In this document: one piece after another, positions 1 through 64,000 of the stretch
Layout of the letters: each line of letters begins with the position of its first letter
Position numbering within the stretch: position 1 is the stretch's first letter
Source: Oligella ureolytica DSM 18253
GTDB lineage: Bacteria; Pseudomonadota; Gammaproteobacteria; Burkholderiales; Burkholderiaceae_B
NCBI RefSeq assembly: GCF_000373745.1
Contig: NZ_KB892282.1
Span: 1 to 64,000, forward strand
Reading direction: 5' to 3'
DNA: 64,000 nt
Notes under the pieces: generated by a model
The model's database searches: none
The model's input: the letters and a program-made list of their open reading frames with translations, nothing else
Told to the model about the DNA's origin: nothing
Program-made: the position numbers and the translations under genes

Positions 1-112
1 TATCAAACCTTACTATTTCTTCATAACTTAAGTATAAGCACTTAAAACATAATTTATTTGGCTCACCGTCGTGAAACGGTGACTGCACATTATGCCAAGT
101 GCCCACACTTAT

Positions 113-136
113 CGGTTGTTAAATTGTTAAAGAACA
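113..136 (-). promoter_or_regulatory. boxA-type antitermination site of rRNA leader
   Basis: The minus strand reads TGTTCTTTAACAATTTAAC followed by AACCG, matching the NusB/NusE-binding boxA region found ahead of 16S genes. A hairpin (63-82, arms TCACCGT/ACGGTGA) lies just downstream in the leader and probably belongs to the processing or structural leader elements. Confidence 0.75.
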
Positions 137-294
137 TATTGGCTGATTTCAACCAAGTAATTAATCAAACTAAATCGCATCCTAACGATGCACTATTTAA
201 TCAATTAATTTGTTGTCATCACCCTGTCACATCCGCCGTTAATAATAAAAACTAGAACTTATTAACTAGTGCTTCGTGAGCAGCAAAGATTTAA

Positions 295-323
295 ATTATG
301 ACCCATCTAAATCTCTTTGTCAA
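295..323 (-). promoter_or_regulatory. rrn promoter, proximal copy
   Basis: On the minus strand a perfect -35 TTGACA (318-323) is followed, after exactly 17 bases, by a -10 CATAAT (295-300). An A/T-rich run just upstream of the -35 could act as an UP element. It is the nearest of three matching promoters to the leader boxA. Confidence 0.8.
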
Positions 324-454
324 CACTTTTTATCAAAAACTTTAAATTAATTTAAAAACTTAATTCGAAGTGTTGTTTTTGTCGCAAGAAACTAAAAGTT
401 TCTTTTCATCAACCTCCGGGATAACCCCAGTTGCCTTAGCGACGAAAGATATGA

Positions 455-483
455 ATTATGAATCATTCAAACCTTCTTGTCAA
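455..483 (-). promoter_or_regulatory. rrn promoter, middle copy
   Basis: The minus strand carries TTGACA (478-483), 17 bases, then CATAAT (455-460), in the same sequence setting as the proximal copy about 160 bases away, including the AT-rich upstream stretch. This is a tandem P2-type arrangement for the same rRNA operon. Confidence 0.8.
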
Positions 484-602
484 CACCATTTTATCAAAAC
501 TTAAAAATAATTTAAAACCAATAAATCGATGTTGCTTTTCATCACTCACAGCTTTTTAGTCTCTTAGGGATTTCCCTAATGCGTGAGCAACGAAAGAGAT
601 GA

Positions 603-631
603 ATTATGACCCATCTAACTCAACCTGTCAA
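603..631 (-). promoter_or_regulatory. rrn promoter, distal copy
   Basis: The minus strand carries TTGACA (626-631), 17 bases, then CATAAT (603-608). The spacer begins like that of the proximal copy (a shared ATGGGT next to the -10). The upstream AT stretch seen with the other two copies is weaker here. It is the outermost of three tandem promoters. Confidence 0.75.
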
Positions 632-774
632 GCAACTTGTGTGTTTTAACGACAAATTGTGTCATTAAAACATCCTCCCACCTTTATCTCCGGCTTACCC
701 CCCTTCTTGAACCCCTTATATAGAGGCTTTTGCAGTCCCGACAACATTCACAATAACCCTACATTTTATCCACT

Positions 775-835
775 TTGATCTGTGTCAACACTTGTCTTTC
801 TGTTGCTTGTCACCTTGGGTTAACTTGGCGATAAT
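775..835 (+). promoter_or_regulatory. FNR-type site and promoter for nrdG-nrdD
   Basis: TTGATCTGTGTCAA at 775-788 is an FNR/NNR-family inverted repeat (TTGAT-N4-GTCAA). Downstream are -35 TTGTCA (807-812), a 17-base spacer, and -10 GATAAT (830-835). A start near 842 would put the FNR centre at about -60.5, the classic class I activator position. Oxygen-limited induction of an anaerobic reductase fits the genes behind it. The site and spacing are read from sequence; the regulation is inferred. Confidence 0.6.
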
Positions 836-891
836 CCAACTAAACACAATATGCGGTGTTTTATTTATCAGAAAACACAATATGTAGTTAT

Positions 892-1368
892 ATGAAAAAT
901 TTAAGATACCGTCATGAAGAAGTTGTTTGGCTAGAAGTGCCGGGCGAAGTATCGCTCGCCTATCACATCACTGGTTGCCCTTTACGCTGTAAAGGCTGTC
1001 ACAGCGCAGACACTTGGAAGGTAGGCTCCGGCAAATTATTAACTCCCGAGCATTTTTCCAAACAACTACAACAGTATAAGAACTTAATAACCTGTGTTCT
1101 CTTTATGGGTGGCGAATGGCTACCTGAACAGTTATTAACCTATTTACAGTTAGCACAAGAGGCTGATTTAAAGACTTGTTTATATACAGGCTTTGAAAAA
1201 GAGCAGGTGCCAGCTGAGTTATTACCGCTCTTGGACTATTTAAAAACCGGTCCTTGGATTCCTGAACGTGGTGGTCTAGATAATCCAACAACTAATCAAC
1301 GTTTTATAAGCCAACGCAGCGGTGTCCTACTTAATCATCTTTTTCACCCTACCCTACGCAAGGAATAA
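892..1368 (+). CDS. nrdG: anaerobic ribonucleotide reductase activating protein (radical SAM)
   Basis: This is a 158-residue radical SAM activase. The CxxxCxxC iron-sulfur motif is visible as CPLRCKGC near residues 29-36, followed by the glycine-rich MGGEW segment. It would cleave S-adenosylmethionine and install the glycyl radical on NrdD, encoded immediately downstream with 4 bases between the genes. The ATG at 892 is preferred because homology begins there; an upstream GTG at 856 would add 12 unconserved residues. No strong ribosome site precedes either start. Co-transcription with nrdD from the FNR-type promoter is likely. Confidence 0.85.
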   Translation: MKNLRYRHEEVVWLEVPGEVSLAYHITGCPLRCKGCHSADTWKVGSGKLLTPEHFSKQLQQYKNLITCVLFMGGEWLPEQLLTYLQLAQEADLKTCLYTGFEKEQVPAELLPLLDYLKTGPWIPERGGLDNPTTNQRFISQRSGVLLNHLFHPTLRKE

Positions 1369-1372
1369 AGAC

Positions 1373-3154
1373 ATGATACGTTTAACTCCAACCCAAATTA
1401 GTGATAAGCTCGCTTTTATGCGGAATTATATCTCCGCCCACAATGCTGCGGACGGTTCAACCATGGATGCGAATGCCAATGTAACTCACAAGAACATTGC
1501 AACGATGGAGAGCGAATTACTTAAAGACTTCTTCATACAAATCAATCGTGCTCAAGTCAGCGCAAAGATAGCCGAGCTCTTTGGACAAGAACTGGCTGAT
1601 GAATATATTCGCCAGATAGAGAACCATGAAATCTACGTACATGATGAGACTAGCTTAAAGCCCTATTGTGTCTCTGTCACCTTATATCCATTTTTGCACG
1701 ATGGCCTGACTAAACTCGGTGGCGAATCCAAAGCACCAAAGCATTTAGATTCCTTTTGCGGCTCCTTTGTCAATTTAGTCTTTGCTATTAGCGCGCAATT
1801 TGCCGGCGCAGTAGCAACGGTAGAGTTTCTAAACTATTTTGATTACTTTGCTCGCAAGGATTACGGTGATAACTACCTTGAAACTCACCCGGAAGAGATC
1901 GCTAATCATCTACAACACGTCGTCTATAGCATCAACCAACCGGCAGCCGCTCGTGGTTATCAAAGTGTGTTTTGGAATATTTCTGTTTACGACCATTATT
2001 ACTTTGATGCCATGTTTGGCAACTTTGTATTTCCGGACTTTACTAAACCTGTTTGGGAAAGTGTCGCGCGACTGCAGGACTTTTTCCTAACTTGGTTTAA
2101 TAAAGAGCGCACCAAAGCCATTCTGACTTTCCCTGTGGTTACAGCCGCAATGCTCACAGAAGATGGCAGATGTAAAGATGACCAGTTTGCCAATCAATTA
2201 GCTAAAGAGCTATCGGAAGGTAATTCTTTCTTTATCTACTTATCAGATAACCCTGATTCACTCGCCTCATGCTGCCGTTTACGCAATGAAATTGATGACC
2301 ACACTTTCTCTTATACCTTGGGTGCAGGAGGTGTCGCCACCGGTTCAATTAATGTTATCACCATCAATATGAACAGGCTGGAACAAGATGGGCGAGATTT
2401 AGCGGTTGAAGTCGATAAAATCCATCGCTATCAATATGCGTACCGTCAATTGATGGAAGACTACTTAAAAGCAGGTATGCTCTCAGTTTATGATGCCGGT
2501 TTTATTACCATGGATAAGCAATTTCTGACGATTGGTATTAATGGCATGGTTGAGGCTGCCGAATCTCAAGGCATCAAGGCCAGTTACAACCCTGAATACA
2601 TTGAGTTTGTCCAAAGCCGTTTAAAGACTATTTTTGATGCGAACAAAATCGCCTCTGCTCACTATGGGGTGCGCTTCAATACCGAGTTTGTTCCTGCTGA
2701 AAACTTAGGTGTTAAAAATGCAAAATGGGATGCTGATGACGGTTATAAAGTTTCTCGCGAATGCTATAACTCCTATTTCTACCCGGTCGAAGACGAAAAG
2801 GTTAATGCTTTGGATAAATTACTCTTACACGGTAGTGAGTTAGTTGATTGGCTGGATGGCGGCTCGGCACTCCACCTAAATATGGACGAAGCGCTAACCA
2901 AACAGGGCTATCGCTCTCTATTTGACATTGCTGCTCGTACCGGTTGTAATTATTTTTGCATTAACGTAAAAATCACCATTTGCAATGAGTGTGAGCACAT
3001 CGATAAGCAAACCTTACAGTTTTGCAGCAGTTGCGGCTCAAGCGACATCGATTATGGCACACGCGTCATTGGGTATTTAAAACGCGTTTCTGCCTATAGT
3101 GAAGGCCGTCGTCGCGAACACGCCTTGCGCCACTATCATCGTGATGCCGCTTAA
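1373..3154 (+). CDS. nrdD: anaerobic (class III) ribonucleoside-triphosphate reductase
   Basis: This 593-residue oxygen-sensitive glycyl-radical enzyme reduces ribonucleotides to deoxyribonucleotides. Visible features are the active-site pair SCCRLRN (Cys near 300), a C-terminal zinc site made of CNEC and CSSC pairs, and the glycyl radical stretch RVIGYLKR (Gly near 567). It is shorter than the E. coli enzyme (712 residues) and starts almost directly in the catalytic fold, so an N-terminal ATP-cone regulatory domain seems absent. The start at 1373 has an AAGGAA ribosome site; an in-frame upstream start overlapping nrdG would add an unconserved leader. Confidence 0.93.
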   Translation: MIRLTPTQISDKLAFMRNYISAHNAADGSTMDANANVTHKNIATMESELLKDFFIQINRAQVSAKIAELFGQELADEYIRQIENHEIYVHDETSLKPYCVSVTLYPFLHDGLTKLGGESKAPKHLDSFCGSFVNLVFAISAQFAGAVATVEFLNYFDYFARKDYGDNYLETHPEEIANHLQHVVYSINQPAAARGYQSVFWNISVYDHYYFDAMFGNFVFPDFTKPVWESVARLQDFFLTWFNKERTKAILTFPVVTAAMLTEDGRCKDDQFANQLAKELSEGNSFFIYLSDNPDSLASCCRLRNEIDDHTFSYTLGAGGVATGSINVITINMNRLEQDGRDLAVEVDKIHRYQYAYRQLMEDYLKAGMLSVYDAGFITMDKQFLTIGINGMVEAAESQGIKASYNPEYIEFVQSRLKTIFDANKIASAHYGVRFNTEFVPAENLGVKNAKWDADDGYKVSRECYNSYFYPVEDEKVNALDKLLLHGSELVDWLDGGSALHLNMDEALTKQGYRSLFDIAARTGCNYFCINVKITICNECEHIDKQTLQFCSSCGSSDIDYGTRVIGYLKRVSAYSEGRRREHALRHYHRDAA

Positions 3155-3172
3155 CGCTTATTAAACTTCACT

Positions 3173-3206
3173 AAAAAGGCGCTCCTTTATATTAGGGGCG
3201 CCTTTT
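3173..3206. terminator. bidirectional terminator between nrdD and the adenine methylase gene
   Basis: A hairpin with arms AAAAGGCGC/GCGCCTTTT is flanked by A and T runs, so it can terminate both convergent genes. Confidence 0.8.
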
Positions 3207-4095
3207 AGCTTCCTATGACCAATATCTCCAACACATTCGCCCTACCCTCAGCCTTAGCTGAAATAGCACGCCGAGCATTAATTCTCAGCAAACGGTACTC
3301 TATATATAGTTCATCAAAAAAATCATCACTTGCTTGGGTGTTTTTAGGATCGGAATTGCTTAAAATAAACTTGGCTTTTTTCGCATGAATCTGATCACAA
3401 AAACGTGCTAATCGTATTTGCTCGCTATCATCAAAGGCAGTTTTGGCATAGGAGGTAAAAGTCGACGTGGTAGACAATGGTCTGTAGGGACTATCAAAAT
3501 AAAATAACGTCCTCTCATCTGCAAAACTGAACGTCTCGGCAAAATCACCCAACAAAATCTCGGTGTCTTGTAAAAGCTCACTTACTTTCAGCACATTATG
3601 CTCATCAGCTAATTTAATACGCTTTTTCTTACTAAAAGGCACATTAAACAGCCCGCTGCTATTTACTCTATAGAGACCATTAAAGCCAAGCTTATTTAAA
3701 ACAACAAATAAAGCCGCATGCTCTGGACTCGCATCCTGCGCAACGATACCTTGATTAAAACTCTCTCTCGTTGAGTAATAAAACTGCTCCCGCCTCTCAT
3801 CACTTGGCAAGGCATTAAACTCCGCTTCAATGTCCCGCAATAATATTAGCAGCTCATTGCTCTGATCTCTGAGCTTAAGATAGAGGTTAATCAGCTCAGG
3901 ATTAACATCAGATATCACCTTTTCTTTGAACTGAAATTGATTACAGACGGCAAAAAACATACCGCCCCCACCAACAAAAGGCTCAACATAACGATCAAAA
4001 GAATCCCAATCAATAAAGTCTTGGGATTCCTGAATAATAGTTGTGGACAATCGGTATTTGCCACCTGCCCATTTAATCACTGGCTTGGCAATCAT
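3205..4095 (-). CDS. D12-class DNA adenine (N6) methyltransferase, Dam/DpnM-like
   Basis: This 296-residue methyltransferase has the N-terminal PVIKWAGGK signature, the SAM-binding motif EPFVGGGGMFF (residues 39-49) and a catalytic motif IV at 201-204. Motif IV reads DSPY instead of the usual DPPY. The following RPLSTTSTFTSY segment resembles DpnM/Dam enzymes that methylate GATC, so GATC specificity is a reasonable guess. No endonuclease lies beside it, so it behaves as a solitary methylase. It is convergent with nrdD. The serine may lower activity or be tolerated; sequence alone cannot say. Confidence 0.8.
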   Translation of the reverse strand: MIAKPVIKWAGGKYRLSTTIIQESQDFIDWDSFDRYVEPFVGGGGMFFAVCNQFQFKEKVISDVNPELINLYLKLRDQSNELLILLRDIEAEFNALPSDERREQFYYSTRESFNQGIVAQDASPEHAALFVVLNKLGFNGLYRVNSSGLFNVPFSKKKRIKLADEHNVLKVSELLQDTEILLGDFAETFSFADERTLFYFDSPYRPLSTTSTFTSYAKTAFDDSEQIRLARFCDQIHAKKAKFILSNSDPKNTQASDDFFDELYIEYRLLRINARRAISAKAEGRANVLEILVIGS

Positions 4096-4143
4096 ACTTT
4101 GCTTTGTAACATTGAAAACTACCTAAATATATACCACCCTAGT

Positions 4144-5028
4144 TTATCGTAAATTTTTCTGTAAAAACCTTAGACCATCTAAAACTGACTTATAAGCGAC
4201 CGTACCATGCGATTCGCCGGCATAGGTCGCAAACTCGACGGCCACCCCCTCAGCTTTTAATTGCTGATAAAGATTCTGAGCCTGACCCGTCATATCGCGA
4301 TGTCTTCGTCTGGCATCATCACGCGCTGCGACTGCCTCTAACTCTCCAACGGTAATCCGTACATATTTATGATGTGTTTGCTGCCAACTATCGGCAAAGT
4401 CAAGGATACGCTGTTTGTGCCACCAGATAGACGGGCTTGATAAAACAAAATAAGTAAATCGGGAGTCTTGATGCAATAAATCATAGAGCCCATAAAGTGC
4501 ACCGAATGAATGCCCATAAATTGCTAATTTCGATAAATCTAACTCAAAGTTAATCGCTAAATAATCCGTGAGTTCGTAATTTAGGAACTCATAAAAGCGG
4601 TCACCCTGTCCGTAACTCTTTCGCTCCTCCTCAGTCGCATCCTCTCGTAGTGGCGGTGTGTAATCCAAAGAACGCTGCTTAATATCGAGCAAGTTATCTG
4701 CGGAATAGCCTACACCGACGATTAATAAAGACAGCGCATTGTCTTTCGCCGGGCTTTGCGAAAGCGCCTTAGCAAAGGTTACTACACTAGAGAAATAAGC
4801 ATCGCCATCTAAAACAAATAAGACGGGGTAGCCGCTGTCAGGTTTAGGACCAAAAAGTGCCGTTTGAATTCTATACCTTCTTTTTGTTGCTTGTGATTCA
4901 ACCATAATCTCTTTAGCAAAACTTAATTCAACGGGCTCAGGCTCGCTTAGCACCCCTAGCGGACCCCTTGTCTGGGCTACCGATAAGGGTGCAAAAGCCA
5001 TTAGAATTAAAAAAATGAATCCTCTCAT
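4144..5028 (-). CDS. periplasmic alpha/beta-hydrolase, IroE/BesA-like siderophore esterase
   Basis: This 294-residue protein has an N-terminal signal peptide ending near AQTRG, so export is expected. The nucleophile elbow GHSFGAL and the early VLFVLDGDAYF strand are typical of the esterase D/IroE family, which cleaves ferric or apo tri-catecholate siderophores. A late GESHG motif could supply the catalytic histidine. It lies 28 bases downstream of the TonB receptor on the same strand, so it probably processes the siderophore that the receptor imports. No siderophore synthesis genes are nearby. Substrate is inferred from context. Confidence 0.75.
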   Translation of the reverse strand: MRGFIFLILMAFAPLSVAQTRGPLGVLSEPEPVELSFAKEIMVESQATKRRYRIQTALFGPKPDSGYPVLFVLDGDAYFSSVVTFAKALSQSPAKDNALSLLIVGVGYSADNLLDIKQRSLDYTPPLREDATEEERKSYGQGDRFYEFLNYELTDYLAINFELDLSKLAIYGHSFGALYGLYDLLHQDSRFTYFVLSSPSIWWHKQRILDFADSWQQTHHKYVRITVGELEAVAARDDARRRHRDMTGQAQNLYQQLKAEGVAVEFATYAGESHGTVAYKSVLDGLRFLQKNLR

Positions 5029-5056
5029 CTACCTGATTAATTTTAATAACACGATT

Positions 5057-7192
5057 TTAGAAACGATAACTGATATTTACTTTTGCCGTCCTTTCTTTAC
5101 CCGGGATATTAAAGGTATTAAACGAACCGACGCGCGCATAGTATTTGCGGTTTGCCACGTTATCCACGTTTAACTGCAACTTCAAACGCTCTGTCAGCTG
5201 ATAACTTGCCATCACATCGATGGTAGCATGGCCCGGCCCTCTAACCCCCTGTGATGATTCAATCGACGTCATCGCATTAATACCGGCCCCCAACACCAGC
5301 GCATGCGTTACATCGTAGGTCGACCATAAGTTGAAAGTATGACGCGGCATCAGCAAGAAAATCCCATCATCGCGCGTGGTTGAGCCCACCTCAATATCAC
5401 TGTCGAGATAACTATAACCTGCATGTATACGCCATTTATCTGTTATTTGGCCGCTTACTTCAAACTCCGCCCCTTGCATCACACGCTTTCCAAGCGCAGC
5501 GAATTGAGCGTTATTGGCGGGGATACTGGCTGCAGCATTTTCATCGCGCATTCGATAGAGAGAAAGACGTACATTTAGGGCATCATAGAAAAAGGCCCCT
5601 TTATAGCCCAACTCAACCTGACTGCCATGACGAGGTTTAAGTAGCTTATTATCAACACCTAACGACTCTTGTGGACGATACAAAGCAGAATAACTGGCAT
5701 ATAGGCTATTTTGCTCATTAAGATCGAGTACTACCCCACCGTAACCGGTAAACTTAGTATCACTTCTATTGTCTTTATCAACGCCATCGCCAGACTGTAT
5801 CTCATAACGACCAAGACGTCCGCCTACAATCACCGTAAAGTAATCAGTAGGACGCATGACAAATTTAGTATATAAACCGCTTTCTTTAAGCGTCGTTTCT
5901 GTCAACGAATGACTAAAACCGGCAAGACCTGCTTTAGCTGAACCCATTAAATCAACATAAGCAATACGCTCAACGTCCGTGTAATGCACTTTACCTAAAG
6001 AACGCGCTCGCGCTTGATCATAATCGGTATTGGCATAGTGATAGTCCGCTCCGACCACCCATTCATTAACTGTCGAACCTAGTCTAAATGAACGGCTATA
6101 ACTCGCATCAATGCTAAAACTTTCTTGCTTAATTAACGTCCCAAGCCCGGTAACAGCAACAAAACCCTGCGTATCTAAGGCGCTACCGGCAAAAGTATAA
6201 TTAGAGTCTGCATGACGATCAGAATAACGCGTAGACACTTTAGCAAAAGAACCATCCGCAAAGTGATGCTTTAAATCGGCAAATACGTCATGGCTATCCA
6301 TCGTAAAATCATTCCACGAGCTGCCGACAAAGGTCTGATCGGGCAATGGCAACACACTACCATCAGCCTCTGTGGGTAGACCATTAAACGGAGTAATTTT
6401 ACGCTGCTGGTAGAGATAACCTAAACCCAAGGTAGTCGATGGGGAGATATCCCAATCCAATGCCCCATAAAAAGTCTCATGGTGGTTATTATTTTTAGCA
6501 GGACGCGGAGACTCACCTGAGGTTTGAGCCACTATGCGCCCTCGCACTGTCCCACTACTATTTAATGGTCCGGAAACATCACCATCAACTACATAATAAT
6601 CACGCGTACCATACCCTAAGTTAAAAGCCCCCTGTAACTCTTTGGTTGGGCGCTTACGAACGAAGTTTACCACCCCACCCATCTCACCGGAACTATCAAA
6701 TAGACCACTTGGGCCGCGCAGCACTTCCACACGGTCAAAGGCAATCAGGTTCGGCAACGTACCATTAATACTTTGCATTGGTGCAGTCAGACCATCAATA
6801 CTATATTCATCATACTCATAGCCACGAGCATAGACCGAAGAACGACCATCATCATTACGCAATACCCGTAAGCCCGGTGTACGCTCAGCCAGTTGGTCAA
6901 AGGTCTTGACATTACGGTCACGAATCTGAGCGCTCGTAATAATACTGACCGATTGCGGAATTTGACGCACCACTGTTGGTAGCTTAGAGCCGACTGTGGC
7001 AGCGTAAGAGCTGTAATCTCGTGTATTGTCAGTCACAATGGCATCATATTCACGCTCCGTGACGACATGAAGCGTCGCTAAGTCAACAATCTCACCCTCA
7101 TCATTTGTTTGAGCTGACTGCGCATAAACCATCTGGCCACCGAACACTACATAGCATCCGAGCAAAGCACGTAAGTACGTTAATTTAAACAT
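5057..7192 (-). CDS. TonB-dependent siderophore outer-membrane receptor
   Basis: This 711-residue outer-membrane receptor has a signal peptide ending around residue 25 (VYAQS) and a plug domain near residues 70-180 (PQSVSIITSAQIRDRN, then ARGYEYDEYSIDG). The rest is a beta-barrel ending in a terminal phenylalanine (KVNISYRF). The plug resembles the FhuA/FpvA/PupB type that imports ferric siderophores. The divergent AraC gene and a Fur-like box upstream support iron-repressed, ligand-induced expression. With no synthesis genes seen, it may take up a siderophore made by other organisms. Confidence 0.9.
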   Translation of the reverse strand: MFKLTYLRALLGCYVVFGGQMVYAQSAQTNDEGEIVDLATLHVVTEREYDAIVTDNTRDYSSYAATVGSKLPTVVRQIPQSVSIITSAQIRDRNVKTFDQLAERTPGLRVLRNDDGRSSVYARGYEYDEYSIDGLTAPMQSINGTLPNLIAFDRVEVLRGPSGLFDSSGEMGGVVNFVRKRPTKELQGAFNLGYGTRDYYVVDGDVSGPLNSSGTVRGRIVAQTSGESPRPAKNNNHHETFYGALDWDISPSTTLGLGYLYQQRKITPFNGLPTEADGSVLPLPDQTFVGSSWNDFTMDSHDVFADLKHHFADGSFAKVSTRYSDRHADSNYTFAGSALDTQGFVAVTGLGTLIKQESFSIDASYSRSFRLGSTVNEWVVGADYHYANTDYDQARARSLGKVHYTDVERIAYVDLMGSAKAGLAGFSHSLTETTLKESGLYTKFVMRPTDYFTVIVGGRLGRYEIQSGDGVDKDNRSDTKFTGYGGVVLDLNEQNSLYASYSALYRPQESLGVDNKLLKPRHGSQVELGYKGAFFYDALNVRLSLYRMRDENAAASIPANNAQFAALGKRVMQGAEFEVSGQITDKWRIHAGYSYLDSDIEVGSTTRDDGIFLLMPRHTFNLWSTYDVTHALVLGAGINAMTSIESSQGVRGPGHATIDVMASYQLTERLKLQLNVDNVANRKYYARVGSFNTFNIPGKERTAKVNISYRF

Positions 7193-7239
7193 TTTTCCCT
7201 CACAATAAAGTTAAGAAAAATTTTAAATGATTCGTTACA

Positions 7240-7260
7240 ATAATTGAGAACGATTCTTAT
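7240..7260. promoter_or_regulatory. Fur box between TonB receptor and AraC genes
   Basis: The sequence TAATTGAGAACGATTCTTAT is a Fur-like imperfect palindrome in the 110-base divergent intergenic region. It could repress both the receptor and the AraC gene under iron-replete conditions. This is a consensus match only. Confidence 0.65.
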
Positions 7261-7302
7261 TTAAGAAGCGACAATGTATATTGATTTGTGGACAAACGGT
7301 AA

Positions 7303-8223
7303 ATGACAAGCAAATTCTTCCATAGTGATCACCTAGTTTGGTTAGTTAATCACGATCAGGCACATGACTTTTTAGAGGGGCGATACTTTTTTAGACAGCT
7401 TAACAGTGGGCTGAGCATTCATGGTGGTACGCTATGCCCCAGTCAATCCCTCAAATCAGGTCGCATCATTAATCGCTACGTCAATCTCATCGTCCTACTG
7501 GAAGGCAGCCTACGCTTTGCCATTAATGAGCAGCGCTACGATATTACAGCCGCCTCTCATGGCAAGCTGATTTTAATCACACCTGACAACAACAGTTTAT
7601 TTACCCGCTACTTAGTCAGTGGCGAACAAAGTACTAAAATCGCTATCAAGGGGATAGACCGTTGGATCGATGATGACGATCAACACCACTACCCGGGCCT
7701 CTATCAACAGGCCGTACGCATTCGTGAACTGGATGCTCAACAGCGTCACTTAAGCCTAAACTTTTTACAACAAACCATGAGCCCCTCCCCCAGTTCGTTA
7801 GTACTTGACTACTCCGCTCTCAAGCTGCTCGATCAGTTATGGGAAAATTTTGCCAGTGATTGCGCCCAACACGAAGCCATCGCTCGAATTAAGCCTCAGC
7901 ACGAGTTTATCAGGCAGCTCACCAACGCATATCAACCCCGCTTAAGCGCACAGGAATTGGCTGATTATCTACACCTTAGCGAACGCACACTGCAACGTCG
8001 TATTAAAAGCCATTTTAATTGCAGTCTTCGTGAGTGGATGCATCAGCAAAAAATGATCTTGGCACTTAAGCTCCTCGTGCAAAATCAACTCAGTATTAGT
8101 GAGGTGTCTTATGAGTGCGGCTATCAGCATGTGTCCAACTTCGGTCAAGCCTTTAAGAAATTCTTTGACTCCACGCCAGCCGAAATACAGCGTGCAAACA
8201 CATCAAAAAGCGCTACCAATTAA
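7303..8223 (+). CDS. AraC-family regulator, PchR/AlcR-like
   Basis: This is a 306-residue protein with a long N-terminal sensing region and a C-terminal double helix-turn-helix AraC domain from about residue 210 (LSAQELADYLHLSERTLQRR, ending with the FGQAFKKFF signature). It is divergently transcribed from the siderophore receptor, sharing the Fur-box region. By analogy with PchR and AlcR it would bind the siderophore internally and activate the receptor and esterase genes. The ligand is unknown. Confidence 0.85.
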   Translation: MTSKFFHSDHLVWLVNHDQAHDFLEGRYFFRQLNSGLSIHGGTLCPSQSLKSGRIINRYVNLIVLLEGSLRFAINEQRYDITAASHGKLILITPDNNSLFTRYLVSGEQSTKIAIKGIDRWIDDDDQHHYPGLYQQAVRIRELDAQQRHLSLNFLQQTMSPSPSSLVLDYSALKLLDQLWENFASDCAQHEAIARIKPQHEFIRQLTNAYQPRLSAQELADYLHLSERTLQRRIKSHFNCSLREWMHQQKMILALKLLVQNQLSISEVSYECGYQHVSNFGQAFKKFFDSTPAEIQRANTSKSATN

Positions 8224-8301
8224 AGAGTAAGTTTTTACTTAGCTTGGCATCACACAACAGCGGCAACACCATTTTTTGATTCATGAAACTGCAACAATGG
8301 C

Positions 8302-8319
8302 CTGTTAACATTTTGTCAC
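8302..8319 (+). promoter_or_regulatory. possible Pho box upstream of phnD
   Basis: CTGTTAACATTTTGTCAC matches about 13 of 18 positions of the PhoB-box consensus, with direct-repeat halves CTGTTA and TTGTCA. A -10-like TAATAT or TTTAAT lies just downstream. Phosphate-starvation control would suit a phosphonate importer. The match is moderate. Confidence 0.4.
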
Positions 8320-8360
8320 TAAGTAATATCTCTTTAATTACGATCTGATAAGGATTTAAC

Positions 8361-9311
8361 ATGTTTAAATTGAAAAGCATTGCGTTAGCTGCTTTATTAG
8401 CCGCACTCCCCTTGAGCAGCCAAGCTTTAGATACCCGCTTTACTGACGCTGATGGCGATTTAATTGCAGATGCGCCCACCGATCCTAAAGACTGGCTTGA
8501 CCCATCAACCCTCGTCTTTTCCTATACCCCGGTTGAAGACCCTGCTGTTTATGCCGAGGTGTGGAAAGAATTTATTGATCATTTAGCCAAGGAAACCGGT
8601 AAAAAGGTACAGTTCTTCCCGGTACAAAGTAATGCTGCTCAATTAGAAACCATGCGCGCAGGTCGTTTACACGTTGCCGGTTTTAACACGGGTTCTAACC
8701 CATTAGCAGTCAACTGCGCAGGTTTCGTACCATTTGCCATGATGGCTTCCAATGATGATCGCTACGGCTACGAGATGGAAATCCTTACTTACCCCGGTAG
8801 CGGGATTGAAAAAGTAGAAGACATTAAGGGCAAGAAACTTGCTTTTACCTCTGAGACATCTAACTCAGGCTACAAAGCCCCTTCTGCTTTATTAAAGCAA
8901 GAATTTAAAATGGAAGCAGGTACAGATTTTGAACCTGTATTTAGCGGTAAGCACGACAACTCAATTTTAGGTGTTGCCAATAAAGATTACCCGGCCGCTG
9001 CCATTGCCAACTCTGTTTTGTCTCGTATGCTTGAGCGCGATGTGGTAAAGAGCGAGCAATTAGTATCAATTTACAAATCTCAGTCTTTCCCTACCACCGG
9101 CTATGGTTACGTTTATAACTTAAAGCCCGAGTTAGCTGAAAAGGTTAAAGAAGCCTTCTTTAACTTCAATTGGGAAGGTACCGGTTTAGCTAAAGAGTTC
9201 AACCCGGTTGAACCTCCTCAAGAAAAATTCATGCCTATTTCTTATAAAGAGCACTGGCAAGTTGTCCGTGATATCGATGCGGCAATGAATGTTAGTTACG
9301 AGTGTAACTAA
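8361..9311 (+). CDS. phnD: phosphonate/phosphite ABC transporter, periplasmic binding protein
   Basis: This 316-residue protein has a clear signal peptide (cleavage after SSQA) and the PhnD/PtxB/AioX fold, visible in VFSYTPVEDPAVYAEVW, the MRAGRLHVAGFNTG loop and the SETSNSGYKAPSALL region. It captures phosphonate, phosphite or a related oxyanion and delivers it to PhnCE. An AAGGA ribosome site lies ahead of the ATG. It begins a phnDCE1E2 operon. No C-P lyase or phosphonatase genes are in the window, so the real ligand is open. Confidence 0.88.
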   Translation: MFKLKSIALAALLAALPLSSQALDTRFTDADGDLIADAPTDPKDWLDPSTLVFSYTPVEDPAVYAEVWKEFIDHLAKETGKKVQFFPVQSNAAQLETMRAGRLHVAGFNTGSNPLAVNCAGFVPFAMMASNDDRYGYEMEILTYPGSGIEKVEDIKGKKLAFTSETSNSGYKAPSALLKQEFKMEAGTDFEPVFSGKHDNSILGVANKDYPAAAIANSVLSRMLERDVVKSEQLVSIYKSQSFPTTGYGYVYNLKPELAEKVKEAFFNFNWEGTGLAKEFNPVEPPQEKFMPISYKEHWQVVRDIDAAMNVSYECN

Positions 9312-9332
9312 TCCATCTTAAAGGTATATTTA

Positions 9333-10187
9333 ATGCTTAAAATTGTTGACCTAGAAAAGCGCTACAACAACAGCATGGTCGCGCTTCATGGGATCAACCT
9401 CGAAGTCCAATCAGGCGAGGTCATCGGCCTGATTGGACCTTCGGGCGCAGGTAAATCAACACTCATCCGTTGTGTAAACCGCTTAGTTGAACCCACAAAA
9501 GGCACTATTTCTCTCCAGGACAACGACCTTTGCAAGCTATCAAAAAATAGCTTGAGATTAGCGCGCCGTCGTATCGGCATGATTTTCCAAGAATACGCAT
9601 TGGTTGAACGCTTAACCGTCATGGAAAATGTACTCTCCGGACGCTTAGGTCATATGGGCTTTTGGAACAGTTGGTTCCGGCGTTTTAGTGCCGAAGATAT
9701 TGCTCAAGCGTATGAGCTTTTAGATCGTGTCGGCCTTAAGGGCAAAGAAAACGTTCGCGCCGACGAATTATCCGGTGGTCAGCGCCAGCGTGTTGGTATT
9801 GCTCGTGCCCTTATTCAAAAGCCCGATCTCATGTTAATTGATGAACCAACCGCCAGTTTAGACCCCAAAACCTCACGTCAAGTAATGCGTTTAATTATTG
9901 AGCTCTGCCGTGAGAATGGTCTTGCTGCTATTGTGAATATTCATGACGTGGTATTAGCCACTGAATTCCTGCCTAGAATTGTTGGTCTACGCGCCGGTGA
10001 AATTGTTTTTGATGGTCCTGCCAAAGACGTAAATACGGATGTACTCAATCAAATTTACGGTGATGAGGATTGGACGACGATCAGTAAGAAACTCGCCTCT
10101 CAAAACAAAACAGACAGCGATGATGACGAACTAAACGTCGCTGAAGGCTCATACCGGGCGTTAACATCTGCTACTGGAGCAGCTTAA
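9333..10187 (+). CDS. phnC: phosphonate ABC transporter ATP-binding protein
   Basis: This is a 284-residue ABC ATPase with Walker A (GPSGAGKST), signature [10 protein letters not shown] and Walker B ([12 protein letters not shown]). The PhnC-type segment [20 protein letters not shown] sits between Walker A and the signature. It powers import together with the two PhnE permeases, and starts 21 bases after phnD. The acidic, serine-rich tail of about 30 residues after the ATPase core is somewhat longer than usual. Confidence 0.9.
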
Positions 10188-10203
10188 ACCATAGTCGATT
10201 GTT

Positions 10204-11028
10204 ATGCAAAACCCCGCTACTTTATTAAAGCCGCCTGCTTATCCTACCCAATGGAAAAAGCCACCCTTTATCAGCAACCCTATCCTGCGCTACACCTTAA
10301 TCATCGGCGCTATCGTTTACTTAATATTAGCGATTGGCTCATTGGATATTAACTGGCTACGCCTTAGTCAAGGATGGGAAAGAGCTTGGGTGTTTGTTAA
10401 AGGCTTTTTAACTCCTGACTTTACCACGCGTGGCACTGATATTAGGCAAGGCATGGTAGAGAGCTTAACCATGGCCTTGACCTCAACGGCTGCCGGCATT
10501 GTCATTTCAATTCCTATTGCCGTCGGTGCTGCAAAAAATTTAAGTCCTCATTGGATCTATTATATTTGTCGTGCCATTATCGCTCTCTCCAGAACACTTA
10601 ATGAAATTATTGTGGCTATTTTCATGGTTGCTTTATTTGGTTTTGGCGCCTTTGCAGGCTTCCTAACCCTCGCCTTTGCCACGATTGGTTTTTTAGCGAA
10701 ATTATTAGCCGAGGATATTGAAGAGATTCAAGCCTCTCAACTCGACGCCTTAAAAGCAACCGGTGCCGGATTCCTACAAACACTCGACTTTGCGGTTTTA
10801 AGTCAATGTCTACCACGTTTAGTCGGGTTATCACTTTATCGTTTAGACATTAATTTCCGTGAGTCTGCCGTTATCGGCATTATCGGAGCCGGTGGTATTG
10901 GTGGCACTCTAAGCACAGCGATGGACCGCTATGAATACAGTTCAGCCGGTGCGGTCTTAATTTTAATTATCGCTATCGTGATGATTGCTGAATACGCCTC
11001 TAGTTGGGTGCGCCGGAAAATGCTATGA
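10204..11028 (+). CDS. phnE: phosphonate ABC transporter permease, first copy
   Basis: This 274-residue inner-membrane permease has about six predicted membrane helices and the EAA-type loop (AEDIEEIQASQLDALKATGAG). It carries the PhnE signature INFRESAVIGIIGAGGIGG near the C terminus and ends with a membrane helix and a basic tail (SSWVRRKML). Its stop overlaps the next permease start (ATGA), so the two are translationally coupled. A 174-base piece of its 3' end is copied at 13507-13680 as part of a chimera. Confidence 0.9.
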   Translation: MQNPATLLKPPAYPTQWKKPPFISNPILRYTLIIGAIVYLILAIGSLDINWLRLSQGWERAWVFVKGFLTPDFTTRGTDIRQGMVESLTMALTSTAAGIVISIPIAVGAAKNLSPHWIYYICRAIIALSRTLNEIIVAIFMVALFGFGAFAGFLTLAFATIGFLAKLLAEDIEEIQASQLDALKATGAGFLQTLDFAVLSQCLPRLVGLSLYRLDINFRESAVIGIIGAGGIGGTLSTAMDRYEYSSAGAVLILIIAIVMIAEYASSWVRRKML

Positions 11029-11759
11029 GTAATGTCATTAATCTAAATTCACTGGCAACGGCCAAATGGAATAAACGCACGCCCATACAAAACGCAGCGG
11101 TCTTTATGATCTGGTTCATCAGTATCGCCTTTGTCGTCTGGTGCTTTCAAGTCATGACCAAAGACACCATATGGGCTTTTATCTACGACGCTCCACGTCA
11201 AATGCAGGACATTGGCGCCCGTATGTTTCCTCCAAACTGGACATCCATCAACGAGCTTTGGTCACCGTTGTGGGAAACACTCAATATTGCGACCTTAGGC
11301 ACACTATTAGGAACAGCCATGGCGGTACCTGTGGCCTTTTTGGCTGCGCGAAATACAACGCCAAGCAGCACCTTATTACGCCCTATCGCTCTATTTATCA
11401 TTGTTTCTTCACGCTCTATTAATTCCTTAATTTGGGCCTTATTATTAGTGTCTATCCTAGGTCCCGGCGTTTTAGCAGGCATTATAGCTATTGCACTCAG
11501 ATCGATTGGCTTCATCGGTAAGCTGCTCTACGAATCAATTGAAGAAATTAGTCCCACAGCAGTAGAAGCGATTGCAGCGACCGGGGCCTGTCGCCCTCAA
11601 GTGATTGCTTGGGGAATATTCCCGCAAGTAGCACCGACCTTAGCCGGTATTACGGTATTTCGTTGGGATATTAATATTCGCGAATCAACGGTACTCGGCT
11701 TAGTGGGTGCCGGCGGTTTGGGTTTAAAACTAAATGCCGCTTTAAACACGCTGGCTTAG
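11025..11759 (+). pseudogene. phnE: phosphonate ABC permease, second copy, with premature amber stop
   Basis: As read, this is a 244-residue permease starting at the ATG that overlaps the phnE1 stop. It has the expected helices, the EAA loop and the INIRESTVLGLVGAGGLGL signature. It stops at TAG (11757-11759). The frame then continues cleanly for another 29 codons to TAA at 11847-11849, coding for VSMILIVIFATVVISEW and a basic tail, exactly the missing last membrane helix. The simplest reading is TGG (Trp) changed to TAG. It may be inactive, partly read through, or the result of a sequencing error. Confidence 0.75.
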
Positions 11760-11861
11760 CCTAAGGTCAGCATGATTTTAATCGTGATTTTTGCAACTGT
11801 CGTTATCAGCGAGTGGATCACCATGAAGGTTAGACAAAAGCTGATTTAATTTCCACAGACA

Positions 11862-11889
11862 AATAAAGGGTCTGATTAGGCCCTTTATT
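11862..11889 (+). terminator. terminator after phnDCE operon
   Basis: A hairpin with arms AATAAAGGG/CCCTTTATT lies just after the original phnE2 stop at 11849. It lacks a long T run, so strength is uncertain. Confidence 0.6.
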
Positions 11890-11892
11890 CAA

Positions 11893-12040
11893 TTAACGCT
11901 CTAAACCTGCGATGCGCCTAAAACACCTAATCCTCACCCCTGCCGCTACCTTAGGTAAAAGCTCAGGTGATAGCCAGCACGGCTTATTCAAACTAGTAAT
12001 CAAGCGCAGCTCATCGGAATTAATACCCAAAATAGACTGC
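11893..12040 (-). pseudogene. 3' remnant of a flavin-dependent oxidoreductase gene
   Basis: On the minus strand about 47 codons remain in frame and end in FRRIAGLER and a stop, matching the C terminus of the intact flavin oxidase at 14867-16174 (FRRLAGLER). By my alignment roughly 63% of residues are identical. The rest of the gene is missing. This is an old, degraded paralogue fragment lying antisense after the phn operon. The following bases, 12041-12310, hold only AT-rich sequence and the promoter region of the broken ArsR gene. Confidence 0.75.
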
Positions 12041-12310
12041 GTCATTACGAGCTAAAACAGCCAGTTACACTAGCAAGAATTGAGTTTAAATATCTAATTA
12101 TTAATAACAACTAAGCAGATTTTTTATCGCGTCATAATTTAGAAAAGTGTTATATATTTACAAACGTTACAAACTGAATCTCATTAGAAACGACTAAAAA
12201 CCTTTAACTAGTTGCATGGACAGTAAAATTTAATATTAAGACGAATCTATTGCCATTTAGCTATTGATTTTTAAATTAGAATGTGCTAAATTAGGTCATT
12301 CTCAGATGTT

Positions 12311-12613
12311 ATGAATATGCAAACTTTATCATTAGAAACGCTGACCGAAGAGGCCCCCGACTTTATCAAAACCTTAGGTAACCAGCATCGACTATTACTA
12401 TTATGTTTATTAGTCGAAAAGGGTGAGCTTAACGTTGGTCAAATTTACCAACACTCAAGCCTAAGTTAATCAGCCTTATTTCAGCATATTGCAATTATGC
12501 GCGAAGAGGGTCTGATCAGCTATCGCCGTGAGGCTCAAACCCTTTACTATCGCATTGCTCATGATAGAGTTTATAAAATCGTTTCCAATCTAAAAGAGAT
12601 CTTCTGTCCGTAA
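12311..12613 (+). pseudogene. broken ArsR-family (BigR/YgaV-like) regulator gene
   Basis: The frame starts MNMQTLSLETL and follows the intact regulator at 19114-19428 closely, but codon 53 is TAA (12467-12469) where the paralogue has CAA for glutamine in SSLSQSALSQH. Reading resumes in the same frame and ends IFCP at 12613. Both putative persulfide-sensing cysteines (Cys32 and Cys99) are still encoded. It sits just upstream of the rhodanese gene it probably once controlled. One base change explains the break. Confidence 0.85.
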
Positions 12614-12649
12614 ACTCGGGTTCTTAAATTTTTATTAGAGACCATTTTC

Positions 12650-13165
12650 ATGACTTTACAAATCATTTCTCCAGATAAAGCTGCCGACTTAGTTAAAGAC
12701 GGCGCAACCTTAGTTGATATTCGCTCAGCTGGTGAATATGGCCATCGCCATATTCCTGGTTCTAGCAACCAAACAGTAGACCAAGTGTCTACTAGCTCAT
12801 TACCAACTGATGGCGTGGTTATTTTCCTGTGTCAATCAGGCATGCGCACTCGCACCAATGCTAATAAATTAGCTGCGGCCGCTAAAAACTGTAAAGAGTA
12901 CTATATCTTAGAGGGCGGTATCGACTCTTGGCAAAAACAAGGCTTAGCTGTTGAGGTTGCTCCTAACGCACCTTTAGAGTTACAACGTCAAGTACAAATC
13001 GCTGTTGGCATCATGGTTATCCTAGGTGTTGTACTTGGTACTTGGGTTAACCCTGCTTGGTATATTTTAAGTGCTTTTGTTGGTTCTGGCTTACTTATGG
13101 CTGGCGTGACTGGCTTCTGTGGTTTAGCACGCCTACTTATGTTAGCGCCGTGGAATCGAGTCTAA
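12650..13165 (+). CDS. membrane-anchored rhodanese with DUF2892 domain, YgaP-like
   Basis: This is a 171-residue protein. Residues 1-105 form a rhodanese domain with the active-site loop FLCQSGMRTR (catalytic Cys) and the LVDIRSAGEY signature. Residues 115-171 form a two-helix DUF2892 membrane region. The architecture matches E. coli YgaP, a membrane sulfurtransferase. Linkage to a BigR/YgaV-type ArsR gene upstream and a second DUF2892 protein downstream points to handling of sulfide or persulfide. With the local regulator broken, it may be constitutive or controlled by the intact ArsR paralogue 6.5 kb away. Confidence 0.85.
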   Translation: MTLQIISPDKAADLVKDGATLVDIRSAGEYGHRHIPGSSNQTVDQVSTSSLPTDGVVIFLCQSGMRTRTNANKLAAAAKNCKEYYILEGGIDSWQKQGLAVEVAPNAPLELQRQVQIAVGIMVILGVVLGTWVNPAWYILSAFVGSGLLMAGVTGFCGLARLLMLAPWNRV

Positions 13166-13262
13166 GCAATAATTAATTAAGTTAATCACAAGTGTTGACA
13201 CAATAGTCTGTACTTGTATTGAGTTTGACAAAGTTGTTCTCCAATCACTTAAAGGATATGTT

Positions 13263-13445
13263 ATGAACAAAAACATTGGTAGCGTAGATCGTTTGATCCG
13301 TATTATTATTGGTATCGTTTTAATTGCTTTAACCATCAACGGCAACATCGGTGTATGGGGTTGGATTGGTATTATTCCATTAGCAACAGCATTAATTAAC
13401 TTCTGCCCACTTTACCGTATTCTTGGTTTTTCAAGCCGTAAGTAA
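13263..13445 (+). CDS. DUF2892 (YgaP-type transmembrane) small membrane protein
   Basis: This 60-residue protein has the DUF2892 opening NIGSVDRLIRIIIG and two hydrophobic helices, ending CPLYRILGFSSRK. AAAGGA precedes the ATG. The upstream 97 bases contain a TTGACA (13195-13200), but the -10 is weak. It probably works with the neighbouring rhodanese in sulfur-species handling. A strong terminator follows. Confidence 0.8.
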   Translation: MNKNIGSVDRLIRIIIGIVLIALTINGNIGVWGWIGIIPLATALINFCPLYRILGFSSRK

Positions 13446-13470
13446 TTACTAGCTAAAACCACTTTTCTCG

Positions 13471-13505
13471 ACCCGAATCTAATTTTATTTAGATTCGGGT
13501 TTTTG
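13471..13505 (+). terminator. rho-independent terminator after DUF2892 gene
   Basis: A hairpin with arms ACCCGAATCTAA/TTTAGATTCGGGT is followed by TTTTTG. The chimeric phnE fragment begins directly after it. Confidence 0.85.
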
Positions 13506-13506
13506 T

Positions 13507-13743
13507 TGTCTACCACGTTTAGTCGGTTTATCACTTTATCGTTTAGACATTAATTTCCGTGAGTCTGCCGTTATCGGCATCATCGGAGCCGGTGGTATTG
13601 GTGGCACCCTAAGCACAGCGATGGACCGCTATGAATACAGTTCAGCCGGTGCGGTCTTAATTTTAATTATCGCTATCGTGATTTTTGCAACTGTCGTTAT
13701 CAGCGAGTGGATCACCATGAAGGTTAGACAAAAGCTGCTCTAA
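13507..13743 (+). pseudogene. chimeric phnE1/phnE2 3' fragment
   Basis: Seventy-eight codons in one open frame without a start. Bases 13507-13680 match phnE1 10807-10980 with three differences. At the shared sequence ATCGTGAT it switches to the tail of phnE2, matching 11781-11843 without differences, and ends in TAA. The product would run from the INFRESAVIGIIGAGG signature into the FATVVISEW helix that phnE2 itself has lost. It is a recent recombination remnant, not a working gene. Bases 13744-13901 after it hold the cold-shock gene leader. Confidence 0.85.
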
Positions 13744-13901
13744 AACAGTCATCTGATCAAAAACTTAAACGCTACAGTGGGTAGAGACAAAGCTTATTTA
13801 CCACACTGTCCTTAACAAACAGAACATTTGTAACATTACTAGCATTGCTTATATATAGCTGTCATACTGTGCTTTAGTCATTTTTATATTTAGGATTTAC
13901 A

Positions 13902-14111
13902 TTGAAAAAAGAAATAGGTATTGTGAAGTGGTTTAACAGCGAGAAGGGCTTTGGTTTTATCATGCCTGAGAATGGCGGTAAAGACCTCTTTGTTCACCAC
14001 TCAGAAATACTAGCTGATGGATACAAGACACTCGAAGAAAATCAACGCGTTTCCTTCGTTGAAGGAATGGGCCAGAAAGGTCCTTGCGCTACTCAAGTTG
14101 AAGCAGTTTAG
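13902..14111 (+). CDS. cold-shock domain protein (CspA family)
   Basis: This 69-residue single cold-shock domain protein carries the RNA-binding motifs KGFGFI (RNP1) and LFVHHSEI (RNP2), and would bind single-stranded RNA or DNA as a chaperone. The start is TTG at 13902, behind a TAGGATT ribosome site. A long leader is usual for this family and there is room for one. A strong terminator follows at 14167. Confidence 0.9.
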
Positions 14112-14166
14112 TCGATTGATGCATATTAGTGCATTCTCTGCTTAAACAGCAGGAGCAGTAATACAG

Positions 14167-14207
14167 ATAGGTCAAAGCTTATACATTTAGCTTTGACCTA
14201 TTTTTTT
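14167..14207 (+). terminator. terminator after cold-shock gene
   Basis: A perfect stem with arms ATAGGTCAAAGC/GCTTTGACCTAT is followed by a T run. Confidence 0.9.
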
Positions 14208-14352
14208 ATTCTATCTCGTTTATTTAGCTATCAATCATCCGTCAAATGATGCAAAATAGTACAGGTACCGGAAGTTTTAGGAGATATCAACTTAGCCTCC
14301 CTAAACTACCAGTCTTCCAGTAGTTCAAACCACTCTATAGGAAAGCTACACC

Positions 14353-14781
14353 ATGTCTATTGAAAAAGTCCTTTACACTGCATCTGCTACTTCAGTTGGT
14401 GGCCGCGAGGGCCGCAGCACCTCTTCTGACAATGCCTTAGACGTACAGTTATCAACACCAAAGGAGCTTGGTGGCGCCGGCGGACCAGGCACCAACCCTG
14501 AGCAATTATTTGCTGCAGGCTACTCTGCTTGCTTTTTAGGCGCACTCAAACTGGTTGCCGGCAAGCAAGATATTAAATTGCCTGAGGATACGTCGATTAC
14601 CGCTGAAATTGGTATTGGTCCAATTCCTACCGGCTTTGGCATTGAAGCCAAACTAACTATCACCGCACCGGGCGTTGCTCGCGATACGCTACAAGCACTG
14701 GTCGATGACGCTCATATCGTTTGCCCATACTCCAACGCGACACGCAACAATATTGACGTGACGCTAGTCGTTGCTGATTAA
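14353..14781 (+). CDS. ohr: organic hydroperoxide resistance protein, Ohr/OsmC family
   Basis: This 142-residue thiol peroxidase has the two family cysteines, Cys60 in YSACFLGAL and Cys124 in [11 protein letters not shown], and the [18 protein letters not shown] segment diagnostic of Ohr. It reduces organic and fatty-acid hydroperoxides. A GGAAAG ribosome site precedes the ATG. No OhrR regulator gene is adjacent. It lies convergent to the flavin oxidase with a shared terminator. Confidence 0.93.
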
Positions 14782-14822
14782 TCTTTTTAAATATAATGGC
14801 CCTATCAACTTGGGTCCCCATA

Positions 14823-14861
14823 AAAAAGAGGCGGTAGCTCATAAGTCTATCGCCTCTTTTT
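14823..14861. terminator. bidirectional terminator between ohr and flavin oxidase gene
   Basis: A stem with arms AAAAAGAGGCGGTAG/CTATCGCCTCTTTTT and A and T flanks serves both convergent genes. Confidence 0.85.
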
Positions 14862-14866
14862 GTCAC

Positions 14867-16174
14867 TTAGCGCTCTAAACCGGCAAGCCTTCTAAAGCGG
14901 CTTATCGCAGCGCCTACCACCACTTTGCGCAAAGGCTCAGGTGGCAACCAAGTCGGCTTATCCAAACTCACCACCATTCGTAACTCCTCTGAGTCGATTC
15001 CTAAAATAGACTCAGCAAGTAATTTGCCATAGATGGTTCCCTTGAGTACACCGGCACCATTACAACCAACAGAAGCAAATATATTAGGACCCAACTGACC
15101 AAAGTACACAGCACCATTACGGGTTAGAGCCGTCACACCACCCCAGACATAAGCAAATTCGTAATCGTTAAATTCAGGGTAACGATGTCGTACACTTTTG
15201 AGAAGAATTTCTTTTACTTTAAAAAGATTTTCAGGTCGCTCATAAGAGTATTCTGTGCGCACTAACAAGCGACGGTCTTGAGTTAACCGCAAGGTCGTAC
15301 CTAAACGATTGGCCGGAATTAATCCCCACTCTTTGTCCGCACCCAACGCATTTAAATGCTCGTCGTCCAACTCACCGGTCATACCGGCGTAAGTATAAAT
15401 AGTGATTAAACGGTCCTTGAGATAGCCGAAGTTCTTGGCAAAACCATTATTGGCCAAAATAATGGCATTACTCTTATAGTTGTGAGTTAGCGTACGTACG
15501 GTGTACTCACCCTTTTTGTATTCAAGACTACTCGCAGGACAGCGTTCAGCCAGCGTGACATTTGGCGGTAAAGAATCTGCCAAACCGCGTATCAGCGCCG
15601 CAGGCTGAACCAAGACATTGGTATCAGAATGCAACCCAAGGCGGTAATAAGGTGAGCCAATACGATACTCCAGCTCATCCTTACTAAGCAGCTTGGACGA
15701 TATGCCCCACTGCTTAAGCTCATCAGCAAGCTGACGTATACCGCGTTCGCCCTTAAGCGTCGCAGCACCGTGGTACTTACCGATATCACTCCAAGCACAA
15801 TCAATCTGATGCTCATCAACAAGAGACTTAAGCCAATCTTTGCCCGAATTAAGAATCGCAATCTGCTTTTTAGCAAATTCAATTTCCGCATCGTGTCCGG
15901 ACATTTTTGTATTGTGTGGTACATTAATTAAAAAACCGGAGTTACGGCCTGACGAACCCTCACCTACTACTGAGCCCTCTAGCACCAAAATTTCCAACTC
16001 AGGTTTAAGTAGCGCGAGCTGACGAGCCGCTGCTAAACCTGTATAGCCCGCACCGATGACGATAAAATCGTACTTTTTCCACGATGATGGTGGCGAACTT
16101 ATGCTGCGTGGGGGCAGTAAGGCATTCCATCCGCAAACAGTAGCGTAGGAAGGGAACATCTCTTTTGACGACAT
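14867..16174 (-). CDS. FAD-dependent oxidoreductase (DAO family)
   Basis: This 435-residue flavoenzyme has an N-terminal dinucleotide-binding motif VIGAGYTGLAAARQL near residues 38-52 and the GRNSGFLIN segment common in amine and amino-acid oxidases such as PuuB. It is last in a minus-strand set of binding protein, permease, ATPase and oxidase, so it probably oxidises the imported amine, amino acid or aminosulfonate. The gap to the ATPase gene is 33 bases. A degraded 3' copy lies at 11893-12040. The substrate cannot be named from sequence. Confidence 0.8.
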   Translation of the reverse strand: MSSKEMFPSYATVCGWNALLPPRSISSPPSSWKKYDFIVIGAGYTGLAAARQLALLKPELEILVLEGSVVGEGSSGRNSGFLINVPHNTKMSGHDAEIEFAKKQIAILNSGKDWLKSLVDEHQIDCAWSDIGKYHGAATLKGERGIRQLADELKQWGISSKLLSKDELEYRIGSPYYRLGLHSDTNVLVQPAALIRGLADSLPPNVTLAERCPASSLEYKKGEYTVRTLTHNYKSNAIILANNGFAKNFGYLKDRLITIYTYAGMTGELDDEHLNALGADKEWGLIPANRLGTTLRLTQDRRLLVRTEYSYERPENLFKVKEILLKSVRHRYPEFNDYEFAYVWGGVTALTRNGAVYFGQLGPNIFASVGCNGAGVLKGTIYGKLLAESILGIDSEELRMVVSLDKPTWLPPEPLRKVVVGAAISRFRRLAGLER

Positions 16175-16207
16175 TTATTACCTAACTCCTATAAAAAAGC
16201 AATAATA

Positions 16208-16975
16208 CTATTGGCCTTGACCTTCGAGGCCTTTCATGACCTCTTCTTGCACCACGTCCCAAACCTCAGACTTGATGTCGTTATAGCGCTTAGACAACTG
16301 TACTTTGGCATTGCGCGGGTGTGGCAAGTCATTAACGATATCCTTAACAATCCGACCGGGCTTAGCACCCAATACAATCATTCGTGTAGATAATAATAGC
16401 GCTTCATCAATCGAGTGGGTAATAAAAACAATTGTTTTACGATTTGCTTCGTAAATTCTAACTAATTGCTCTTGCAACACCTGTCGTGTCATTGCATCAA
16501 GTGCAGCAAACGGCTCATCTAATAAAATAACATCAGTGTCATTAGCCAACACGCGTGCAATCGCTACTCGTTGACGCATACCGCCGGAAAGCTCTTTAGG
16601 GAAAGAGTTTTCAAAGCCACTCAGCCCGACCATATCAATATACTTTTTAGCTCGCTCTTCACGCTCAGCCTTGGCCACGCCCTTGAGCTTTAAACCAAAA
16701 GCCACATTTTGCATGACAGTCTGCCAAGGAAATAAAGCATACTGCTGAAACACCATGCCACTACCGGGATCGACATCAGTGACAGGGGAACCATTAACCA
16801 CCACGGAACCTTCGCTAGCTTGCTCGAAACCTGCAATTAAATTAATCAGCGTGGACTTACCACTACCGGAAGCACCTAGCAATACAACAAATTCGCCCTC
16901 TTCAACATGCAAATCGAGGTCTTTCAGTACGACTAAATCACCATATTTCTTAGTTAAATTATCGATTTTAATCAT
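16208..16975 (-). CDS. NitT/TauT/SsuB-type ABC transporter ATP-binding protein
   Basis: This 255-residue ABC ATPase has Walker A (GASGSGKST), signature LSGGMRQRVAIAR and Walker B (VILLDEPFAALD). The QYALFPWQTVMQN and ITHSIDEALLL segments are typical of nitrate, taurine and sulfonate importers. It lies 18 bases downstream of the permease gene and just upstream of the oxidase. Confidence 0.88.
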   Translation of the reverse strand: MIKIDNLTKKYGDLVVLKDLDLHVEEGEFVVLLGASGSGKSTLINLIAGFEQASEGSVVVNGSPVTDVDPGSGMVFQQYALFPWQTVMQNVAFGLKLKGVAKAEREERAKKYIDMVGLSGFENSFPKELSGGMRQRVAIARVLANDTDVILLDEPFAALDAMTRQVLQEQLVRIYEANRKTIVFITHSIDEALLLSTRMIVLGAKPGRIVKDIVNDLPHPRNAKVQLSKRYNDIKSEVWDVVQEEVMKGLEGQGQ

Positions 16976-16993
16976 TAAAAAACTTCCTCTTAA

Positions 16994-17758
16994 TTACTTC
17001 CAAGCTAAGATTCGTCGCTCAATACGACGTAAAACCGCATCAAAAACCAATACTGTTAAACTAATCAGCACCATGCCTAATACCACGGTGTCTGTCTGGA
17101 AAAACTCCTTACCATTCATAATCATAAAGCCAAGCCCTTCTTTGGCTGCAATTAATTCGGCAGAAATAACGCAAGTCCACGCTAGACCTAAAATAATTTT
17201 AAAGCCAATAATAATTTGTGACAGACTTGCCGGTAAAATTACGTGCCACATAACCTGAATACGTGACGCACCCATATTGCGGGCAGCTAAAATCAATACA
17301 TTATCAACGTTACGCGTTGCGTCAATGACATACAGTAAGGCCGGTGCGATCGTACCCATAAAAACAATACTGTATTTTTGAGTTTCAGTAATACCGAACC
17401 ATAATAAAGATAATGGAATCCAACTCATTGACGGCAAGGGACGCAACAAGGAGATAATCGGATCAAAAACAGCACATGCACGGCGGGAAGTACCTAAAAC
17501 CAGTCCTAATGGAATCGACACTAAGACCGACATTAAAAAGCCAACCATGACACGACGAGTAGAGGCAAGTACGTTAGCAACTAAGGCCCCGTTTTCAAAG
17601 GTACGTACAGCGCGTTCAAACACAGCGCTTGGGGAAGGCAGGAAAATAGGATCGATTAAGCCGAAACGGGTCGCTAACTCCCAAATCCCAACAAACACCA
17701 CGATAGAAATGGCGCTAATTGTAAATAATGAATACTTTTCTGAACGCGAGTTGTTCAT
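16994..17758 (-). CDS. NitT/TauT-type ABC transporter permease
   Basis: This 254-residue inner-membrane permease of the BPD family has about six helices. The EAA loop is visible as ARNMGASRIQVMWHVILPAS, and the AWTCVISAELIAAKEGLG stretch is typical of SsuC/TauC. An AGAGGA ribosome site precedes the ATG. It works with the adjacent ATPase and binding protein. Confidence 0.87.
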   Translation of the reverse strand: MNNSRSEKYSLFTISAISIVVFVGIWELATRFGLIDPIFLPSPSAVFERAVRTFENGALVANVLASTRRVMVGFLMSVLVSIPLGLVLGTSRRACAVFDPIISLLRPLPSMSWIPLSLLWFGITETQKYSIVFMGTIAPALLYVIDATRNVDNVLILAARNMGASRIQVMWHVILPASLSQIIIGFKIILGLAWTCVISAELIAAKEGLGFMIMNGKEFFQTDTVVLGMVLISLTVLVFDAVLRRIERRILAWK

Positions 17759-17847
17759 ATATGTCCTCTTTTAAAAATATAAGAGCCGAACAGTAATCAG
17801 TTAGTGATACTATTCGGCTTTTAACAAACTATTTTAAAAAACGGATA

Positions 17848-18852
17848 TTAACGAATAAAGTCGCTATTAATCCAATCCTTGACTTGTGGTGACTTATCAA
17901 TTTGACCATACTCGACCAACATGTCGGCCAATTTCTGTAAGCCCTCAACAAATAAAGTGTCAGCACCAATCATCTCTTGTTGCTGCTCAAAACTATACCA
18001 GTCTGCATCTTTAATTGTTTGCAACTGATCTTCTTCCGACATTTGAGTAAGACCACTCAATACAGACACAGCAGCATCAGGATCTTTGCCTAACGACTCA
18101 GTCGCCGCAAAATATACTTTCGCGAAGTCCTTGACAATCTCCGGGTTGCGATCGGCGAAACGCTTACTCACCACTAATACGTCAGGACCGGGAGTCACGC
18201 CATAATCCTTAAACAAGCTAAAGTCAGTATCGTCGGCAATTAACTTCACACCGGGAAGATTAGAGACTGTATTAAAGTACGGTGTCCAGGTAGCCGCTGC
18301 ATCGATCTGCTTAGACTGAATCGCCGCAGGAATTTCAGGCGCCGGGATATTAATTACATTAATATCGCGCTCGGTGAAACCGTGCTGATCCATGAGGTCT
18401 AATACCAAGGTGTGCGCACTGGACGCAAAGGTCGTACCGATGGTTTTGCCCTTGAGGTCCTCAAAAGACTCTATACCCTCGACCGCAAAAAGCCCTTCAA
18501 CACGACCGAAGTTATCAGGTACACCAATCACATAAAAGCGATTTACGCCTTGAGCCATTAACGCAATGGCAGATACGACTCCGGTACCCGCAACATCAAT
18601 ATCACCACTCATCAGCGCGCTCATGCGGCCTGATGACGTACCAAAGAACTCCCAACCAACGTTAAGATCTGCTTTGCTAAAGTCACCATTTTCTTTAGCG
18701 TAATAAACAGGATAGTGGCCTAACCAAGCAGAACCTCCATAATTAATTTCACGGCCTTGAGCAAAAACAGCTAAGGGGCTCGTCGCTAAACCGATTGCTG
18801 CACCGGTTAAAGCTGAGGTTTTAATAAACTTACGTCTATTCCAAGAATTCAT
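17848..18852 (-). CDS. ABC transporter substrate-binding protein, TauA/SsuA-like
   Basis: This is a 334-residue exported binding protein. The start MNSWNRRKFIKTSALTG is chosen because it gives a Tat-type signal (NRRKFIK) and has an AAGAGGAG ribosome site; an upstream in-frame start adds 24 unlikely residues. The SRPBP fold shows in GGSAWLGHYPVYYAKE and LKGKTIGTTFASSAH. Ligands of this family include taurine, sulfonates, nitrate and thiamine precursors. The linked flavin oxidase suggests an amine-bearing substrate. It heads the operon. Confidence 0.82.
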   Translation of the reverse strand: MNSWNRRKFIKTSALTGAAIGLATSPLAVFAQGREINYGGSAWLGHYPVYYAKENGDFSKADLNVGWEFFGTSSGRMSALMSGDIDVAGTGVVSAIALMAQGVNRFYVIGVPDNFGRVEGLFAVEGIESFEDLKGKTIGTTFASSAHTLVLDLMDQHGFTERDINVINIPAPEIPAAIQSKQIDAAATWTPYFNTVSNLPGVKLIADDTDFSLFKDYGVTPGPDVLVVSKRFADRNPEIVKDFAKVYFAATESLGKDPDAAVSVLSGLTQMSEEDQLQTIKDADWYSFEQQQEMIGADTLFVEGLQKLADMLVEYGQIDKSPQVKDWINSDFIR

Positions 18853-19082
18853 GTAACAATCTCCTCTTTTGTAATCGGATAGTGCTTTTCCTATTGCATT
18901 GTCATGCATAAGTCTGTAAAACAATACGCTTTGCGTACTGTCTTGATGTTCATGTTGCTTACATCATTTACAAACAGTTATCTGGTAATGCACAAGATTA
19001 AACAGTTAAGTCATGGCTTGAGACAGTATAATTTACCACTAAGTCGAAACTATTACCAAACTTTTTTCTCGACTTCCAATTC

Positions 19083-19099
19083 AGAATATTCTAAATTAG
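19083..19099. promoter_or_regulatory. possible ArsR operator upstream of the intact regulator
   Basis: AGAATATTCT is a perfect ten-base palindrome followed by AAATTAG, 15 bases before the regulator start. The broken paralogue has the matching AGAATGTGCTAAATTAG at 12278-12294. Conservation at both loci, when most other upstream sequence has diverged, suggests an autoregulatory site. Confidence 0.4.
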
Positions 19100-19113
19100 C
19101 AACCAAATACATT

Positions 19114-19428
19114 ATGAACAAACAAGTTATATCGTTAGATGCGTCGATAGAGGCGTTAGCTAAAGAAGCTGCAGACTTTATCAAGACGCTAGGCAATCAG
19201 CATCGCCTTTTAGTGTTGTGCCTGCTAGTTGAAAAGGGAGAGCTCAATGTCGGCCAAATCCACCAGCACTCCAGCCTCAGTCAATCTGCGCTCTCTCAGC
19301 ATATTGCCATCATGCGTGATGAGGGCCTAATTTCCTATAGACGAGAGGCTCAAACCCTTTATTATCGCATTACGGATGATAGAGTGTTCAAAATCGTTTC
19401 CGTACTAAAGGATATTTTCTGTCCTTAA
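19114..19428 (+). CDS. ArsR-family regulator, BigR/SqrR/YgaV-like persulfide sensor
   Basis: This 104-residue winged-helix repressor has the recognition region VGQIHQHSSLSQSALSQHIA and the wing SYRREAQTLYYRI. Two cysteines, Cys36 (LVLCLLVEK) and Cys103 (IFCP), fall where BigR and SqrR have their sulfide/persulfide-sensing pair. The start at 19114 is preferred because homology with the broken copy begins there, although the frame is open further upstream. It stands alone between the ABC operon (divergent) and an antiporter gene, and may regulate the rhodanese locus in trans. Confidence 0.82.
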   Translation: MNKQVISLDASIEALAKEAADFIKTLGNQHRLLVLCLLVEKGELNVGQIHQHSSLSQSALSQHIAIMRDEGLISYRREAQTLYYRITDDRVFKIVSVLKDIFCP

Positions 19429-19555
19429 TAGGTCGTTCTATTGATTAGCACACAGTTTTTTCTGTTATCTATCAAGTATTTAAAACATTAACTGCGTTGC
19501 TTACGGTATCATTCATGCTTCACAATCAAACATACCTATCTTTGCGGAGTTTTGC

Positions 19556-20899
19556 ATGAATGCTGTAATCGTCGCCGTTCTCATCATGTTGATCTTGTCA
19601 CTAGCACGAGTTCACGTTGTCTTAAGTCTATTAATTGGTGCAATAGCAGGTGGCTTACTTGCCGGTATGGGCCTGGAAGCCACATTAGATGCCTTTCAAA
19701 AAGGCCTCGCCAATGGCGCTCAAATTGCCCTTTCTTATGTCATGCTGGGTGCTTTTGCCATGGCCATTGCCTACTCCGGCCTACCGCGCACTATTGCCAA
19801 TGTCATTATCAATCGTTTAGATGGTGCTAAAAGCAAAGGCAACCGCATCAAATGGGCTTTAATCGGTATGCTGATTGTGATGGGAATTATGAGCCAAAAC
19901 CTGGTTCCTATCCATATCGCTTTTATTCCGCTGATTATTCCTCCGCTAATCGTTGTTTTTAACCGCTTACATATCGATCGCCGAGCAATTGCCTGCGTGC
20001 TGACCTTCGGATTAGTCACAACGTATATGTTCCTGCCTTATGGCTTTGGTGACATCTTCTTGAATCAAATTCTTTTAGGCAATATCAACAAAGCCGGTCT
20101 AGATACCTCAGAGCTGAATATCATGACCGTGATGACTATCCCGAGCATCGGCATGATGATTGGATTATCTATTGCTTTATTTATCAGCTATCGCAAGCCC
20201 AGACATTACGAAAACAGAGCAATCAGCAGCGCAGGAGAAGCTGATAATGCAAGCTTAAACAGCCAGGATAACGGTACAAAGCAAAAATACAATAACGTGG
20301 TTGCTTTAATCGCTATCGTGGCCTCATTCGCTATTCAACTCAGCACGGGCTCTTTATTATTAGGAGCCATGATTGGATTTGCTCTCTTTATGGCGTTTGG
20401 CGTGATTCATTGGCGTAAAGCAGATGCTGTTTTTAATGATGGCTTACGCATGATGGCCATGATTGGTTTCATTATGATTACCGCTCAAGGTTTTGCTGAA
20501 GTGATTCAATCCACCGGCCATATTGATAGCTTAGTTCACGCATCTGCAGAGGTGTTTGCAGGCAATAAAGGTTTAGCTGCTATGGCTATGCTATTTGTGG
20601 GCTTAGTTGTCACTATGGGTATTGGCAGCTCTTTTTCCACCTTACCCATCATTACATCCATTTATGTTCCTATCTGCATGGCAATGGGCTTCTCAGCTGC
20701 CGCAACAGTCGCACTTATTGGCGCTGCAGGCGCATTGGGAGATGCCGGTTCGCCTGCTTCCGACTCCACCCTCGGCCCGACCATGGGTTTAAACGTAGAC
20801 GGTCAGCACAACCATATTTATGACTCCGTCATCCCGACTTTTATTCATTTTAATATCCCATTATTAATCTTTGGTTGGATTGCAGCCATGGTACTATAA
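19556..20899 (+). CDS. Na+/H+ antiporter family protein (NhaC/YuiF-like)
   Basis: This 447-residue, highly hydrophobic inner-membrane protein has about 11-12 predicted helices. Segments such as GLPRTIANVIINRLDG, GIGSSFSTLPIITSIYVP and GAAGALGDAGSPASDSTLGP match the family annotated as Na+/H+ antiporters or histidine permeases (YuiF). The start has a weak GGAG site. It stands alone between the ArsR regulator and a YdhR-like gene. The transported species is not certain. Confidence 0.75.
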   Translation: MNAVIVAVLIMLILSLARVHVVLSLLIGAIAGGLLAGMGLEATLDAFQKGLANGAQIALSYVMLGAFAMAIAYSGLPRTIANVIINRLDGAKSKGNRIKWALIGMLIVMGIMSQNLVPIHIAFIPLIIPPLIVVFNRLHIDRRAIACVLTFGLVTTYMFLPYGFGDIFLNQILLGNINKAGLDTSELNIMTVMTIPSIGMMIGLSIALFISYRKPRHYENRAISSAGEADNASLNSQDNGTKQKYNNVVALIAIVASFAIQLSTGSLLLGAMIGFALFMAFGVIHWRKADAVFNDGLRMMAMIGFIMITAQGFAEVIQSTGHIDSLVHASAEVFAGNKGLAAMAMLFVGLVVTMGIGSSFSTLPIITSIYVPICMAMGFSAAATVALIGAAGALGDAGSPASDSTLGPTMGLNVDGQHNHIYDSVIPTFIHFNIPLLIFGWIAAMVL

Positions 20900-20952
20900 G
20901 CCTTAGAGGTTCGAGTTAATCAATATCTACTTAGCGTCTTTTGGAGAATATG

Positions 20953-21255
20953 ATGAGTTTTATTTTACAAGTGGACTTCCCATTTGATGGTCCTTGGGAA
21001 TCTGCAATGACTGTTGCTATGCGGGAGTTGGCTGAATCCATCAACCATGAGCCCGGTTTTATTTGGAAGCTCTGGACTGAGAATAAGCAGCAACAGCAAG
21101 CCGGTGGGATCTATCTTTTTGATAGCAAACACAATGCGCAGCAATACTTAGAAAAACACAGCAAACGCCTACAACAGGGTGGCGTTCAGGAAATACGTAG
21201 TCGGATATTTGCTGTTAATGAAGAGCTCTCAACGCTCAACAAAGCGCCACTTTGA
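20953..21255 (+). CDS. YdhR-like putative monooxygenase (ABM-type ferredoxin-like fold)
   Basis: This is a 100-residue small protein with the pattern MSFILQVDFPFDGPW, EPGFIWKLWTEN and GGIYLFDSKHNAQQYLEKH, as in E. coli YdhR and related dimeric alpha/beta-barrel proteins. The ATG at 20953 is chosen because GGAG lies six bases ahead; the ATG at 20950 leaves only three. Function in this family is not established. A terminator shared with metF follows. Confidence 0.75.
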   Translation: MSFILQVDFPFDGPWESAMTVAMRELAESINHEPGFIWKLWTENKQQQQAGGIYLFDSKHNAQQYLEKHSKRLQQGGVQEIRSRIFAVNEELSTLNKAPL

Positions 21256-21264
21256 TATAAAAAT

Positions 21265-21288
21265 TGAGCCCTTAAAAATAAGGGCTCA
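21265..21288. terminator. bidirectional terminator between ydhR-like gene and metF
   Basis: A stem with arms TGAGCCCTTA/TAAGGGCTCA lies between the two convergent genes. Confidence 0.75.
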
Positions 21289-21296
21289 TTCTACGA

Positions 21297-22151
21297 CTAC
21301 TTAGCTTCTAGTTCTCGCCAGATTTTTAATACCGGTTCTGCTTGGTTTAAGCTATAGAAGTGAATACCCGCTGCACCCCCACTACGCAGATTATCACACA
21401 TTTTGGTCACCACCTCGTGACCAAAGGCTCGGATAGATTCAATATCATCACCATAACTCTCTAAACGCTTAGCAATCCAACGAGGAATTTCCGCGCCGCA
21501 CATCTTTGAGAAGCGAGCTAATTGGGTATAGTTAGTAATCGGCATAATACCCGCAATAATAGGGATATCAACCCCTTTGGCTTGCACCCGATTAACAAAA
21601 TCCCAATAGGCATCGATATTGTAGAAATACTGCGTAATCGCAGCATCTGCGCCTGCTCTGACTTTTTCTACAAAATGATCGATATCATCATTAAAACTAC
21701 CGGCCTGAGGATGCATCTCCGGATAAGCTGCAACACTTATATCAAACCAATCACCGCTATGCTCTTTAATCAAACGCACTAAATCAACCGCATAACGTAA
21801 AGGCGAGTGCGATAAGCCCATCCCTGAAGGTAAATCACCACGCAAAGCGACCACTCTGCGCACACCCTTGTCCTTATAAAAGTCCAGCAGCTCGATAATT
21901 TCTTCCGGCTGACTACCAATGCAGGCGATATGAGGAACCGCTTCGTGGCCTAACTCCTTAACCATAAGAAGGGTCTCAGTCGTACCGCTACGAGTCGATC
22001 CCCCTGCACCATAGGTCACACTAATATAAGCAGGATCAATTTCAAGTAACTGCTTTGTGGTACCGACAAGTCGTTCACGCCCTGCTTGTTCGCGTGGAGG
22101 AAAATACTCTAAGCTGAAAAAACGAGAATCTGATTTTTCTGGCATACTCAT
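21297..22151 (-). CDS. metF: 5,10-methylenetetrahydrofolate reductase
   Basis: This 284-residue FAD enzyme makes 5-methyl-THF for methionine synthesis. It shows the N-terminal SLEYFPPRE signature, the DPAYISVTYGAGGSTR block, VALRGDLP and the TQYFYNIDAYW stretch. Length is normal for the bacterial enzyme. It is the last gene of the run ahcY, two membrane proteins and metF (8-base gap), which places it under the SAH riboswitch if read-through occurs. Confidence 0.95.
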   Translation of the reverse strand: MSMPEKSDSRFFSLEYFPPREQAGRERLVGTTKQLLEIDPAYISVTYGAGGSTRSGTTETLLMVKELGHEAVPHIACIGSQPEEIIELLDFYKDKGVRRVVALRGDLPSGMGLSHSPLRYAVDLVRLIKEHSGDWFDISVAAYPEMHPQAGSFNDDIDHFVEKVRAGADAAITQYFYNIDAYWDFVNRVQAKGVDIPIIAGIMPITNYTQLARFSKMCGAEIPRWIAKRLESYGDDIESIRAFGHEVVTKMCDNLRSGGAAGIHFYSLNQAEPVLKIWRELEAK

Positions 22152-22159
22152 ATGATTAT

Positions 22160-22498
22160 TTATCTCAAGAAAATATAGCTTAAGACAGAAGAGATAATGG
22201 AATATAGAATTGGCGCCACGAAGAAGGCTAACGCCCCTCTGACCTCAAACCCTTTTAATATCTTACTGACAAACCAAAATAAAAAGGCATTGATTACCAG
22301 CAAGAAAAGACCTAAAGTCAATACAGTAATAGGGATTGTCAAAATCACTAAGACCGGTTTAACTAAGGTATTGACAAGCGCAAGTACGGCAGCAGCTATA
22401 AAGGCTGAGAAGTAATTCTCAATATGAACGCCCTTAAGTAGATAAGCCACTATCATCAAGGCAAAGCCATTTAACAGCCAAACAATCAATAAATCCAT
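22160..22498 (-). CDS. phage-holin-family (PF04020-type) membrane protein, copy 2
   Basis: This 112-residue protein has four predicted membrane helices. It shares the pattern LVNTLVKPVLVILTIPITVLTLGLFLLVINAFLFWFV with the gene directly upstream. The family is widespread in bacteria and is not phage-specific. Function is unknown. It lies 14 bases after its paralogue and 8 bases before metF. Confidence 0.8.
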   Translation of the reverse strand: MDLLIVWLLNGFALMIVAYLLKGVHIENYFSAFIAAAVLALVNTLVKPVLVILTIPITVLTLGLFLLVINAFLFWFVSKILKGFEVRGALAFFVAPILYSIISSVLSYIFLR

Positions 22499-22512
22499 GG
22501 GGTACTCGCGCC

Positions 22513-22854
22513 TTATATTTTAATCAAGATACTTGTCATGACGTAGGTAATAACTGAATAGATAACCGCCCCTAACAAGGCCCAGCCAAAACCGTCGACT
22601 TGAAAGTCTCTCAAAATACTGCCCACAAACCAGAACAACAAGGCATTAATCACTAATAGGAATAAGCCCAAGGTCAAAATAGTCACCGGGATAGTCAGCA
22701 AGACTAATACAGGCCTGACAATCGTATTAACCAAGCCAAGCACTAAGGCTGCAATCAATGCCGAGCCAAAACCCGCTACATACACGCCAGGCAGTATATA
22801 GCTTACAAAAATCAATGCAAGTGCATTAATAAACCAAGCAATAATAATTCCCAT
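22513..22854 (-). CDS. phage-holin-family (PF04020-type) membrane protein, copy 1
   Basis: This is a 113-residue, four-helix membrane protein and a tandem paralogue of the next gene (shared LVNTIVRPVLVLLTIPVTILTLGL). It follows ahcY by 66 bases on the same strand. Placement of such a protein between ahcY and metF recurs in Burkholderiales as far as I recall, but no role in the methyl cycle is known. Confidence 0.8.
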   Translation of the reverse strand: MGIIIAWFINALALIFVSYILPGVYVAGFGSALIAALVLGLVNTIVRPVLVLLTIPVTILTLGLFLLVINALLFWFVGSILRDFQVDGFGWALLGAVIYSVITYVMTSILIKI

Positions 22855-22920
22855 TGAGCTCTCCTACTGTTAATTAATTTCTAATAGTATGAATGGTTCG
22901 GGCAGATTATTCCTATACGA

Positions 22921-24351
22921 TTAGTAACGGTAGTGGTTTGGCTTATAAGGACCATCCACCTCGACACCGATATACTTCGCTTGCTCTTCGCTAAGAGTCG
23001 TCAGGTTCACACCCAGTTTTTGTAAATGGAGGCGAGCAACTTTTTCATCCAGATGCTTAGGTAACACATAAACTTGGCCACTTTCATACTTGTCACCATG
23101 GCAGAACAATTCAATTTGAGCGATGGTTTGGTTAGTAAATGAGGCTGACATAACAAATGACGGGTGACCGGTAGCACAACCTAAGTTAACCAATCGACCT
23201 TGTGCCAGCAAGATAATACGCTTACCGTCAGGGAATATGACGTGATCAACCTGTGGCTTAATCTCTTCCCACTCTAAGGACTCTAAACTGGCAACATCAA
23301 TTTCATTATCAAAGTGACCGATATTACATACGATCGCTTCGTTTTTCATCTGATCCATATGTTCACGTGTAATCACATGATAGTTACCGGTTGCGGTAAC
23401 AAAAATATCACCCTGAGATGCCGCTTCTTCCATGGTCACTACTTTGTAGCCTTCCATGGATGCTTGTAGCGCACAAATCGGGTCAATTTCAGTCACCCAA
23501 ACCTGAGCACGTAGCGCTTGGAGTGCTTGTGCACATCCCTTACCCACATCACCAAAACCGACAACAACGGCAATTTTTCCGGCGATCATCACGTCCGTCG
23601 CACGCTTAATACCATCAACTAAAGACTCACGGCAACCGTATAAATTATCAAATTTAGATTTAGTAACGGAATCATTAACGTTAATTGCCGGGAACTGAAG
23701 CTCGCCCTTTCTGGCCATTTGATACAAGCGATTAACACCGGTCGTCGTTTCTTCGGTGACCCCTTTGATTTGAGCCAAACGCTCTGAATACCACGTATTG
23801 TCCTCGGCCAATTTCTTCTTGATAGAAGCAAATAATGCTTTTTCTTCTTCGCTAGACGGATTGTCTAATACAGATGGGTCTTTTTCAGCTTTTGCGCCAA
23901 GGTGTAATAAAATCGTCGCATCACCACCGTCATCTAAGATCATATTGGCCTGCTGATCAGCACCACCCGGCCAGTTAAAAATCTCATGGCAGTATTCCCA
24001 GTACTCATCTAAGGTTTCACCCTTAACCGCAAAAACCGGAATGTTTTGTGCAGCAATAGCGGCGGCAGCATGGTCTTGTGTTGAGAAGATATTGCAAGAA
24101 GCCCAACGAACCTCAGCACCTAAGGCAACGAGTGTTTCAATTAATACACCTGTCTGAATGGTCATATGTAAGCTGCCGGCAATACGAGCACCTTTTAAAG
24201 GCTGGCTGGCGGCAAACTCCTCACGAGTCGCCATCAGACCCGGCATCTCGGTCTCTGCAATTGATAACTCACGACGGCCCCAATCAGCCAAGCTAATGTC
24301 TTTAATAACGTAATCCTGGGTTCTGATATCTGTATTAAGATTATCGGCCAT
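22921..24351 (-). CDS. ahcY: S-adenosylhomocysteine hydrolase
   Basis: This is a 476-residue NAD-dependent enzyme that splits SAH into adenosine and homocysteine, so removing the methylation inhibitor. Visible are the [15 protein letters not shown] block, the NAD-binding [13 protein letters not shown] and the C-terminal KPNHYRY. The start MADNLNTD is chosen by family length; a longer open frame upstream runs into the riboswitch and is not coding. The SAH riboswitch directly precedes it, and metK lies upstream on the same strand. Confidence 0.96.
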
Positions 24352-24406
24352 TTGAATACTCCTAAGTATGTTGAAAATAAATATAAACTTTGGAGTCAGT
24401 AGACAC

Positions 24407-24530
24407 AAAAAAGCCCACCAACTCTGCATGTAGAGAAATGGTGAGCGCCGTTTTGCATAGATTGCATAAATTATGAACACTAAACGAGCCTGGCAGATAT
24501 AGAAATCTGTCGCAACGCCCCTCGTCTGTG
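24407..24530 (-). promoter_or_regulatory. SAH riboswitch with intrinsic-terminator expression platform, ahcY leader
   Basis: On the minus strand the conserved core GACGAGGGGCGTTGCGAC is followed by a CAGAT/ATCTG hairpin, AGGCTCGT closing P1 (ACGAG/CTCGT), and AACGGCGCTCAC. These match the SAH riboswitch consensus. GGGCG of the core can pair with CGCTC, forming the pseudoknot. CGCTC overlaps the first arm of a terminator (GCTCACCA/TGGTGGGC plus T6, 24407-24446). SAH binding should therefore block termination and turn ahcY on. A TATACT -10-like element lies at 24544-24549. Confidence 0.9.
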
Positions 24531-24553
24531 TAAGGTGCTGATAAGTATAACAT

Positions 24554-24581
24554 AGATGACTTTTTATATAAAAAGTCATCT
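24554..24581. repeat. perfect 28-bp inverted repeat between metK and the SAH riboswitch
   Basis: Each half is AGATGACTTTTTAT or its exact complement, with no loop required. It lies 15 bases after the metK stop and just upstream of the probable ahcY promoter. It could be the metK terminator (T run inside the stem) or an operator for ahcY transcription. Confidence 0.6.
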
Positions 24582-24596
24582 ACGCATAGCGAATTA

Positions 24597-25760
24597 TTAA
24601 AGCGCTGCTTTTAATGCAGAGACTTTGTCCAGCGCTTCCCAAGTAAACTCCGGCTCATTACGACCGAAGTGACCATAGGCTGCTGTTTTGCTATAAATTG
24701 GTCTTAGCAGATCAAGCATCTCAACAATCCCGCGAGGCCTTAGGTCAAAATGCTGACGGACTAACTTAGCGATTTCGTCATCAGGCAAGACACCTGTACC
24801 CTTGGTGTATACCGTGATATTAATCGGCTCAGCAATACCGATAGCATAGCTAACCTGTACTTCACACTGACGAGCTAAACCGGCAGCTACAATGTTTTTA
24901 GCCACATAGCGCGCAGCATAAGCAGCAGAACGGTCAACTTTGGATGGGTCCTTGCCTGAGAAAGCACCACCACCGTGTGGGCAAGCACCGCCGTAGGTAT
25001 CTACGATAATTTTACGACCGGTTAGACCGGCATCACCCTGAGGCCCACCGATCACAAACTTACCGGTCGGGTTGACAATATATTTCGTATTTTCAGTGAT
25101 TAGTTCCGCAGGTATGCTCGGCAGAATAATCTCGCTCTTAACCAACTCCTTGAGCTCAGCTTGCTCAATATCCGGATGGTGTTGAGTAGATACTAAGACC
25201 GTATCAATCTCCGCAGGCTTGCCATCAATGTAACGGAAAGTAACCTGAGCTTTGGCATCAGGACGCAACCAAGGCAGGCGGCCATCTTTGCGCAGCTCAC
25301 TTTGACGCTGCATAATACGATGCGCATACCAAATAGGCGCAGGTAAGAAATCTGCTGTCTCGTCACACGCATAACCGAACATCAAGCCTTGGTCACCGGC
25401 ACCCTGATCCAAGATATCCTCAGCAGAGCGATCAACGCCCTGAGCAATATCCGGTGATTGTCTATCATAGGCTACAAGCACAGCACATGTTTTGTAGTCA
25501 ATACCAAACTCCGGATTATCGTAACCGATTCGCTTAAGTGTCTCGCGAGCAACCGCTTGATAATCCACATTGGCCGTTGTTGTAATCTCACCTGCCAATA
25601 CGATTAAACCGGTACTGCAAAGCGTCTCAGCAGCCACGCGAGCGTTAGGGTCCTGCTCTAAAATAGCATCAAGAACTGCATCAGAAATTTGGTCGGCAAC
25701 TTTGTCCGGATGACCTTCAGATACTGACTCTGAAGTAAATAAAAAATCATTATGCGCCAT
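24597..25760 (-). CDS. metK: S-adenosylmethionine synthetase
   Basis: This 387-residue cytosolic enzyme makes SAM from methionine and ATP. Signatures are [33 protein letters not shown] and [19 protein letters not shown]. Length and termini are normal. The start has a GAAAGGA ribosome site. A TATACAAT-like -10 lies about 70 bases upstream on the minus strand. No SAM riboswitch was seen in its leader. Confidence 0.97.
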
Positions 25761-25941
25761 TTTAAGTAGCGTCCTTTCTATTTTAAAAAATCAAACCATT
25801 AGAAAATTATCTCAGTATTGTATACCAATTGCTACGTTCTAATCACTAAGACTTAAAATCGTGCCCTTTTCCTACCATTCCATTTAATACAGAACAAGTG
25901 AGTATATAAAGTCTGCCAGACGTTGATGCACAAACAACAAC

Positions 25942-25955
25942 TTGATCCAAGTCAA
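25942..25955 (+). promoter_or_regulatory. FNR/NNR-type box upstream of nirK
   Basis: TTGATCCAAGTCAA matches the FNR/DNR/NNR half-site pattern TTGAT-N4-GTCAA exactly. A -10-like TTTAAT (25980-25985) lies at a distance that puts the box near -42, the class II activator position. The 439-base metK-nirK intergenic region otherwise holds the metK leader, the NsrR-like site and a long nirK leader. Confidence 0.65.
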
Positions 25956-26010
25956 GGTTTTTCCTTAGTTGCGCTTGATTTTAATAGGGTTATCCCGTAT
26001 CACTTAAATA

Positions 26011-26033
26011 AAGATACATATTAAATACATCTT
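26011..26033. promoter_or_regulatory. NsrR-like operator in the nirK promoter region
   Basis: A 23-base near-palindrome begins AAGATACAT and ends ATACATCTT. It matches 19 of 23 positions of the E. coli-type NsrR consensus by my alignment. It lies about 20 bases downstream of the predicted start, fitting repression relieved by nitric oxide, as known for Neisseria aniA. The regulator gene is not in the window. Confidence 0.6.
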
Positions 26034-26199
26034 TACACAATTGCTGCATTTTTAAACATATGCTTACAATTGACGTATTTAGTTAAGGTCTCTTTAGGTT
26101 TATGATTAGTCGTAACGTTTTAAGTTTTAAGCACTTCATCGTTTGAGGTGAACAGCATAGTAGTACATCACAACTCATCCTTTTTTTGAGGACATAACT

Positions 26200-27375
26200 A
26201 TGAATAAAAAACTATTATTAATCGCGTTAGCAGGCACGATGAGCTTAAGCCCTTTTGCTATGGCACAGGACATGACTCCTCCAGTAAATAAAGGCGGCCT
26301 ACCGGGTTATGAAGTAATTGCAGCGCCAGACGTTGAAAACCTACCACGTGTGAAACAAAAGCTGGTCAGCCCTCCTTTTGCTCCAGAGCATAGTTTAGAG
26401 CGTCCTGATGGTCCTCGTATCGTTGAAATTGAAATGTATATTGACGAACGTGAAATTGAAGTTGAACCCGGTGTATTTATGTGGGCCTTTACTTTCCATG
26501 GCTCAGTGCCCGGTCCGCTCATTGTGGTACATGAAGGTGACTATGTTGAACTGAAGCTAATTAACCTTTCTAAAAACGAATTAGTACATAACATTGACTT
26601 TCATGCAGCGACTGGTGCTCTAGGTGGTGGTGATCTGACCTTTGTAGCTCCGGGTCAAGAAGTCACCTTGCGCTTCCAAGCAACCAAACCCGGCGTACAC
26701 ATTTATCACTGTGCCCCGGGTGGCGCGATGATTCCTTGGCACGTCGTCCACGGCATGAACGGTGCAATTATGGTTATTCCTAAAGAGGGTTTACAAGACG
26801 AAGAAGGTAACCAACTCACTTACGACAAAGCGTACTATATCGGAGAGCAGGACTTCTATATCCCTAAAGATGATAACGGTGAATACATTCGCTTCGAGAC
26901 TGCAGGTGAATCCTACCCTCTTGACCGTTTAGCAATGAACACCCTGGTACCTTCGCACATCACTTTCGGTGACCGTAAGGGCGCTTATACCGGTGATAAT
27001 GCCTTAACATCCAAAGTAGGTGAAACTGTCTTGCTGATTCATTCTCAAGCCAACCGTTATAGTTACCCGCACTTAATCGGCGGTCACGGTGAGTATGTTT
27101 GGGAAAGAGGTAACTTACAAGATAAGCCAGCGACCGGTTTAGAAACTTGGTCTATTGCCGCAGGCTCTGCAGGTGCAGCCATGTACACCTTCAAACAACC
27201 GGGCGTCTACGTCTACCTGAATCATAACTTAATTGAAGCAATTAACCTCGGTGCCATGGCAGAAATTAAAGTTGACGGCGTTTGGGACAACAAGTACATG
27301 GAACAGATCACCGGAGCTCACGTATTTGAAGAGGGTACTCATAAAAAATGGGATGATATTGCCGCTCAGAAGTAA
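26200..27375 (+). CDS. nirK: copper-containing nitrite reductase
   Basis: This 391-residue periplasmic enzyme reduces nitrite to nitric oxide. A signal peptide ends near residue 22. Copper ligands are visible: His130 and Asp133/His135 in [10 protein letters not shown], then His170-Cys171 in [12 protein letters not shown] with His181 and Met186. The [11 protein letters not shown] spacing carries one residue more than the Alcaligenes type, as in Bradyrhizobium-like enzymes. A GAGGA ribosome site precedes the ATG. Copper-supply genes follow downstream; no nitric oxide reductase gene is present here. Confidence 0.97.
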
Positions 27376-27390
27376 TATTGTTCAGTTTAA

Positions 27391-27429
27391 AGCTCACTCG
27401 CCCATTCCCCATCATGGCCGGTGAGCTTG
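27391..27429 (+). terminator. possible terminator after nirK
   Basis: A hairpin with arms AAGCTCAC and GTGAGCTT follows the nirK stop, with GGCC inside the loop. It has no T run, so it could be a weak or processing hairpin. Confidence 0.4.
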
Positions 27430-27516
27430 TATAAACTTTTAAGCTGCTTGGTACTTTATTAACATGACATTTAACAACTAACGCATCGAGCAGCTTTCTA
27501 TCCTAAGGAGAAATCC

Positions 27517-28632
27517 ATGAGCTTTACACTGCAACGTAAGCGAGACTCTCGGCTGTTTCTCAAACTCTTACTGCTGACAACTGTAGCTATTTTCTCTTTT
27601 TACAGTTCCAATGCCAAAGCAGAAACCATCTCTTTTAATTTAGTCGATCAGCATGGTCCGGTAACTCACGAGAGCTACCCCGGCAAATATCTACTCTTGT
27701 CAATTGGCTATACATCCTGCCCTGATATTTGCCCAACGACGTTATATGAATACGGCTATGCCTTAAAACACATGCAGCATGCAGATGAGTTGCAACCATT
27801 ATTTCTCACCATTGACCCGGTCAATGATGAAATTCACCGCCTCAACGCCTACACCCATTATTTTGATGAGCGCATCGTCGGTCTTAGCGGTGAAATGAAA
27901 GATATCGAAGACATTGCAAAGCAACTCGGCGCTACATTTGGTTATCGTCTGAACGGTCAACGCATTGATAATCCCGTCCCCGGCCTAGGTTACGAGGTTT
28001 ATCATAGCGCCATGATTTATTTAATTACTCCTGAACGCGAGTTACTTGATGTCTTTGACTACCAAATTGGTGGTGATGATCTAGTCGAGGTGCTGGATGC
28101 TCATTTAAGTAAAGCCGCCACTTCGACAGTTGACGTCGATACTGTACATGTCGATGATACTACCATCATGACGCCAGTGACAGCCAATGCCAGCCAAACA
28201 AGCTGCCCCCTACCTGAGGGTTTCAGCGAAGCAAATGAGCAGGTTCACTTATCTGATTTAAATCTGACGATAGACGCTAGGCCCGGTGCTCAACTCGTCA
28301 ACTTATGGGCTTTATGGTGTGGCCCATGTCGTAAAGAACTACCCATTCTTGAAGAATGGGTGGCCTCTCAACCACCACTTGAGGTCATCACCATTAATGT
28401 GGGGGATAGCCTAGATAAAATTGAGCAACTATTTACAGAACAAGGCTTTTACCACCTGCCTAAACACCAAACAGAAGGCTTTGATTTGCTACGCCAACTT
28501 GGAGGCCTCGGCTTGCCCTTTAATGCACTCTTTGTAGACGGCAACATTGCCGGCATCAAAAGCGGCATCATTACTGAAACCTCTTCATTAGATCGATATG
28601 CGGACTGCGTACAATCTCAGAGACAGTTATAG
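27517..28632 (+). CDS. SCO1/SenC copper chaperone fused to a TlpA-like thioredoxin domain
   Basis: This is a 371-residue exported or membrane-anchored protein. An N-terminal hydrophobic segment (residues 15-34) leads into a SCO domain with the copper motif CPDICP (Cys68, Cys72) and His163. A linker of about 40 residues is followed by a thioredoxin-like domain with WCGPC (Cys268, Cys271). SCO proteins insert copper and TlpA-type proteins reduce target cysteines, so the fusion joins both steps. It lies beside nirK and a PCu(A)C gene, which suggests metalation of NirK or a haem-copper oxidase. An AAGGAG ribosome site precedes the ATG. Confidence 0.88.
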   Translation: MSFTLQRKRDSRLFLKLLLLTTVAIFSFYSSNAKAETISFNLVDQHGPVTHESYPGKYLLLSIGYTSCPDICPTTLYEYGYALKHMQHADELQPLFLTIDPVNDEIHRLNAYTHYFDERIVGLSGEMKDIEDIAKQLGATFGYRLNGQRIDNPVPGLGYEVYHSAMIYLITPERELLDVFDYQIGGDDLVEVLDAHLSKAATSTVDVDTVHVDDTTIMTPVTANASQTSCPLPEGFSEANEQVHLSDLNLTIDARPGAQLVNLWALWCGPCRKELPILEEWVASQPPLEVITINVGDSLDKIEQLFTEQGFYHLPKHQTEGFDLLRQLGGLGLPFNALFVDGNIAGIKSGIITETSSLDRYADCVQSQRQL

Positions 28633-28640
28633 GAAATATT

Positions 28641-29132
28641 ATGAAACTCACCTTCTTAAGCAGTGGCCTTTTAGCTTTGACTCTCAGTAGCGCTCTGGGT
28701 CTGGGTCTAGCCCAAGGCATCAGCACCACAACCACCGTCACCGACTGCGTCATTCAAGAAGTTTTACCGGGAAATGCCATGACCGGCGCCTTTGTCACGT
28801 TCAATCATCAGGGTGAAGCAGTAGAAATTGTCGACAGCCTAATCCCGTCCGTATCTGATCAAGTTGAATTACACCAAATGGATATGGTTGATAACGTTAT
28901 GACCATGGGACCACTGCAAGATACTACGCTCACAACAGGCCAACGTTTTTTCCGTAAGGGCGGCGATCATATCATGATCATGAACATAGCTGAAGACAGC
29001 ATCCCTCAAATTGGTGACACGCACACCATGACCTTTACATTCAGCAATGGCACAACCGCCACTTGCGATGCCTTGGTCAAATCACTGGATGATGTCATGA
29101 AGGAGCATGCCGCAAGCAAAATGGCTCACTAA
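28641..29132 (+). CDS. periplasmic PCu(A)C-type copper chaperone
   Basis: This 163-residue protein has a signal peptide and the PCu(A)C copper-ligand pattern: HQMDM early and GGDHIMIM later, with methionines spaced between. Such proteins pass Cu(I) to SCO or directly to the target. It starts 8 bases after the SCO-thioredoxin gene, so the two are probably cotranscribed. Cysteines at both ends of the mature domain (DCVIQ and TCDAL) may form a disulfide. Confidence 0.87.
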   Translation: MKLTFLSSGLLALTLSSALGLGLAQGISTTTTVTDCVIQEVLPGNAMTGAFVTFNHQGEAVEIVDSLIPSVSDQVELHQMDMVDNVMTMGPLQDTTLTTGQRFFRKGGDHIMIMNIAEDSIPQIGDTHTMTFTFSNGTTATCDALVKSLDDVMKEHAASKMAH

Positions 29133-29170
29133 CTAAAAGAAACTCATACCTACAATAAGGGAGCAACTCA

Positions 29171-30424
29171 ATGGATCGTCGACTATTTATTCAATGGCTG
29201 GCAAGCCTCGGGGTCACTCTTGGCGCTAGCGGTATCGCAGGAAACGCCGCTGCACAACTACTCAAACCAGGTTCATCGGAGCTAACCCGATTAGGTGTTG
29301 GTGATTCTCTCTATCACCCTACAAGATATCTATTTATTGCTGACTCGGACTCTTATTTCATCACGGTTTACGATATTAATACCGCCGAACAGCTCGCTTT
29401 ATTAAACTTCGGCATACGCCCCCGCACTGTCGAAATAGCGCGTGATGACTCAATGATGATTATCGGTGACTATGAAGTTTCACGACTCATACTCTATGAA
29501 CTGGAAAGCCGAACACGCAAAGATATCGAACTCCCTTCTCCGCTTTATCAGGCTTTTTTTGTGCCACAGTCTAAGCTTGTCGCTATTGCCTTGCGTGATC
29601 AGGTAGGAATGGTTAATTATGAAACCGGTGAAGTTCATATCTACCCGGAACGCTTTGATTCTCAGCGCCGAAACACCCATATTTACGCTTACTATAATCT
29701 GCTCTTTAGCTCGTATAGCCAAAACTATTGGATCCTTGATGAGGATAATCCCCGGATATACCGTCATTCCCACTTAGAGCCGCATGATGCGCCATGGGAA
29801 ACAATTGACCTGTCTGCGCACATTCCTTCCGGTTCAGGTTTAGATGATGGCATTGCCAGCCCGGAAGATTTCATGGTTGCCCTGACCACCAAAGACGGTT
29901 CGCGCGGTGTAATTTATTTCCCCGAAGATGGTAAAGTCCTATCTACCGGCCCGATGCATACCGCCGGTTCGACCTACAGGCCTCAAGTGGTACCTTATAT
30001 TGACTTCTATTCACGTCGAGTCCTTTTTTCCGACTCTTCTGCGCATGTCGTCATGTTTGATTTAGAAAAAAGTGACGAGCCTGAACACTACTACTTGCAC
30101 GATAAATATCATAAAAACTTCTCGCCACGATTATTCCGTAGCGGTTGGCTAGAGAGCACGTGGATTTTAGGCGGAGACAAGGGCCTGATACTTCAATCTT
30201 ATGAAGACCCGGAAGACTCAACTTACGTACATTCTCCTTGGGCTGTCGTTGATATGTGGGTCACCGGTGACAGCAAGACCCTCTTGTATACCTTAGATGA
30301 AGGCATGCCCATGGTTTATCGACACGATATTCGAACACGCGAAGCCTTGCCCCCAATCCGTATTCGTGGGGTCGTGATGGGTGGTGCATTACGTATGGGA
30401 ACCAACAACAGTATTTGTTATTAA
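29171..30424 (+). CDS. exported beta-propeller-like protein of unknown function
   Basis: This is a 417-residue protein with an N-terminal export signal containing a basic pair (MDRRLFIQWLASLG), possibly Tat. The body is a string of short beta-rich repeats with D-rich turns (for example RYLFIADSDSYFITVYDI and DSKTLLYTLDEGMPMVYRHD), as in YVTN/WD-type propellers. It follows the copper chaperone by 38 bases on the same strand. No catalytic motif is recognised. It may assist NirK or copper handling, but this rests on position alone. Confidence 0.65.
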   Translation: MDRRLFIQWLASLGVTLGASGIAGNAAAQLLKPGSSELTRLGVGDSLYHPTRYLFIADSDSYFITVYDINTAEQLALLNFGIRPRTVEIARDDSMMIIGDYEVSRLILYELESRTRKDIELPSPLYQAFFVPQSKLVAIALRDQVGMVNYETGEVHIYPERFDSQRRNTHIYAYYNLLFSSYSQNYWILDEDNPRIYRHSHLEPHDAPWETIDLSAHIPSGSGLDDGIASPEDFMVALTTKDGSRGVIYFPEDGKVLSTGPMHTAGSTYRPQVVPYIDFYSRRVLFSDSSAHVVMFDLEKSDEPEHYYLHDKYHKNFSPRLFRSGWLESTWILGGDKGLILQSYEDPEDSTYVHSPWAVVDMWVTGDSKTLLYTLDEGMPMVYRHDIRTREALPPIRIRGVVMGGALRMGTNNSICY

Positions 30425-30488
30425 TCCCTTGCCGCGAATTAAGTCGCTGACAAGTGTTTTGTTACGGATTTTTTGCCCCTAAAACGCA

Positions 30489-30507
30489 TATATTGATACT
30501 CATTATC
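30489..30507. promoter_or_regulatory. Fur box upstream of the ABC-NnrS operon
   Basis: The 19 bases TATATTGATACTCATTATC match 16 of 19 positions of the Fur consensus palindrome. A -10-like TAAAAT (30522-30527) follows, so bound Fur would cover the -35 region. This implies iron control of the operon below. Confidence 0.65.
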
Positions 30508-30585
30508 AGCCCGATTTGTGATAAAATACATTTCAAATGAACGTTTAAGTTATTAATCATTATTAATCAATTAAAGAGGCTTCTT

Positions 30586-31566
30586 ATGGACCGTCGACGT
30601 TTTCTTCAATATGCGGGAGCTGCTGCAATCAGCTCTCAGATCCCTGTTGCGTGGGCCAACACAAGCTCCCCGTTGACGGTTTACGGTCCCACCGCCCTGC
30701 CTACGGTCCTTTTAGGAATCGCTGCACAACATCAATCACAAGGTCAAAGCACGATTCAACAAGCCTTTCAGGTTCAAACATGGCGCACTCCGGATATCTT
30801 ACGAGCCGGTTTAGCCAATGGCACTATTCAGGCAAGTATTGTGCCCAGCTATGTTGGAGTCAATTTGGCCAATCGGGGGATGGATGTCAAATTAGTCAAT
30901 ATTATGACTTGGGGTTTAGTCGATATAGTCGGCCCTAAAGGCAGCGTTCAAAACCTCAAGGATCTGGAAGGCCGTTCTGTGGCCGTGCCTTTACGTAATG
31001 ATATGCCCGATCTGGTCTTACAAGTCCTATGTAAATTCCAAGGGGTAGACTTCAAAAAAATTCATATCACCTATACTCCTACACCGGCAGAGGCCATGAC
31101 TTACTGGCTCAACGATCGTGTCGAATTTACGATTCTCAACGAACCATTAACCTCAATTGCGCTCATGCGTGCTCGCAGCAAAGGTGTTGAGCGCGTGTTG
31201 AATCTCACTGAGCTATGGCGCGACATCCATGACCATAAGACACAAGGCTTACCCCAAGCAGGCCTCTTGGTGACAAAGTCCTTTTATGAACAAAACACGC
31301 TGTTTTTAAAGCAACTACAAGAAGAACTGCAGACTGCCCCGGCATGGGCCTTGGAAAATCCTGCAAAAACAGCTCAAATTGGCAGCAAGATGCTGGACAT
31401 ACCATCGCCTGCCATTAAAGCATCTATCCCTCATGCCCATCTAGCAGCGACTGCTGCGACTGAGGCGCGAGACGATTTAGAACTGTTTTTCAGCGCCCTA
31501 TATGATATTAATCCAAAAATTCTTGGCGGCGCCATGCCTAAAGATGACTTTATTTTAGCGCTATAG
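30586..31566 (+). CDS. ABC transporter substrate-binding protein (NitT/TauT-like), Tat-exported
   Basis: This 326-residue protein has a Tat-like signal (MDRRRFLQYAGAAAIS). The mature part has the SRPBP pattern of NrtA/SsuA-like binding proteins, including LKDLEGRSVAVPLRNDMPDLVL and AEAMTYWLNDRVEFTILNEP. It starts a tightly packed operon with a permease, an ATPase and nnrS. The ligand is not evident. The Fur box and NnrS linkage suggest a metal, haem-related or nitrogen-oxide-related role rather than taurine. Confidence 0.78.
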   Translation: MDRRRFLQYAGAAAISSQIPVAWANTSSPLTVYGPTALPTVLLGIAAQHQSQGQSTIQQAFQVQTWRTPDILRAGLANGTIQASIVPSYVGVNLANRGMDVKLVNIMTWGLVDIVGPKGSVQNLKDLEGRSVAVPLRNDMPDLVLQVLCKFQGVDFKKIHITYTPTPAEAMTYWLNDRVEFTILNEPLTSIALMRARSKGVERVLNLTELWRDIHDHKTQGLPQAGLLVTKSFYEQNTLFLKQLQEELQTAPAWALENPAKTAQIGSKMLDIPSPAIKASIPHAHLAATAATEARDDLELFFSALYDINPKILGGAMPKDDFILAL

Positions 31567-31569
31567 CTT

Positions 31570-32376
31570 ATGTTATTATCCGCCGGTCGTCCGATTCGTC
31601 AATCCCGTCGCGTTCAACTATTTTCCTATTGTTGGGCCCTTTGGACTGCCTTGGCAGTGATTGCTGTGGTCTGCGCCTTTTGGCATTGGGGCTCATTAAT
31701 GCTTGGCGACATTGTGCTACCGGGACCGGTGACTGTTTTTAAACTGAGCATTGAACTATTACGCAACTATGAGACGGCAGAAATACCTCATACCCTTTTT
31801 AGAGCAAGCATTGCTATCAGCGCAGCAGTAGTAACCGGCGTAGCCTTGGGCCTACTCACAGGACTCTCTAAAACCCTCGCCCTGTTCTGCCGCCCCATTA
31901 TCAGCATCTTACTGGGTACGCCCCCAATTATTTGGGTGGTCCTAGCCATCTTCTGGTTTAGCACCGGTGATAGCAGTGCCATTTTTACTACCTATATCGC
32001 CGTCACCCCACTGATGTTCGCTTCTGCCTTACAGAGCATGCTGTCTATTGATCGTAATTTTGAAGAGGTGATGCGCGTTTACAAGGTCAGTTATGTTCGC
32101 CGAATCCATCATCTTTACTGGCCTCACCTACTGAATCAACTGCTTCCGGCCTTTAATATTGCCTTTGCGTCCGGTTTAAAAATTGCTATTATGGCCGAGC
32201 TACTCGGTACAGCAGACGGTATTGGTGCCCAAATCGGTGTAGCGCGCACAATGCTGGAAACAGATGTGGTCATGGCCTATATCGTGATATTGCTGTTGAT
32301 TATTTACTTAGTGGAATATTTATTTATCGAACCGCTAAAAATTATTTTCTTACCGTGGGCGCAACGACGTGGCTAG
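31570..32376 (+). CDS. ABC transporter permease (NitT/TauT-like)
   Basis: This 268-residue inner-membrane permease has about six helices and the family segments ISILLGTPPIIWVVLAIFWF and ASGLKIAIMAELLGTADGIG. It begins four bases after the binding-protein stop and overlaps the ATPase start by eight bases, so the genes are translationally coupled. Confidence 0.82.
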   Translation: MLLSAGRPIRQSRRVQLFSYCWALWTALAVIAVVCAFWHWGSLMLGDIVLPGPVTVFKLSIELLRNYETAEIPHTLFRASIAISAAVVTGVALGLLTGLSKTLALFCRPIISILLGTPPIIWVVLAIFWFSTGDSSAIFTTYIAVTPLMFASALQSMLSIDRNFEEVMRVYKVSYVRRIHHLYWPHLLNQLLPAFNIAFASGLKIAIMAELLGTADGIGAQIGVARTMLETDVVMAYIVILLLIIYLVEYLFIEPLKIIFLPWAQRRG

Positions 32377-33073
32377 TTTACATCTGCAAAACATCGAAAA
32401 AAGTCTGATGGGTGAAACGATTGTTGAGAACTTCAACCTGGACTTAGCAGCTGGTGAAGTGATCTGCTTATATGGGCCTTCGGGCTGTGGCAAAACTACT
32501 ATTTTACGATTAATCGCTGGCTTAATTAGGCCGGACCGGGGTCAGATTAACAGCGATTTTCAACGCTTACGTTACCTATTTCAAGAGCATCGCCTACTAC
32601 CCTGGCGTAGCCTGTGGGACAATATTTTATTGACCCACCCACAACCCAACACAGCAAAGACACAAGAGCAGGCACGCTTACTGCTGACGAAACTACATCT
32701 TCACCCAGAGGATTACGATAAATACCCGGATGAGCTATCAGGCGGTATGCGACAACGTGCAGCGCTCGTTCGAGCCCTACTCTGCCAACCCGACTTATTG
32801 CTTTTGGATGAGCCATTTAGTGCCTTGGATTATGAGTTAAAACTACAACTCTATGACTGGCTGCAAAGCTATATTACCAACGGCATGAGTGTCGTGATGG
32901 TCACTCACGATCGCTTTGAAGCGCTTCAATTAGCAGATAAGATTTATATACTGCCACGAAAACCGGCACGCAATCACCGGCTGATCGAGTTAGATCGTCC
33001 GCGTGGCCAAAGAGATCAGGAGCTTATCCGACATTATTTAGCACAACCCTTTTGGCAGGCCTATCATGACTAA
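32369..33073 (+). CDS. ABC transporter ATP-binding protein (NitT/TauT-like)
   Basis: This is a 234-residue ATPase with Walker A (GPSGCGKTT), signature LSGGMRQRAALVRAL and Walker B (LLLLDEPFSALD). The GTG start at 32369 lies inside the permease gene's end, and its own end overlaps nnrS by eight bases. Length is short but complete for the family. Confidence 0.85.
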   Translation: MASLHLQNIEKSLMGETIVENFNLDLAAGEVICLYGPSGCGKTTILRLIAGLIRPDRGQINSDFQRLRYLFQEHRLLPWRSLWDNILLTHPQPNTAKTQEQARLLLTKLHLHPEDYDKYPDELSGGMRQRAALVRALLCQPDLLLLDEPFSALDYELKLQLYDWLQSYITNGMSVVMVTHDRFEALQLADKIYILPRKPARNHRLIELDRPRGQRDQELIRHYLAQPFWQAYHD

Positions 33074-34268
33074 GATCTCAAAGAAAAAAACGCTATCTGA
33101 GCTAGCTCATGATTTTTTAACTAATCCCTTTCGTCTGTTTTTTTTGCTTGCTTCAATCAGCCTTATTCCAATCGCCTGCCTATGGCTAAATGTGAGCCTA
33201 ACTGCGTACTTTGGTTGGAACGCTTTTAGTTTAAACATTGATCCAATCAGCTACCATGCCTACGGCTATATCAATATCTTTGGTTCCGCTGCATTTGCCG
33301 GTTTTGTCATGACTGCCGTACCGTCATGGACTCACTTTATTCGTCCCTTACGCCGTCTGAGTATTTTATGCTTAGTTATCTGGCTTGGTAACGTAGCACT
33401 GAGCTTTATCAGCCTACAGAGCAGCGCCCTTTTGATGAGTGTTTTTTGGATTTTACTCACCGCCTTCATCATGATTGCGGCACTTGAAGACCGTAATAAT
33501 CGGCAAATCAGTGTTTTCCTCATGATGGCGCTGATCACTTCTCTAAATATCGCCTACGGATTGACTGGCGAATGGTTCTATCTTGTCACCATGACTCACG
33601 CCTATATGATTGGTGTCTCCCTCATTATTTTCCGGATTGGTATGGCAATGGGTTTTCACTCACTTCAGCAAGCGGGCCCCAAGGCAGAAAAGCTCAGCTA
33701 TATACAAAATCCCTACTATAGAAATCTAAATATCATTTGTATGTATTTATACGTATTCAGTTTGCTTTTAGTTAACGATACGGTTTTTTCAAGTTGGTTG
33801 GCCCTGGCTTCAGGGCTCTCAATGATTGCACGCTTGCGCGATTGGCACCACGCGATTCTCTGGCATGCTTCTTATGTGCGCTGGCACTACCTCACCCTAT
33901 TGTGTATTGGTGTTGGATATTGCTGGCTTGGCATTAGCGGCATTTTATCGTGGGGCATCCCAACACAGGCGTTGCACTTGATCTTGATCGGCGGTTTTAT
34001 CTTTATGGTGATGCAAATATTTAATATTGCCGGCCTGCTCCACAGTGGTCGTGAGCTACCGTTTCCCTTGACCAGTCAATGGGCGCTGACAGCCATCTTG
34101 TTGGCTGCGATTCTACGTTCGATTAGTTTAAACTTTGGGTGGAACTATGCACTTTTTAGCTTAGCTATTCCCAGTGCTCTATTAATTATTGCCTTTGCTC
34201 TGTATATTCCGGTATTTTGGCGCATATTTATTAGCACTGAGGCGGTGCCACCAAGCCCTCGAAGCTAA
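33066..34268 (+). CDS. nnrS: NnrS family membrane protein
   Basis: This 400-residue inner-membrane protein has about 12 predicted helices. The NnrS pattern is visible in NPFRLFFLLASISLI, then DPISYHAYGYINIFGSAAFAGFVMTAVPSW, and several conserved histidines (SYHAYG, WHHAILWHASYVRWHYL). NnrS is a haem- and copper-containing protein linked to nitric oxide tolerance in denitrifiers. It is the last gene of the ABC operon and overlaps the ATPase gene, so the importer probably serves the same process. Confidence 0.85.
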   Translation: MTKISKKKTLSELAHDFLTNPFRLFFLLASISLIPIACLWLNVSLTAYFGWNAFSLNIDPISYHAYGYINIFGSAAFAGFVMTAVPSWTHFIRPLRRLSILCLVIWLGNVALSFISLQSSALLMSVFWILLTAFIMIAALEDRNNRQISVFLMMALITSLNIAYGLTGEWFYLVTMTHAYMIGVSLIIFRIGMAMGFHSLQQAGPKAEKLSYIQNPYYRNLNIICMYLYVFSLLLVNDTVFSSWLALASGLSMIARLRDWHHAILWHASYVRWHYLTLLCIGVGYCWLGISGILSWGIPTQALHLILIGGFIFMVMQIFNIAGLLHSGRELPFPLTSQWALTAILLAAILRSISLNFGWNYALFSLAIPSALLIIAFALYIPVFWRIFISTEAVPPSPRS

Positions 34269-34641
34269 TTTTTATAAGTAATTTAGCATGGGTTAATTTT
34301 GGCTATTGGATATGAGTCAATACGACCGGATAAGTTAATTGTCGCTCTATACAAAGGACTGCCCAAAAACTCATTAGCTTAAATCTAACAATTTAAATAG
34401 TCATTTCAAGAGGATAAATAGATCTACCACAGAAATTATGGATAGGTTGCCGTTATAACTTCACAAAGAAAACTTATGTTTTACTTATAACTTTGCAAAA
34501 TTCTTATAATAAATCAATGAATAAGATAATTTATCAGCCTAGGGCGGTGAGACGATTGCTGAAAATCCCCTCTCATAAGCTTTATCCGCGAAAAAATTAA
34601 TTTACTAGCTGATATGCCTTACTGCTCAAACGTAAAAAAAC
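34269..34641. other. AT-rich intergenic region after nnrS
   Basis: This 373-base stretch holds no convincing gene. It contains AT-rich direct-repeat-like segments near 34455-34510 (two TTATAACTT elements and a TTATAAT), which may be promoter or operator sequence for the small frame downstream. No strong terminator for nnrS was seen. Confidence 0.5.
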
Positions 34642-34929
34642 GTGATGAACGCACATCCTAACCAGCAAATAATCCGTAACAAACAGGGTGAGCCTGAGTA
34701 TGTAGTTCTTCCTTATGCGGACTACTTACAACCCATACAACAAAGTATCATCAATCTTGAGCATGGCGTACCAAATCAAGTAGTTGACCTTATGTTTGAC
34801 AAAGACTATACGCCTGCAAAAGCATGGAGAGAATATCTAGGCATGGCTCAGGCTCATAATCAAAGACTACTTACTCACCTCAATCGCTTTAACACCGATA
34901 TGATGCAACAAGTCAGGGCTAATTTTTAA
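34642..34929 (+). pseudogene. truncated Xre/antitoxin-like helix-turn-helix gene
   Basis: The 95-codon frame begins like antitoxin-type regulators (IIRNKQGEPEYVVLPYADYL, then GVPNQVVDLMF and AKAWREYLGMAQ). In relatives AWREYLGLTQ opens the helix-turn-helix domain. Here the domain is lost after about residue 70, and the remaining codons run antisense into the ybaK 3' end (34867-34929). No toxin partner is nearby. It reads as the 5' part of a gene cut off by a deletion. Confidence 0.6.
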
Positions 34930-35343
34930 GCTGACACCCCGCCTCCCCCCATTGATAAAGATACTGTCCATCTCAAAAATCGTATGCTCAGCATAGATGG
35001 GTATATTGGCCTTAATACCAAAAGGTGAGGTTCCGCCAAACTCATAGCCTGTCCACTTATGGGCTAACTCATAAGAAGCCGGACTGACGTTTTTGACATT
35101 AAATTCTTTACGCAAGGTTTTGGTATCAATACGCTGATCGCCATGCTGCAACACCATATAGCCCTTAGAGCGTTCATCCGTAAAAACAATGCTTTTAATG
35201 ACCTGATGCACCGGCACATTTAAGAAATCAGCCATAAACTCGGCTGTACCCTCAACCTCACCGGCACATTCAAACACTTCATAAGGTAGCTTTTGTCGAT
35301 CTAGAAATAAGGTTGCGGGTGTTTTGATAGTTGATTTTTTCAT
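34867..35343 (-). CDS. ybaK: Cys-tRNA(Pro)/Cys-tRNA(Cys) deacylase, YbaK/EbsC type
   Basis: This is a 158-residue editing-domain protein that hydrolyses mischarged tRNA. Visible are the VHQVIKSIVF segment with the conserved lysine, GDQRIDTKTLRKEF and the GYEFGGTSPFGIK signature followed by FINGGRRGVSLKI. Length is normal. It ends inside the truncated antitoxin-like frame on the other strand and is followed upstream by the symporter gene (5-base gap). Confidence 0.92.
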   Translation of the reverse strand: MKKSTIKTPATLFLDRQKLPYEVFECAGEVEGTAEFMADFLNVPVHQVIKSIVFTDERSKGYMVLQHGDQRIDTKTLRKEFNVKNVSPASYELAHKWTGYEFGGTSPFGIKANIPIYAEHTIFEMDSIFINGGRRGVSLKISPDLLHHIGVKAIEVSK

Positions 35344-35348
35344 AATAA

Positions 35349-36716
35349 TTAACTGGTCTTTTTACGATCCCCTAGCAACCAAATGATTAGAAAACTAAAT
35401 GGTAAAACAAATAAGGTCGGGCTACGATAAGGATGCAATTCACTGAAACCAAAGATATTTACCCATACTGTATTACTGGAAATAATAAAAATCAAGCTAC
35501 CTAACGAACCGATTAACAGTGAGTAAAACGCACCTCTTTCATTAAAGCCTTTGAAGTAGAAACGACAAAACATCACCGGAAAATGCGCACTGGCGACCCA
35601 CGCAAAGGCAATACCAAATAAAAAGGCGATATTCACCTCTCTAAACAAATAGGCTAAGCCCACACCTGACAAAAATATGGCGACCACAGATAGCTTTGCG
35701 ATGACCAAATTGCTACGCTGCTTAGGTAATAATACCGGGATAAGATCCTGAGTAATGCTGGCACTCGCTGCCATCACTAAACCCGCAATCACAGCCAACA
35801 CGGTAATAAAGACTAAAATAGCCAACACCCACTGAAACCCCGAACCACCCAATAACCTTGCCAGATGCAACAGCACCATATTATTACCACCATCGAGGGT
35901 TTGGCCATTAAGTAAGATAAAAGCACCGAAACCGATCAGCAAATTAAGGGTAAAAAATATAGCAATTAAAAAAGTAGCTCCTGCAGCAGAGTAGAGTGCG
36001 GTTTTTTCATCTTTGACTGTAAAAAATCGCATTAAGATATGCGGTAGACCAAGCAATCCAAGCGATAAACCTAAAATCAATGAAACTTGCTCAATCCCTA
36101 AACTAATCGCCGGACTTGGCATCAAAGCGTTAAAGTTTGATAAGTCGGCAACTCGCTCAAAGAGAGGAGCCACTGAAAAATCGAATGACTTTAAAACTAA
36201 AAAAGTCATCACACCGGCAAAGAGAAAGAGCAATAAGGCCTTAATACTCTGCACCATGGTCGTTGCCTTCATACCGCCAAACAGCACCAATACGCCGGTC
36301 AATACCCCCACACAAAGAAGCGACACCGTGTAGTTAATACCAAAAAGCAATGAGAGTAAGGCCCCTGCTCCTACCAACTGTACTAATAAATAAAATATAG
36401 AAATCAGCAAACTGGTGGAGGCACTTAATACTTTTAAACGCTGACTATTAAAGCCCCTATTAATCACATCAGAAAACGTAAAGGCCTCAGTCTGACGCAA
36501 TTTATCAGAAAAAAGAATAAGCAACAGCACCCAACCGATCAAGGTAGCGACTGCATAAAATAGTGAATCCATGCCCTGTCCAAAGTACATGGCAATAGAC
36601 CCCAAAAAAGCGGCTGCTGATAGATAATCACCTGTTAGGGCTAAGGCGTTTTGTGTCGAACCAATAGAGCGCCCAACTAAAAAGTATTGCGCGGTATTGC
36701 TAGTTGATTGTGTCAT
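35349..36716 (-). CDS. sodium:solute symporter, ActP/MctC-like
   Basis: This 455-residue SSS-family protein has about 12-13 helices. It starts with AQYFLVGRSIGSTQNALALTGDYLSAAAFLGS, typical of acetate or monocarboxylate symporters, and includes GLPHILMRFFTVKDEKTA. It is about 90 residues shorter at the N terminus than E. coli ActP, which has an additional leading helix. The DUF485 gene six bases upstream is the usual YjcH partner. Substrate is probably acetate, pyruvate or propionate. Confidence 0.82.
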   Translation of the reverse strand: MTQSTSNTAQYFLVGRSIGSTQNALALTGDYLSAAAFLGSIAMYFGQGMDSLFYAVATLIGWVLLLILFSDKLRQTEAFTFSDVINRGFNSQRLKVLSASTSLLISIFYLLVQLVGAGALLSLLFGINYTVSLLCVGVLTGVLVLFGGMKATTMVQSIKALLLFLFAGVMTFLVLKSFDFSVAPLFERVADLSNFNALMPSPAISLGIEQVSLILGLSLGLLGLPHILMRFFTVKDEKTALYSAAGATFLIAIFFTLNLLIGFGAFILLNGQTLDGGNNMVLLHLARLLGGSGFQWVLAILVFITVLAVIAGLVMAASASITQDLIPVLLPKQRSNLVIAKLSVVAIFLSGVGLAYLFREVNIAFLFGIAFAWVASAHFPVMFCRFYFKGFNERGAFYSLLIGSLGSLIFIISSNTVWVNIFGFSELHPYRSPTLFVLPFSFLIIWLLGDRKKTS

Positions 36717-36722
36717 TGCGAT

Positions 36723-36932
36723 TTATCTATGCTGTTGCCGATTTTGATGAATAATGACGTAAATAATCGCCATCAAAACACCCCAAAACATGACTGCTAC
36801 TCCCAGAAAAAGAGAGCTTGGAATAGTTAAAATAGAGCTTGTCGCTAAGTGCTGAGGCACCATACCCAGCAAGAGGTAATAAATCACCATAGGCAGCAAG
36901 GTTACGATGATTAATAACAATCGATAATTCAC
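36723..36932 (-). CDS. DUF485-like small membrane protein, YjcH type
   Basis: This 69-residue protein has two hydrophobic helices and a basic tail. Its place directly upstream of an ActP-like symporter matches the common DUF485-symporter pair, in which it is thought to assist the transporter. Sequence similarity is weak by eye, so the assignment leans on context. Confidence 0.6.
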   Translation of the reverse strand: MNYRLLLIIVTLLPMVIYYLLLGMVPQHLATSSILTIPSSLFLGVAVMFWGVLMAIIYVIIHQNRQQHR

Positions 36933-37072
36933 TTTGAATAGGTTCCTATCGGACGTTGATTAGAGGTCATAAAATTATCAATGAATTAAAAACAGATCGC
37001 AAATCAGATTTTTATAAAAACGAATAACTTTAAAGACAATTAAGAGAAGTTAACGATATTTAAGTAGGCAAT

Positions 37073-37102
37073 AAAAAAGGAGAGCATACTTACCCTCCTT
37101 TT
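37073..37102 (-). terminator. terminator after metQ
   Basis: On the minus strand the arms AAAAGGAG/CTCCTTTT form a hairpin followed by TTTATT. Confidence 0.8.
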
Positions 37103-37123
37103 AAACACTCACACACCTAAAAA

Positions 37124-37924
37124 CTAAGGTGCTTTAACCGGAATGACCGTCCCTTGATACTTTTCCTCAATAAACTTTAAGGTTTCGGGACTTTGCCAAG
37201 CCGCATTCAACTTCTGAATCGCTTCTCTATCCTGATTATCTACACGGCTGGCACAAAGATTAGCATAAGGAGAGTCCGTATCCTCCATAAATAGACTATC
37301 GCGCTGAGGGTTGAGATTAGCATCTAAGGCATAGTTAGTGTTAATCACCGCTAAATCGACATCACTGAGTACACGTGGAATCGTCGCTGCCTCTAACTCA
37401 ACAAACTTTAACTTCTTAGGGTTTTGGGCAATATCACGTGAGGTCGCAAAAAGATTATCCGGATCTTCCAGGGTAATTAAACCCGCTTTTTGCAACAACA
37501 AAAGCGCACGTGCGCCGTTGGTTGTATCCGAAGGGATAGCAACAGAAGCACGGTCCTTTAACTCATCGATAGAATTAATTTTAGTCGAATATGCGCCTAA
37601 TGGAATAACATACGTGTAGCCCTGAGGCACAAGCTCTTGCCCCTCATTGGCATTAAAAGAATCCAAGTGTGGTTTATGCTGAAAGCAGTTCATATCGACT
37701 TGCTTTTCTACTACCTGTTGGTTAGGCTGAATAAAGTCGGTAAAAACATGAACTTTTAAATCCACGCCCTGCTCCGCTAATTGATCAACCATAAACTCTA
37801 GAATCTCGGCAGCGGGCACCGGTGTAGCCGCCACACTTAATGTCTCATTTGCAGAAGCTGTACCGGTGACCATCAAAGCGCTGGTCATTAGCGCACTTAG
37901 CTTAAGGGCAAAATTTTTTTTCAT
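37124..37924 (-). CDS. metQ: methionine ABC transporter binding protein, MetQ/NlpA family
   Basis: This is a 266-residue exported binding protein. The signal peptide ends at ASAN and no lipobox cysteine is seen, so it is probably periplasmic rather than a lipoprotein. Family signatures are VAATPVPAAEIL, the NCFQHKPHLDSFN loop and SDTTNGARALLLLQKAGLI. No metN or metI gene is adjacent, so it must pair with a transporter elsewhere. It is the only member of its system in the window. Confidence 0.9.
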   Translation of the reverse strand: MKKNFALKLSALMTSALMVTGTASANETLSVAATPVPAAEILEFMVDQLAEQGVDLKVHVFTDFIQPNQQVVEKQVDMNCFQHKPHLDSFNANEGQELVPQGYTYVIPLGAYSTKINSIDELKDRASVAIPSDTTNGARALLLLQKAGLITLEDPDNLFATSRDIAQNPKKLKFVELEAATIPRVLSDVDLAVINTNYALDANLNPQRDSLFMEDTDSPYANLCASRVDNQDREAIQKLNAAWQSPETLKFIEEKYQGTVIPVKAP

Positions 37925-37939
37925 CTACCTTCCTAAAAT

Positions 37940-38272
37940 TTATTTTTGTTCAGTGTCATTTAAATTGGCATCACTTGACGCACCATCGCCTTGTTCTGAT
38001 GCTTTGAGCGCGGCTTGTGTTGCTGTCGCCTTTTCTTGAGCAGCTTTTTCAGCATCCTCTGCAGCCATTTTTAACGCTCCCGCTGTACCTACCAGCGCCG
38101 CATTTTCTTGCGCTTTACGTAGCTTACCATCCGCACCAAACGCCTCCGGGTACTTTTTACGGAAATGATTTGCGAGCATTTTCATGGCAAGCAAATGAAT
38201 GATCACCAAAAAAGCGACCAACACAAGGGCCAACCAAAGAATGTTTGGATAAGAAAATAATGAGCTCATCAA
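37940..38272 (-). CDS. hypothetical single-pass membrane protein
   Basis: This 110-residue protein has one N-terminal helix (NILWLALVLVAFLVIIHLLAMK). An alanine/glutamate-rich predicted coiled segment and an acidic, low-complexity tail (GDGASSDANLNDTEQK) follow. I do not recognise a family. It lies between panC and metQ on the same strand with 15-base gaps. Confidence 0.65.
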   Translation of the reverse strand: MMSSLFSYPNILWLALVLVAFLVIIHLLAMKMLANHFRKKYPEAFGADGKLRKAQENAALVGTAGALKMAAEDAEKAAQEKATATQAALKASEQGDGASSDANLNDTEQK

Positions 38273-38287
38273 TCCATCCTTTGGCTT

Positions 38288-40019
<1,732 letters not shown>

Positions 40020-40047
40020 CTAGATGGTGCTTGAAAACTAACAGGAT

Positions 40048-40236
40048 TTATTTGTTGTGATATACGTAAGGCTTTTGAGGTACGCGAGCGGCTTTGTATT
40101 GCTCTTGTAACTCCAGATCAATCTCTTTGTCCCACAGTAATCCGCGACCTTCGCGCTGACGCTTTTCTGTATCAGGATGATCTTTTTTGTATTGATTAAT
40201 GAATTGAGTCACCTCAGAAACATAACTTGCCATCAT
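40048..40236 (-). CDS. DUF3460 family protein
   Basis: This 62-residue small soluble protein has YVSEVTQFINQYKKDHPDTEKRQREGR, then LLWDK and a C-terminal VPQKPYVYH. The family is known to me only from Burkholderiales and usually sits just upstream of scpA, as here. Function is unknown. It helps place the organism. Confidence 0.85.
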   Translation of the reverse strand: MMASYVSEVTQFINQYKKDHPDTEKRQREGRGLLWDKEIDLELQEQYKAARVPQKPYVYHNK

Positions 40237-40373
40237 ATTTCCCTAAATAAAATTAACACACAAGTAGTCTTAAAGTTTAACAGAAAGCCGGCGACGAGCT
40301 ACGCTAAAAATCCCTTATTGCTGTTAAAATCATTAGGTTAATAATTAATTCATGGTTTTTCCTCGGGCAACTA

Positions 40374-41045
40374 ATGATTGAATTCCAGCATGTATTCAAA
40401 TCCTATGGTCAGGGACCAAATATTCTCGCAGATCTTAATTTTAAAATTAATGCAGGCGAGTTTATTTTTGTCTCCGGTCCTTCGGGTGCGGGTAAGTCTA
40501 CTCTCCTCAAGCTCATTGGCGGTTTAGAAAGGCCCAGTCGCGGCATGATTGCGATTAAGGGGCAGCGTTTAGACAAACTACAATCACGAGAGCGGCCTTA
40601 CTTACGTCGTCGTGTCGGCATTATTTTGCAAGATACCCATCTGCTCTATGACCGCAGCGCACTCGCTAATGTCATGCTGCCGATGGCCGTGATGGGCCAT
40701 AGCACAAAAAGTGCTGAAGCACGAGCGCGTGCGGCAATTTATAAAGTCGGCCTTGGTGGTAAAGAGCGTATGAACCCGGTTGAGCTCTCAGGCGGTGAGC
40801 AGCAACGCCTGGCTATTGCCCGCGCCATTGTTAATAGACCGGCTATTTTATTAGCCGACGAACCCACTGCCAACCTTGATCAGGAAAATGCCCGCTTGAT
40901 TCTAGACGTTTTCAAGGACTTTAATCAGGTGGGGGTGACCACTCTGATTGCTTCTCACGATAAGCCCCTGCTACAGCAGCATGCCAATCGCACCCTCTTG
41001 GTAGAACCGGGTAAATTTGTTGATCTGGGAGTTCATCATGCGTAG
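40374..41045 (+). CDS. ftsE: cell division ATP-binding protein FtsE
   Basis: This is a 223-residue ABC ATPase with Walker A (GPSGAGKST), signature LSGGEQQRLAIARA and Walker B (ILLADEPTANLD). It partners FtsX to activate peptidoglycan hydrolysis at the septum. It opens an ftsE-ftsX-mutY operon; its stop overlaps ftsX by eight bases. Confidence 0.95.
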   Translation: MIEFQHVFKSYGQGPNILADLNFKINAGEFIFVSGPSGAGKSTLLKLIGGLERPSRGMIAIKGQRLDKLQSRERPYLRRRVGIILQDTHLLYDRSALANVMLPMAVMGHSTKSAEARARAAIYKVGLGGKERMNPVELSGGEQQRLAIARAIVNRPAILLADEPTANLDQENARLILDVFKDFNQVGVTTLIASHDKPLLQQHANRTLLVEPGKFVDLGVHHA

Positions 41046-41958
41046 TTGGTTAAGACAGCATGCATACGCCCTCAAGGTCGCCTTGCGTCGTATTGCACAA
41101 ACGCCTTTTTCTTCATTGGCTAATATCCTGGTGATTGCCTTTGTTTTATCATTACCATTAATCGCTGCCTCATTATTGGTTTCTTTAGAGCCGGTCACTC
41201 GTACCGTATCGGTTAACCCGGCAGTCACTTTATTTATGAAGGATACGGTTAGCATTGATGACACTCATGACTTAGCCGTCGCCATTCACCAAGACAACTC
41301 AGAGCTCGTTCAAGAGATTCAAGTAGTGGACAAAAATGACGCGCTTGAAGACTTAAAAAACACCCCTGCTTGGACCGAATCGCTCAGTGTATTGGCTAAA
41401 AACCCCCTACCCCACGCTATTATTATCACCTTGAGTAACTCCGAGCAGGAGTTCGTCAATTCTGAGCGTGTGCTAAGCTTTACTGACCAACTCGCCACTT
41501 ATGAGCAGGTTGATTTAGTACAGTTTGATAGTGATTGGGTACAAAAGCTTCAAGCCATTATGACGTTCATTAAGGTGGTCTTAATCTTACTGGCTATCGG
41601 GGTATCAGTGGTCGTGATCGCAACCGTCTTCAACACGGTACGCATGCAGGCCTTAGTTCAGCGTGATGAAATTGCCGTCGCTCGCTTGGTAGGAGCAACC
41701 GAGACCTTTGTCCGCCGACCATTCTTATACTTCGGAGCGGTCGTCGGTCTGGCTGCGGGAGTCGTGGCTATCGGACTGACATCTATCGCTATCATGATGG
41801 TAAACAGCTCCATCAAAGATGTCTTTGCACAGAGTTACGAGCAGCCTTTTTTAGTGCATTTACCGGATCTGTTCTGGTTACTCTTTAGCATTGTGATTGC
41901 TATGTTAATTGCTGCTGCCGCAGCGCGCTGGTCAGTCACACGCCACAGTAAGTTCTAA
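41038..41958 (+). CDS. ftsX: cell division protein FtsX
   Basis: This 306-residue, four-helix membrane protein has an N-terminal helix near residues 24-45, a periplasmic loop of about 110 residues, and the FtsX core with EIAVARLVGATETFVRRPFLYFG. The ATG at 41038 inside the ftsE end is preferred over an in-frame start 21 bases upstream. It works with FtsE in the divisome. Confidence 0.93.
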   Translation: MRSWLRQHAYALKVALRRIAQTPFSSLANILVIAFVLSLPLIAASLLVSLEPVTRTVSVNPAVTLFMKDTVSIDDTHDLAVAIHQDNSELVQEIQVVDKNDALEDLKNTPAWTESLSVLAKNPLPHAIIITLSNSEQEFVNSERVLSFTDQLATYEQVDLVQFDSDWVQKLQAIMTFIKVVLILLAIGVSVVVIATVFNTVRMQALVQRDEIAVARLVGATETFVRRPFLYFGAVVGLAAGVVAIGLTSIAIMMVNSSIKDVFAQSYEQPFLVHLPDLFWLLFSIVIAMLIAAAAARWSVTRHSKF

Positions 41959-41964
41959 TTAGCA

Positions 41965-43041
41965 ATGAGTAATTTTGTACAAAAGCTATGTGCTTGGCAA
42001 CAAGCACATGGCCGCCATGACTTGCCTTGGCAGAGCACAGACCCTTATCGGGTTTGGCTCTCAGAAATCATGTTGCAACAGACGCAGGTAGCTACGGTTA
42101 TTGATTACTACAAACGCTTTTTAGAACGCTTTCCAACGATCAGCGAATTGGCAAGCGCTGAGCAATCGGAAGTAATGAGCTATTGGGCTGGTTTAGGATA
42201 CTACGCACGCGCTCGCAACTTGCATCGTTGTGCCCAAATTGTCGTCGAGCAATATGGCGGTGTTTTCCCACGCGAGTACGAAGACATCGTTGCCCTTCCG
42301 GGAATTGGTCGCTCCACAGCACACGCTATTATGGCGTTTTGCTATGGTGCACCTACACCTATCATGGACGGGAATGTCAAAAGACTGTTTACCCGCTACT
42401 ATGGTATCAAAGGTGTCACCAGCACAGCGGCTGTAGAAAAGCAACTCTGGTCCCAAGCTGAAAAAACCTTGAATGAAGCCCTTGGCGATGAGCACACGCA
42501 CGTTGATATGGCCTGTTATACCCAAGCTCTAATGGACTTTGGTTCGCTAATCTGCACTCGCAGTAAGCCACTGTGTGATGATTGCCCTGTGGCTGGCTCC
42601 TGCTATGCCAAAACGCATAACTTACAAAAAGAGCTACCGACATCTAAAGCCAGAAAGACCACGCCCACTCGTCATACAGTTATGCTATTACTGGTACACG
42701 ATAACCACATATGGCTGGAACAACGCCCTCAGCAAGGGATTTGGAGCGGCTTATTATCCCTACCTAGCTTTGATGATACAGAGGCGCTGATCCACTACCT
42801 ACAAAATCAGGGAATGGCCATTAACCCAGCAAAGGATCTCATTAAACTGGCTGCTTTTGAGCATATTTTTAGCCATTTTAAATTACATATACAGCCTATT
42901 TTAGTGAAAACCACTGGTGCTCAATCACTACTGGACAGTAGCTCTAAGCAAGGGTACTATCATTTGCATAGCTGGCAAACACTACCTATCCCCAAACCCG
43001 TTAGCACCTTATTAGAAACCTTAGCAACGACTGACATTTAA
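41965..43041 (+). CDS. mutY: A/G-specific adenine glycosylase
   Basis: This 358-residue DNA repair enzyme removes adenine opposite 8-oxoguanine. Visible are the N-terminal HGRHDLPWQ, IMLQQTQVATVIDYY, the helix-hairpin-helix LPGIGRSTAHAI with the catalytic Asp region MDGNVKR, a C-x6-C-x2-C-x5-C iron-sulfur loop (CTRSKPLCDDCPVAGSC), and a C-terminal NUDIX-like domain. It follows ftsX by six bases. Confidence 0.95.
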   Translation: MSNFVQKLCAWQQAHGRHDLPWQSTDPYRVWLSEIMLQQTQVATVIDYYKRFLERFPTISELASAEQSEVMSYWAGLGYYARARNLHRCAQIVVEQYGGVFPREYEDIVALPGIGRSTAHAIMAFCYGAPTPIMDGNVKRLFTRYYGIKGVTSTAAVEKQLWSQAEKTLNEALGDEHTHVDMACYTQALMDFGSLICTRSKPLCDDCPVAGSCYAKTHNLQKELPTSKARKTTPTRHTVMLLLVHDNHIWLEQRPQQGIWSGLLSLPSFDDTEALIHYLQNQGMAINPAKDLIKLAAFEHIFSHFKLHIQPILVKTTGAQSLLDSSSKQGYYHLHSWQTLPIPKPVSTLLETLATTDI

Positions 43042-43060
43042 TACGTCACCACAGTCAAAC

Positions 43061-44224
43061 TTAGTGCTCTAAGTATTGCCTTTGATCCGCAACACTAGGT
43101 ACATAATTAGAAATACTCATCAACATACCGCAAGCCACCCCCAAGGTAACAAGTGCCGTACCGCCATAACTCATAAAGGGCAAAGGTACGCCGACCACCG
43201 GCAATATACCCATCACCATGCCAATATTGACAAAGATATAGACAAAGAAGGTCATGGTAATCGCACCCGCTAAAAGTCGGCCGAATTGGGTTTTAGCTTT
43301 TAAGGCGATCATAAAACCGCGTCCCAAAAATAGGGTATACAAAGCCAGTAATAAGATACAGCCGTATAAACCAAACTCTTCTGCATACACGGCAAAAATA
43401 AAGTCCGTGGTCCGCTCGGGAATAAAGTCTAAATGCGTCTGAGTACCTTGCATATAGCCCTTACCATAAACCCCTCCGGAACCAATAGCAATCATTGCTT
43501 GAATAGTATGAAAGCCTTTGCCTAGAGGGTCGGTAGTTGGATCCATGAGTGTACAGACCCGGCTTTTTTGATACTCATGCAAAATAACCCAATCAAAGCC
43601 CGGCTGGCAAAGCTCATTCTGATAAGCGATAAGTAACGTCAGTCCGCTAACACCGAGAACAAACACCGGCACAATCAGTTTAAAAGATAAACCGGCAAAA
43701 TAAATAACGACCAAACCGCTTGCCAGTACCAATAAAGCGGTTCCCAGATCCGGTTGCTTAATAATCAACGCAAATGGCACCATCAAGAGGATGATCGCCA
43801 CCATAAAATCCATCAACGATAAGCTGTTACGATAACGGTCAAAATACCAAGCCAACATCAATGGCATAGCTAACTTCATCATTTCCGAAGGTTGGATTGT
43901 TGCGACGCCGAGATTTAGCCAGCGTGTCGCTCCTTTTTGGGTAATCCCGAAAAACTCCACCCCCACCAGCAAAATAAGACCTACGATATAAATCGGCACA
44001 GATAATCGCATTAGTACCGGCGGCTTAATCATCGCGACAATCCACATCGCAAAAAACGCAATGCTGAAGTTTCTCAGCTGACCGGCAAAGCGGTAGTCCG
44101 TACTGCCCACCGCCGAGTGCATCACCAGCATGCTCAGACCAAAAAAAGCCAATAAAATCAATAACAAAGGCCAATCAAAGCAACGCAAGGAGCGTAGCAT
44201 CTGACTCATCAATTTAGTCATCAT
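43061..44224 (-). CDS. rodA: rod-shape-determining SEDS glycosyltransferase RodA
   Basis: This 387-residue SEDS-family membrane protein polymerises lateral-wall peptidoglycan with PBP2. About ten helices are seen, with TRWLNLGVATIQPSEMMKLA, the large loop ending in GKGYMQGTQTHLDFIPERTTDFIFAV and the late GVPLPFMSYGG. Its start touches the PBP2 stop, so the pair is coupled. Confidence 0.94.
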   Translation of the reverse strand: MMTKLMSQMLRSLRCFDWPLLLILLAFFGLSMLVMHSAVGSTDYRFAGQLRNFSIAFFAMWIVAMIKPPVLMRLSVPIYIVGLILLVGVEFFGITQKGATRWLNLGVATIQPSEMMKLAMPLMLAWYFDRYRNSLSLMDFMVAIILLMVPFALIIKQPDLGTALLVLASGLVVIYFAGLSFKLIVPVFVLGVSGLTLLIAYQNELCQPGFDWVILHEYQKSRVCTLMDPTTDPLGKGFHTIQAMIAIGSGGVYGKGYMQGTQTHLDFIPERTTDFIFAVYAEEFGLYGCILLLALYTLFLGRGFMIALKAKTQFGRLLAGAITMTFFVYIFVNIGMVMGILPVVGVPLPFMSYGGTALVTLGVACGMLMSISNYVPSVADQRQYLEH

Positions 44225-46341
44225 TAACCCAACCCTCCTTCATTTTGGGTTTTAGTGACAGTGGTCGCTTGGGTCGACTGCTTTTCAGACTGGGCAGGTC
44301 GTGAGATTCTCGTTTGCTGACTCGGAATGGGGTTACCTAAAATCTCCGGTAACGGCTGTATAACGTCCTCTTCCTCAATATTCGTTGGCGCCTCAGGTAT
44401 CTTAATATCCGGCGAAACAGCTTCCGTCGCATCACCTTCCATCTCTAAAAAGTTAGGCGTATAACTTTGACGGTTACGAGTTTGAATATCATCGTCCAAC
44501 CAATAATCGAAAACTTTTCTGGCAATAGGTGCGGCTACGGTAGAACCCCAACCGCCATTTTCTACAATGACCGCTAAAGCTATCTTTGGATCATCAACCG
44601 GGGCAAATCCCATATAAAGCGCATGATCATGCAAACGCTTATCCAAGTTGCGCGCATTATAGGTAGCGCCCCTTAAACTGAATACCTGCGCTGTCCCTGT
44701 TTTACCTGCTGATTCATAATTAGCTCCTTGAAACACTCGTCGGGCCGTACCATGCGTGGGTACTTCGGCGAGCGCCCTCTTAACCACATTAATATCCGCT
44801 TGACTCATCTCAATCTTATACTCAGGCGATGAAACAACCGGTTCGGCACGTTTTTGGGTAGGATTTTCCAGCCAATTAACAATATGAGGACGGGTATACA
44901 CCCCATTGGCAGCCAAAGTGGCCGTCGCTTGTGCTAATTGCATCATCGTAAAGGAGTTATACCCTTGACCGACTGCTACCGAAATCGTTTCACCCGGAAA
45001 CCAGGTTTGCTGCTTAGGATCTTTAAAAGCAGACTGCTTCCACGCTCGTGAAGGCAAAACGCCCTTCTTTTCATGTGGCAAATCAATCCCTGTCTGCTTA
45101 CCAAAGCCGAATTGAATCGCAAAATCATGCAGGGCATCCACCCCAATAATAGGCCCTAAACTGAAGAAGTAACTGTCTGATGAAACGACCAAGGCACGAT
45201 GCATATCAATTGAGCCATAAACCGCACCGCCGGCATTTCTAAAGCGTTGGTTACCAAATTCAAAATAGCCCGGATCATAAATGCGCGTTTTTGCGTCACG
45301 CGCATTTAATGTGAGTGCTGCCAACGCGACAAAAGGCTTATAGGTTGAACCAATGGGGAAGGTACCATAGATCGGCCGATCGATGAGTGGATGATCGGGT
45401 GAATCAGAGAGGCGACGCCAATTCTCCACATCAATACCATCGACAAATAAATTAGGGTCAAAAGAAGGGGCTGACACATAGGCCAACACCTGACCATTTC
45501 TCGGATCAATAGCAACTAAAGCGCCACGCTGAGGGTTTTCAGGGTCATTAAAGATCCCTTCAACCATCCGTTGTAGACCAATATCTATCGATAAGCGTAA
45601 ATTATCACCGGGAATAGGATCGGTACGCTCTAAAACACGGACAGGGCGACCGGAGGCGGCAATTTCCACCTGCTCCCAACCCGGCTTACCGTGCAAGACC
45701 TTTTCATAACTTAACTCAAGGCCTTTTTTACCAATCACATCGGTACCGCGATAATCACCCTCCAGCTCCTCTTCCTGAATGCGCTCATAATCTCGTTCAG
45801 ATATGCGGCCAATATAGCCAATCAAATGCGCTGCAGACTCGCCTTGAGGGTACTCACGAACCCAACGCGCTCGAATATTCACTCCCGGAAACTTAAATGA
45901 GCGTACGGCAAAAGAGGCAGCTTCTTCATCGGTCAAATTACTACGCAAAATAATCGAGGTATAACGCGTATTAGCACCCATGCGCTGCTTAAAGCGCCGA
46001 ATATCCAGTGGAGAAATCGGAATAATTTTCCCGACAGCTTCAATCATGGCATCAATATCAGCAATCTGCCCGGGCACCACCTCCAGGGTGTAGTCGCGGT
46101 AACTACGAGCTAAGACCTCACCATTACGGTCATAGATATTACCTCGCTTGGGGACGATAGGGACCAAAGAAATACGATTCTGATCGGCCCGTTCAGAAAA
46201 GCCCTGATAACGCTCAACCTGTAGAACCCACAGTCGATAAATTAAAATAGAAAAACAACAAAGTACAAAAATCGCTGCGACGGATACCCGCAAACGATTC
46301 CTCGTCCTTTCTATCTTAGTTCGTCGTCTTTGTTCAAACAT
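44224..46341 (-). CDS. mrdA: penicillin-binding protein 2 (peptidoglycan transpeptidase)
   Basis: This is a 705-residue class B PBP. One N-terminal helix (about 20-40) is followed by a dimerisation domain and a transpeptidase domain with SxxK at Ser332-Lys335 (GSTYKPF), SSD (VVSSDSYFF) and KTG (KTGTAQV). The tail of about 80 residues rich in P, E and Q is a non-conserved extension. It acts with RodA in cell elongation. Confidence 0.95.
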   Translation of the reverse strand: MFEQRRRTKIERTRNRLRVSVAAIFVLCCFSILIYRLWVLQVERYQGFSERADQNRISLVPIVPKRGNIYDRNGEVLARSYRDYTLEVVPGQIADIDAMIEAVGKIIPISPLDIRRFKQRMGANTRYTSIILRSNLTDEEAASFAVRSFKFPGVNIRARWVREYPQGESAAHLIGYIGRISERDYERIQEEELEGDYRGTDVIGKKGLELSYEKVLHGKPGWEQVEIAASGRPVRVLERTDPIPGDNLRLSIDIGLQRMVEGIFNDPENPQRGALVAIDPRNGQVLAYVSAPSFDPNLFVDGIDVENWRRLSDSPDHPLIDRPIYGTFPIGSTYKPFVALAALTLNARDAKTRIYDPGYFEFGNQRFRNAGGAVYGSIDMHRALVVSSDSYFFSLGPIIGVDALHDFAIQFGFGKQTGIDLPHEKKGVLPSRAWKQSAFKDPKQQTWFPGETISVAVGQGYNSFTMMQLAQATATLAANGVYTRPHIVNWLENPTQKRAEPVVSSPEYKIEMSQADINVVKRALAEVPTHGTARRVFQGANYESAGKTGTAQVFSLRGATYNARNLDKRLHDHALYMGFAPVDDPKIALAVIVENGGWGSTVAAPIARKVFDYWLDDDIQTRNRQSYTPNFLEMEGDATEAVSPDIKIPEAPTNIEEEDVIQPLPEILGNPIPSQQTRISRPAQSEKQSTQATTVTKTQNEGGLG

Positions 46342-46359
46342 GAGCTAATTTCTTTATTC

Positions 46360-46935
46360 CTAAACAACGGCATCTTCGTCATTGACCAGTTGCCATGGCA
46401 ACTTCAAAATCAAATCAGCACAAAGCCACAGCACAACGTTAATAAAACCGCCTAACATCCAGCCCCAACCACTCCACGTACTCGCCATCCAAGCGTTAAG
46501 CATATGCTCAGGCAAAGGGATGAATAAAAAAATGGGCAACATATAGACCATCTGACCGATGACTTCAAAATTCAGCATGGTTTTGCGAATTTTAAATACC
46601 AGATACATGGTCAATACATACGTAATGGCGTGACTTCCTAATACGGTAGTGTCATGGACATCCATTAAAAAGCCGAAAATAAAGGCTGCAACCAAACCGA
46701 CGCCACCGGCACCATGCGCCCCCCAAAAAGTCAGAACAACTAATAACAAATCGGGTGCACCATCCCAATTGCGCCAAGGGAGCAAAGACGCAAGCCAAAC
46801 AAGCACAATGCTTATCCAGACATAATATGGATGAGCATTAAAACTATAATTAACCGCACTCAAGGGTCGCAGGCTTGCTAAAGTACGTCGCTCTTGCTGT
46901 CTTTCCGGCTGTTCTTTAGGTGTCATCGATCTCAC
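46360..46935 (-). CDS. mreD: rod shape-determining protein MreD
   Basis: This 191-residue inner-membrane protein has about five to six helices. It carries PDLLLVVLTFWGAHGAGGVGLVAAFIFGFLMDV, the typical MreD core. The N-terminal 30 residues are cytosolic and basic. It overlaps mreC by four bases and belongs to the mreBCD-mrdA-rodA run. Confidence 0.88.
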   Translation of the reverse strand: MRSMTPKEQPERQQERRTLASLRPLSAVNYSFNAHPYYVWISIVLVWLASLLPWRNWDGAPDLLLVVLTFWGAHGAGGVGLVAAFIFGFLMDVHDTTVLGSHAITYVLTMYLVFKIRKTMLNFEVIGQMVYMLPIFLFIPLPEHMLNAWMASTWSGWGWMLGGFINVVLWLCADLILKLPWQLVNDEDAVV

Positions 46936-47804
46936 TCCTCTAAAAATGCGGTTTCATCATTTTCCTTGGGTGGTGTATGCAATAACACGAGGAAGTGTCG
47001 ATGTCGGTCAGGATGCGCACTCGGCTCGGCAATTGCTCTGACAAAGCCTTGAGCACTGTTGGTTTCAATTGAGGTAATTTCACCGATCATCAAGCCGGCC
47101 GGATAATAACCGCCAATCCCACTACTGACCAACTCATCACCTACTTTAATATCTACATCGAGTGATAAATAGCGCACTTCAATTTGTCCGGGCTGACCGC
47201 TTCCAAACACCAACACCCTAATGCCATTTCTTTTAAGTAGAGCGGGAACCGATGTTTTGTCATCAGTCACCAAAGCAGCTTCTGCCGTATTTGGGGCCAC
47301 GCGACGAATCTGCCCGACAATACCACCCTCGGCAATCACCGGCATGCCGGGCTCAATGCCATCCGCGGAACCTTTATTTAAAATGATTGACTCTTTAGAT
47401 GGGTGCGCAGGCGTATACAACACTTCTACCGCAACAGAAGGCACATCCACTGTCGCCTTAACACCCAGCAGACGGCGAAGCTGCACATTTTCCGTTTCCA
47501 TCTGCATGGCGCGCATGTTTAGACGGGCATTTTCGATGCGCGCACTTTCAGTATGCCTAATTTGCTCCTCAGTCTGAGTGACAAACTTTGACCAATCATA
47601 GATGCTGTTAACCACATCTTTAGGCCAGAGCGCAACGCGCTGAAAGGGATACATTAACGTCGACGTAACTCGACGAACCGGCTCCAAAAATGACCAGTTC
47701 GCATCAACAATGATTAACACAATGCATAACAACGCAAGAAAAAACAACTTTACTTCACTTGCTATGCCTTGCCTAAAAAGAGATGGTGACTTTTTGGTCG
47801 ACAT
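46932..47804 (-). CDS. mreC: rod shape-determining protein MreC
   Basis: This 290-residue protein has one N-terminal helix, a coiled-coil stretch (about 75-105) and a beta-rich periplasmic domain with VEVLYTPAHPSKESIILNKG, GMPVIAEGGIVGQI and GYYPAGLMIGEI. It links MreB to the wall machinery. Confidence 0.93.
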   Translation of the reverse strand: MSTKKSPSLFRQGIASEVKLFFLALLCIVLIIVDANWSFLEPVRRVTSTLMYPFQRVALWPKDVVNSIYDWSKFVTQTEEQIRHTESARIENARLNMRAMQMETENVQLRRLLGVKATVDVPSVAVEVLYTPAHPSKESIILNKGSADGIEPGMPVIAEGGIVGQIRRVAPNTAEAALVTDDKTSVPALLKRNGIRVLVFGSGQPGQIEVRYLSLDVDIKVGDELVSSGIGGYYPAGLMIGEITSIETNSAQGFVRAIAEPSAHPDRHRHFLVLLHTPPKENDETAFLEE

Positions 47805-47935
47805 TAAGATAATCGCAAAAAATTAGAAGCAAATGCTACGCTTCGATATCAGCGATAGTCCCACATGTCCTACTTATGATCTCGAAGCGCTAGAAGTGAT
47901 GGCTGGCCAACGTAAACTAATAACTAATCAAATAA

Positions 47936-49269
<1,334 letters not shown>

Positions 49270-50163
49270 CTAACTAAAGTCATTGGATAAAATCCACTCG
49301 CTGAACTGCTGTAATGTTGGACTACTTGCCAAGCGCCTTGGGTAAATCAAATAATAATTACGCGGACTTGGGATCGGTTCTCCCACAGCAACTAGACTAC
49401 CCTGCTGTAACTCATCACGGACAAACTGTTCAGGCACAATCCCTAAGCCGATCCCGACACTCACCGCCTGAATTAAATGCGCAGTCACCTCAAAACTCGG
49501 CCCCAAGCTGATTTGTCGATGGTCTAAACCATAGTGACTAAACCAGTCACTCCAAGCAGAAGGATGGCTCGACACAGATAGCAACAAAGAACCTGTCGCA
49601 TAGTCCGGAGCCATTACCTCACTCGTACTCTCTCGCTTATTTGCAACGGCAACCAAATACTCTTTGGCTATCAGATGACTCATTAATTCCGGAGCTGATG
49701 GTTTAGCTCGACTGACGATAATCGCTGCGTCAATATCTTCTGCATTAAAATCTATTTGCCCGATACGTGACTGAATATTGATCGTCGCACTGGGGTAGAG
49801 TTCATAAAAAGCATGCAGATTAGGCAAAACCCATTTAGAGGCAAAGGTCGGCAAAATAGCCAAACTTAGCGATCCCGCCCCTCGTGCTTTGGACATCACT
49901 TGCAGCGTCGCCCCACGAATTTTATCTAAGGCCTCATGCACTGTGGCCGCATATTGCTCTCCCAAATCAGTCAAGCGTACAGAACGCCCAACTCGTTCAA
50001 ACAAAGTAACATCAAGATGCGCCTCTAACTGACGTATCTGACGACTAATCGCGCTTTGGCTCAAAGATAACTCCTCGGCCGCTCTGACAAAGCTTTGATG
50101 ACGCGCTGCCGACTCAAAGATCAGCAACAACGACATGGATGGAGTGAGATGACGATAATTCAT
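49270..50163 (-). CDS. LysR-family transcriptional regulator (GcvA-like)
   Basis: This 297-residue regulator has an N-terminal winged helix (FVRAAEELSLSQSAISRQIRQLE) and a periplasmic-binding-like effector domain. The MNYRHLTPS start is chosen by family alignment over a longer frame. It is divergent from the ydiJ-like gene with about 110 bases between, the usual layout for a LysR controlling its neighbour. The effector may be a 2-hydroxy acid; this is inference. Confidence 0.85.
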   Translation of the reverse strand: MNYRHLTPSMSLLLIFESAARHQSFVRAAEELSLSQSAISRQIRQLEAHLDVTLFERVGRSVRLTDLGEQYAATVHEALDKIRGATLQVMSKARGAGSLSLAILPTFASKWVLPNLHAFYELYPSATINIQSRIGQIDFNAEDIDAAIIVSRAKPSAPELMSHLIAKEYLVAVANKRESTSEVMAPDYATGSLLLSVSSHPSAWSDWFSHYGLDHRQISLGPSFEVTAHLIQAVSVGIGLGIVPEQFVRDELQQGSLVAVGEPIPSPRNYYLIYPRRLASSPTLQQFSEWILSNDFS

Positions 50164-50274
50164 GAGTTTTATGCAAGTATTGATAACAATAAAATCAATT
50201 GTCCTTGACACAACGCTGGACGGATAATAGAAGATAGGCAATTCATTAACTATTATACAAGAGTTAAAGACACC

Positions 50275-53200
50275 ATGAAATCAGAAAAAATCACTCAAAA
50301 CTATAAAGACTTTCTAAAAGAGCTGGCAAAAACCGGGTTTGCAGGCGACATTCGCATTGACACAGCAAGCCGAGTCGTCATGTCAACAGACAACTCCATT
50401 TATCAATCCACACCACAAGCCGTGTTACATCCTAAGAACACGCAAGACGTTCAGCATATTATGCAACTGCTGGCAAAGCCACGCTTTCGCGACATTATCG
50501 TTACGCCACGAGGTGGAGGAACCGGGACGAATGGACAGTCATTAACACATGGTATTTTGGTTGACCTGTCTACTCATATGAATCAAATCCTCGAAATAAA
50601 CCCGGAGGAGCAGTGGGTTAGAGTACAAACAGGTGTCGTTAAAGACCAACTGAATGCCGCCCTAAAACCTTATGGCTTGTTTTTTGCACCGGAACTCTCA
50701 ACCTCAAACCGAGCAACGATTGGCGGAATGATCAACACCGACGCCAGCGGCCAAGGCAGTTGCGTTTATGGCAAAACCCGCGACCATGTGCTGGAACTGG
50801 ACATGGTCACCTTAGGTGGACATCGCTTTAACAGCAAGGCTATCGACCCCAACCAACTTAAGCAGCTCACAAACAAAGAAGATCATGTGGCGACTTACTA
50901 TCAAGCCGCACATGACATCAGCACCCAATATGCCCAACTCATTGAGGACAGCTTCCCCAAGTTAAATCGCTGCCTGACGGGGTATGATTTAGCTCATTTA
51001 TGGGAAGACAGCACGGACCCCATCGCGGATACTAAATTATTTAATCTTAATAGCATTCTCTGTGGTTCAGAGGGTTCCTTAGGCTTCATGACGGAGGCCA
51101 AGCTCAATGTACTACCCATCCCTCTGCATAGTGCGTTGGTTAATATCCAATACCCTGATTTTATGGCCGCACTGCGCGATGCCAGAGCACTCATTGAGCA
51201 CCAACCATTGTCTATTGAGACCGTTGACTCAACTGTCTTAAAACTGGCGCAAGAAGATTTTATCTGGAGTCAGGTCGAAGAATTTTTCCCGCAAAAAGGC
51301 AATAAACAGGCGCTAGGCATTAACCTTGTTGAATTTAGCGGTAACAATCAAACAGAAGTAGCCGACAAGGTCAAAGAATTTACTCAGTTCCTAGAACAAG
51401 ACCAACAGCTACGCTCCGGTTACACCATCGCTTATGGTCGTGAAGCGATACAAAGAGTTTACGCGATGCGCAAGCGTTCTGTCGGTCTCCTAGGCAATAT
51501 GCAGGGTGAGGCTAGACCTCAGCCGTTTGTCGAAGACACCGTCGTGCCACCGGAGCATCTAGCTGATTTTATTGAAGAATTCCGTCAACTCCTGGATGAG
51601 CATAACTTAAAATATGGTATGTTTGGTCACGTTGATGCCGGCGTCCTACACGTGCGCCCGGCACTCGACATGAAAAACACAGCAGACAGCGAACTCATCA
51701 AAACCATCACCGATCAGGTGGTCAGTCTTACCCATAAGTACGGCGGTTTACTCTGGGGGGAGCACGGTAAAGGGCTGCGTTCTGAATATGCGCCGACCTT
51801 TTTTGGCAAACTATACCCAGCGCTACAAACCATTAAAGCGGCCTTTGACCCATACAACCAATTAAACCCCGGAAAAATCGCTACCCCACCGGCACCGGAA
51901 TATAAACTGTTAAAAGTCAATGAAATCAGCTTCCGTGGACATAAAGATCGCTTGATTCCAAAAAACGAATGGCTTGATTATGGTTCAACCATGCACTGTA
52001 ATGGTAACGGAGCCTGTTTTAACTACGAGCTAGATGATGAGATGTGCCCATCTTGGAAAGCCACTCGTGACCGTGTGCACTCTCCCAAAGGTCGTGCCAG
52101 TCTGATGAAAGATTGGTTATACAAAAGCGCCGTGGCAAAAACCCCTGAAGAAAAAGAACAGCTTAAGGAGTTCAGTCACGAGGTTTACAAGGCCATGTCC
52201 GGTTGCTTATCCTGTAAATCCTGTGTTGGCCAATGCCCAATCAAAGTAGATATTCCTGATTCACGATCCCGCTTTTTTGAGGTGTACCATCAAAGCCATC
52301 GCCGCCCCTTGCGGGATCACGTCATTGCCAACTTAGAATTACTAACTCCTGTCATGGCTAAATTCGGCTCCCTTTATAATCGCCTAATACAACAGCAATG
52401 GGTGTCAGGTCTTATCAAAAACCACCTAAAACTGGTACACCTACCTAAAATGGCCAAGGCTTCGACCGATCATATTAAAAAAACGCCGGTCGTACGCCCT
52501 GAGGAGGTGCTTAATTGGACCCCACAAAAGCTAGCGACCTCCGTGTTAATTATTCAAGATGCCTTTACTCGCTATTTTGACTCATCCGTCTTGGATGACT
52601 TTATTCAACTTATCAAGTATTTAGGCTACGAACCTCACTTGCTGCCTTACTTTGCAAATGGTAAAGCACTGCAAGTACTCGGCTTCCGAGATCGATTTAG
52701 CCGACAAGCAATAAAAAACGCAAATAAGCTTAGCGCCCTAAATAAACTGGAACAGCTCAAAATCGTTGGCATGGATCCTGCTTTAACATTAACCTATCGA
52801 CAAGAGTACCAGAAAGTACCCGGCATCAAAGTCATGCCTAATATTTTGCTGCCGCAAGAGTGGTTAGAGCCGATTTTAAAAGCCAAGGGCAAGATGACCA
52901 TCACCAACCCTAACGACGCTGTGAATGTGCAGTTTTTTGGTCACTGTACCGAGAAAACCAATGCGCCGGCAAGTCACGCCTTATGGACGTCGATTTTTGA
53001 CTCGGTGGGTTTAAAAGTCGATGCTCAAAAAACGGGCTGCTGTGGTATGTCAGGTCTGTATGGTCATGAAACGGCCAATGCCGAGGTGTCATCTAAAATT
53101 TACGATCTCTCGTGGCGCCATAAAATTGAAACGGCTCAACACAGCGACACGCCGACAGAGATCATGGCTTCAGGCTACTCTTGTAGAAGTCAATGCTCTA

Positions 53201-53277
53201 TTCAATCAAATGCAGAGGTCAAGCACCCGGTGCAGATTTTATTGCAGCACCTTAAGCAGCAGGGTCATGCTTTTTGA
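50275..53277 (+). CDS. ydiJ: FAD and Fe-S dependent 2-hydroxyacid dehydrogenase, YdiJ-like
   Basis: This is a 1000-residue fusion. Its N-terminal FAD-binding domain has TPRGGGTGTNGQSLTHGI and STSNRATIGGMINTDASG. An FAD-oxidase C-terminal domain follows (HVDAGVLHVRP, GEHGKGLRSEY), then a Fe-S region (CNGNGACFNYE, CLSCKSCVGQCPIKVDI) and a CCG-type domain (TGCCGMSGLYGHE). It matches E. coli YdiJ, reported as a D-2-hydroxyglutarate dehydrogenase. It is a single gene controlled probably by the divergent LysR protein. Confidence 0.88.
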   Translation: MKSEKITQNYKDFLKELAKTGFAGDIRIDTASRVVMSTDNSIYQSTPQAVLHPKNTQDVQHIMQLLAKPRFRDIIVTPRGGGTGTNGQSLTHGILVDLSTHMNQILEINPEEQWVRVQTGVVKDQLNAALKPYGLFFAPELSTSNRATIGGMINTDASGQGSCVYGKTRDHVLELDMVTLGGHRFNSKAIDPNQLKQLTNKEDHVATYYQAAHDISTQYAQLIEDSFPKLNRCLTGYDLAHLWEDSTDPIADTKLFNLNSILCGSEGSLGFMTEAKLNVLPIPLHSALVNIQYPDFMAALRDARALIEHQPLSIETVDSTVLKLAQEDFIWSQVEEFFPQKGNKQALGINLVEFSGNNQTEVADKVKEFTQFLEQDQQLRSGYTIAYGREAIQRVYAMRKRSVGLLGNMQGEARPQPFVEDTVVPPEHLADFIEEFRQLLDEHNLKYGMFGHVDAGVLHVRPALDMKNTADSELIKTITDQVVSLTHKYGGLLWGEHGKGLRSEYAPTFFGKLYPALQTIKAAFDPYNQLNPGKIATPPAPEYKLLKVNEISFRGHKDRLIPKNEWLDYGSTMHCNGNGACFNYELDDEMCPSWKATRDRVHSPKGRASLMKDWLYKSAVAKTPEEKEQLKEFSHEVYKAMSGCLSCKSCVGQCPIKVDIPDSRSRFFEVYHQSHRRPLRDHVIANLELLTPVMAKFGSLYNRLIQQQWVSGLIKNHLKLVHLPKMAKASTDHIKKTPVVRPEEVLNWTPQKLATSVLIIQDAFTRYFDSSVLDDFIQLIKYLGYEPHLLPYFANGKALQVLGFRDRFSRQAIKNANKLSALNKLEQLKIVGMDPALTLTYRQEYQKVPGIKVMPNILLPQEWLEPILKAKGKMTITNPNDAVNVQFFGHCTEKTNAPASHALWTSIFDSVGLKVDAQKTGCCGMSGLYGHETANAEVSSKIYDLSWRHKIETAQHSDTPTEIMASGYSCRSQCSIQSNAEVKHPVQILLQHLKQQGHAF

Positions 53278-53444
53278 TAGACTTAAAAAGCAATGCCAAT
53301 ATTGCTCTACTTAGCAGTACAAATAAGCCGGAGATATCTTATAATGAAAAGTTCTGATTTATAATCGATGGGTTATCAGCATCGATCCGGCGAATTCTCT
53401 ACGCACAGATTGAGCTACCCCACAAATACTTTCTAAAACAATCT

Positions 53445-53753
53445 ATGTCTTTATCCAATCAAGATATTAAACGCATTGCTAATTTAGCGGCAATTAAGAT
53501 TTCAGATGAGGAATCAAGCCAGTACGAAGCTGAGATCAACTCATTATTGACGATTTTTAACAGCCTAAAAAGCATTGACACTGAGGGCGTTGAGCCTTTA
53601 ACTCATCCACTCGCCATGCTTGAAGAGGTGCAGCTGCGTCTACGTGATGATGTAGTGACCGAGACTGATACACCGGAGCACCGCGATCAGCTAATGAGTA
53701 ATGCGCCGGCCAGCACTGAGGGCGTTTTCTTAGTCCCCAAAGTTATTGAATAA
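53445..53753 (+). CDS. gatC: Asp-tRNA(Asn)/Glu-tRNA(Gln) amidotransferase subunit C
   Basis: This 102-residue small subunit has IKRIANLAAIKISDEE, then VEPLTHPLAML and LRDDVV. It stabilises GatA and starts the gatCAB operon. Presence of the complex means the organism charges Gln-tRNA and/or Asn-tRNA by transamidation. Confidence 0.94.
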   Translation: MSLSNQDIKRIANLAAIKISDEESSQYEAEINSLLTIFNSLKSIDTEGVEPLTHPLAMLEEVQLRLRDDVVTETDTPEHRDQLMSNAPASTEGVFLVPKVIE

Positions 53754-53768
53754 TTTATTGAGTCAAGC

Positions 53769-55280
53769 ATGTCATTTCCTACTATTGCCGATTTAAACAA
53801 AGCACTAGCCAACAAAGAAGTCAGTGCCGTTGAATTAGCTCAAGAAGCGCTTAAAAAAGCAGCCGATCTAAAAGAGCTAAATGCTTTTATTGATATTAAT
53901 GAAGAACTAAGCCTCAAACAGGCTCGCACTGCTGACGAGCTAATCGCCGCCGGCAAAGCAAATTACCTTACCGGCATTCCTCTAGCCCATAAAGACAACT
54001 ACGTTACCACCGGCTGGAAAACCACCGCCGCCAGCAAAATGCTGGAAAACTATGTTAGCCCATTTGACGCCTCTGTCGTTGATGACTTACGCAATGCAGG
54101 TACCGTCAACATCGGCAAGCTTAACCTGGACGAGTTCGCCATGGGCTCCAGCAACGAGACCTCTTTTTTCGGTGCCGCCCTAAACCCTTGGGACAAATCT
54201 AAAATCCCGGGTGGCTCATCCGGTGGTTCAGCCATTGCTGTTGCAGCCGGCATTGTGCCTTTTGCAACCGCTAGCGACTCCGGTGGGTCTATTCGCCAAC
54301 CTTCTGCCTTGTGTGGTGTTACCGGCATTAAAGGCACGTATGGCTCTATTTCGCGTTGGGGTATGATTGCATACGCATCCAGCATGGATCAGGCCGGTTT
54401 AATTGCCCGCAATGCCGATGATTTAGTGGCAGGCTTAGACCTTATCAGTCATTTCGATGAGCGTGATTCTAATAGTGCAACGCACTGCTTTGGAGCACCA
54501 AACACGAGTGGGCGAGTAAAAGCCCAGTATGATGCTAAGCGAGCAGAGCTTGATGCAGCAGGCGCAACGCCTTTAAGCGGTTTACGTGTTGGCGTACCAA
54601 GTGAATACCAAAGTGATGAATTAAGCGCTGACGCTGACGCGGCTATCCAAAGTGCGATTAAGCAGCTGGAAGCGTTGGGGGCAACGATTGTAGAAATCAG
54701 CCTCCCGCATACGGCGGATTGTATTCCAACCTATTATATTTTAGCGCCGGCTGAAGCTTCTTCTAACCTCTCACGCTTTGATGGCGTGCGCTTTGGTCAC
54801 CGCACGGCTGAACCGGTAGATAATATCGGTGAGTTAATCGCCCTCTCCCGTGCTGAAGCATTTGGTGATGAAGTACGTCGCCGTATGTTTATCGGTACAT
54901 ATGCCTTAACTGAAGGCTACTATGATGCTCTTTATGTCAAAGCGCAACGTGTCCGCCGTTTAATTGCTGACGACTTTAAGCGCGCCTTTGCTGAGCAATG
55001 TGACGTTATCGTCGGTCCGGTTACCCCAAGTACCGCACGTACGCTAGGCGACAACAAGGACCTAAAAACCGAGTGGCTTAATGACATTTTCACCCTCAGT
55101 GTGAACTTAGCCGGTCTACCTGCCATGTCCTTACCTTGCGGTTTCAGTAACGATGCTAAACCTTTACCAATTGGTTTACAGCTTATCGGCAATTATTTTA
55201 ATGAGGGTCAGTTGTTAGCGATTGCCGATCGTTTCCAACAACACACAGACTGGCATACACGCAAACCGACGGAAGTATAA
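53769..55280 (+). CDS. gatA: Asp-tRNA(Asn)/Glu-tRNA(Gln) amidotransferase subunit A
   Basis: This is a 503-residue amidase that supplies ammonia from glutamine. The Ser-cisSer-Lys triad is visible: Lys in LAHKDNYVT, and serines in the GGSSGGSA and [11 protein letters not shown] motifs. Length is normal. It lies 15 bases after gatC and two bases before gatB. Confidence 0.96.
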
Positions 55281-55282
55281 AA

Positions 55283-56737
55283 ATGAAATGGGAAATTGTT
55301 ATCGGTCTAGAAACGCATGTACAGCTCTCGACCGCTTCTAAAATATTTTCCGGCAGCAGTACGGCTGTCGGCGCAGAACCGAATACGCATACATGCGCTA
55401 CTGACTTAGCATTACCCGGCACCTTACCGGTAATGAATCGCAACGCAGTACACAAGGCAATCCAATTCGGTTTAGCAATCAACGCACACGTCGCTGAATT
55501 CTCTCAGTTTGAACGTAAGCATTATTTCTATCCGGACTTACCGAAAAACTACCAGACATCTCAACTTGAGCACCCGATTGTCAGCGGTGGTCAGATTAGT
55601 TTTATGGTCGGAGACGAGCTAAAAACGCTCAATCTCACACGTGCTCACCTTGAGGAAGACGCCGGTAAGTCTTTACACGACAACTACCACTTTGAAGATG
55701 GCGGTTCAGCGACCGGTATTGACTTAAACCGTACCGGCACCCCACTACTCGAGGTTGTGACTGAGCCTGAGCTACATTCGGCTGCTGAGGCAGTAGCCTA
55801 TGCCCGCGCCTTACATAGCTTAGTGGTATGGCTTGGCGTTTGTGATGGTAACTTGCAAGAAGGTAACTTCCGCTGTGATGCTAACGTTTCTATTCGTCCT
55901 GCCGGCCAAAAGGAATTAGGCACACGCACGGAGATCAAAAACGTGAACTCTTTCCGTTTCTTAGAGCGTGCCATTCTTTATGAAGTTGAACGTCAAATCG
56001 AGGTACTGGAAGATGGCGGTACCATTGTCCAAGAAACCCGTCTTTATGATGACGTCAATGACGAAACTCGCAGTATGCGCACCAAAGAGGACGCTCAGGA
56101 CTACCGCTACTTCCCTTGCCCTGATTTACCTCCATTGATCGTCAGCAAAGAGTGGATTGAAGAAGTACGCCAATCAATGCCTGAACTACCTGATGCCTGC
56201 CGCGCACGTTATGAGTCTCAGCTTGGTTTATCCGCTTATGACGCAGCACAAATGACGGTCAATCGTGAAACTGCTGATTACTTTGAAGCTGTCTTGGCTC
56301 TTTCCAAAGCCGACAATGCAAAAGTTATCGCCAACTGGATTATGGGTGACGTCAACGCTACCCTCAATAGCTCCGGTCTGGAAATCACTGACATTCCGGT
56401 CACACCGGCAGGCTTAGCAAAGTTAGTTGAGCGAATCACTGACGGCACAATTTCTCACAAAGCCGCACGCGACGTTTTCCAAGCGCTTTGGGCCGGAAAA
56501 AACGAGGCAGATGTGGATAAAATCATTGAAGCCAAAGGCCTTAAGCAAATCAGTGACACGGGTGCTCTCGAAGCCTTAGTTGATTCGGTCATGGCTGCCA
56601 ATGCCGACATCGTCGAAGAGTTCCGCTCAGGCAAAGAAAAAGCCTTTAACTCATTAGTCGGTAGAGTAATGCGCGAAGCCAAAGGCAAGGCAAATCCTGC
56701 TCAAGTCAACGAGATTTTGAAAAAGAAATTAAGTTAA
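55283..56737 (+). CDS. gatB: Asp-tRNA(Asn)/Glu-tRNA(Gln) amidotransferase subunit B
   Basis: This 484-residue subunit binds the tRNA and activates its aminoacyl group. Signatures are [11 protein letters not shown], the [15 protein letters not shown] block, [17 protein letters not shown] and a C-terminal YqeY-type tail. It ends the gatCAB operon. The terminator behind it is part of the duplicated 82-base repeat. Confidence 0.97.
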
Positions 56738-56750
56738 TTTGACTGCTAAA

Positions 56751-56832
56751 GCTTTTCAAGCATAAATACAAAAACGGGGTTCTGAGTGATTGTCACCAGA
56801 ACCCCGTTTTATCGTTTTATATGGCTGTGAGA
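56751..56832. repeat. 82-bp direct repeat, left copy, flanking the R-M cassette
   Basis: This stretch is identical, base for base in my comparison, to 59786-59867. It includes a bidirectional terminator hairpin (56771-56810). The left copy follows gatB; the right copy precedes pyrE. Together they frame the methyltransferase and endonuclease genes. Confidence 0.95.
56771..56810. terminator. bidirectional terminator, left copy (gatB / methyltransferase)
   Basis: Arms AAAACGGGGTTCTG/CAGAACCCCGTTTT form a strong hairpin with A and T flanks between two convergent genes. Confidence 0.9.
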
Positions 56833-56846
56833 AAAATGGCTTTTTG

Positions 56847-58220
56847 TTAAGCAGATTTAGCCATAGTATTCTGTTTTTTCACCTGCATAATCCTCGGCTT
56901 TATAAATTTGGCAATAGCGGAAAACATTGGTGATACCACTGAGTTTCCAAATTGTTTGTAGGCTTGGGTATCTGATACCGGAATTTTAAATTCACTGCCT
57001 TGAGGAGAACTTAAGCCCATTAAACGGGAACATTCAAGCGGCGTTAAACGACGAGGACGTTTTGCCATATTTGCTTCGTTTTCAAAATCTTTACTAAAGT
57101 CCCATCCGCGATCAATCAATATTTCAGAGCCATCTTTGTGGTATCTTGCAGATAAGGTACGTGCACGCTCATCTGGACCAACCAATCCGTAGCCGAACCC
57201 GTTTCCTTTGGCTCTGTGCTTTTCTGCATAATTGAATAAATATTTCCAAAGGTTGGGGGTCAATATGTATTTATCATCAACCTTATCCGCATCCTCTAAG
57301 ATATCGCCTAGCACAGGAGATGTGGTTGGTTTAGGCAGGTCTTTGAGACTAAATCCATTGTGGATATTGAGGTCTTTACGGAATCCTATCAATACTATAC
57401 GTTCACGATTTTGTGGCACCCAGTGTGAGCCGTTAATAATCTTCGGATCATTAGGCCCTGTATGTTCAGCATCTGCCACTTCATACCCAAGCTCAGTAAG
57501 TGTCTCAATAATTACTTTGAATGTTTTTCCTCGGTCATGACTCTTCAGGTTTTTAACATTTTCTAAAACAAAAGCAATTGGTTTTTTAGCTGCAATAATT
57601 CTAGCCACATCAAAAAACAAAGTGCCCTGAGTTGAGCATTCAAACCCGTGTTTAGCTCCTAGAGAATTTTTCTTTGACACGCCGGCTAGTGAGAAAGGTT
57701 GACATGGAAAACCAGCAAGCAGTATGTCATGATTAGGTACGTTGATATCTATGTGTTTATATGCTTCTTCTTCAGAAATGCTTGAATCCATACTCAAAGT
57801 GATATCGCGTATATCTTCATTGAAGGTGTGAAAAGCGTGATCGCAAGCAAAATTAGCCTTGTATGTTCTGCGAGCAAACTTATCCCACTCACTACTAAAA
57901 ACACAGTAGCCATTTTGCTCTTCAAAACCTTTTCTAATACCGCCAATTCCAGCAAATAAATCGATAAAGGTAAAGTCACAATCTTCTAAACTCACTTTAG
58001 GTTTGGGAAGTAGTTCTTCTAAGTAGTCATACTCCAACTTGCTTAGTTTAGGCGCAGCTTTACCCTTAAGCCATCGGTTGATAGTCTCTCGTGTCCAATT
58101 ACTGTTTGGTTGCTTATTAAGGTAATCTGCTAGGAATTGTTGATCATAGATAGATGATAGCTCTTTAATCAACTCATAATCTGTTGGGTATAGATCTAGA
58201 CCTAACTGAGGTTCATTCAT
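56847..58220 (-). CDS. DNA (cytosine-5) methyltransferase, Dcm/M.EcoRII-like
   Basis: This 457-residue type II methyltransferase has SAM motif [11 protein letters not shown] (85-94), catalytic [11 protein letters not shown] (Cys173), [10 protein letters not shown] (motif VI), [11 protein letters not shown] (VIII) and [10 protein letters not shown] (X). The match to E. coli Dcm, including the VSKKNSLG and [12 protein letters not shown] stretches, is close, so CCWGG is the likely target. The N-terminal 75 residues resemble Dcm's helix-turn-helix region. The ATG at 58220 is preferred, with GGAG eight bases ahead. The endonuclease is divergent. Confidence 0.9.
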
Positions 58221-58301
58221 ACATTTTACTCCATCCACTGGGTCAATTTAGTGACATCTTATCACGAAACTGACACAATCATTCTTAATTAAATGACTAT
58301 T

Positions 58302-58316
58302 TACTACTTTGTAGTA
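58302..58316. promoter_or_regulatory. palindrome in the R-M divergent promoter region
   Basis: TACTACTTTGTAGTA (arms of six bases, three-base centre) lies between the two divergent R-M genes. It could be an operator for the methyltransferase acting as its own repressor, as its N-terminal helix-turn-helix region would allow. No controller gene is present. Confidence 0.35.
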
Positions 58317-58424
58317 TTCAGTTTATTGGAGAGGGATTTGAATAGGCAATAATAGGATATGAATGTCCTTGCCATGGGTAAATAATTCTTACCTAATTTG
58401 AAAAATCACTTATGAGGGATAAAG

Positions 58425-59744
58425 TTGAGTATTTTAAATACGCTAGTAACACACATGCAGGCTCATGGTGCTAAGCGATTTTTAATTAAAAAATTAGCCA
58501 ATAATGATAACTCAAAACAACAAATTTATTTAGGTAGCGATTTTGAAATTATCCGAATAATTCCATCAGGTGACATGTATGCAGATGGCGTAAGCAAAAA
58601 AGGTGCAATTTTTAAGGCACCAGTAGTTTTTTTTTGGATTGACTTAGAAGGCGAAGTCGATCGTGCTCCTAATACACAAATCATTTTTTATCCTAAATAT
58701 CCTGAAACTCGTTTGTCTGGTTTTATTCAAGGTTCTAATAAAAATAAAAATATTGCACCTAGACAATTGATGCTACCTCCTACTCCAGAACAAAGAAATG
58801 AACGAGGGGATACTAATCGCTATTTGATCCTAGGAGTCAATGAGACAACGGTTTGGGCGCATTGCACAGCATGGACTGGTGAGCTGCATAGTGAAATAAC
58901 GTTACTTCTTGAAAAGGAAGCAATTATACCGGTCACATCGGTATTTTTTGAGTTTTCCAAAACAGATGAAACAAGCGAAGAGAAACTACTATATAAACTC
59001 AAAGAGATTTATTTAAGAGGCCCAATTAATTCATGTCGCATGAATCCTCAAGGCGAAATTATTCCATATACAGCACAAAATGGCGCAGGATACACACTTG
59101 AAGCTCAGTTCGGCATTACGCCAAATGGTTTTAGTGATCCGGACTTCATGGATTGGGAATTAAAATCACATTCACATGGTGTGGTCACTTTGATGACACC
59201 AGAACCAAACATCGGTCTCTATTTGGCGAACTTAAAGGATTTTATGGATGCTTATGCTACTAAGAAACGTCCGGAACGCTTAGACTTTGCAAGTCGCCAC
59301 TTGATAGATCGCCGCAATGAGAAATCCACCTTAACTATGTACGTTGAAGGCTTTGAACCTATCAAAAAAGAGATATTAGACCCTCAGGGAGGCTTGATGT
59401 TACGTGACGATCAAGGAAAATTGGCAGCAGGTTGGTCTTTTGAAAAGTTAATTGATCACTGGAAGAAAAAACATAATAACACCTGCTTTGTTAGTACAAC
59501 AAAAATATCAACTACGCCACCACAGTATAGCTACGGGCCCGAAGTTACTTTAGCTAAAGGCACTGATTTAAAGATGTTCATCAGCGCATTATTCTTGAGT
59601 ACCATCTATTATGATCCCGGCGTTAATATGAAGCTAATAAATGACAAATGGCGCTCCAAGAAACGCAATCAATTTAGAGTAAATTGGCGCAATATTGAAA
59701 CCGTGTATAGCGAAGTTAAACAGGTTGATTTATCTTCACTGTAA
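58425..59744 (+). CDS. type II restriction endonuclease, MvaI/BcnI-like catalytic domain
   Basis: This is a 439-residue protein. From about residue 218 it resembles the MvaI/BcnI nuclease family: GAGYTLEAQFGI, then the active-site pattern PDFMDWELK (Asp240, Glu245, Lys247) and a late FRVNW segment. MvaI cuts CCWGG, consistent with the Dcm-like partner. The first 200 residues form an N-terminal region not found in the compact MvaI and BcnI enzymes; I do not recognise it. TTG start behind GAGGGA. AT-rich compared with neighbours. Confidence 0.75.
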   Translation: MSILNTLVTHMQAHGAKRFLIKKLANNDNSKQQIYLGSDFEIIRIIPSGDMYADGVSKKGAIFKAPVVFFWIDLEGEVDRAPNTQIIFYPKYPETRLSGFIQGSNKNKNIAPRQLMLPPTPEQRNERGDTNRYLILGVNETTVWAHCTAWTGELHSEITLLLEKEAIIPVTSVFFEFSKTDETSEEKLLYKLKEIYLRGPINSCRMNPQGEIIPYTAQNGAGYTLEAQFGITPNGFSDPDFMDWELKSHSHGVVTLMTPEPNIGLYLANLKDFMDAYATKKRPERLDFASRHLIDRRNEKSTLTMYVEGFEPIKKEILDPQGGLMLRDDQGKLAAGWSFEKLIDHWKKKHNNTCFVSTTKISTTPPQYSYGPEVTLAKGTDLKMFISALFLSTIYYDPGVNMKLINDKWRSKKRNQFRVNWRNIETVYSEVKQVDLSSL

Positions 59745-59785
59745 ATAAATAATTATTACTCTAGTACGCTAGTTAAACTATTGAG

Positions 59786-59867
59786 GCTTTTCAAGCATAA
59801 ATACAAAAACGGGGTTCTGAGTGATTGTCACCAGAACCCCGTTTTATCGTTTTATATGGCTGTGAGA
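59786..59867. repeat. 82-bp direct repeat, right copy, flanking the R-M cassette
   Basis: Identical to 56751-56832. It contains the terminator hairpin at 59806-59845, which serves the endonuclease gene and the convergent pyrE. Confidence 0.95.
59806..59845. terminator. bidirectional terminator, right copy (endonuclease / pyrE)
   Basis: Same hairpin as 56771-56810, here between the endonuclease gene and pyrE. Without the cassette a single copy would separate gatB and pyrE. Confidence 0.9.
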
Positions 59868-59873
59868 CACTCA

Positions 59874-60551
59874 CTAAGCGCCATATTTTTCGCGATAAGC
59901 CGCTACTGACGCCTCATGTTGAGTGAACTGCCCATCCTCTTCTAGTAACGTCATGATATCTTTTAGCGAGGCGATTGAAATGACCGGCAAACCATACTTT
60001 TGCTCAACCTCTTGAACCGCAGACTTTTCAGCAATCTCTTCGTGGTTACCGCCCTTTTCCATGCGATCTAATGCAATTAATACCGCGGCAGGTTTGGCTC
60101 CCTGTGCCTCAATGATATCGACTGAGTGACGCACAGAAGTACCGGCCGTAATCACATCATCAATAATCACAACCTTACCCTCTAAAGGCGCCCCTACTAA
60201 CACGCCACCCTCACCGTGGTCTTTTGCTTCCTTGCGGTCAAAGGCATAAGGGATATCACGACCCTCTAAATCCGGATGATTTGATAAAGCAATGGCAGTG
60301 GCAGCAGCTAAACTAATGCCCTTATAAGCCGGTCCGAAAAGCATATCGAACTCAACACCGGAGCTAACCAATGCATCTGCATAAAATTTAGCCAAGACAC
60401 CTAGGGACTTGCCACTATTGAATAAACCTGCATTAAAAAAATACGGACTCACACGGCCAGATTTAGTTTCAAACTGCCCAAATCGTAAAACCCCTTGCTC
60501 TAGGGAGAAACGGACAAAGTCACGACGTTGTTGCTGAGTATTATCATCCAT
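59874..60551 (-). CDS. pyrE: orotate phosphoribosyltransferase
   Basis: This 225-residue pyrimidine biosynthesis enzyme carries the PRPP motif [29 protein letters not shown] and [16 protein letters not shown]-type segments. The [12 protein letters not shown] start is chosen because the family begins there; a longer frame adds 13 residues. It is convergent with the R-M endonuclease gene and was probably next to gatB before the insertion. Confidence 0.95.
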
Positions 60552-60635
60552 AAATAGAAAATCACTTGGTCTTATTCGAAAGAAAACCATTATACAAGTC
60601 TTTACAATTTGACACTTAGCAATCCGAGAAAAAAA

Positions 60636-61274
60636 CTAATCTCTCTGTAGAGCGGCTTCAATCAAGGGCCAAGCATTTTCCAATAACAAAGGCTGTGCTT
60701 CTACACGGGGATGAATACCATCCGTCTGCATCAAGACTTCCTCTCCAGCCACACCTTCTAAAAAGAAAGGTAGTAGGTCAATCTCATGTCGTTCCGCTAC
60801 GCGTTGAAAATTAGCCTCAAACGCTTGACTATAACTAGTGCCATAGTTAGAAGGAATTTTCATACCGAAAAGTAAGGTCTCGGCTTCTGCTGCTAAACTC
60901 ATCACCACTAAGCGATCCAAACTACGTTCAATCAGCGGCGGCGGTTGCCCACGCAAACCGTCGTTACCGCCTAACTCAATAATCACAATATCGGGTGTAT
61001 GACTCTGTAGAAGATTAGGCAAACGATTGATCGCACCAGCCGCCGTCTCACCGCTCATGCTACTATTAATGACCTTGTGCTGACCCGGAAACGTTTGCTC
61101 TAGACGCTGCTCTAATAGACTGACCCACGATTGCTCAACTTCCATACCGTAGCCTGCACTAATACTGTCACCTAAAATCAGTATACTTTTTGCTTGTACT
61201 TTAGTTAACGCACTAAATAACAAGAGGCAAAGTAGTAAACTGCCTAACACTATTCGTATATAGGATTGACCCAT
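60636..61274 (-). CDS. tesA: SGNH/GDSL esterase, TesA-like (acyl-CoA thioesterase I / arylesterase)
   Basis: This 212-residue periplasmic hydrolase has a signal peptide (about 28 residues). It carries block I GDSISAGYG (catalytic Ser), a block II Gly, block III GGNDGLRG and block V DGIHP (Asp/His). Length matches E. coli TesA. It is divergent from ybbA, the same arrangement as in E. coli. Confidence 0.92.
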   Translation of the reverse strand: MGQSYIRIVLGSLLLCLLLFSALTKVQAKSILILGDSISAGYGMEVEQSWVSLLEQRLEQTFPGQHKVINSSMSGETAAGAINRLPNLLQSHTPDIVIIELGGNDGLRGQPPPLIERSLDRLVVMSLAAEAETLLFGMKIPSNYGTSYSQAFEANFQRVAERHEIDLLPFFLEGVAGEEVLMQTDGIHPRVEAQPLLLENAWPLIEAALQRD

Positions 61275-61314
61275 CCAACCATCTCCGACCGAAAATTACT
61301 CACTGGGACCTTTT

Positions 61315-62010
61315 ATGCTACATCAATCACCTGACATCGTGATTAACACGGTGGGACTGAATCACCGCATTCTCACCCCTGAGCGAGAGCTGCATGTCTT
61401 ACGTGATATTAACCTACAAATTAGCGCAGGTGAACAAGTAGCAATAACCGGTCGCTCCGGCTCGGGCAAATCCACTCTTTTAGGCTTATTAGCAGCTTTA
61501 GATAGTCCCAGCGAAGGTGCTATTTATCTATGCGGTCATCCGGTACATCAACTTCAAGAAGAGGCGCGTGCAGCCCTCCGATTACAGCATATCGGTTTTA
61601 TTTTTCAATCCTTTCAACTGCTACCGTATTTAAGTGCTTTAGACAATGTCATGCTACCCATACGCTTGCTAGGCAACGTTAATGTTAAATCAGCCAAAGA
61701 GCAAGCATTTGCCATGTTAGAGCGGGTCGGTTTAGATAAACAAAGTCAACAGATCCCTAAGGTCCTCTCCGGCGGCGAACAACAGCGCGTAGCCATTGCC
61801 AGAGCACTAATCCTACAGCCTCAAATTGTGTTTGCGGATGAACCCACAGGCAATCTTGACGGTGATACAGCCAATGACATTGAACGCCTATTTTTTGAAC
61901 TCAATAAAGAGCAAGACACCACCCTGATTGTCGTCACTCATGATCTTGATTTAGCAGCCAAATGCCAACGTCGCTTAGATTTACAAGACGGTCACTTGGT
62001 GGAGGTATAG
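61315..62010 (+). CDS. ybbA: ABC transporter ATP-binding protein, YbbA/LolD-like
   Basis: This is a 231-residue ATPase with Walker A (GRSGSGKST), signature LSGGEQQRVAIARAL and Walker B (IVFADEPTGNLD), followed by VVTHDLDLA. It belongs to the MacB/LolD class that drives FtsX-like permeases. It is followed after four bases by the ybbP-like permease. The complex is linked to tesA in many proteobacteria; substrate not established. Confidence 0.92.
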   Translation: MLHQSPDIVINTVGLNHRILTPERELHVLRDINLQISAGEQVAITGRSGSGKSTLLGLLAALDSPSEGAIYLCGHPVHQLQEEARAALRLQHIGFIFQSFQLLPYLSALDNVMLPIRLLGNVNVKSAKEQAFAMLERVGLDKQSQQIPKVLSGGEQQRVAIARALILQPQIVFADEPTGNLDGDTANDIERLFFELNKEQDTTLIVVTHDLDLAAKCQRRLDLQDGHLVEV

Positions 62011-62014
62011 CTAA

Positions 62015-64000
62015 ATGCATCGCTATTTTTCTCTATTTAGCGTACTCCTAAAACAAAGCCTGGGCTCAGGCGCTTTGCTACTTGTTTTCATCGCCCTCTC
62101 CCTAGCCATTAGTGCAACCACCGCTTTACGCTTTAGCCAGCAACAAATTCAATACTCCATCGCCCAACAATCAGCACAATTACTTGCCGCTGACCTAGTC
62201 ATTAGCTCCTCTCGTCCCATTGAACCACAATGGCAAGCCCATGCTCAGAAGCATCAACTGACGACATCCAATAGCATCCTATTTAATAGCATGGCCATGG
62301 CTAATGATGAATTTGTTTTGGTTAATGTCAAAGCGATTGAACAAAACTTTCCTCTGCGTGGTGAATTGCAAGTTTCCGATAGCTCCTCCTCACCGTTACA
62401 ACAACTAGAAAGCGGCCAACTATGGCTCAGCCCCATTCTCTTTGAGTTACTGGAGATACAGTACGGTGATGAAGTACAAATTGCTGATGCAACGTTTACG
62501 GTCAAAGGTGCCATAAAAAAAGACAGTAATCAACAAACCGGTTTTGCCGGCTTTTCTCCCACCGTTATTATTAGAGCCGACGAAGTCGAGCGCACCAATG
62601 CCATTCAATTAGGCAGTCGCCAAAACTATCGCCTATTACTAAGCGGCGAACCTAGGCAGCTCCAGACTTTTTTAGCAGAACACGAAGCAACACTAAGATC
62701 CTATGAGCCCGGTGGAGCGGCAGCTGATTTGGAGGTAGGTGCTTTACGTCTTCTAAAATCAAGTGAAGGCATCTCGCAACTGGTTGAACCAATGCAGCAC
62801 CTACATCGCTTTATGCAGTTGGCTAACTTACTGACCTTGCTTCTCTGTGGTATAGCCATCGCACTCTCAGCCCATCGCTACGTTGCTCAAAACCAAGACC
62901 ATGTGGCCATGTTGCGCTGTCTCGGCGCCTCTCGCCTTCAACTACTTGGTTCATTTGCCGCTCTACTATCCTTAGTTGCTGTAGTAGCCACACTTATCGG
63001 CATGATCTTGGGCATCATTTTCGGCTATACATTATTAAAATTGGTCGTCCTGCTCCTACCACAAATTGAATTGCAATTTGCACTACGTGAATTGATTTAT
63101 GGCCCCTTGCTCATCGCTGCCTTTACCTGCACATTGATGTTGGCAGGCTTTATTATGCCGGCTATTTATCAGTTAAGCGCTATGCCGCCAATAAATGTGC
63201 TTCGCCCTGTCCAAGGATCGATAGTCAGTCGGCGACTTTTAGCATCAACCGCCATGCTCAGCTTATTCATCTTTGCAATGAATATCAGCACTGATAGAGT
63301 GCTGAGCTTTGCAGTGATGTTAGGCATATTTACCATTGCCTTGGTATGTTATGCTGCCATCTGTGTATTACTGATTGCTGTTAAAAGAGTTTTTAGCAGT
63401 ACCGAGCATTGGTTACGTCAACCCGCTAAAACCGCCATACAAGTGACAGCGCTTGCTTTGGGTCTCAGTTTATTGACGGTACTCTTTTTATTGCGCGGTG
63501 ATTTATTAGATCGTTGGCAAGATCAGCTTCCTGAAGACACTCCTAACCTTTTTGTCATGGGCCTTCCACCGTATGAACGAGAAGGCTTTGAGCAATTACT
63601 TAAGGAACACCAATGGGCTGCTGATCCCTTATATTCCTTTATTCGTGGTCGTTTAGTTGCTCATAATGGACAGCCTTTTGATCAAGATGTCATCGACCGT
63701 AGCAATACCCTGCGCCGAGAGTTGAATTTAACTCAAAGCGGCGTCTTTCCTGATAACAATCTGTTTATCGCCGGCCAAGCTGAATTCACCGGACCTAATC
63801 AAGTGTCCGTTGAAGCAGAAAATGCCAATGAACTTGAGCTAACACTAGGAGATACACTACGCTTCGACCTACCGGACGGTACAATTGACGTCGAGGTAGT
63901 CAGCTTCAGGCAAGTACAATGGGAGAGCTTCAGTCCAAATTTCTTTTTTGTTTTCTCGCCGGGCACCATGGGGCAAGATAATGCGTCTTACTTAGGCAGT
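62015..64000 (+). CDS. ybbP: ABC transporter permease, YbbP/FtsX-like (partial, runs off the right edge)
   Basis: An uninterrupted frame of 662 codons runs from ATG at 62015 to the window end. It starts MHRYFSLFSVLLKQSL with a helix at about 20-38, a large periplasmic domain, and then the FtsX-type helix bundle (LLTLLLCGIAIALS and HVAMLRCLGASRLQLLGS). A second FtsX-like half is under way at the edge. The family is usually about 800-850 residues, so some 150 are missing. Partner of YbbA. Confidence 0.88.
   Translation, partial: MHRYFSLFSVLLKQSLGSGALLLVFIALSLAISATTALRFSQQQIQYSIAQQSAQLLAADLVISSSRPIEPQWQAHAQKHQLTTSNSILFNSMAMANDEFVLVNVKAIEQNFPLRGELQVSDSSSSPLQQLESGQLWLSPILFELLEIQYGDEVQIADATFTVKGAIKKDSNQQTGFAGFSPTVIIRADEVERTNAIQLGSRQNYRLLLSGEPRQLQTFLAEHEATLRSYEPGGAAADLEVGALRLLKSSEGISQLVEPMQHLHRFMQLANLLTLLLCGIAIALSAHRYVAQNQDHVAMLRCLGASRLQLLGSFAALLSLVAVVATLIGMILGIIFGYTLLKLVVLLLPQIELQFALRELIYGPLLIAAFTCTLMLAGFIMPAIYQLSAMPPINVLRPVQGSIVSRRLLASTAMLSLFIFAMNISTDRVLSFAVMLGIFTIALVCYAAICVLLIAVKRVFSSTEHWLRQPAKTAIQVTALALGLSLLTVLFLLRGDLLDRWQDQLPEDTPNLFVMGLPPYEREGFEQLLKEHQWAADPLYSFIRGRLVAHNGQPFDQDVIDRSNTLRRELNLTQSGVFPDNNLFIAGQAEFTGPNQVSVEAENANELELTLGDTLRFDLPDGTIDVEVVSFRQVQWESFSPNFFFVFSPGTMGQDNASYLGS

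Follow-up and report, generated by a model that had tools for sequence, protein, structure and literature searches.

The window, that is, the whole stretch of 64,000 nucleotides of Oligella ureolytica DSM 18253 DNA that was analysed, carries a two-gene restriction-modification (R-M) cassette between two convergent genes, which we take from their proteins to be gatB and pyrE. The left neighbour, gatB (55283..56737, + strand), is intact, and its stop codon lies 13 bp before the first of two identical 82-bp repeats (56751..56832). This repeat copy is followed by the gene for a Dcm-like cytosine-C5 methyltransferase of 463 aa (M, 56847..58238, - strand), by a spacer between two divergent gene starts (58239..58424, 31% GC) that presumably holds both promoters, and by the gene for an endonuclease of the MvaI/BcnI family of 439 aa (R, 58425..59744, + strand). 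Then comes the second repeat copy (59786..59867), and beyond it the right neighbour pyrE (59874..60590, - strand), which is also intact and convergent with gatB. The cassette between the repeats measures 2,953 bp and contains M and R only; the other frames of at least 60 aa within it overlap one or the other of these genes. Its GC content is 37.8% versus 44.2% for the window. No recombinase (transposase or integrase) was recognised in the cassette, whose frames are just M and R, and a comparison of the last 150 nt of either end revealed no exact inverted repeat longer than 6 nt.

M matched PF00145 (1.9e-77) and exceeded the cut-off of the curated Dcm subfamily by little (NF007772, 712.6 bits against 710). 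Its closest solved relative was 3me5 (6.3e-171), described as a 'cytosine-specific methyltransferase'. R reached 138.8 bits with PF15515 (cut-off 25). A phmmer search of the PDB with R itself gave no match; a profile made from 20 R relatives matched R.MvaI (2oa9, 1.7e-7) and, weakly, R.BcnI (0.00094). The PDF-x2-WE-x-K stretch of R aligned with PDFHDIEIK of R.MvaI, and the residues D240, E245 and K247, aligned to R.MvaI, were invariant across the 20 sequences; we take this D-x4-E-x-K pattern to be the catalytic motif of the MvaI/BcnI endonucleases. R (439 aa) differs from R.MvaI (249 aa) in having an additional N-terminal part of ~190 aa. As the profile of R matches both R.MvaI and R.BcnI, and with the specificities that we presume for these two enzymes, a CCWGG or CCNGG-type target is likely. 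CCWGG was found 23 times in the window versus 51 expected. Over 261 kb of the genome's own sequence the observed/expected ratio was 0.70, and in the congeners G006, G005, G007 and G001 it was 0.74, 0.69, 0.81 and 0.87, respectively; avoidance of CCWGG thus gave no clear sign of activity in either direction, the own ratio being not clearly below those of the relatives (0.69-0.87). Among the aligned CCWGG sites of G006, 44 of 73 were CCSGG in the own genome, and outgroups polarised the CCSGG/CCWGG switches to the G006 lineage by 16 versus 4. The same genome has a second, truncated C5 methyltransferase gene (195 aa; locus L173, G000:C8, ~135-1766), which by eye lies beside an istB-like frame and a transposase-like fragment and looks like a relic broken by an insertion sequence.

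Two identical 82-base repeats framing exactly M and R between gatB and pyrE had been described in an earlier note on this DNA, and the coordinates proved exact: the two copies form a maximal exact direct repeat (82/82) with a spacing of 3035. When the own genome (2,668,297 bases) was searched with a 103-base query containing the repeat, only these two copies were found, together with reverse-strand self-matches of the hairpin described below at the same positions. The 82-bp pair is the longest among four exact direct-repeat pairs of at least 30 bp in the window. The other three, of 53, 74 and 63 bp, lie at 10.8-13.7 kb (10828/13528, 10909/13609 and 11781/13675, spanning 10828-13737); there a copy of the 3' end of a permease frame (10204-11028) lies 2.7 kb farther downstream, where no frame reaches 120 aa. 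The permease resembles phnE, and these repeats are perhaps the relic of a duplicated phosphonate-type transporter.

Each copy of the 82-bp repeat contains a hairpin (56771..56810 and 59806..59845) with perfect 14-bp arms and 12 nt between the arms. Its folding was far stronger than that of shuffled sequence on both strands (z -6.2 and z -5.9). A simple terminator scan of the window did not list it, presumably because the loops allowed in that scan were limited to 3-8 nt. From the folding we infer that the hairpin is a transcription terminator in both copies. Duplication of a terminator between convergent genes accounts for the layout gatB> T <M R> T <pyrE, in which the first hairpin, terminator-like in both directions, faces the ends of gatB and M and the second those of R and pyrE. 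The claim that a bidirectional terminator keeps both neighbours and both new genes insulated therefore stands as regards the arrangement, with a hairpin facing each gene end; termination, and with it insulation, is what the predicted structure would provide. Such insulation is likely a consequence of the layout and not evidence of selection.

We then compared the locus within the genus, using a sample of eight genomes including the own one, one per species. The 3' end of gatB was matched in all eight and pyrE in seven (the own genome among them). In the congener G006 the site is contiguous and empty: gatB, whose protein is 94% identical, and pyrE are separated by 94 bp that hold one hairpin and no cassette. 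In the congener G003 the ends of the gatB contig and the pyrE contig overlap by 8 bases just beyond one hairpin, again with no cassette, and gatB and pyrE appear to be joined across these two contig ends; the pyrE frame of G003 reads with one internal stop. After removal of the cassette and one repeat, the window aligned across the spacer with both G006 and G003. G006 retains the gatB-side portion of the repeat (CTTTTCAAG), and G006 and G003 both share the flank on the pyrE side (ACTAAGC). These three matches indicate that the repeat is host target sequence. The prediction that taking out the cassette and one repeat would restore gatB, one terminator and a convergent pyrE thus agrees with G006 directly and with G003 across two contigs, and the empty gatB-terminator-pyrE site that was to be sought in relatives exists in these sister species, contiguously in the former and at two contig ends in the latter. 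The comparison of empty and occupied sites is one across species (85,024 aligned bases, 77.7% identical). R itself was found in one of the eight genomes. No PF00145 genes were found in G003 and G006, which are drafts (87% and 84% complete), so that absence elsewhere in these two genomes is not certain.

The remaining five congeners say less about this site. G005 has a 485-bp gatB-pyrE spacer of other sequence; in G002 and G007, gatB and pyrE are on separate contigs, and gatB is followed by other sequence over ~0.6 and 2.4 kb, respectively; in G004 the contig stops at gatB and pyrE was not found; and in G001 the two genes are on separate contigs, gatB lying deep within one of 704 kb. Related spacer frames of 180-190 aa occur near gatB in G007 and near pyrE in G002 (loci L155, L153 and L024 represent G005, G007 and G002). 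So the gatB-pyrE spacer varies in more than one manner within the genus.

Relatives of R are sparse in the order: 5 of 399 genomes, including the own one, encode them, and the other four are 31-38% identical. In contigs of GTDB species, 301 stretches encode an R relative, of which the best 80 were analysed. Among these 80, the closest were from Aliidiomarina (64%), Idiomarina (60 and 61%) and a gammaproteobacterial metagenome-assembled genome (65% over 354 residues). The M proteins of the Idiomarinaceae relatives are 74-76% identical and are encoded in the same divergent M-R layout. With these identities and the GC content of the cassette, its horizontal acquisition is well supported, the nearest relatives found being in Idiomarinaceae and other gammaproteobacteria. 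Plasmids gave matches to R in 17 of 72,556 records, all below 60% identity; R had no match in phage records, and seven viral contigs encode distant relatives (33-38%). A search of E. coli genomes with the R gene of locus L032 gave no match. The MvaI/BcnI-type cassettes of Idiomarinaceae (L027, L028 and L029; R 60-64%, M 74-76%) resemble that of the window in that M and R are divergent and R is convergent with its neighbour. They differ from it in their position at ssrA and in that a repeat containing a terminator is present only in L028 (34 bp), in a genus with more copies of that terminator.

Can the duplication of a terminator be found at other R-M loci? The earlier note had suggested that terminators are a selected landing-site property and a general route for mobile defence cassettes, and had proposed a search for other cassettes flanked by duplicated terminators. 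We collected 87 loci with R relatives (80 genomic and 7 viral), 67 of which include 1 kb or more of flank on either side of the unit; at L033 and L067 the search found no M, and R alone formed the unit. Exact repeats of at least 16 nt within 1 kb were present at two of the 87 loci (L028 and L078); random placement gave them in 19 of 5,527 cases, and just two loci account for all 19. The 20-bp repeat at L078 (Polaromonas) was rejected as a terminator case: it is dispersed, with 40 matches scored among 280 candidates across its genome. Relaxing the limits to 14 nt and 2 kb gave repeats at four loci (L028, L058, L078 and L109), and we attribute those of L058 (14 nt) and L109 (16 nt) to chance. 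The second collection comprised 63 methyltransferase loci (60 from listed places, mostly higher-scoring with several skipped, and 3 from the genus), and three of them were bracketed by exact repeats of at least 22 nt, versus 23 of 1,944 random placements. None of these three repeats contains a hairpin (the longest stem in the repeats shown was 4), and none was accepted as a terminator case. The repeat at L214 is GC-rich. That at L180 contains, by eye, the 3' end of the methyltransferase gene itself together with the end of a tRNA-Ser gene; here (7532-8988) a C5 methyltransferase gene adjoins tRNA-Ser, and a copy of its own 3' end with the tRNA edge lies upstream, which would fit the loss of a previous copy from this position. 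At L225 (7854-11139), a methyltransferase gene and, by eye, an adjacent ATPase-like gene lie inside an exact 28-bp repeat whose copies are 3,258 bp apart, with no tRNA; this is a candidate target duplication of another kind. The search for flanking duplicated terminators therefore produced only L028 (at ssrA, Idiomarina) among the 87 R-relative loci and none among the 63 methyltransferase loci, and the suggestion of a selected or general route found no support. These counts weigh weakly against generality, as old insertions may have lost their repeats. Titles and abstract openings from a literature search contained nothing that we judged on point for duplicated terminators or convergent landing sites.

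The single positive locus belongs to a group of three, L027, L028 and L029, in which some of the nearest R-M cassettes adjoin ssrA with R convergent to it. In L028 (I. loihiensis SN11) a 33/34 repeat holding the ssrA terminator lies on either side of the cassette; L027 and L029 have no such terminator repeat. BLAST searches showed that the ssrA terminator with an edge of ssrA recurs away from ssrA in Idiomarina, and we read these recurring terminators as island ends. For this reason L028 was not accepted as independent confirmation of terminator targeting and is read as an effect of the ssrA site; no integrase was traced. A related arrangement exists in the Idiomarina genome G411 (L147, 4865-6524), where two copies of the ssrA terminator, the distal one carrying the last 14 nt of ssrA, enclose a segment of 1.6 kb that contains two 167-aa open stretches. 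By eye no integrase was recognised inside this segment, which is possibly a minimal island.

Taken together, we consider it probable that a complete type II R-M cassette was inserted between the convergent gatB and pyrE with an 82-bp target duplication that includes a terminator-like hairpin. The earlier proposal of an R-M insertion with a long target duplication and no transposase is supported by the exactness of the repeat, by the empty site seen in a congener and by the lack of a recognised recombinase. Some R-M systems are described, in the relevant passage of one paper, as inserting with target duplications that are long and variable, "in the order of 100 bp" (PMC3874152); the text and a figure legend of another relate an insertion of this kind in H. 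pylori (PMC1643837), and a third mentions a further R-M cluster with a flanking direct repeat (PMC4978471). The citing passages credit long-target-duplication insertion to Nobusato et al. 2000 and Furuta et al. 2010 (cited in PMC3874152, PMC3031569 and PMC1643837). As related in these citing papers, the described cases share with the window a complete R-M unit, no transposase, empty relatives and a target repeat on the order of 100 bp; a possible difference lies in the target duplicated in the window, a terminator-like hairpin between two convergent genes. On the best reading the mode of insertion is of an already known kind for R-M systems, the duplicated target in this case lying on a terminator-like hairpin. 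The M-R cassette would have arrived horizontally and inserted between gatB and pyrE, and the duplication would have been made in the act of insertion, when the cassette ends were joined to target ends broken ~80 bp apart, either on two sister chromosomes or in a long staggered break that was then filled in. Termination of transcription at the duplicated hairpin would leave all four genes unharmed by the insertion, and the cassette could be lost through recombination between its flanking repeats. The identity of the two copies gives no date for the event because gene conversion can keep repeats alike.

Could a recombinase acting in trans have integrated the cassette, using all or part of the terminator for attachment and leaving the 82-bp repeats as attL and attR? 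The ssrA loci speak for this, as three of the nearest relatives adjoin ssrA, the L028 cassette lies within its terminator repeat, and the paired terminators of G411 are island-like. However, the window contains no tRNA or tmRNA gene whose 3' end the repeat could hold, the 82 bp share nothing longer than 8 nt with the ssrA-side stretches of L027, L028 and L029, the cassette has no integrase, and two of the three ssrA-linked cassettes are without a terminator repeat; we regard such integration as unlikely. Alternatively, the cassette may have come from a carrier of the same species by homologous recombination, or as a circle with one repeat, in which case the duplication would predate the strain. 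This is compatible with all sequence facts, any long flanking homology being sufficient, but nothing speaks specifically for it, it merely shifts the first event elsewhere, and no second carrier was found in the eight genus genomes (one per species), so we give it slim odds. That foreign or contaminating DNA was joined to gatB-pyrE through a repeated terminator during assembly is hardly credible: the genome is a draft (98 contigs, 1.73% contamination), but both junctions lie within one 65.7-kb contig, the repeat occurs nowhere else in the genome, and 82 bp is shorter than usual sequencing reads.

Returning to insertion with a target duplication, the break may have been favoured by the hairpin. 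The centre of the duplication is offset from the hairpin dyad by no more than 1 bp (flanks of 20 bp on the left and 22 bp on the right). The chance of such centring, which was spotted post hoc, is ~7%, since 3 of the 43 placements of an 82-bp stretch around a 40-bp hairpin are equally central. This is the sole hint that the hairpin itself set the break points. We think it doubtful that the hairpin guided the insertion. If it did, an extruded cruciform, a stalled fork or a transcription bubble at the hairpin would be nicked on the two strands at comparable distances from the dyad, producing a long staggered break; the cassette would be joined in and the gaps filled, and a duplication centred on the terminator dyad would follow. 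Convergent terminators would then be a break-prone and harmless class of landing site for defence cassettes. Should hairpin-centred duplications recur, the mechanism of R-M insertion would become testable by plasmid assays. The locus offers a clean case of an R-M cassette entering without a recombinase of its own and leaving a long duplication, the empty site being available in a sister species.
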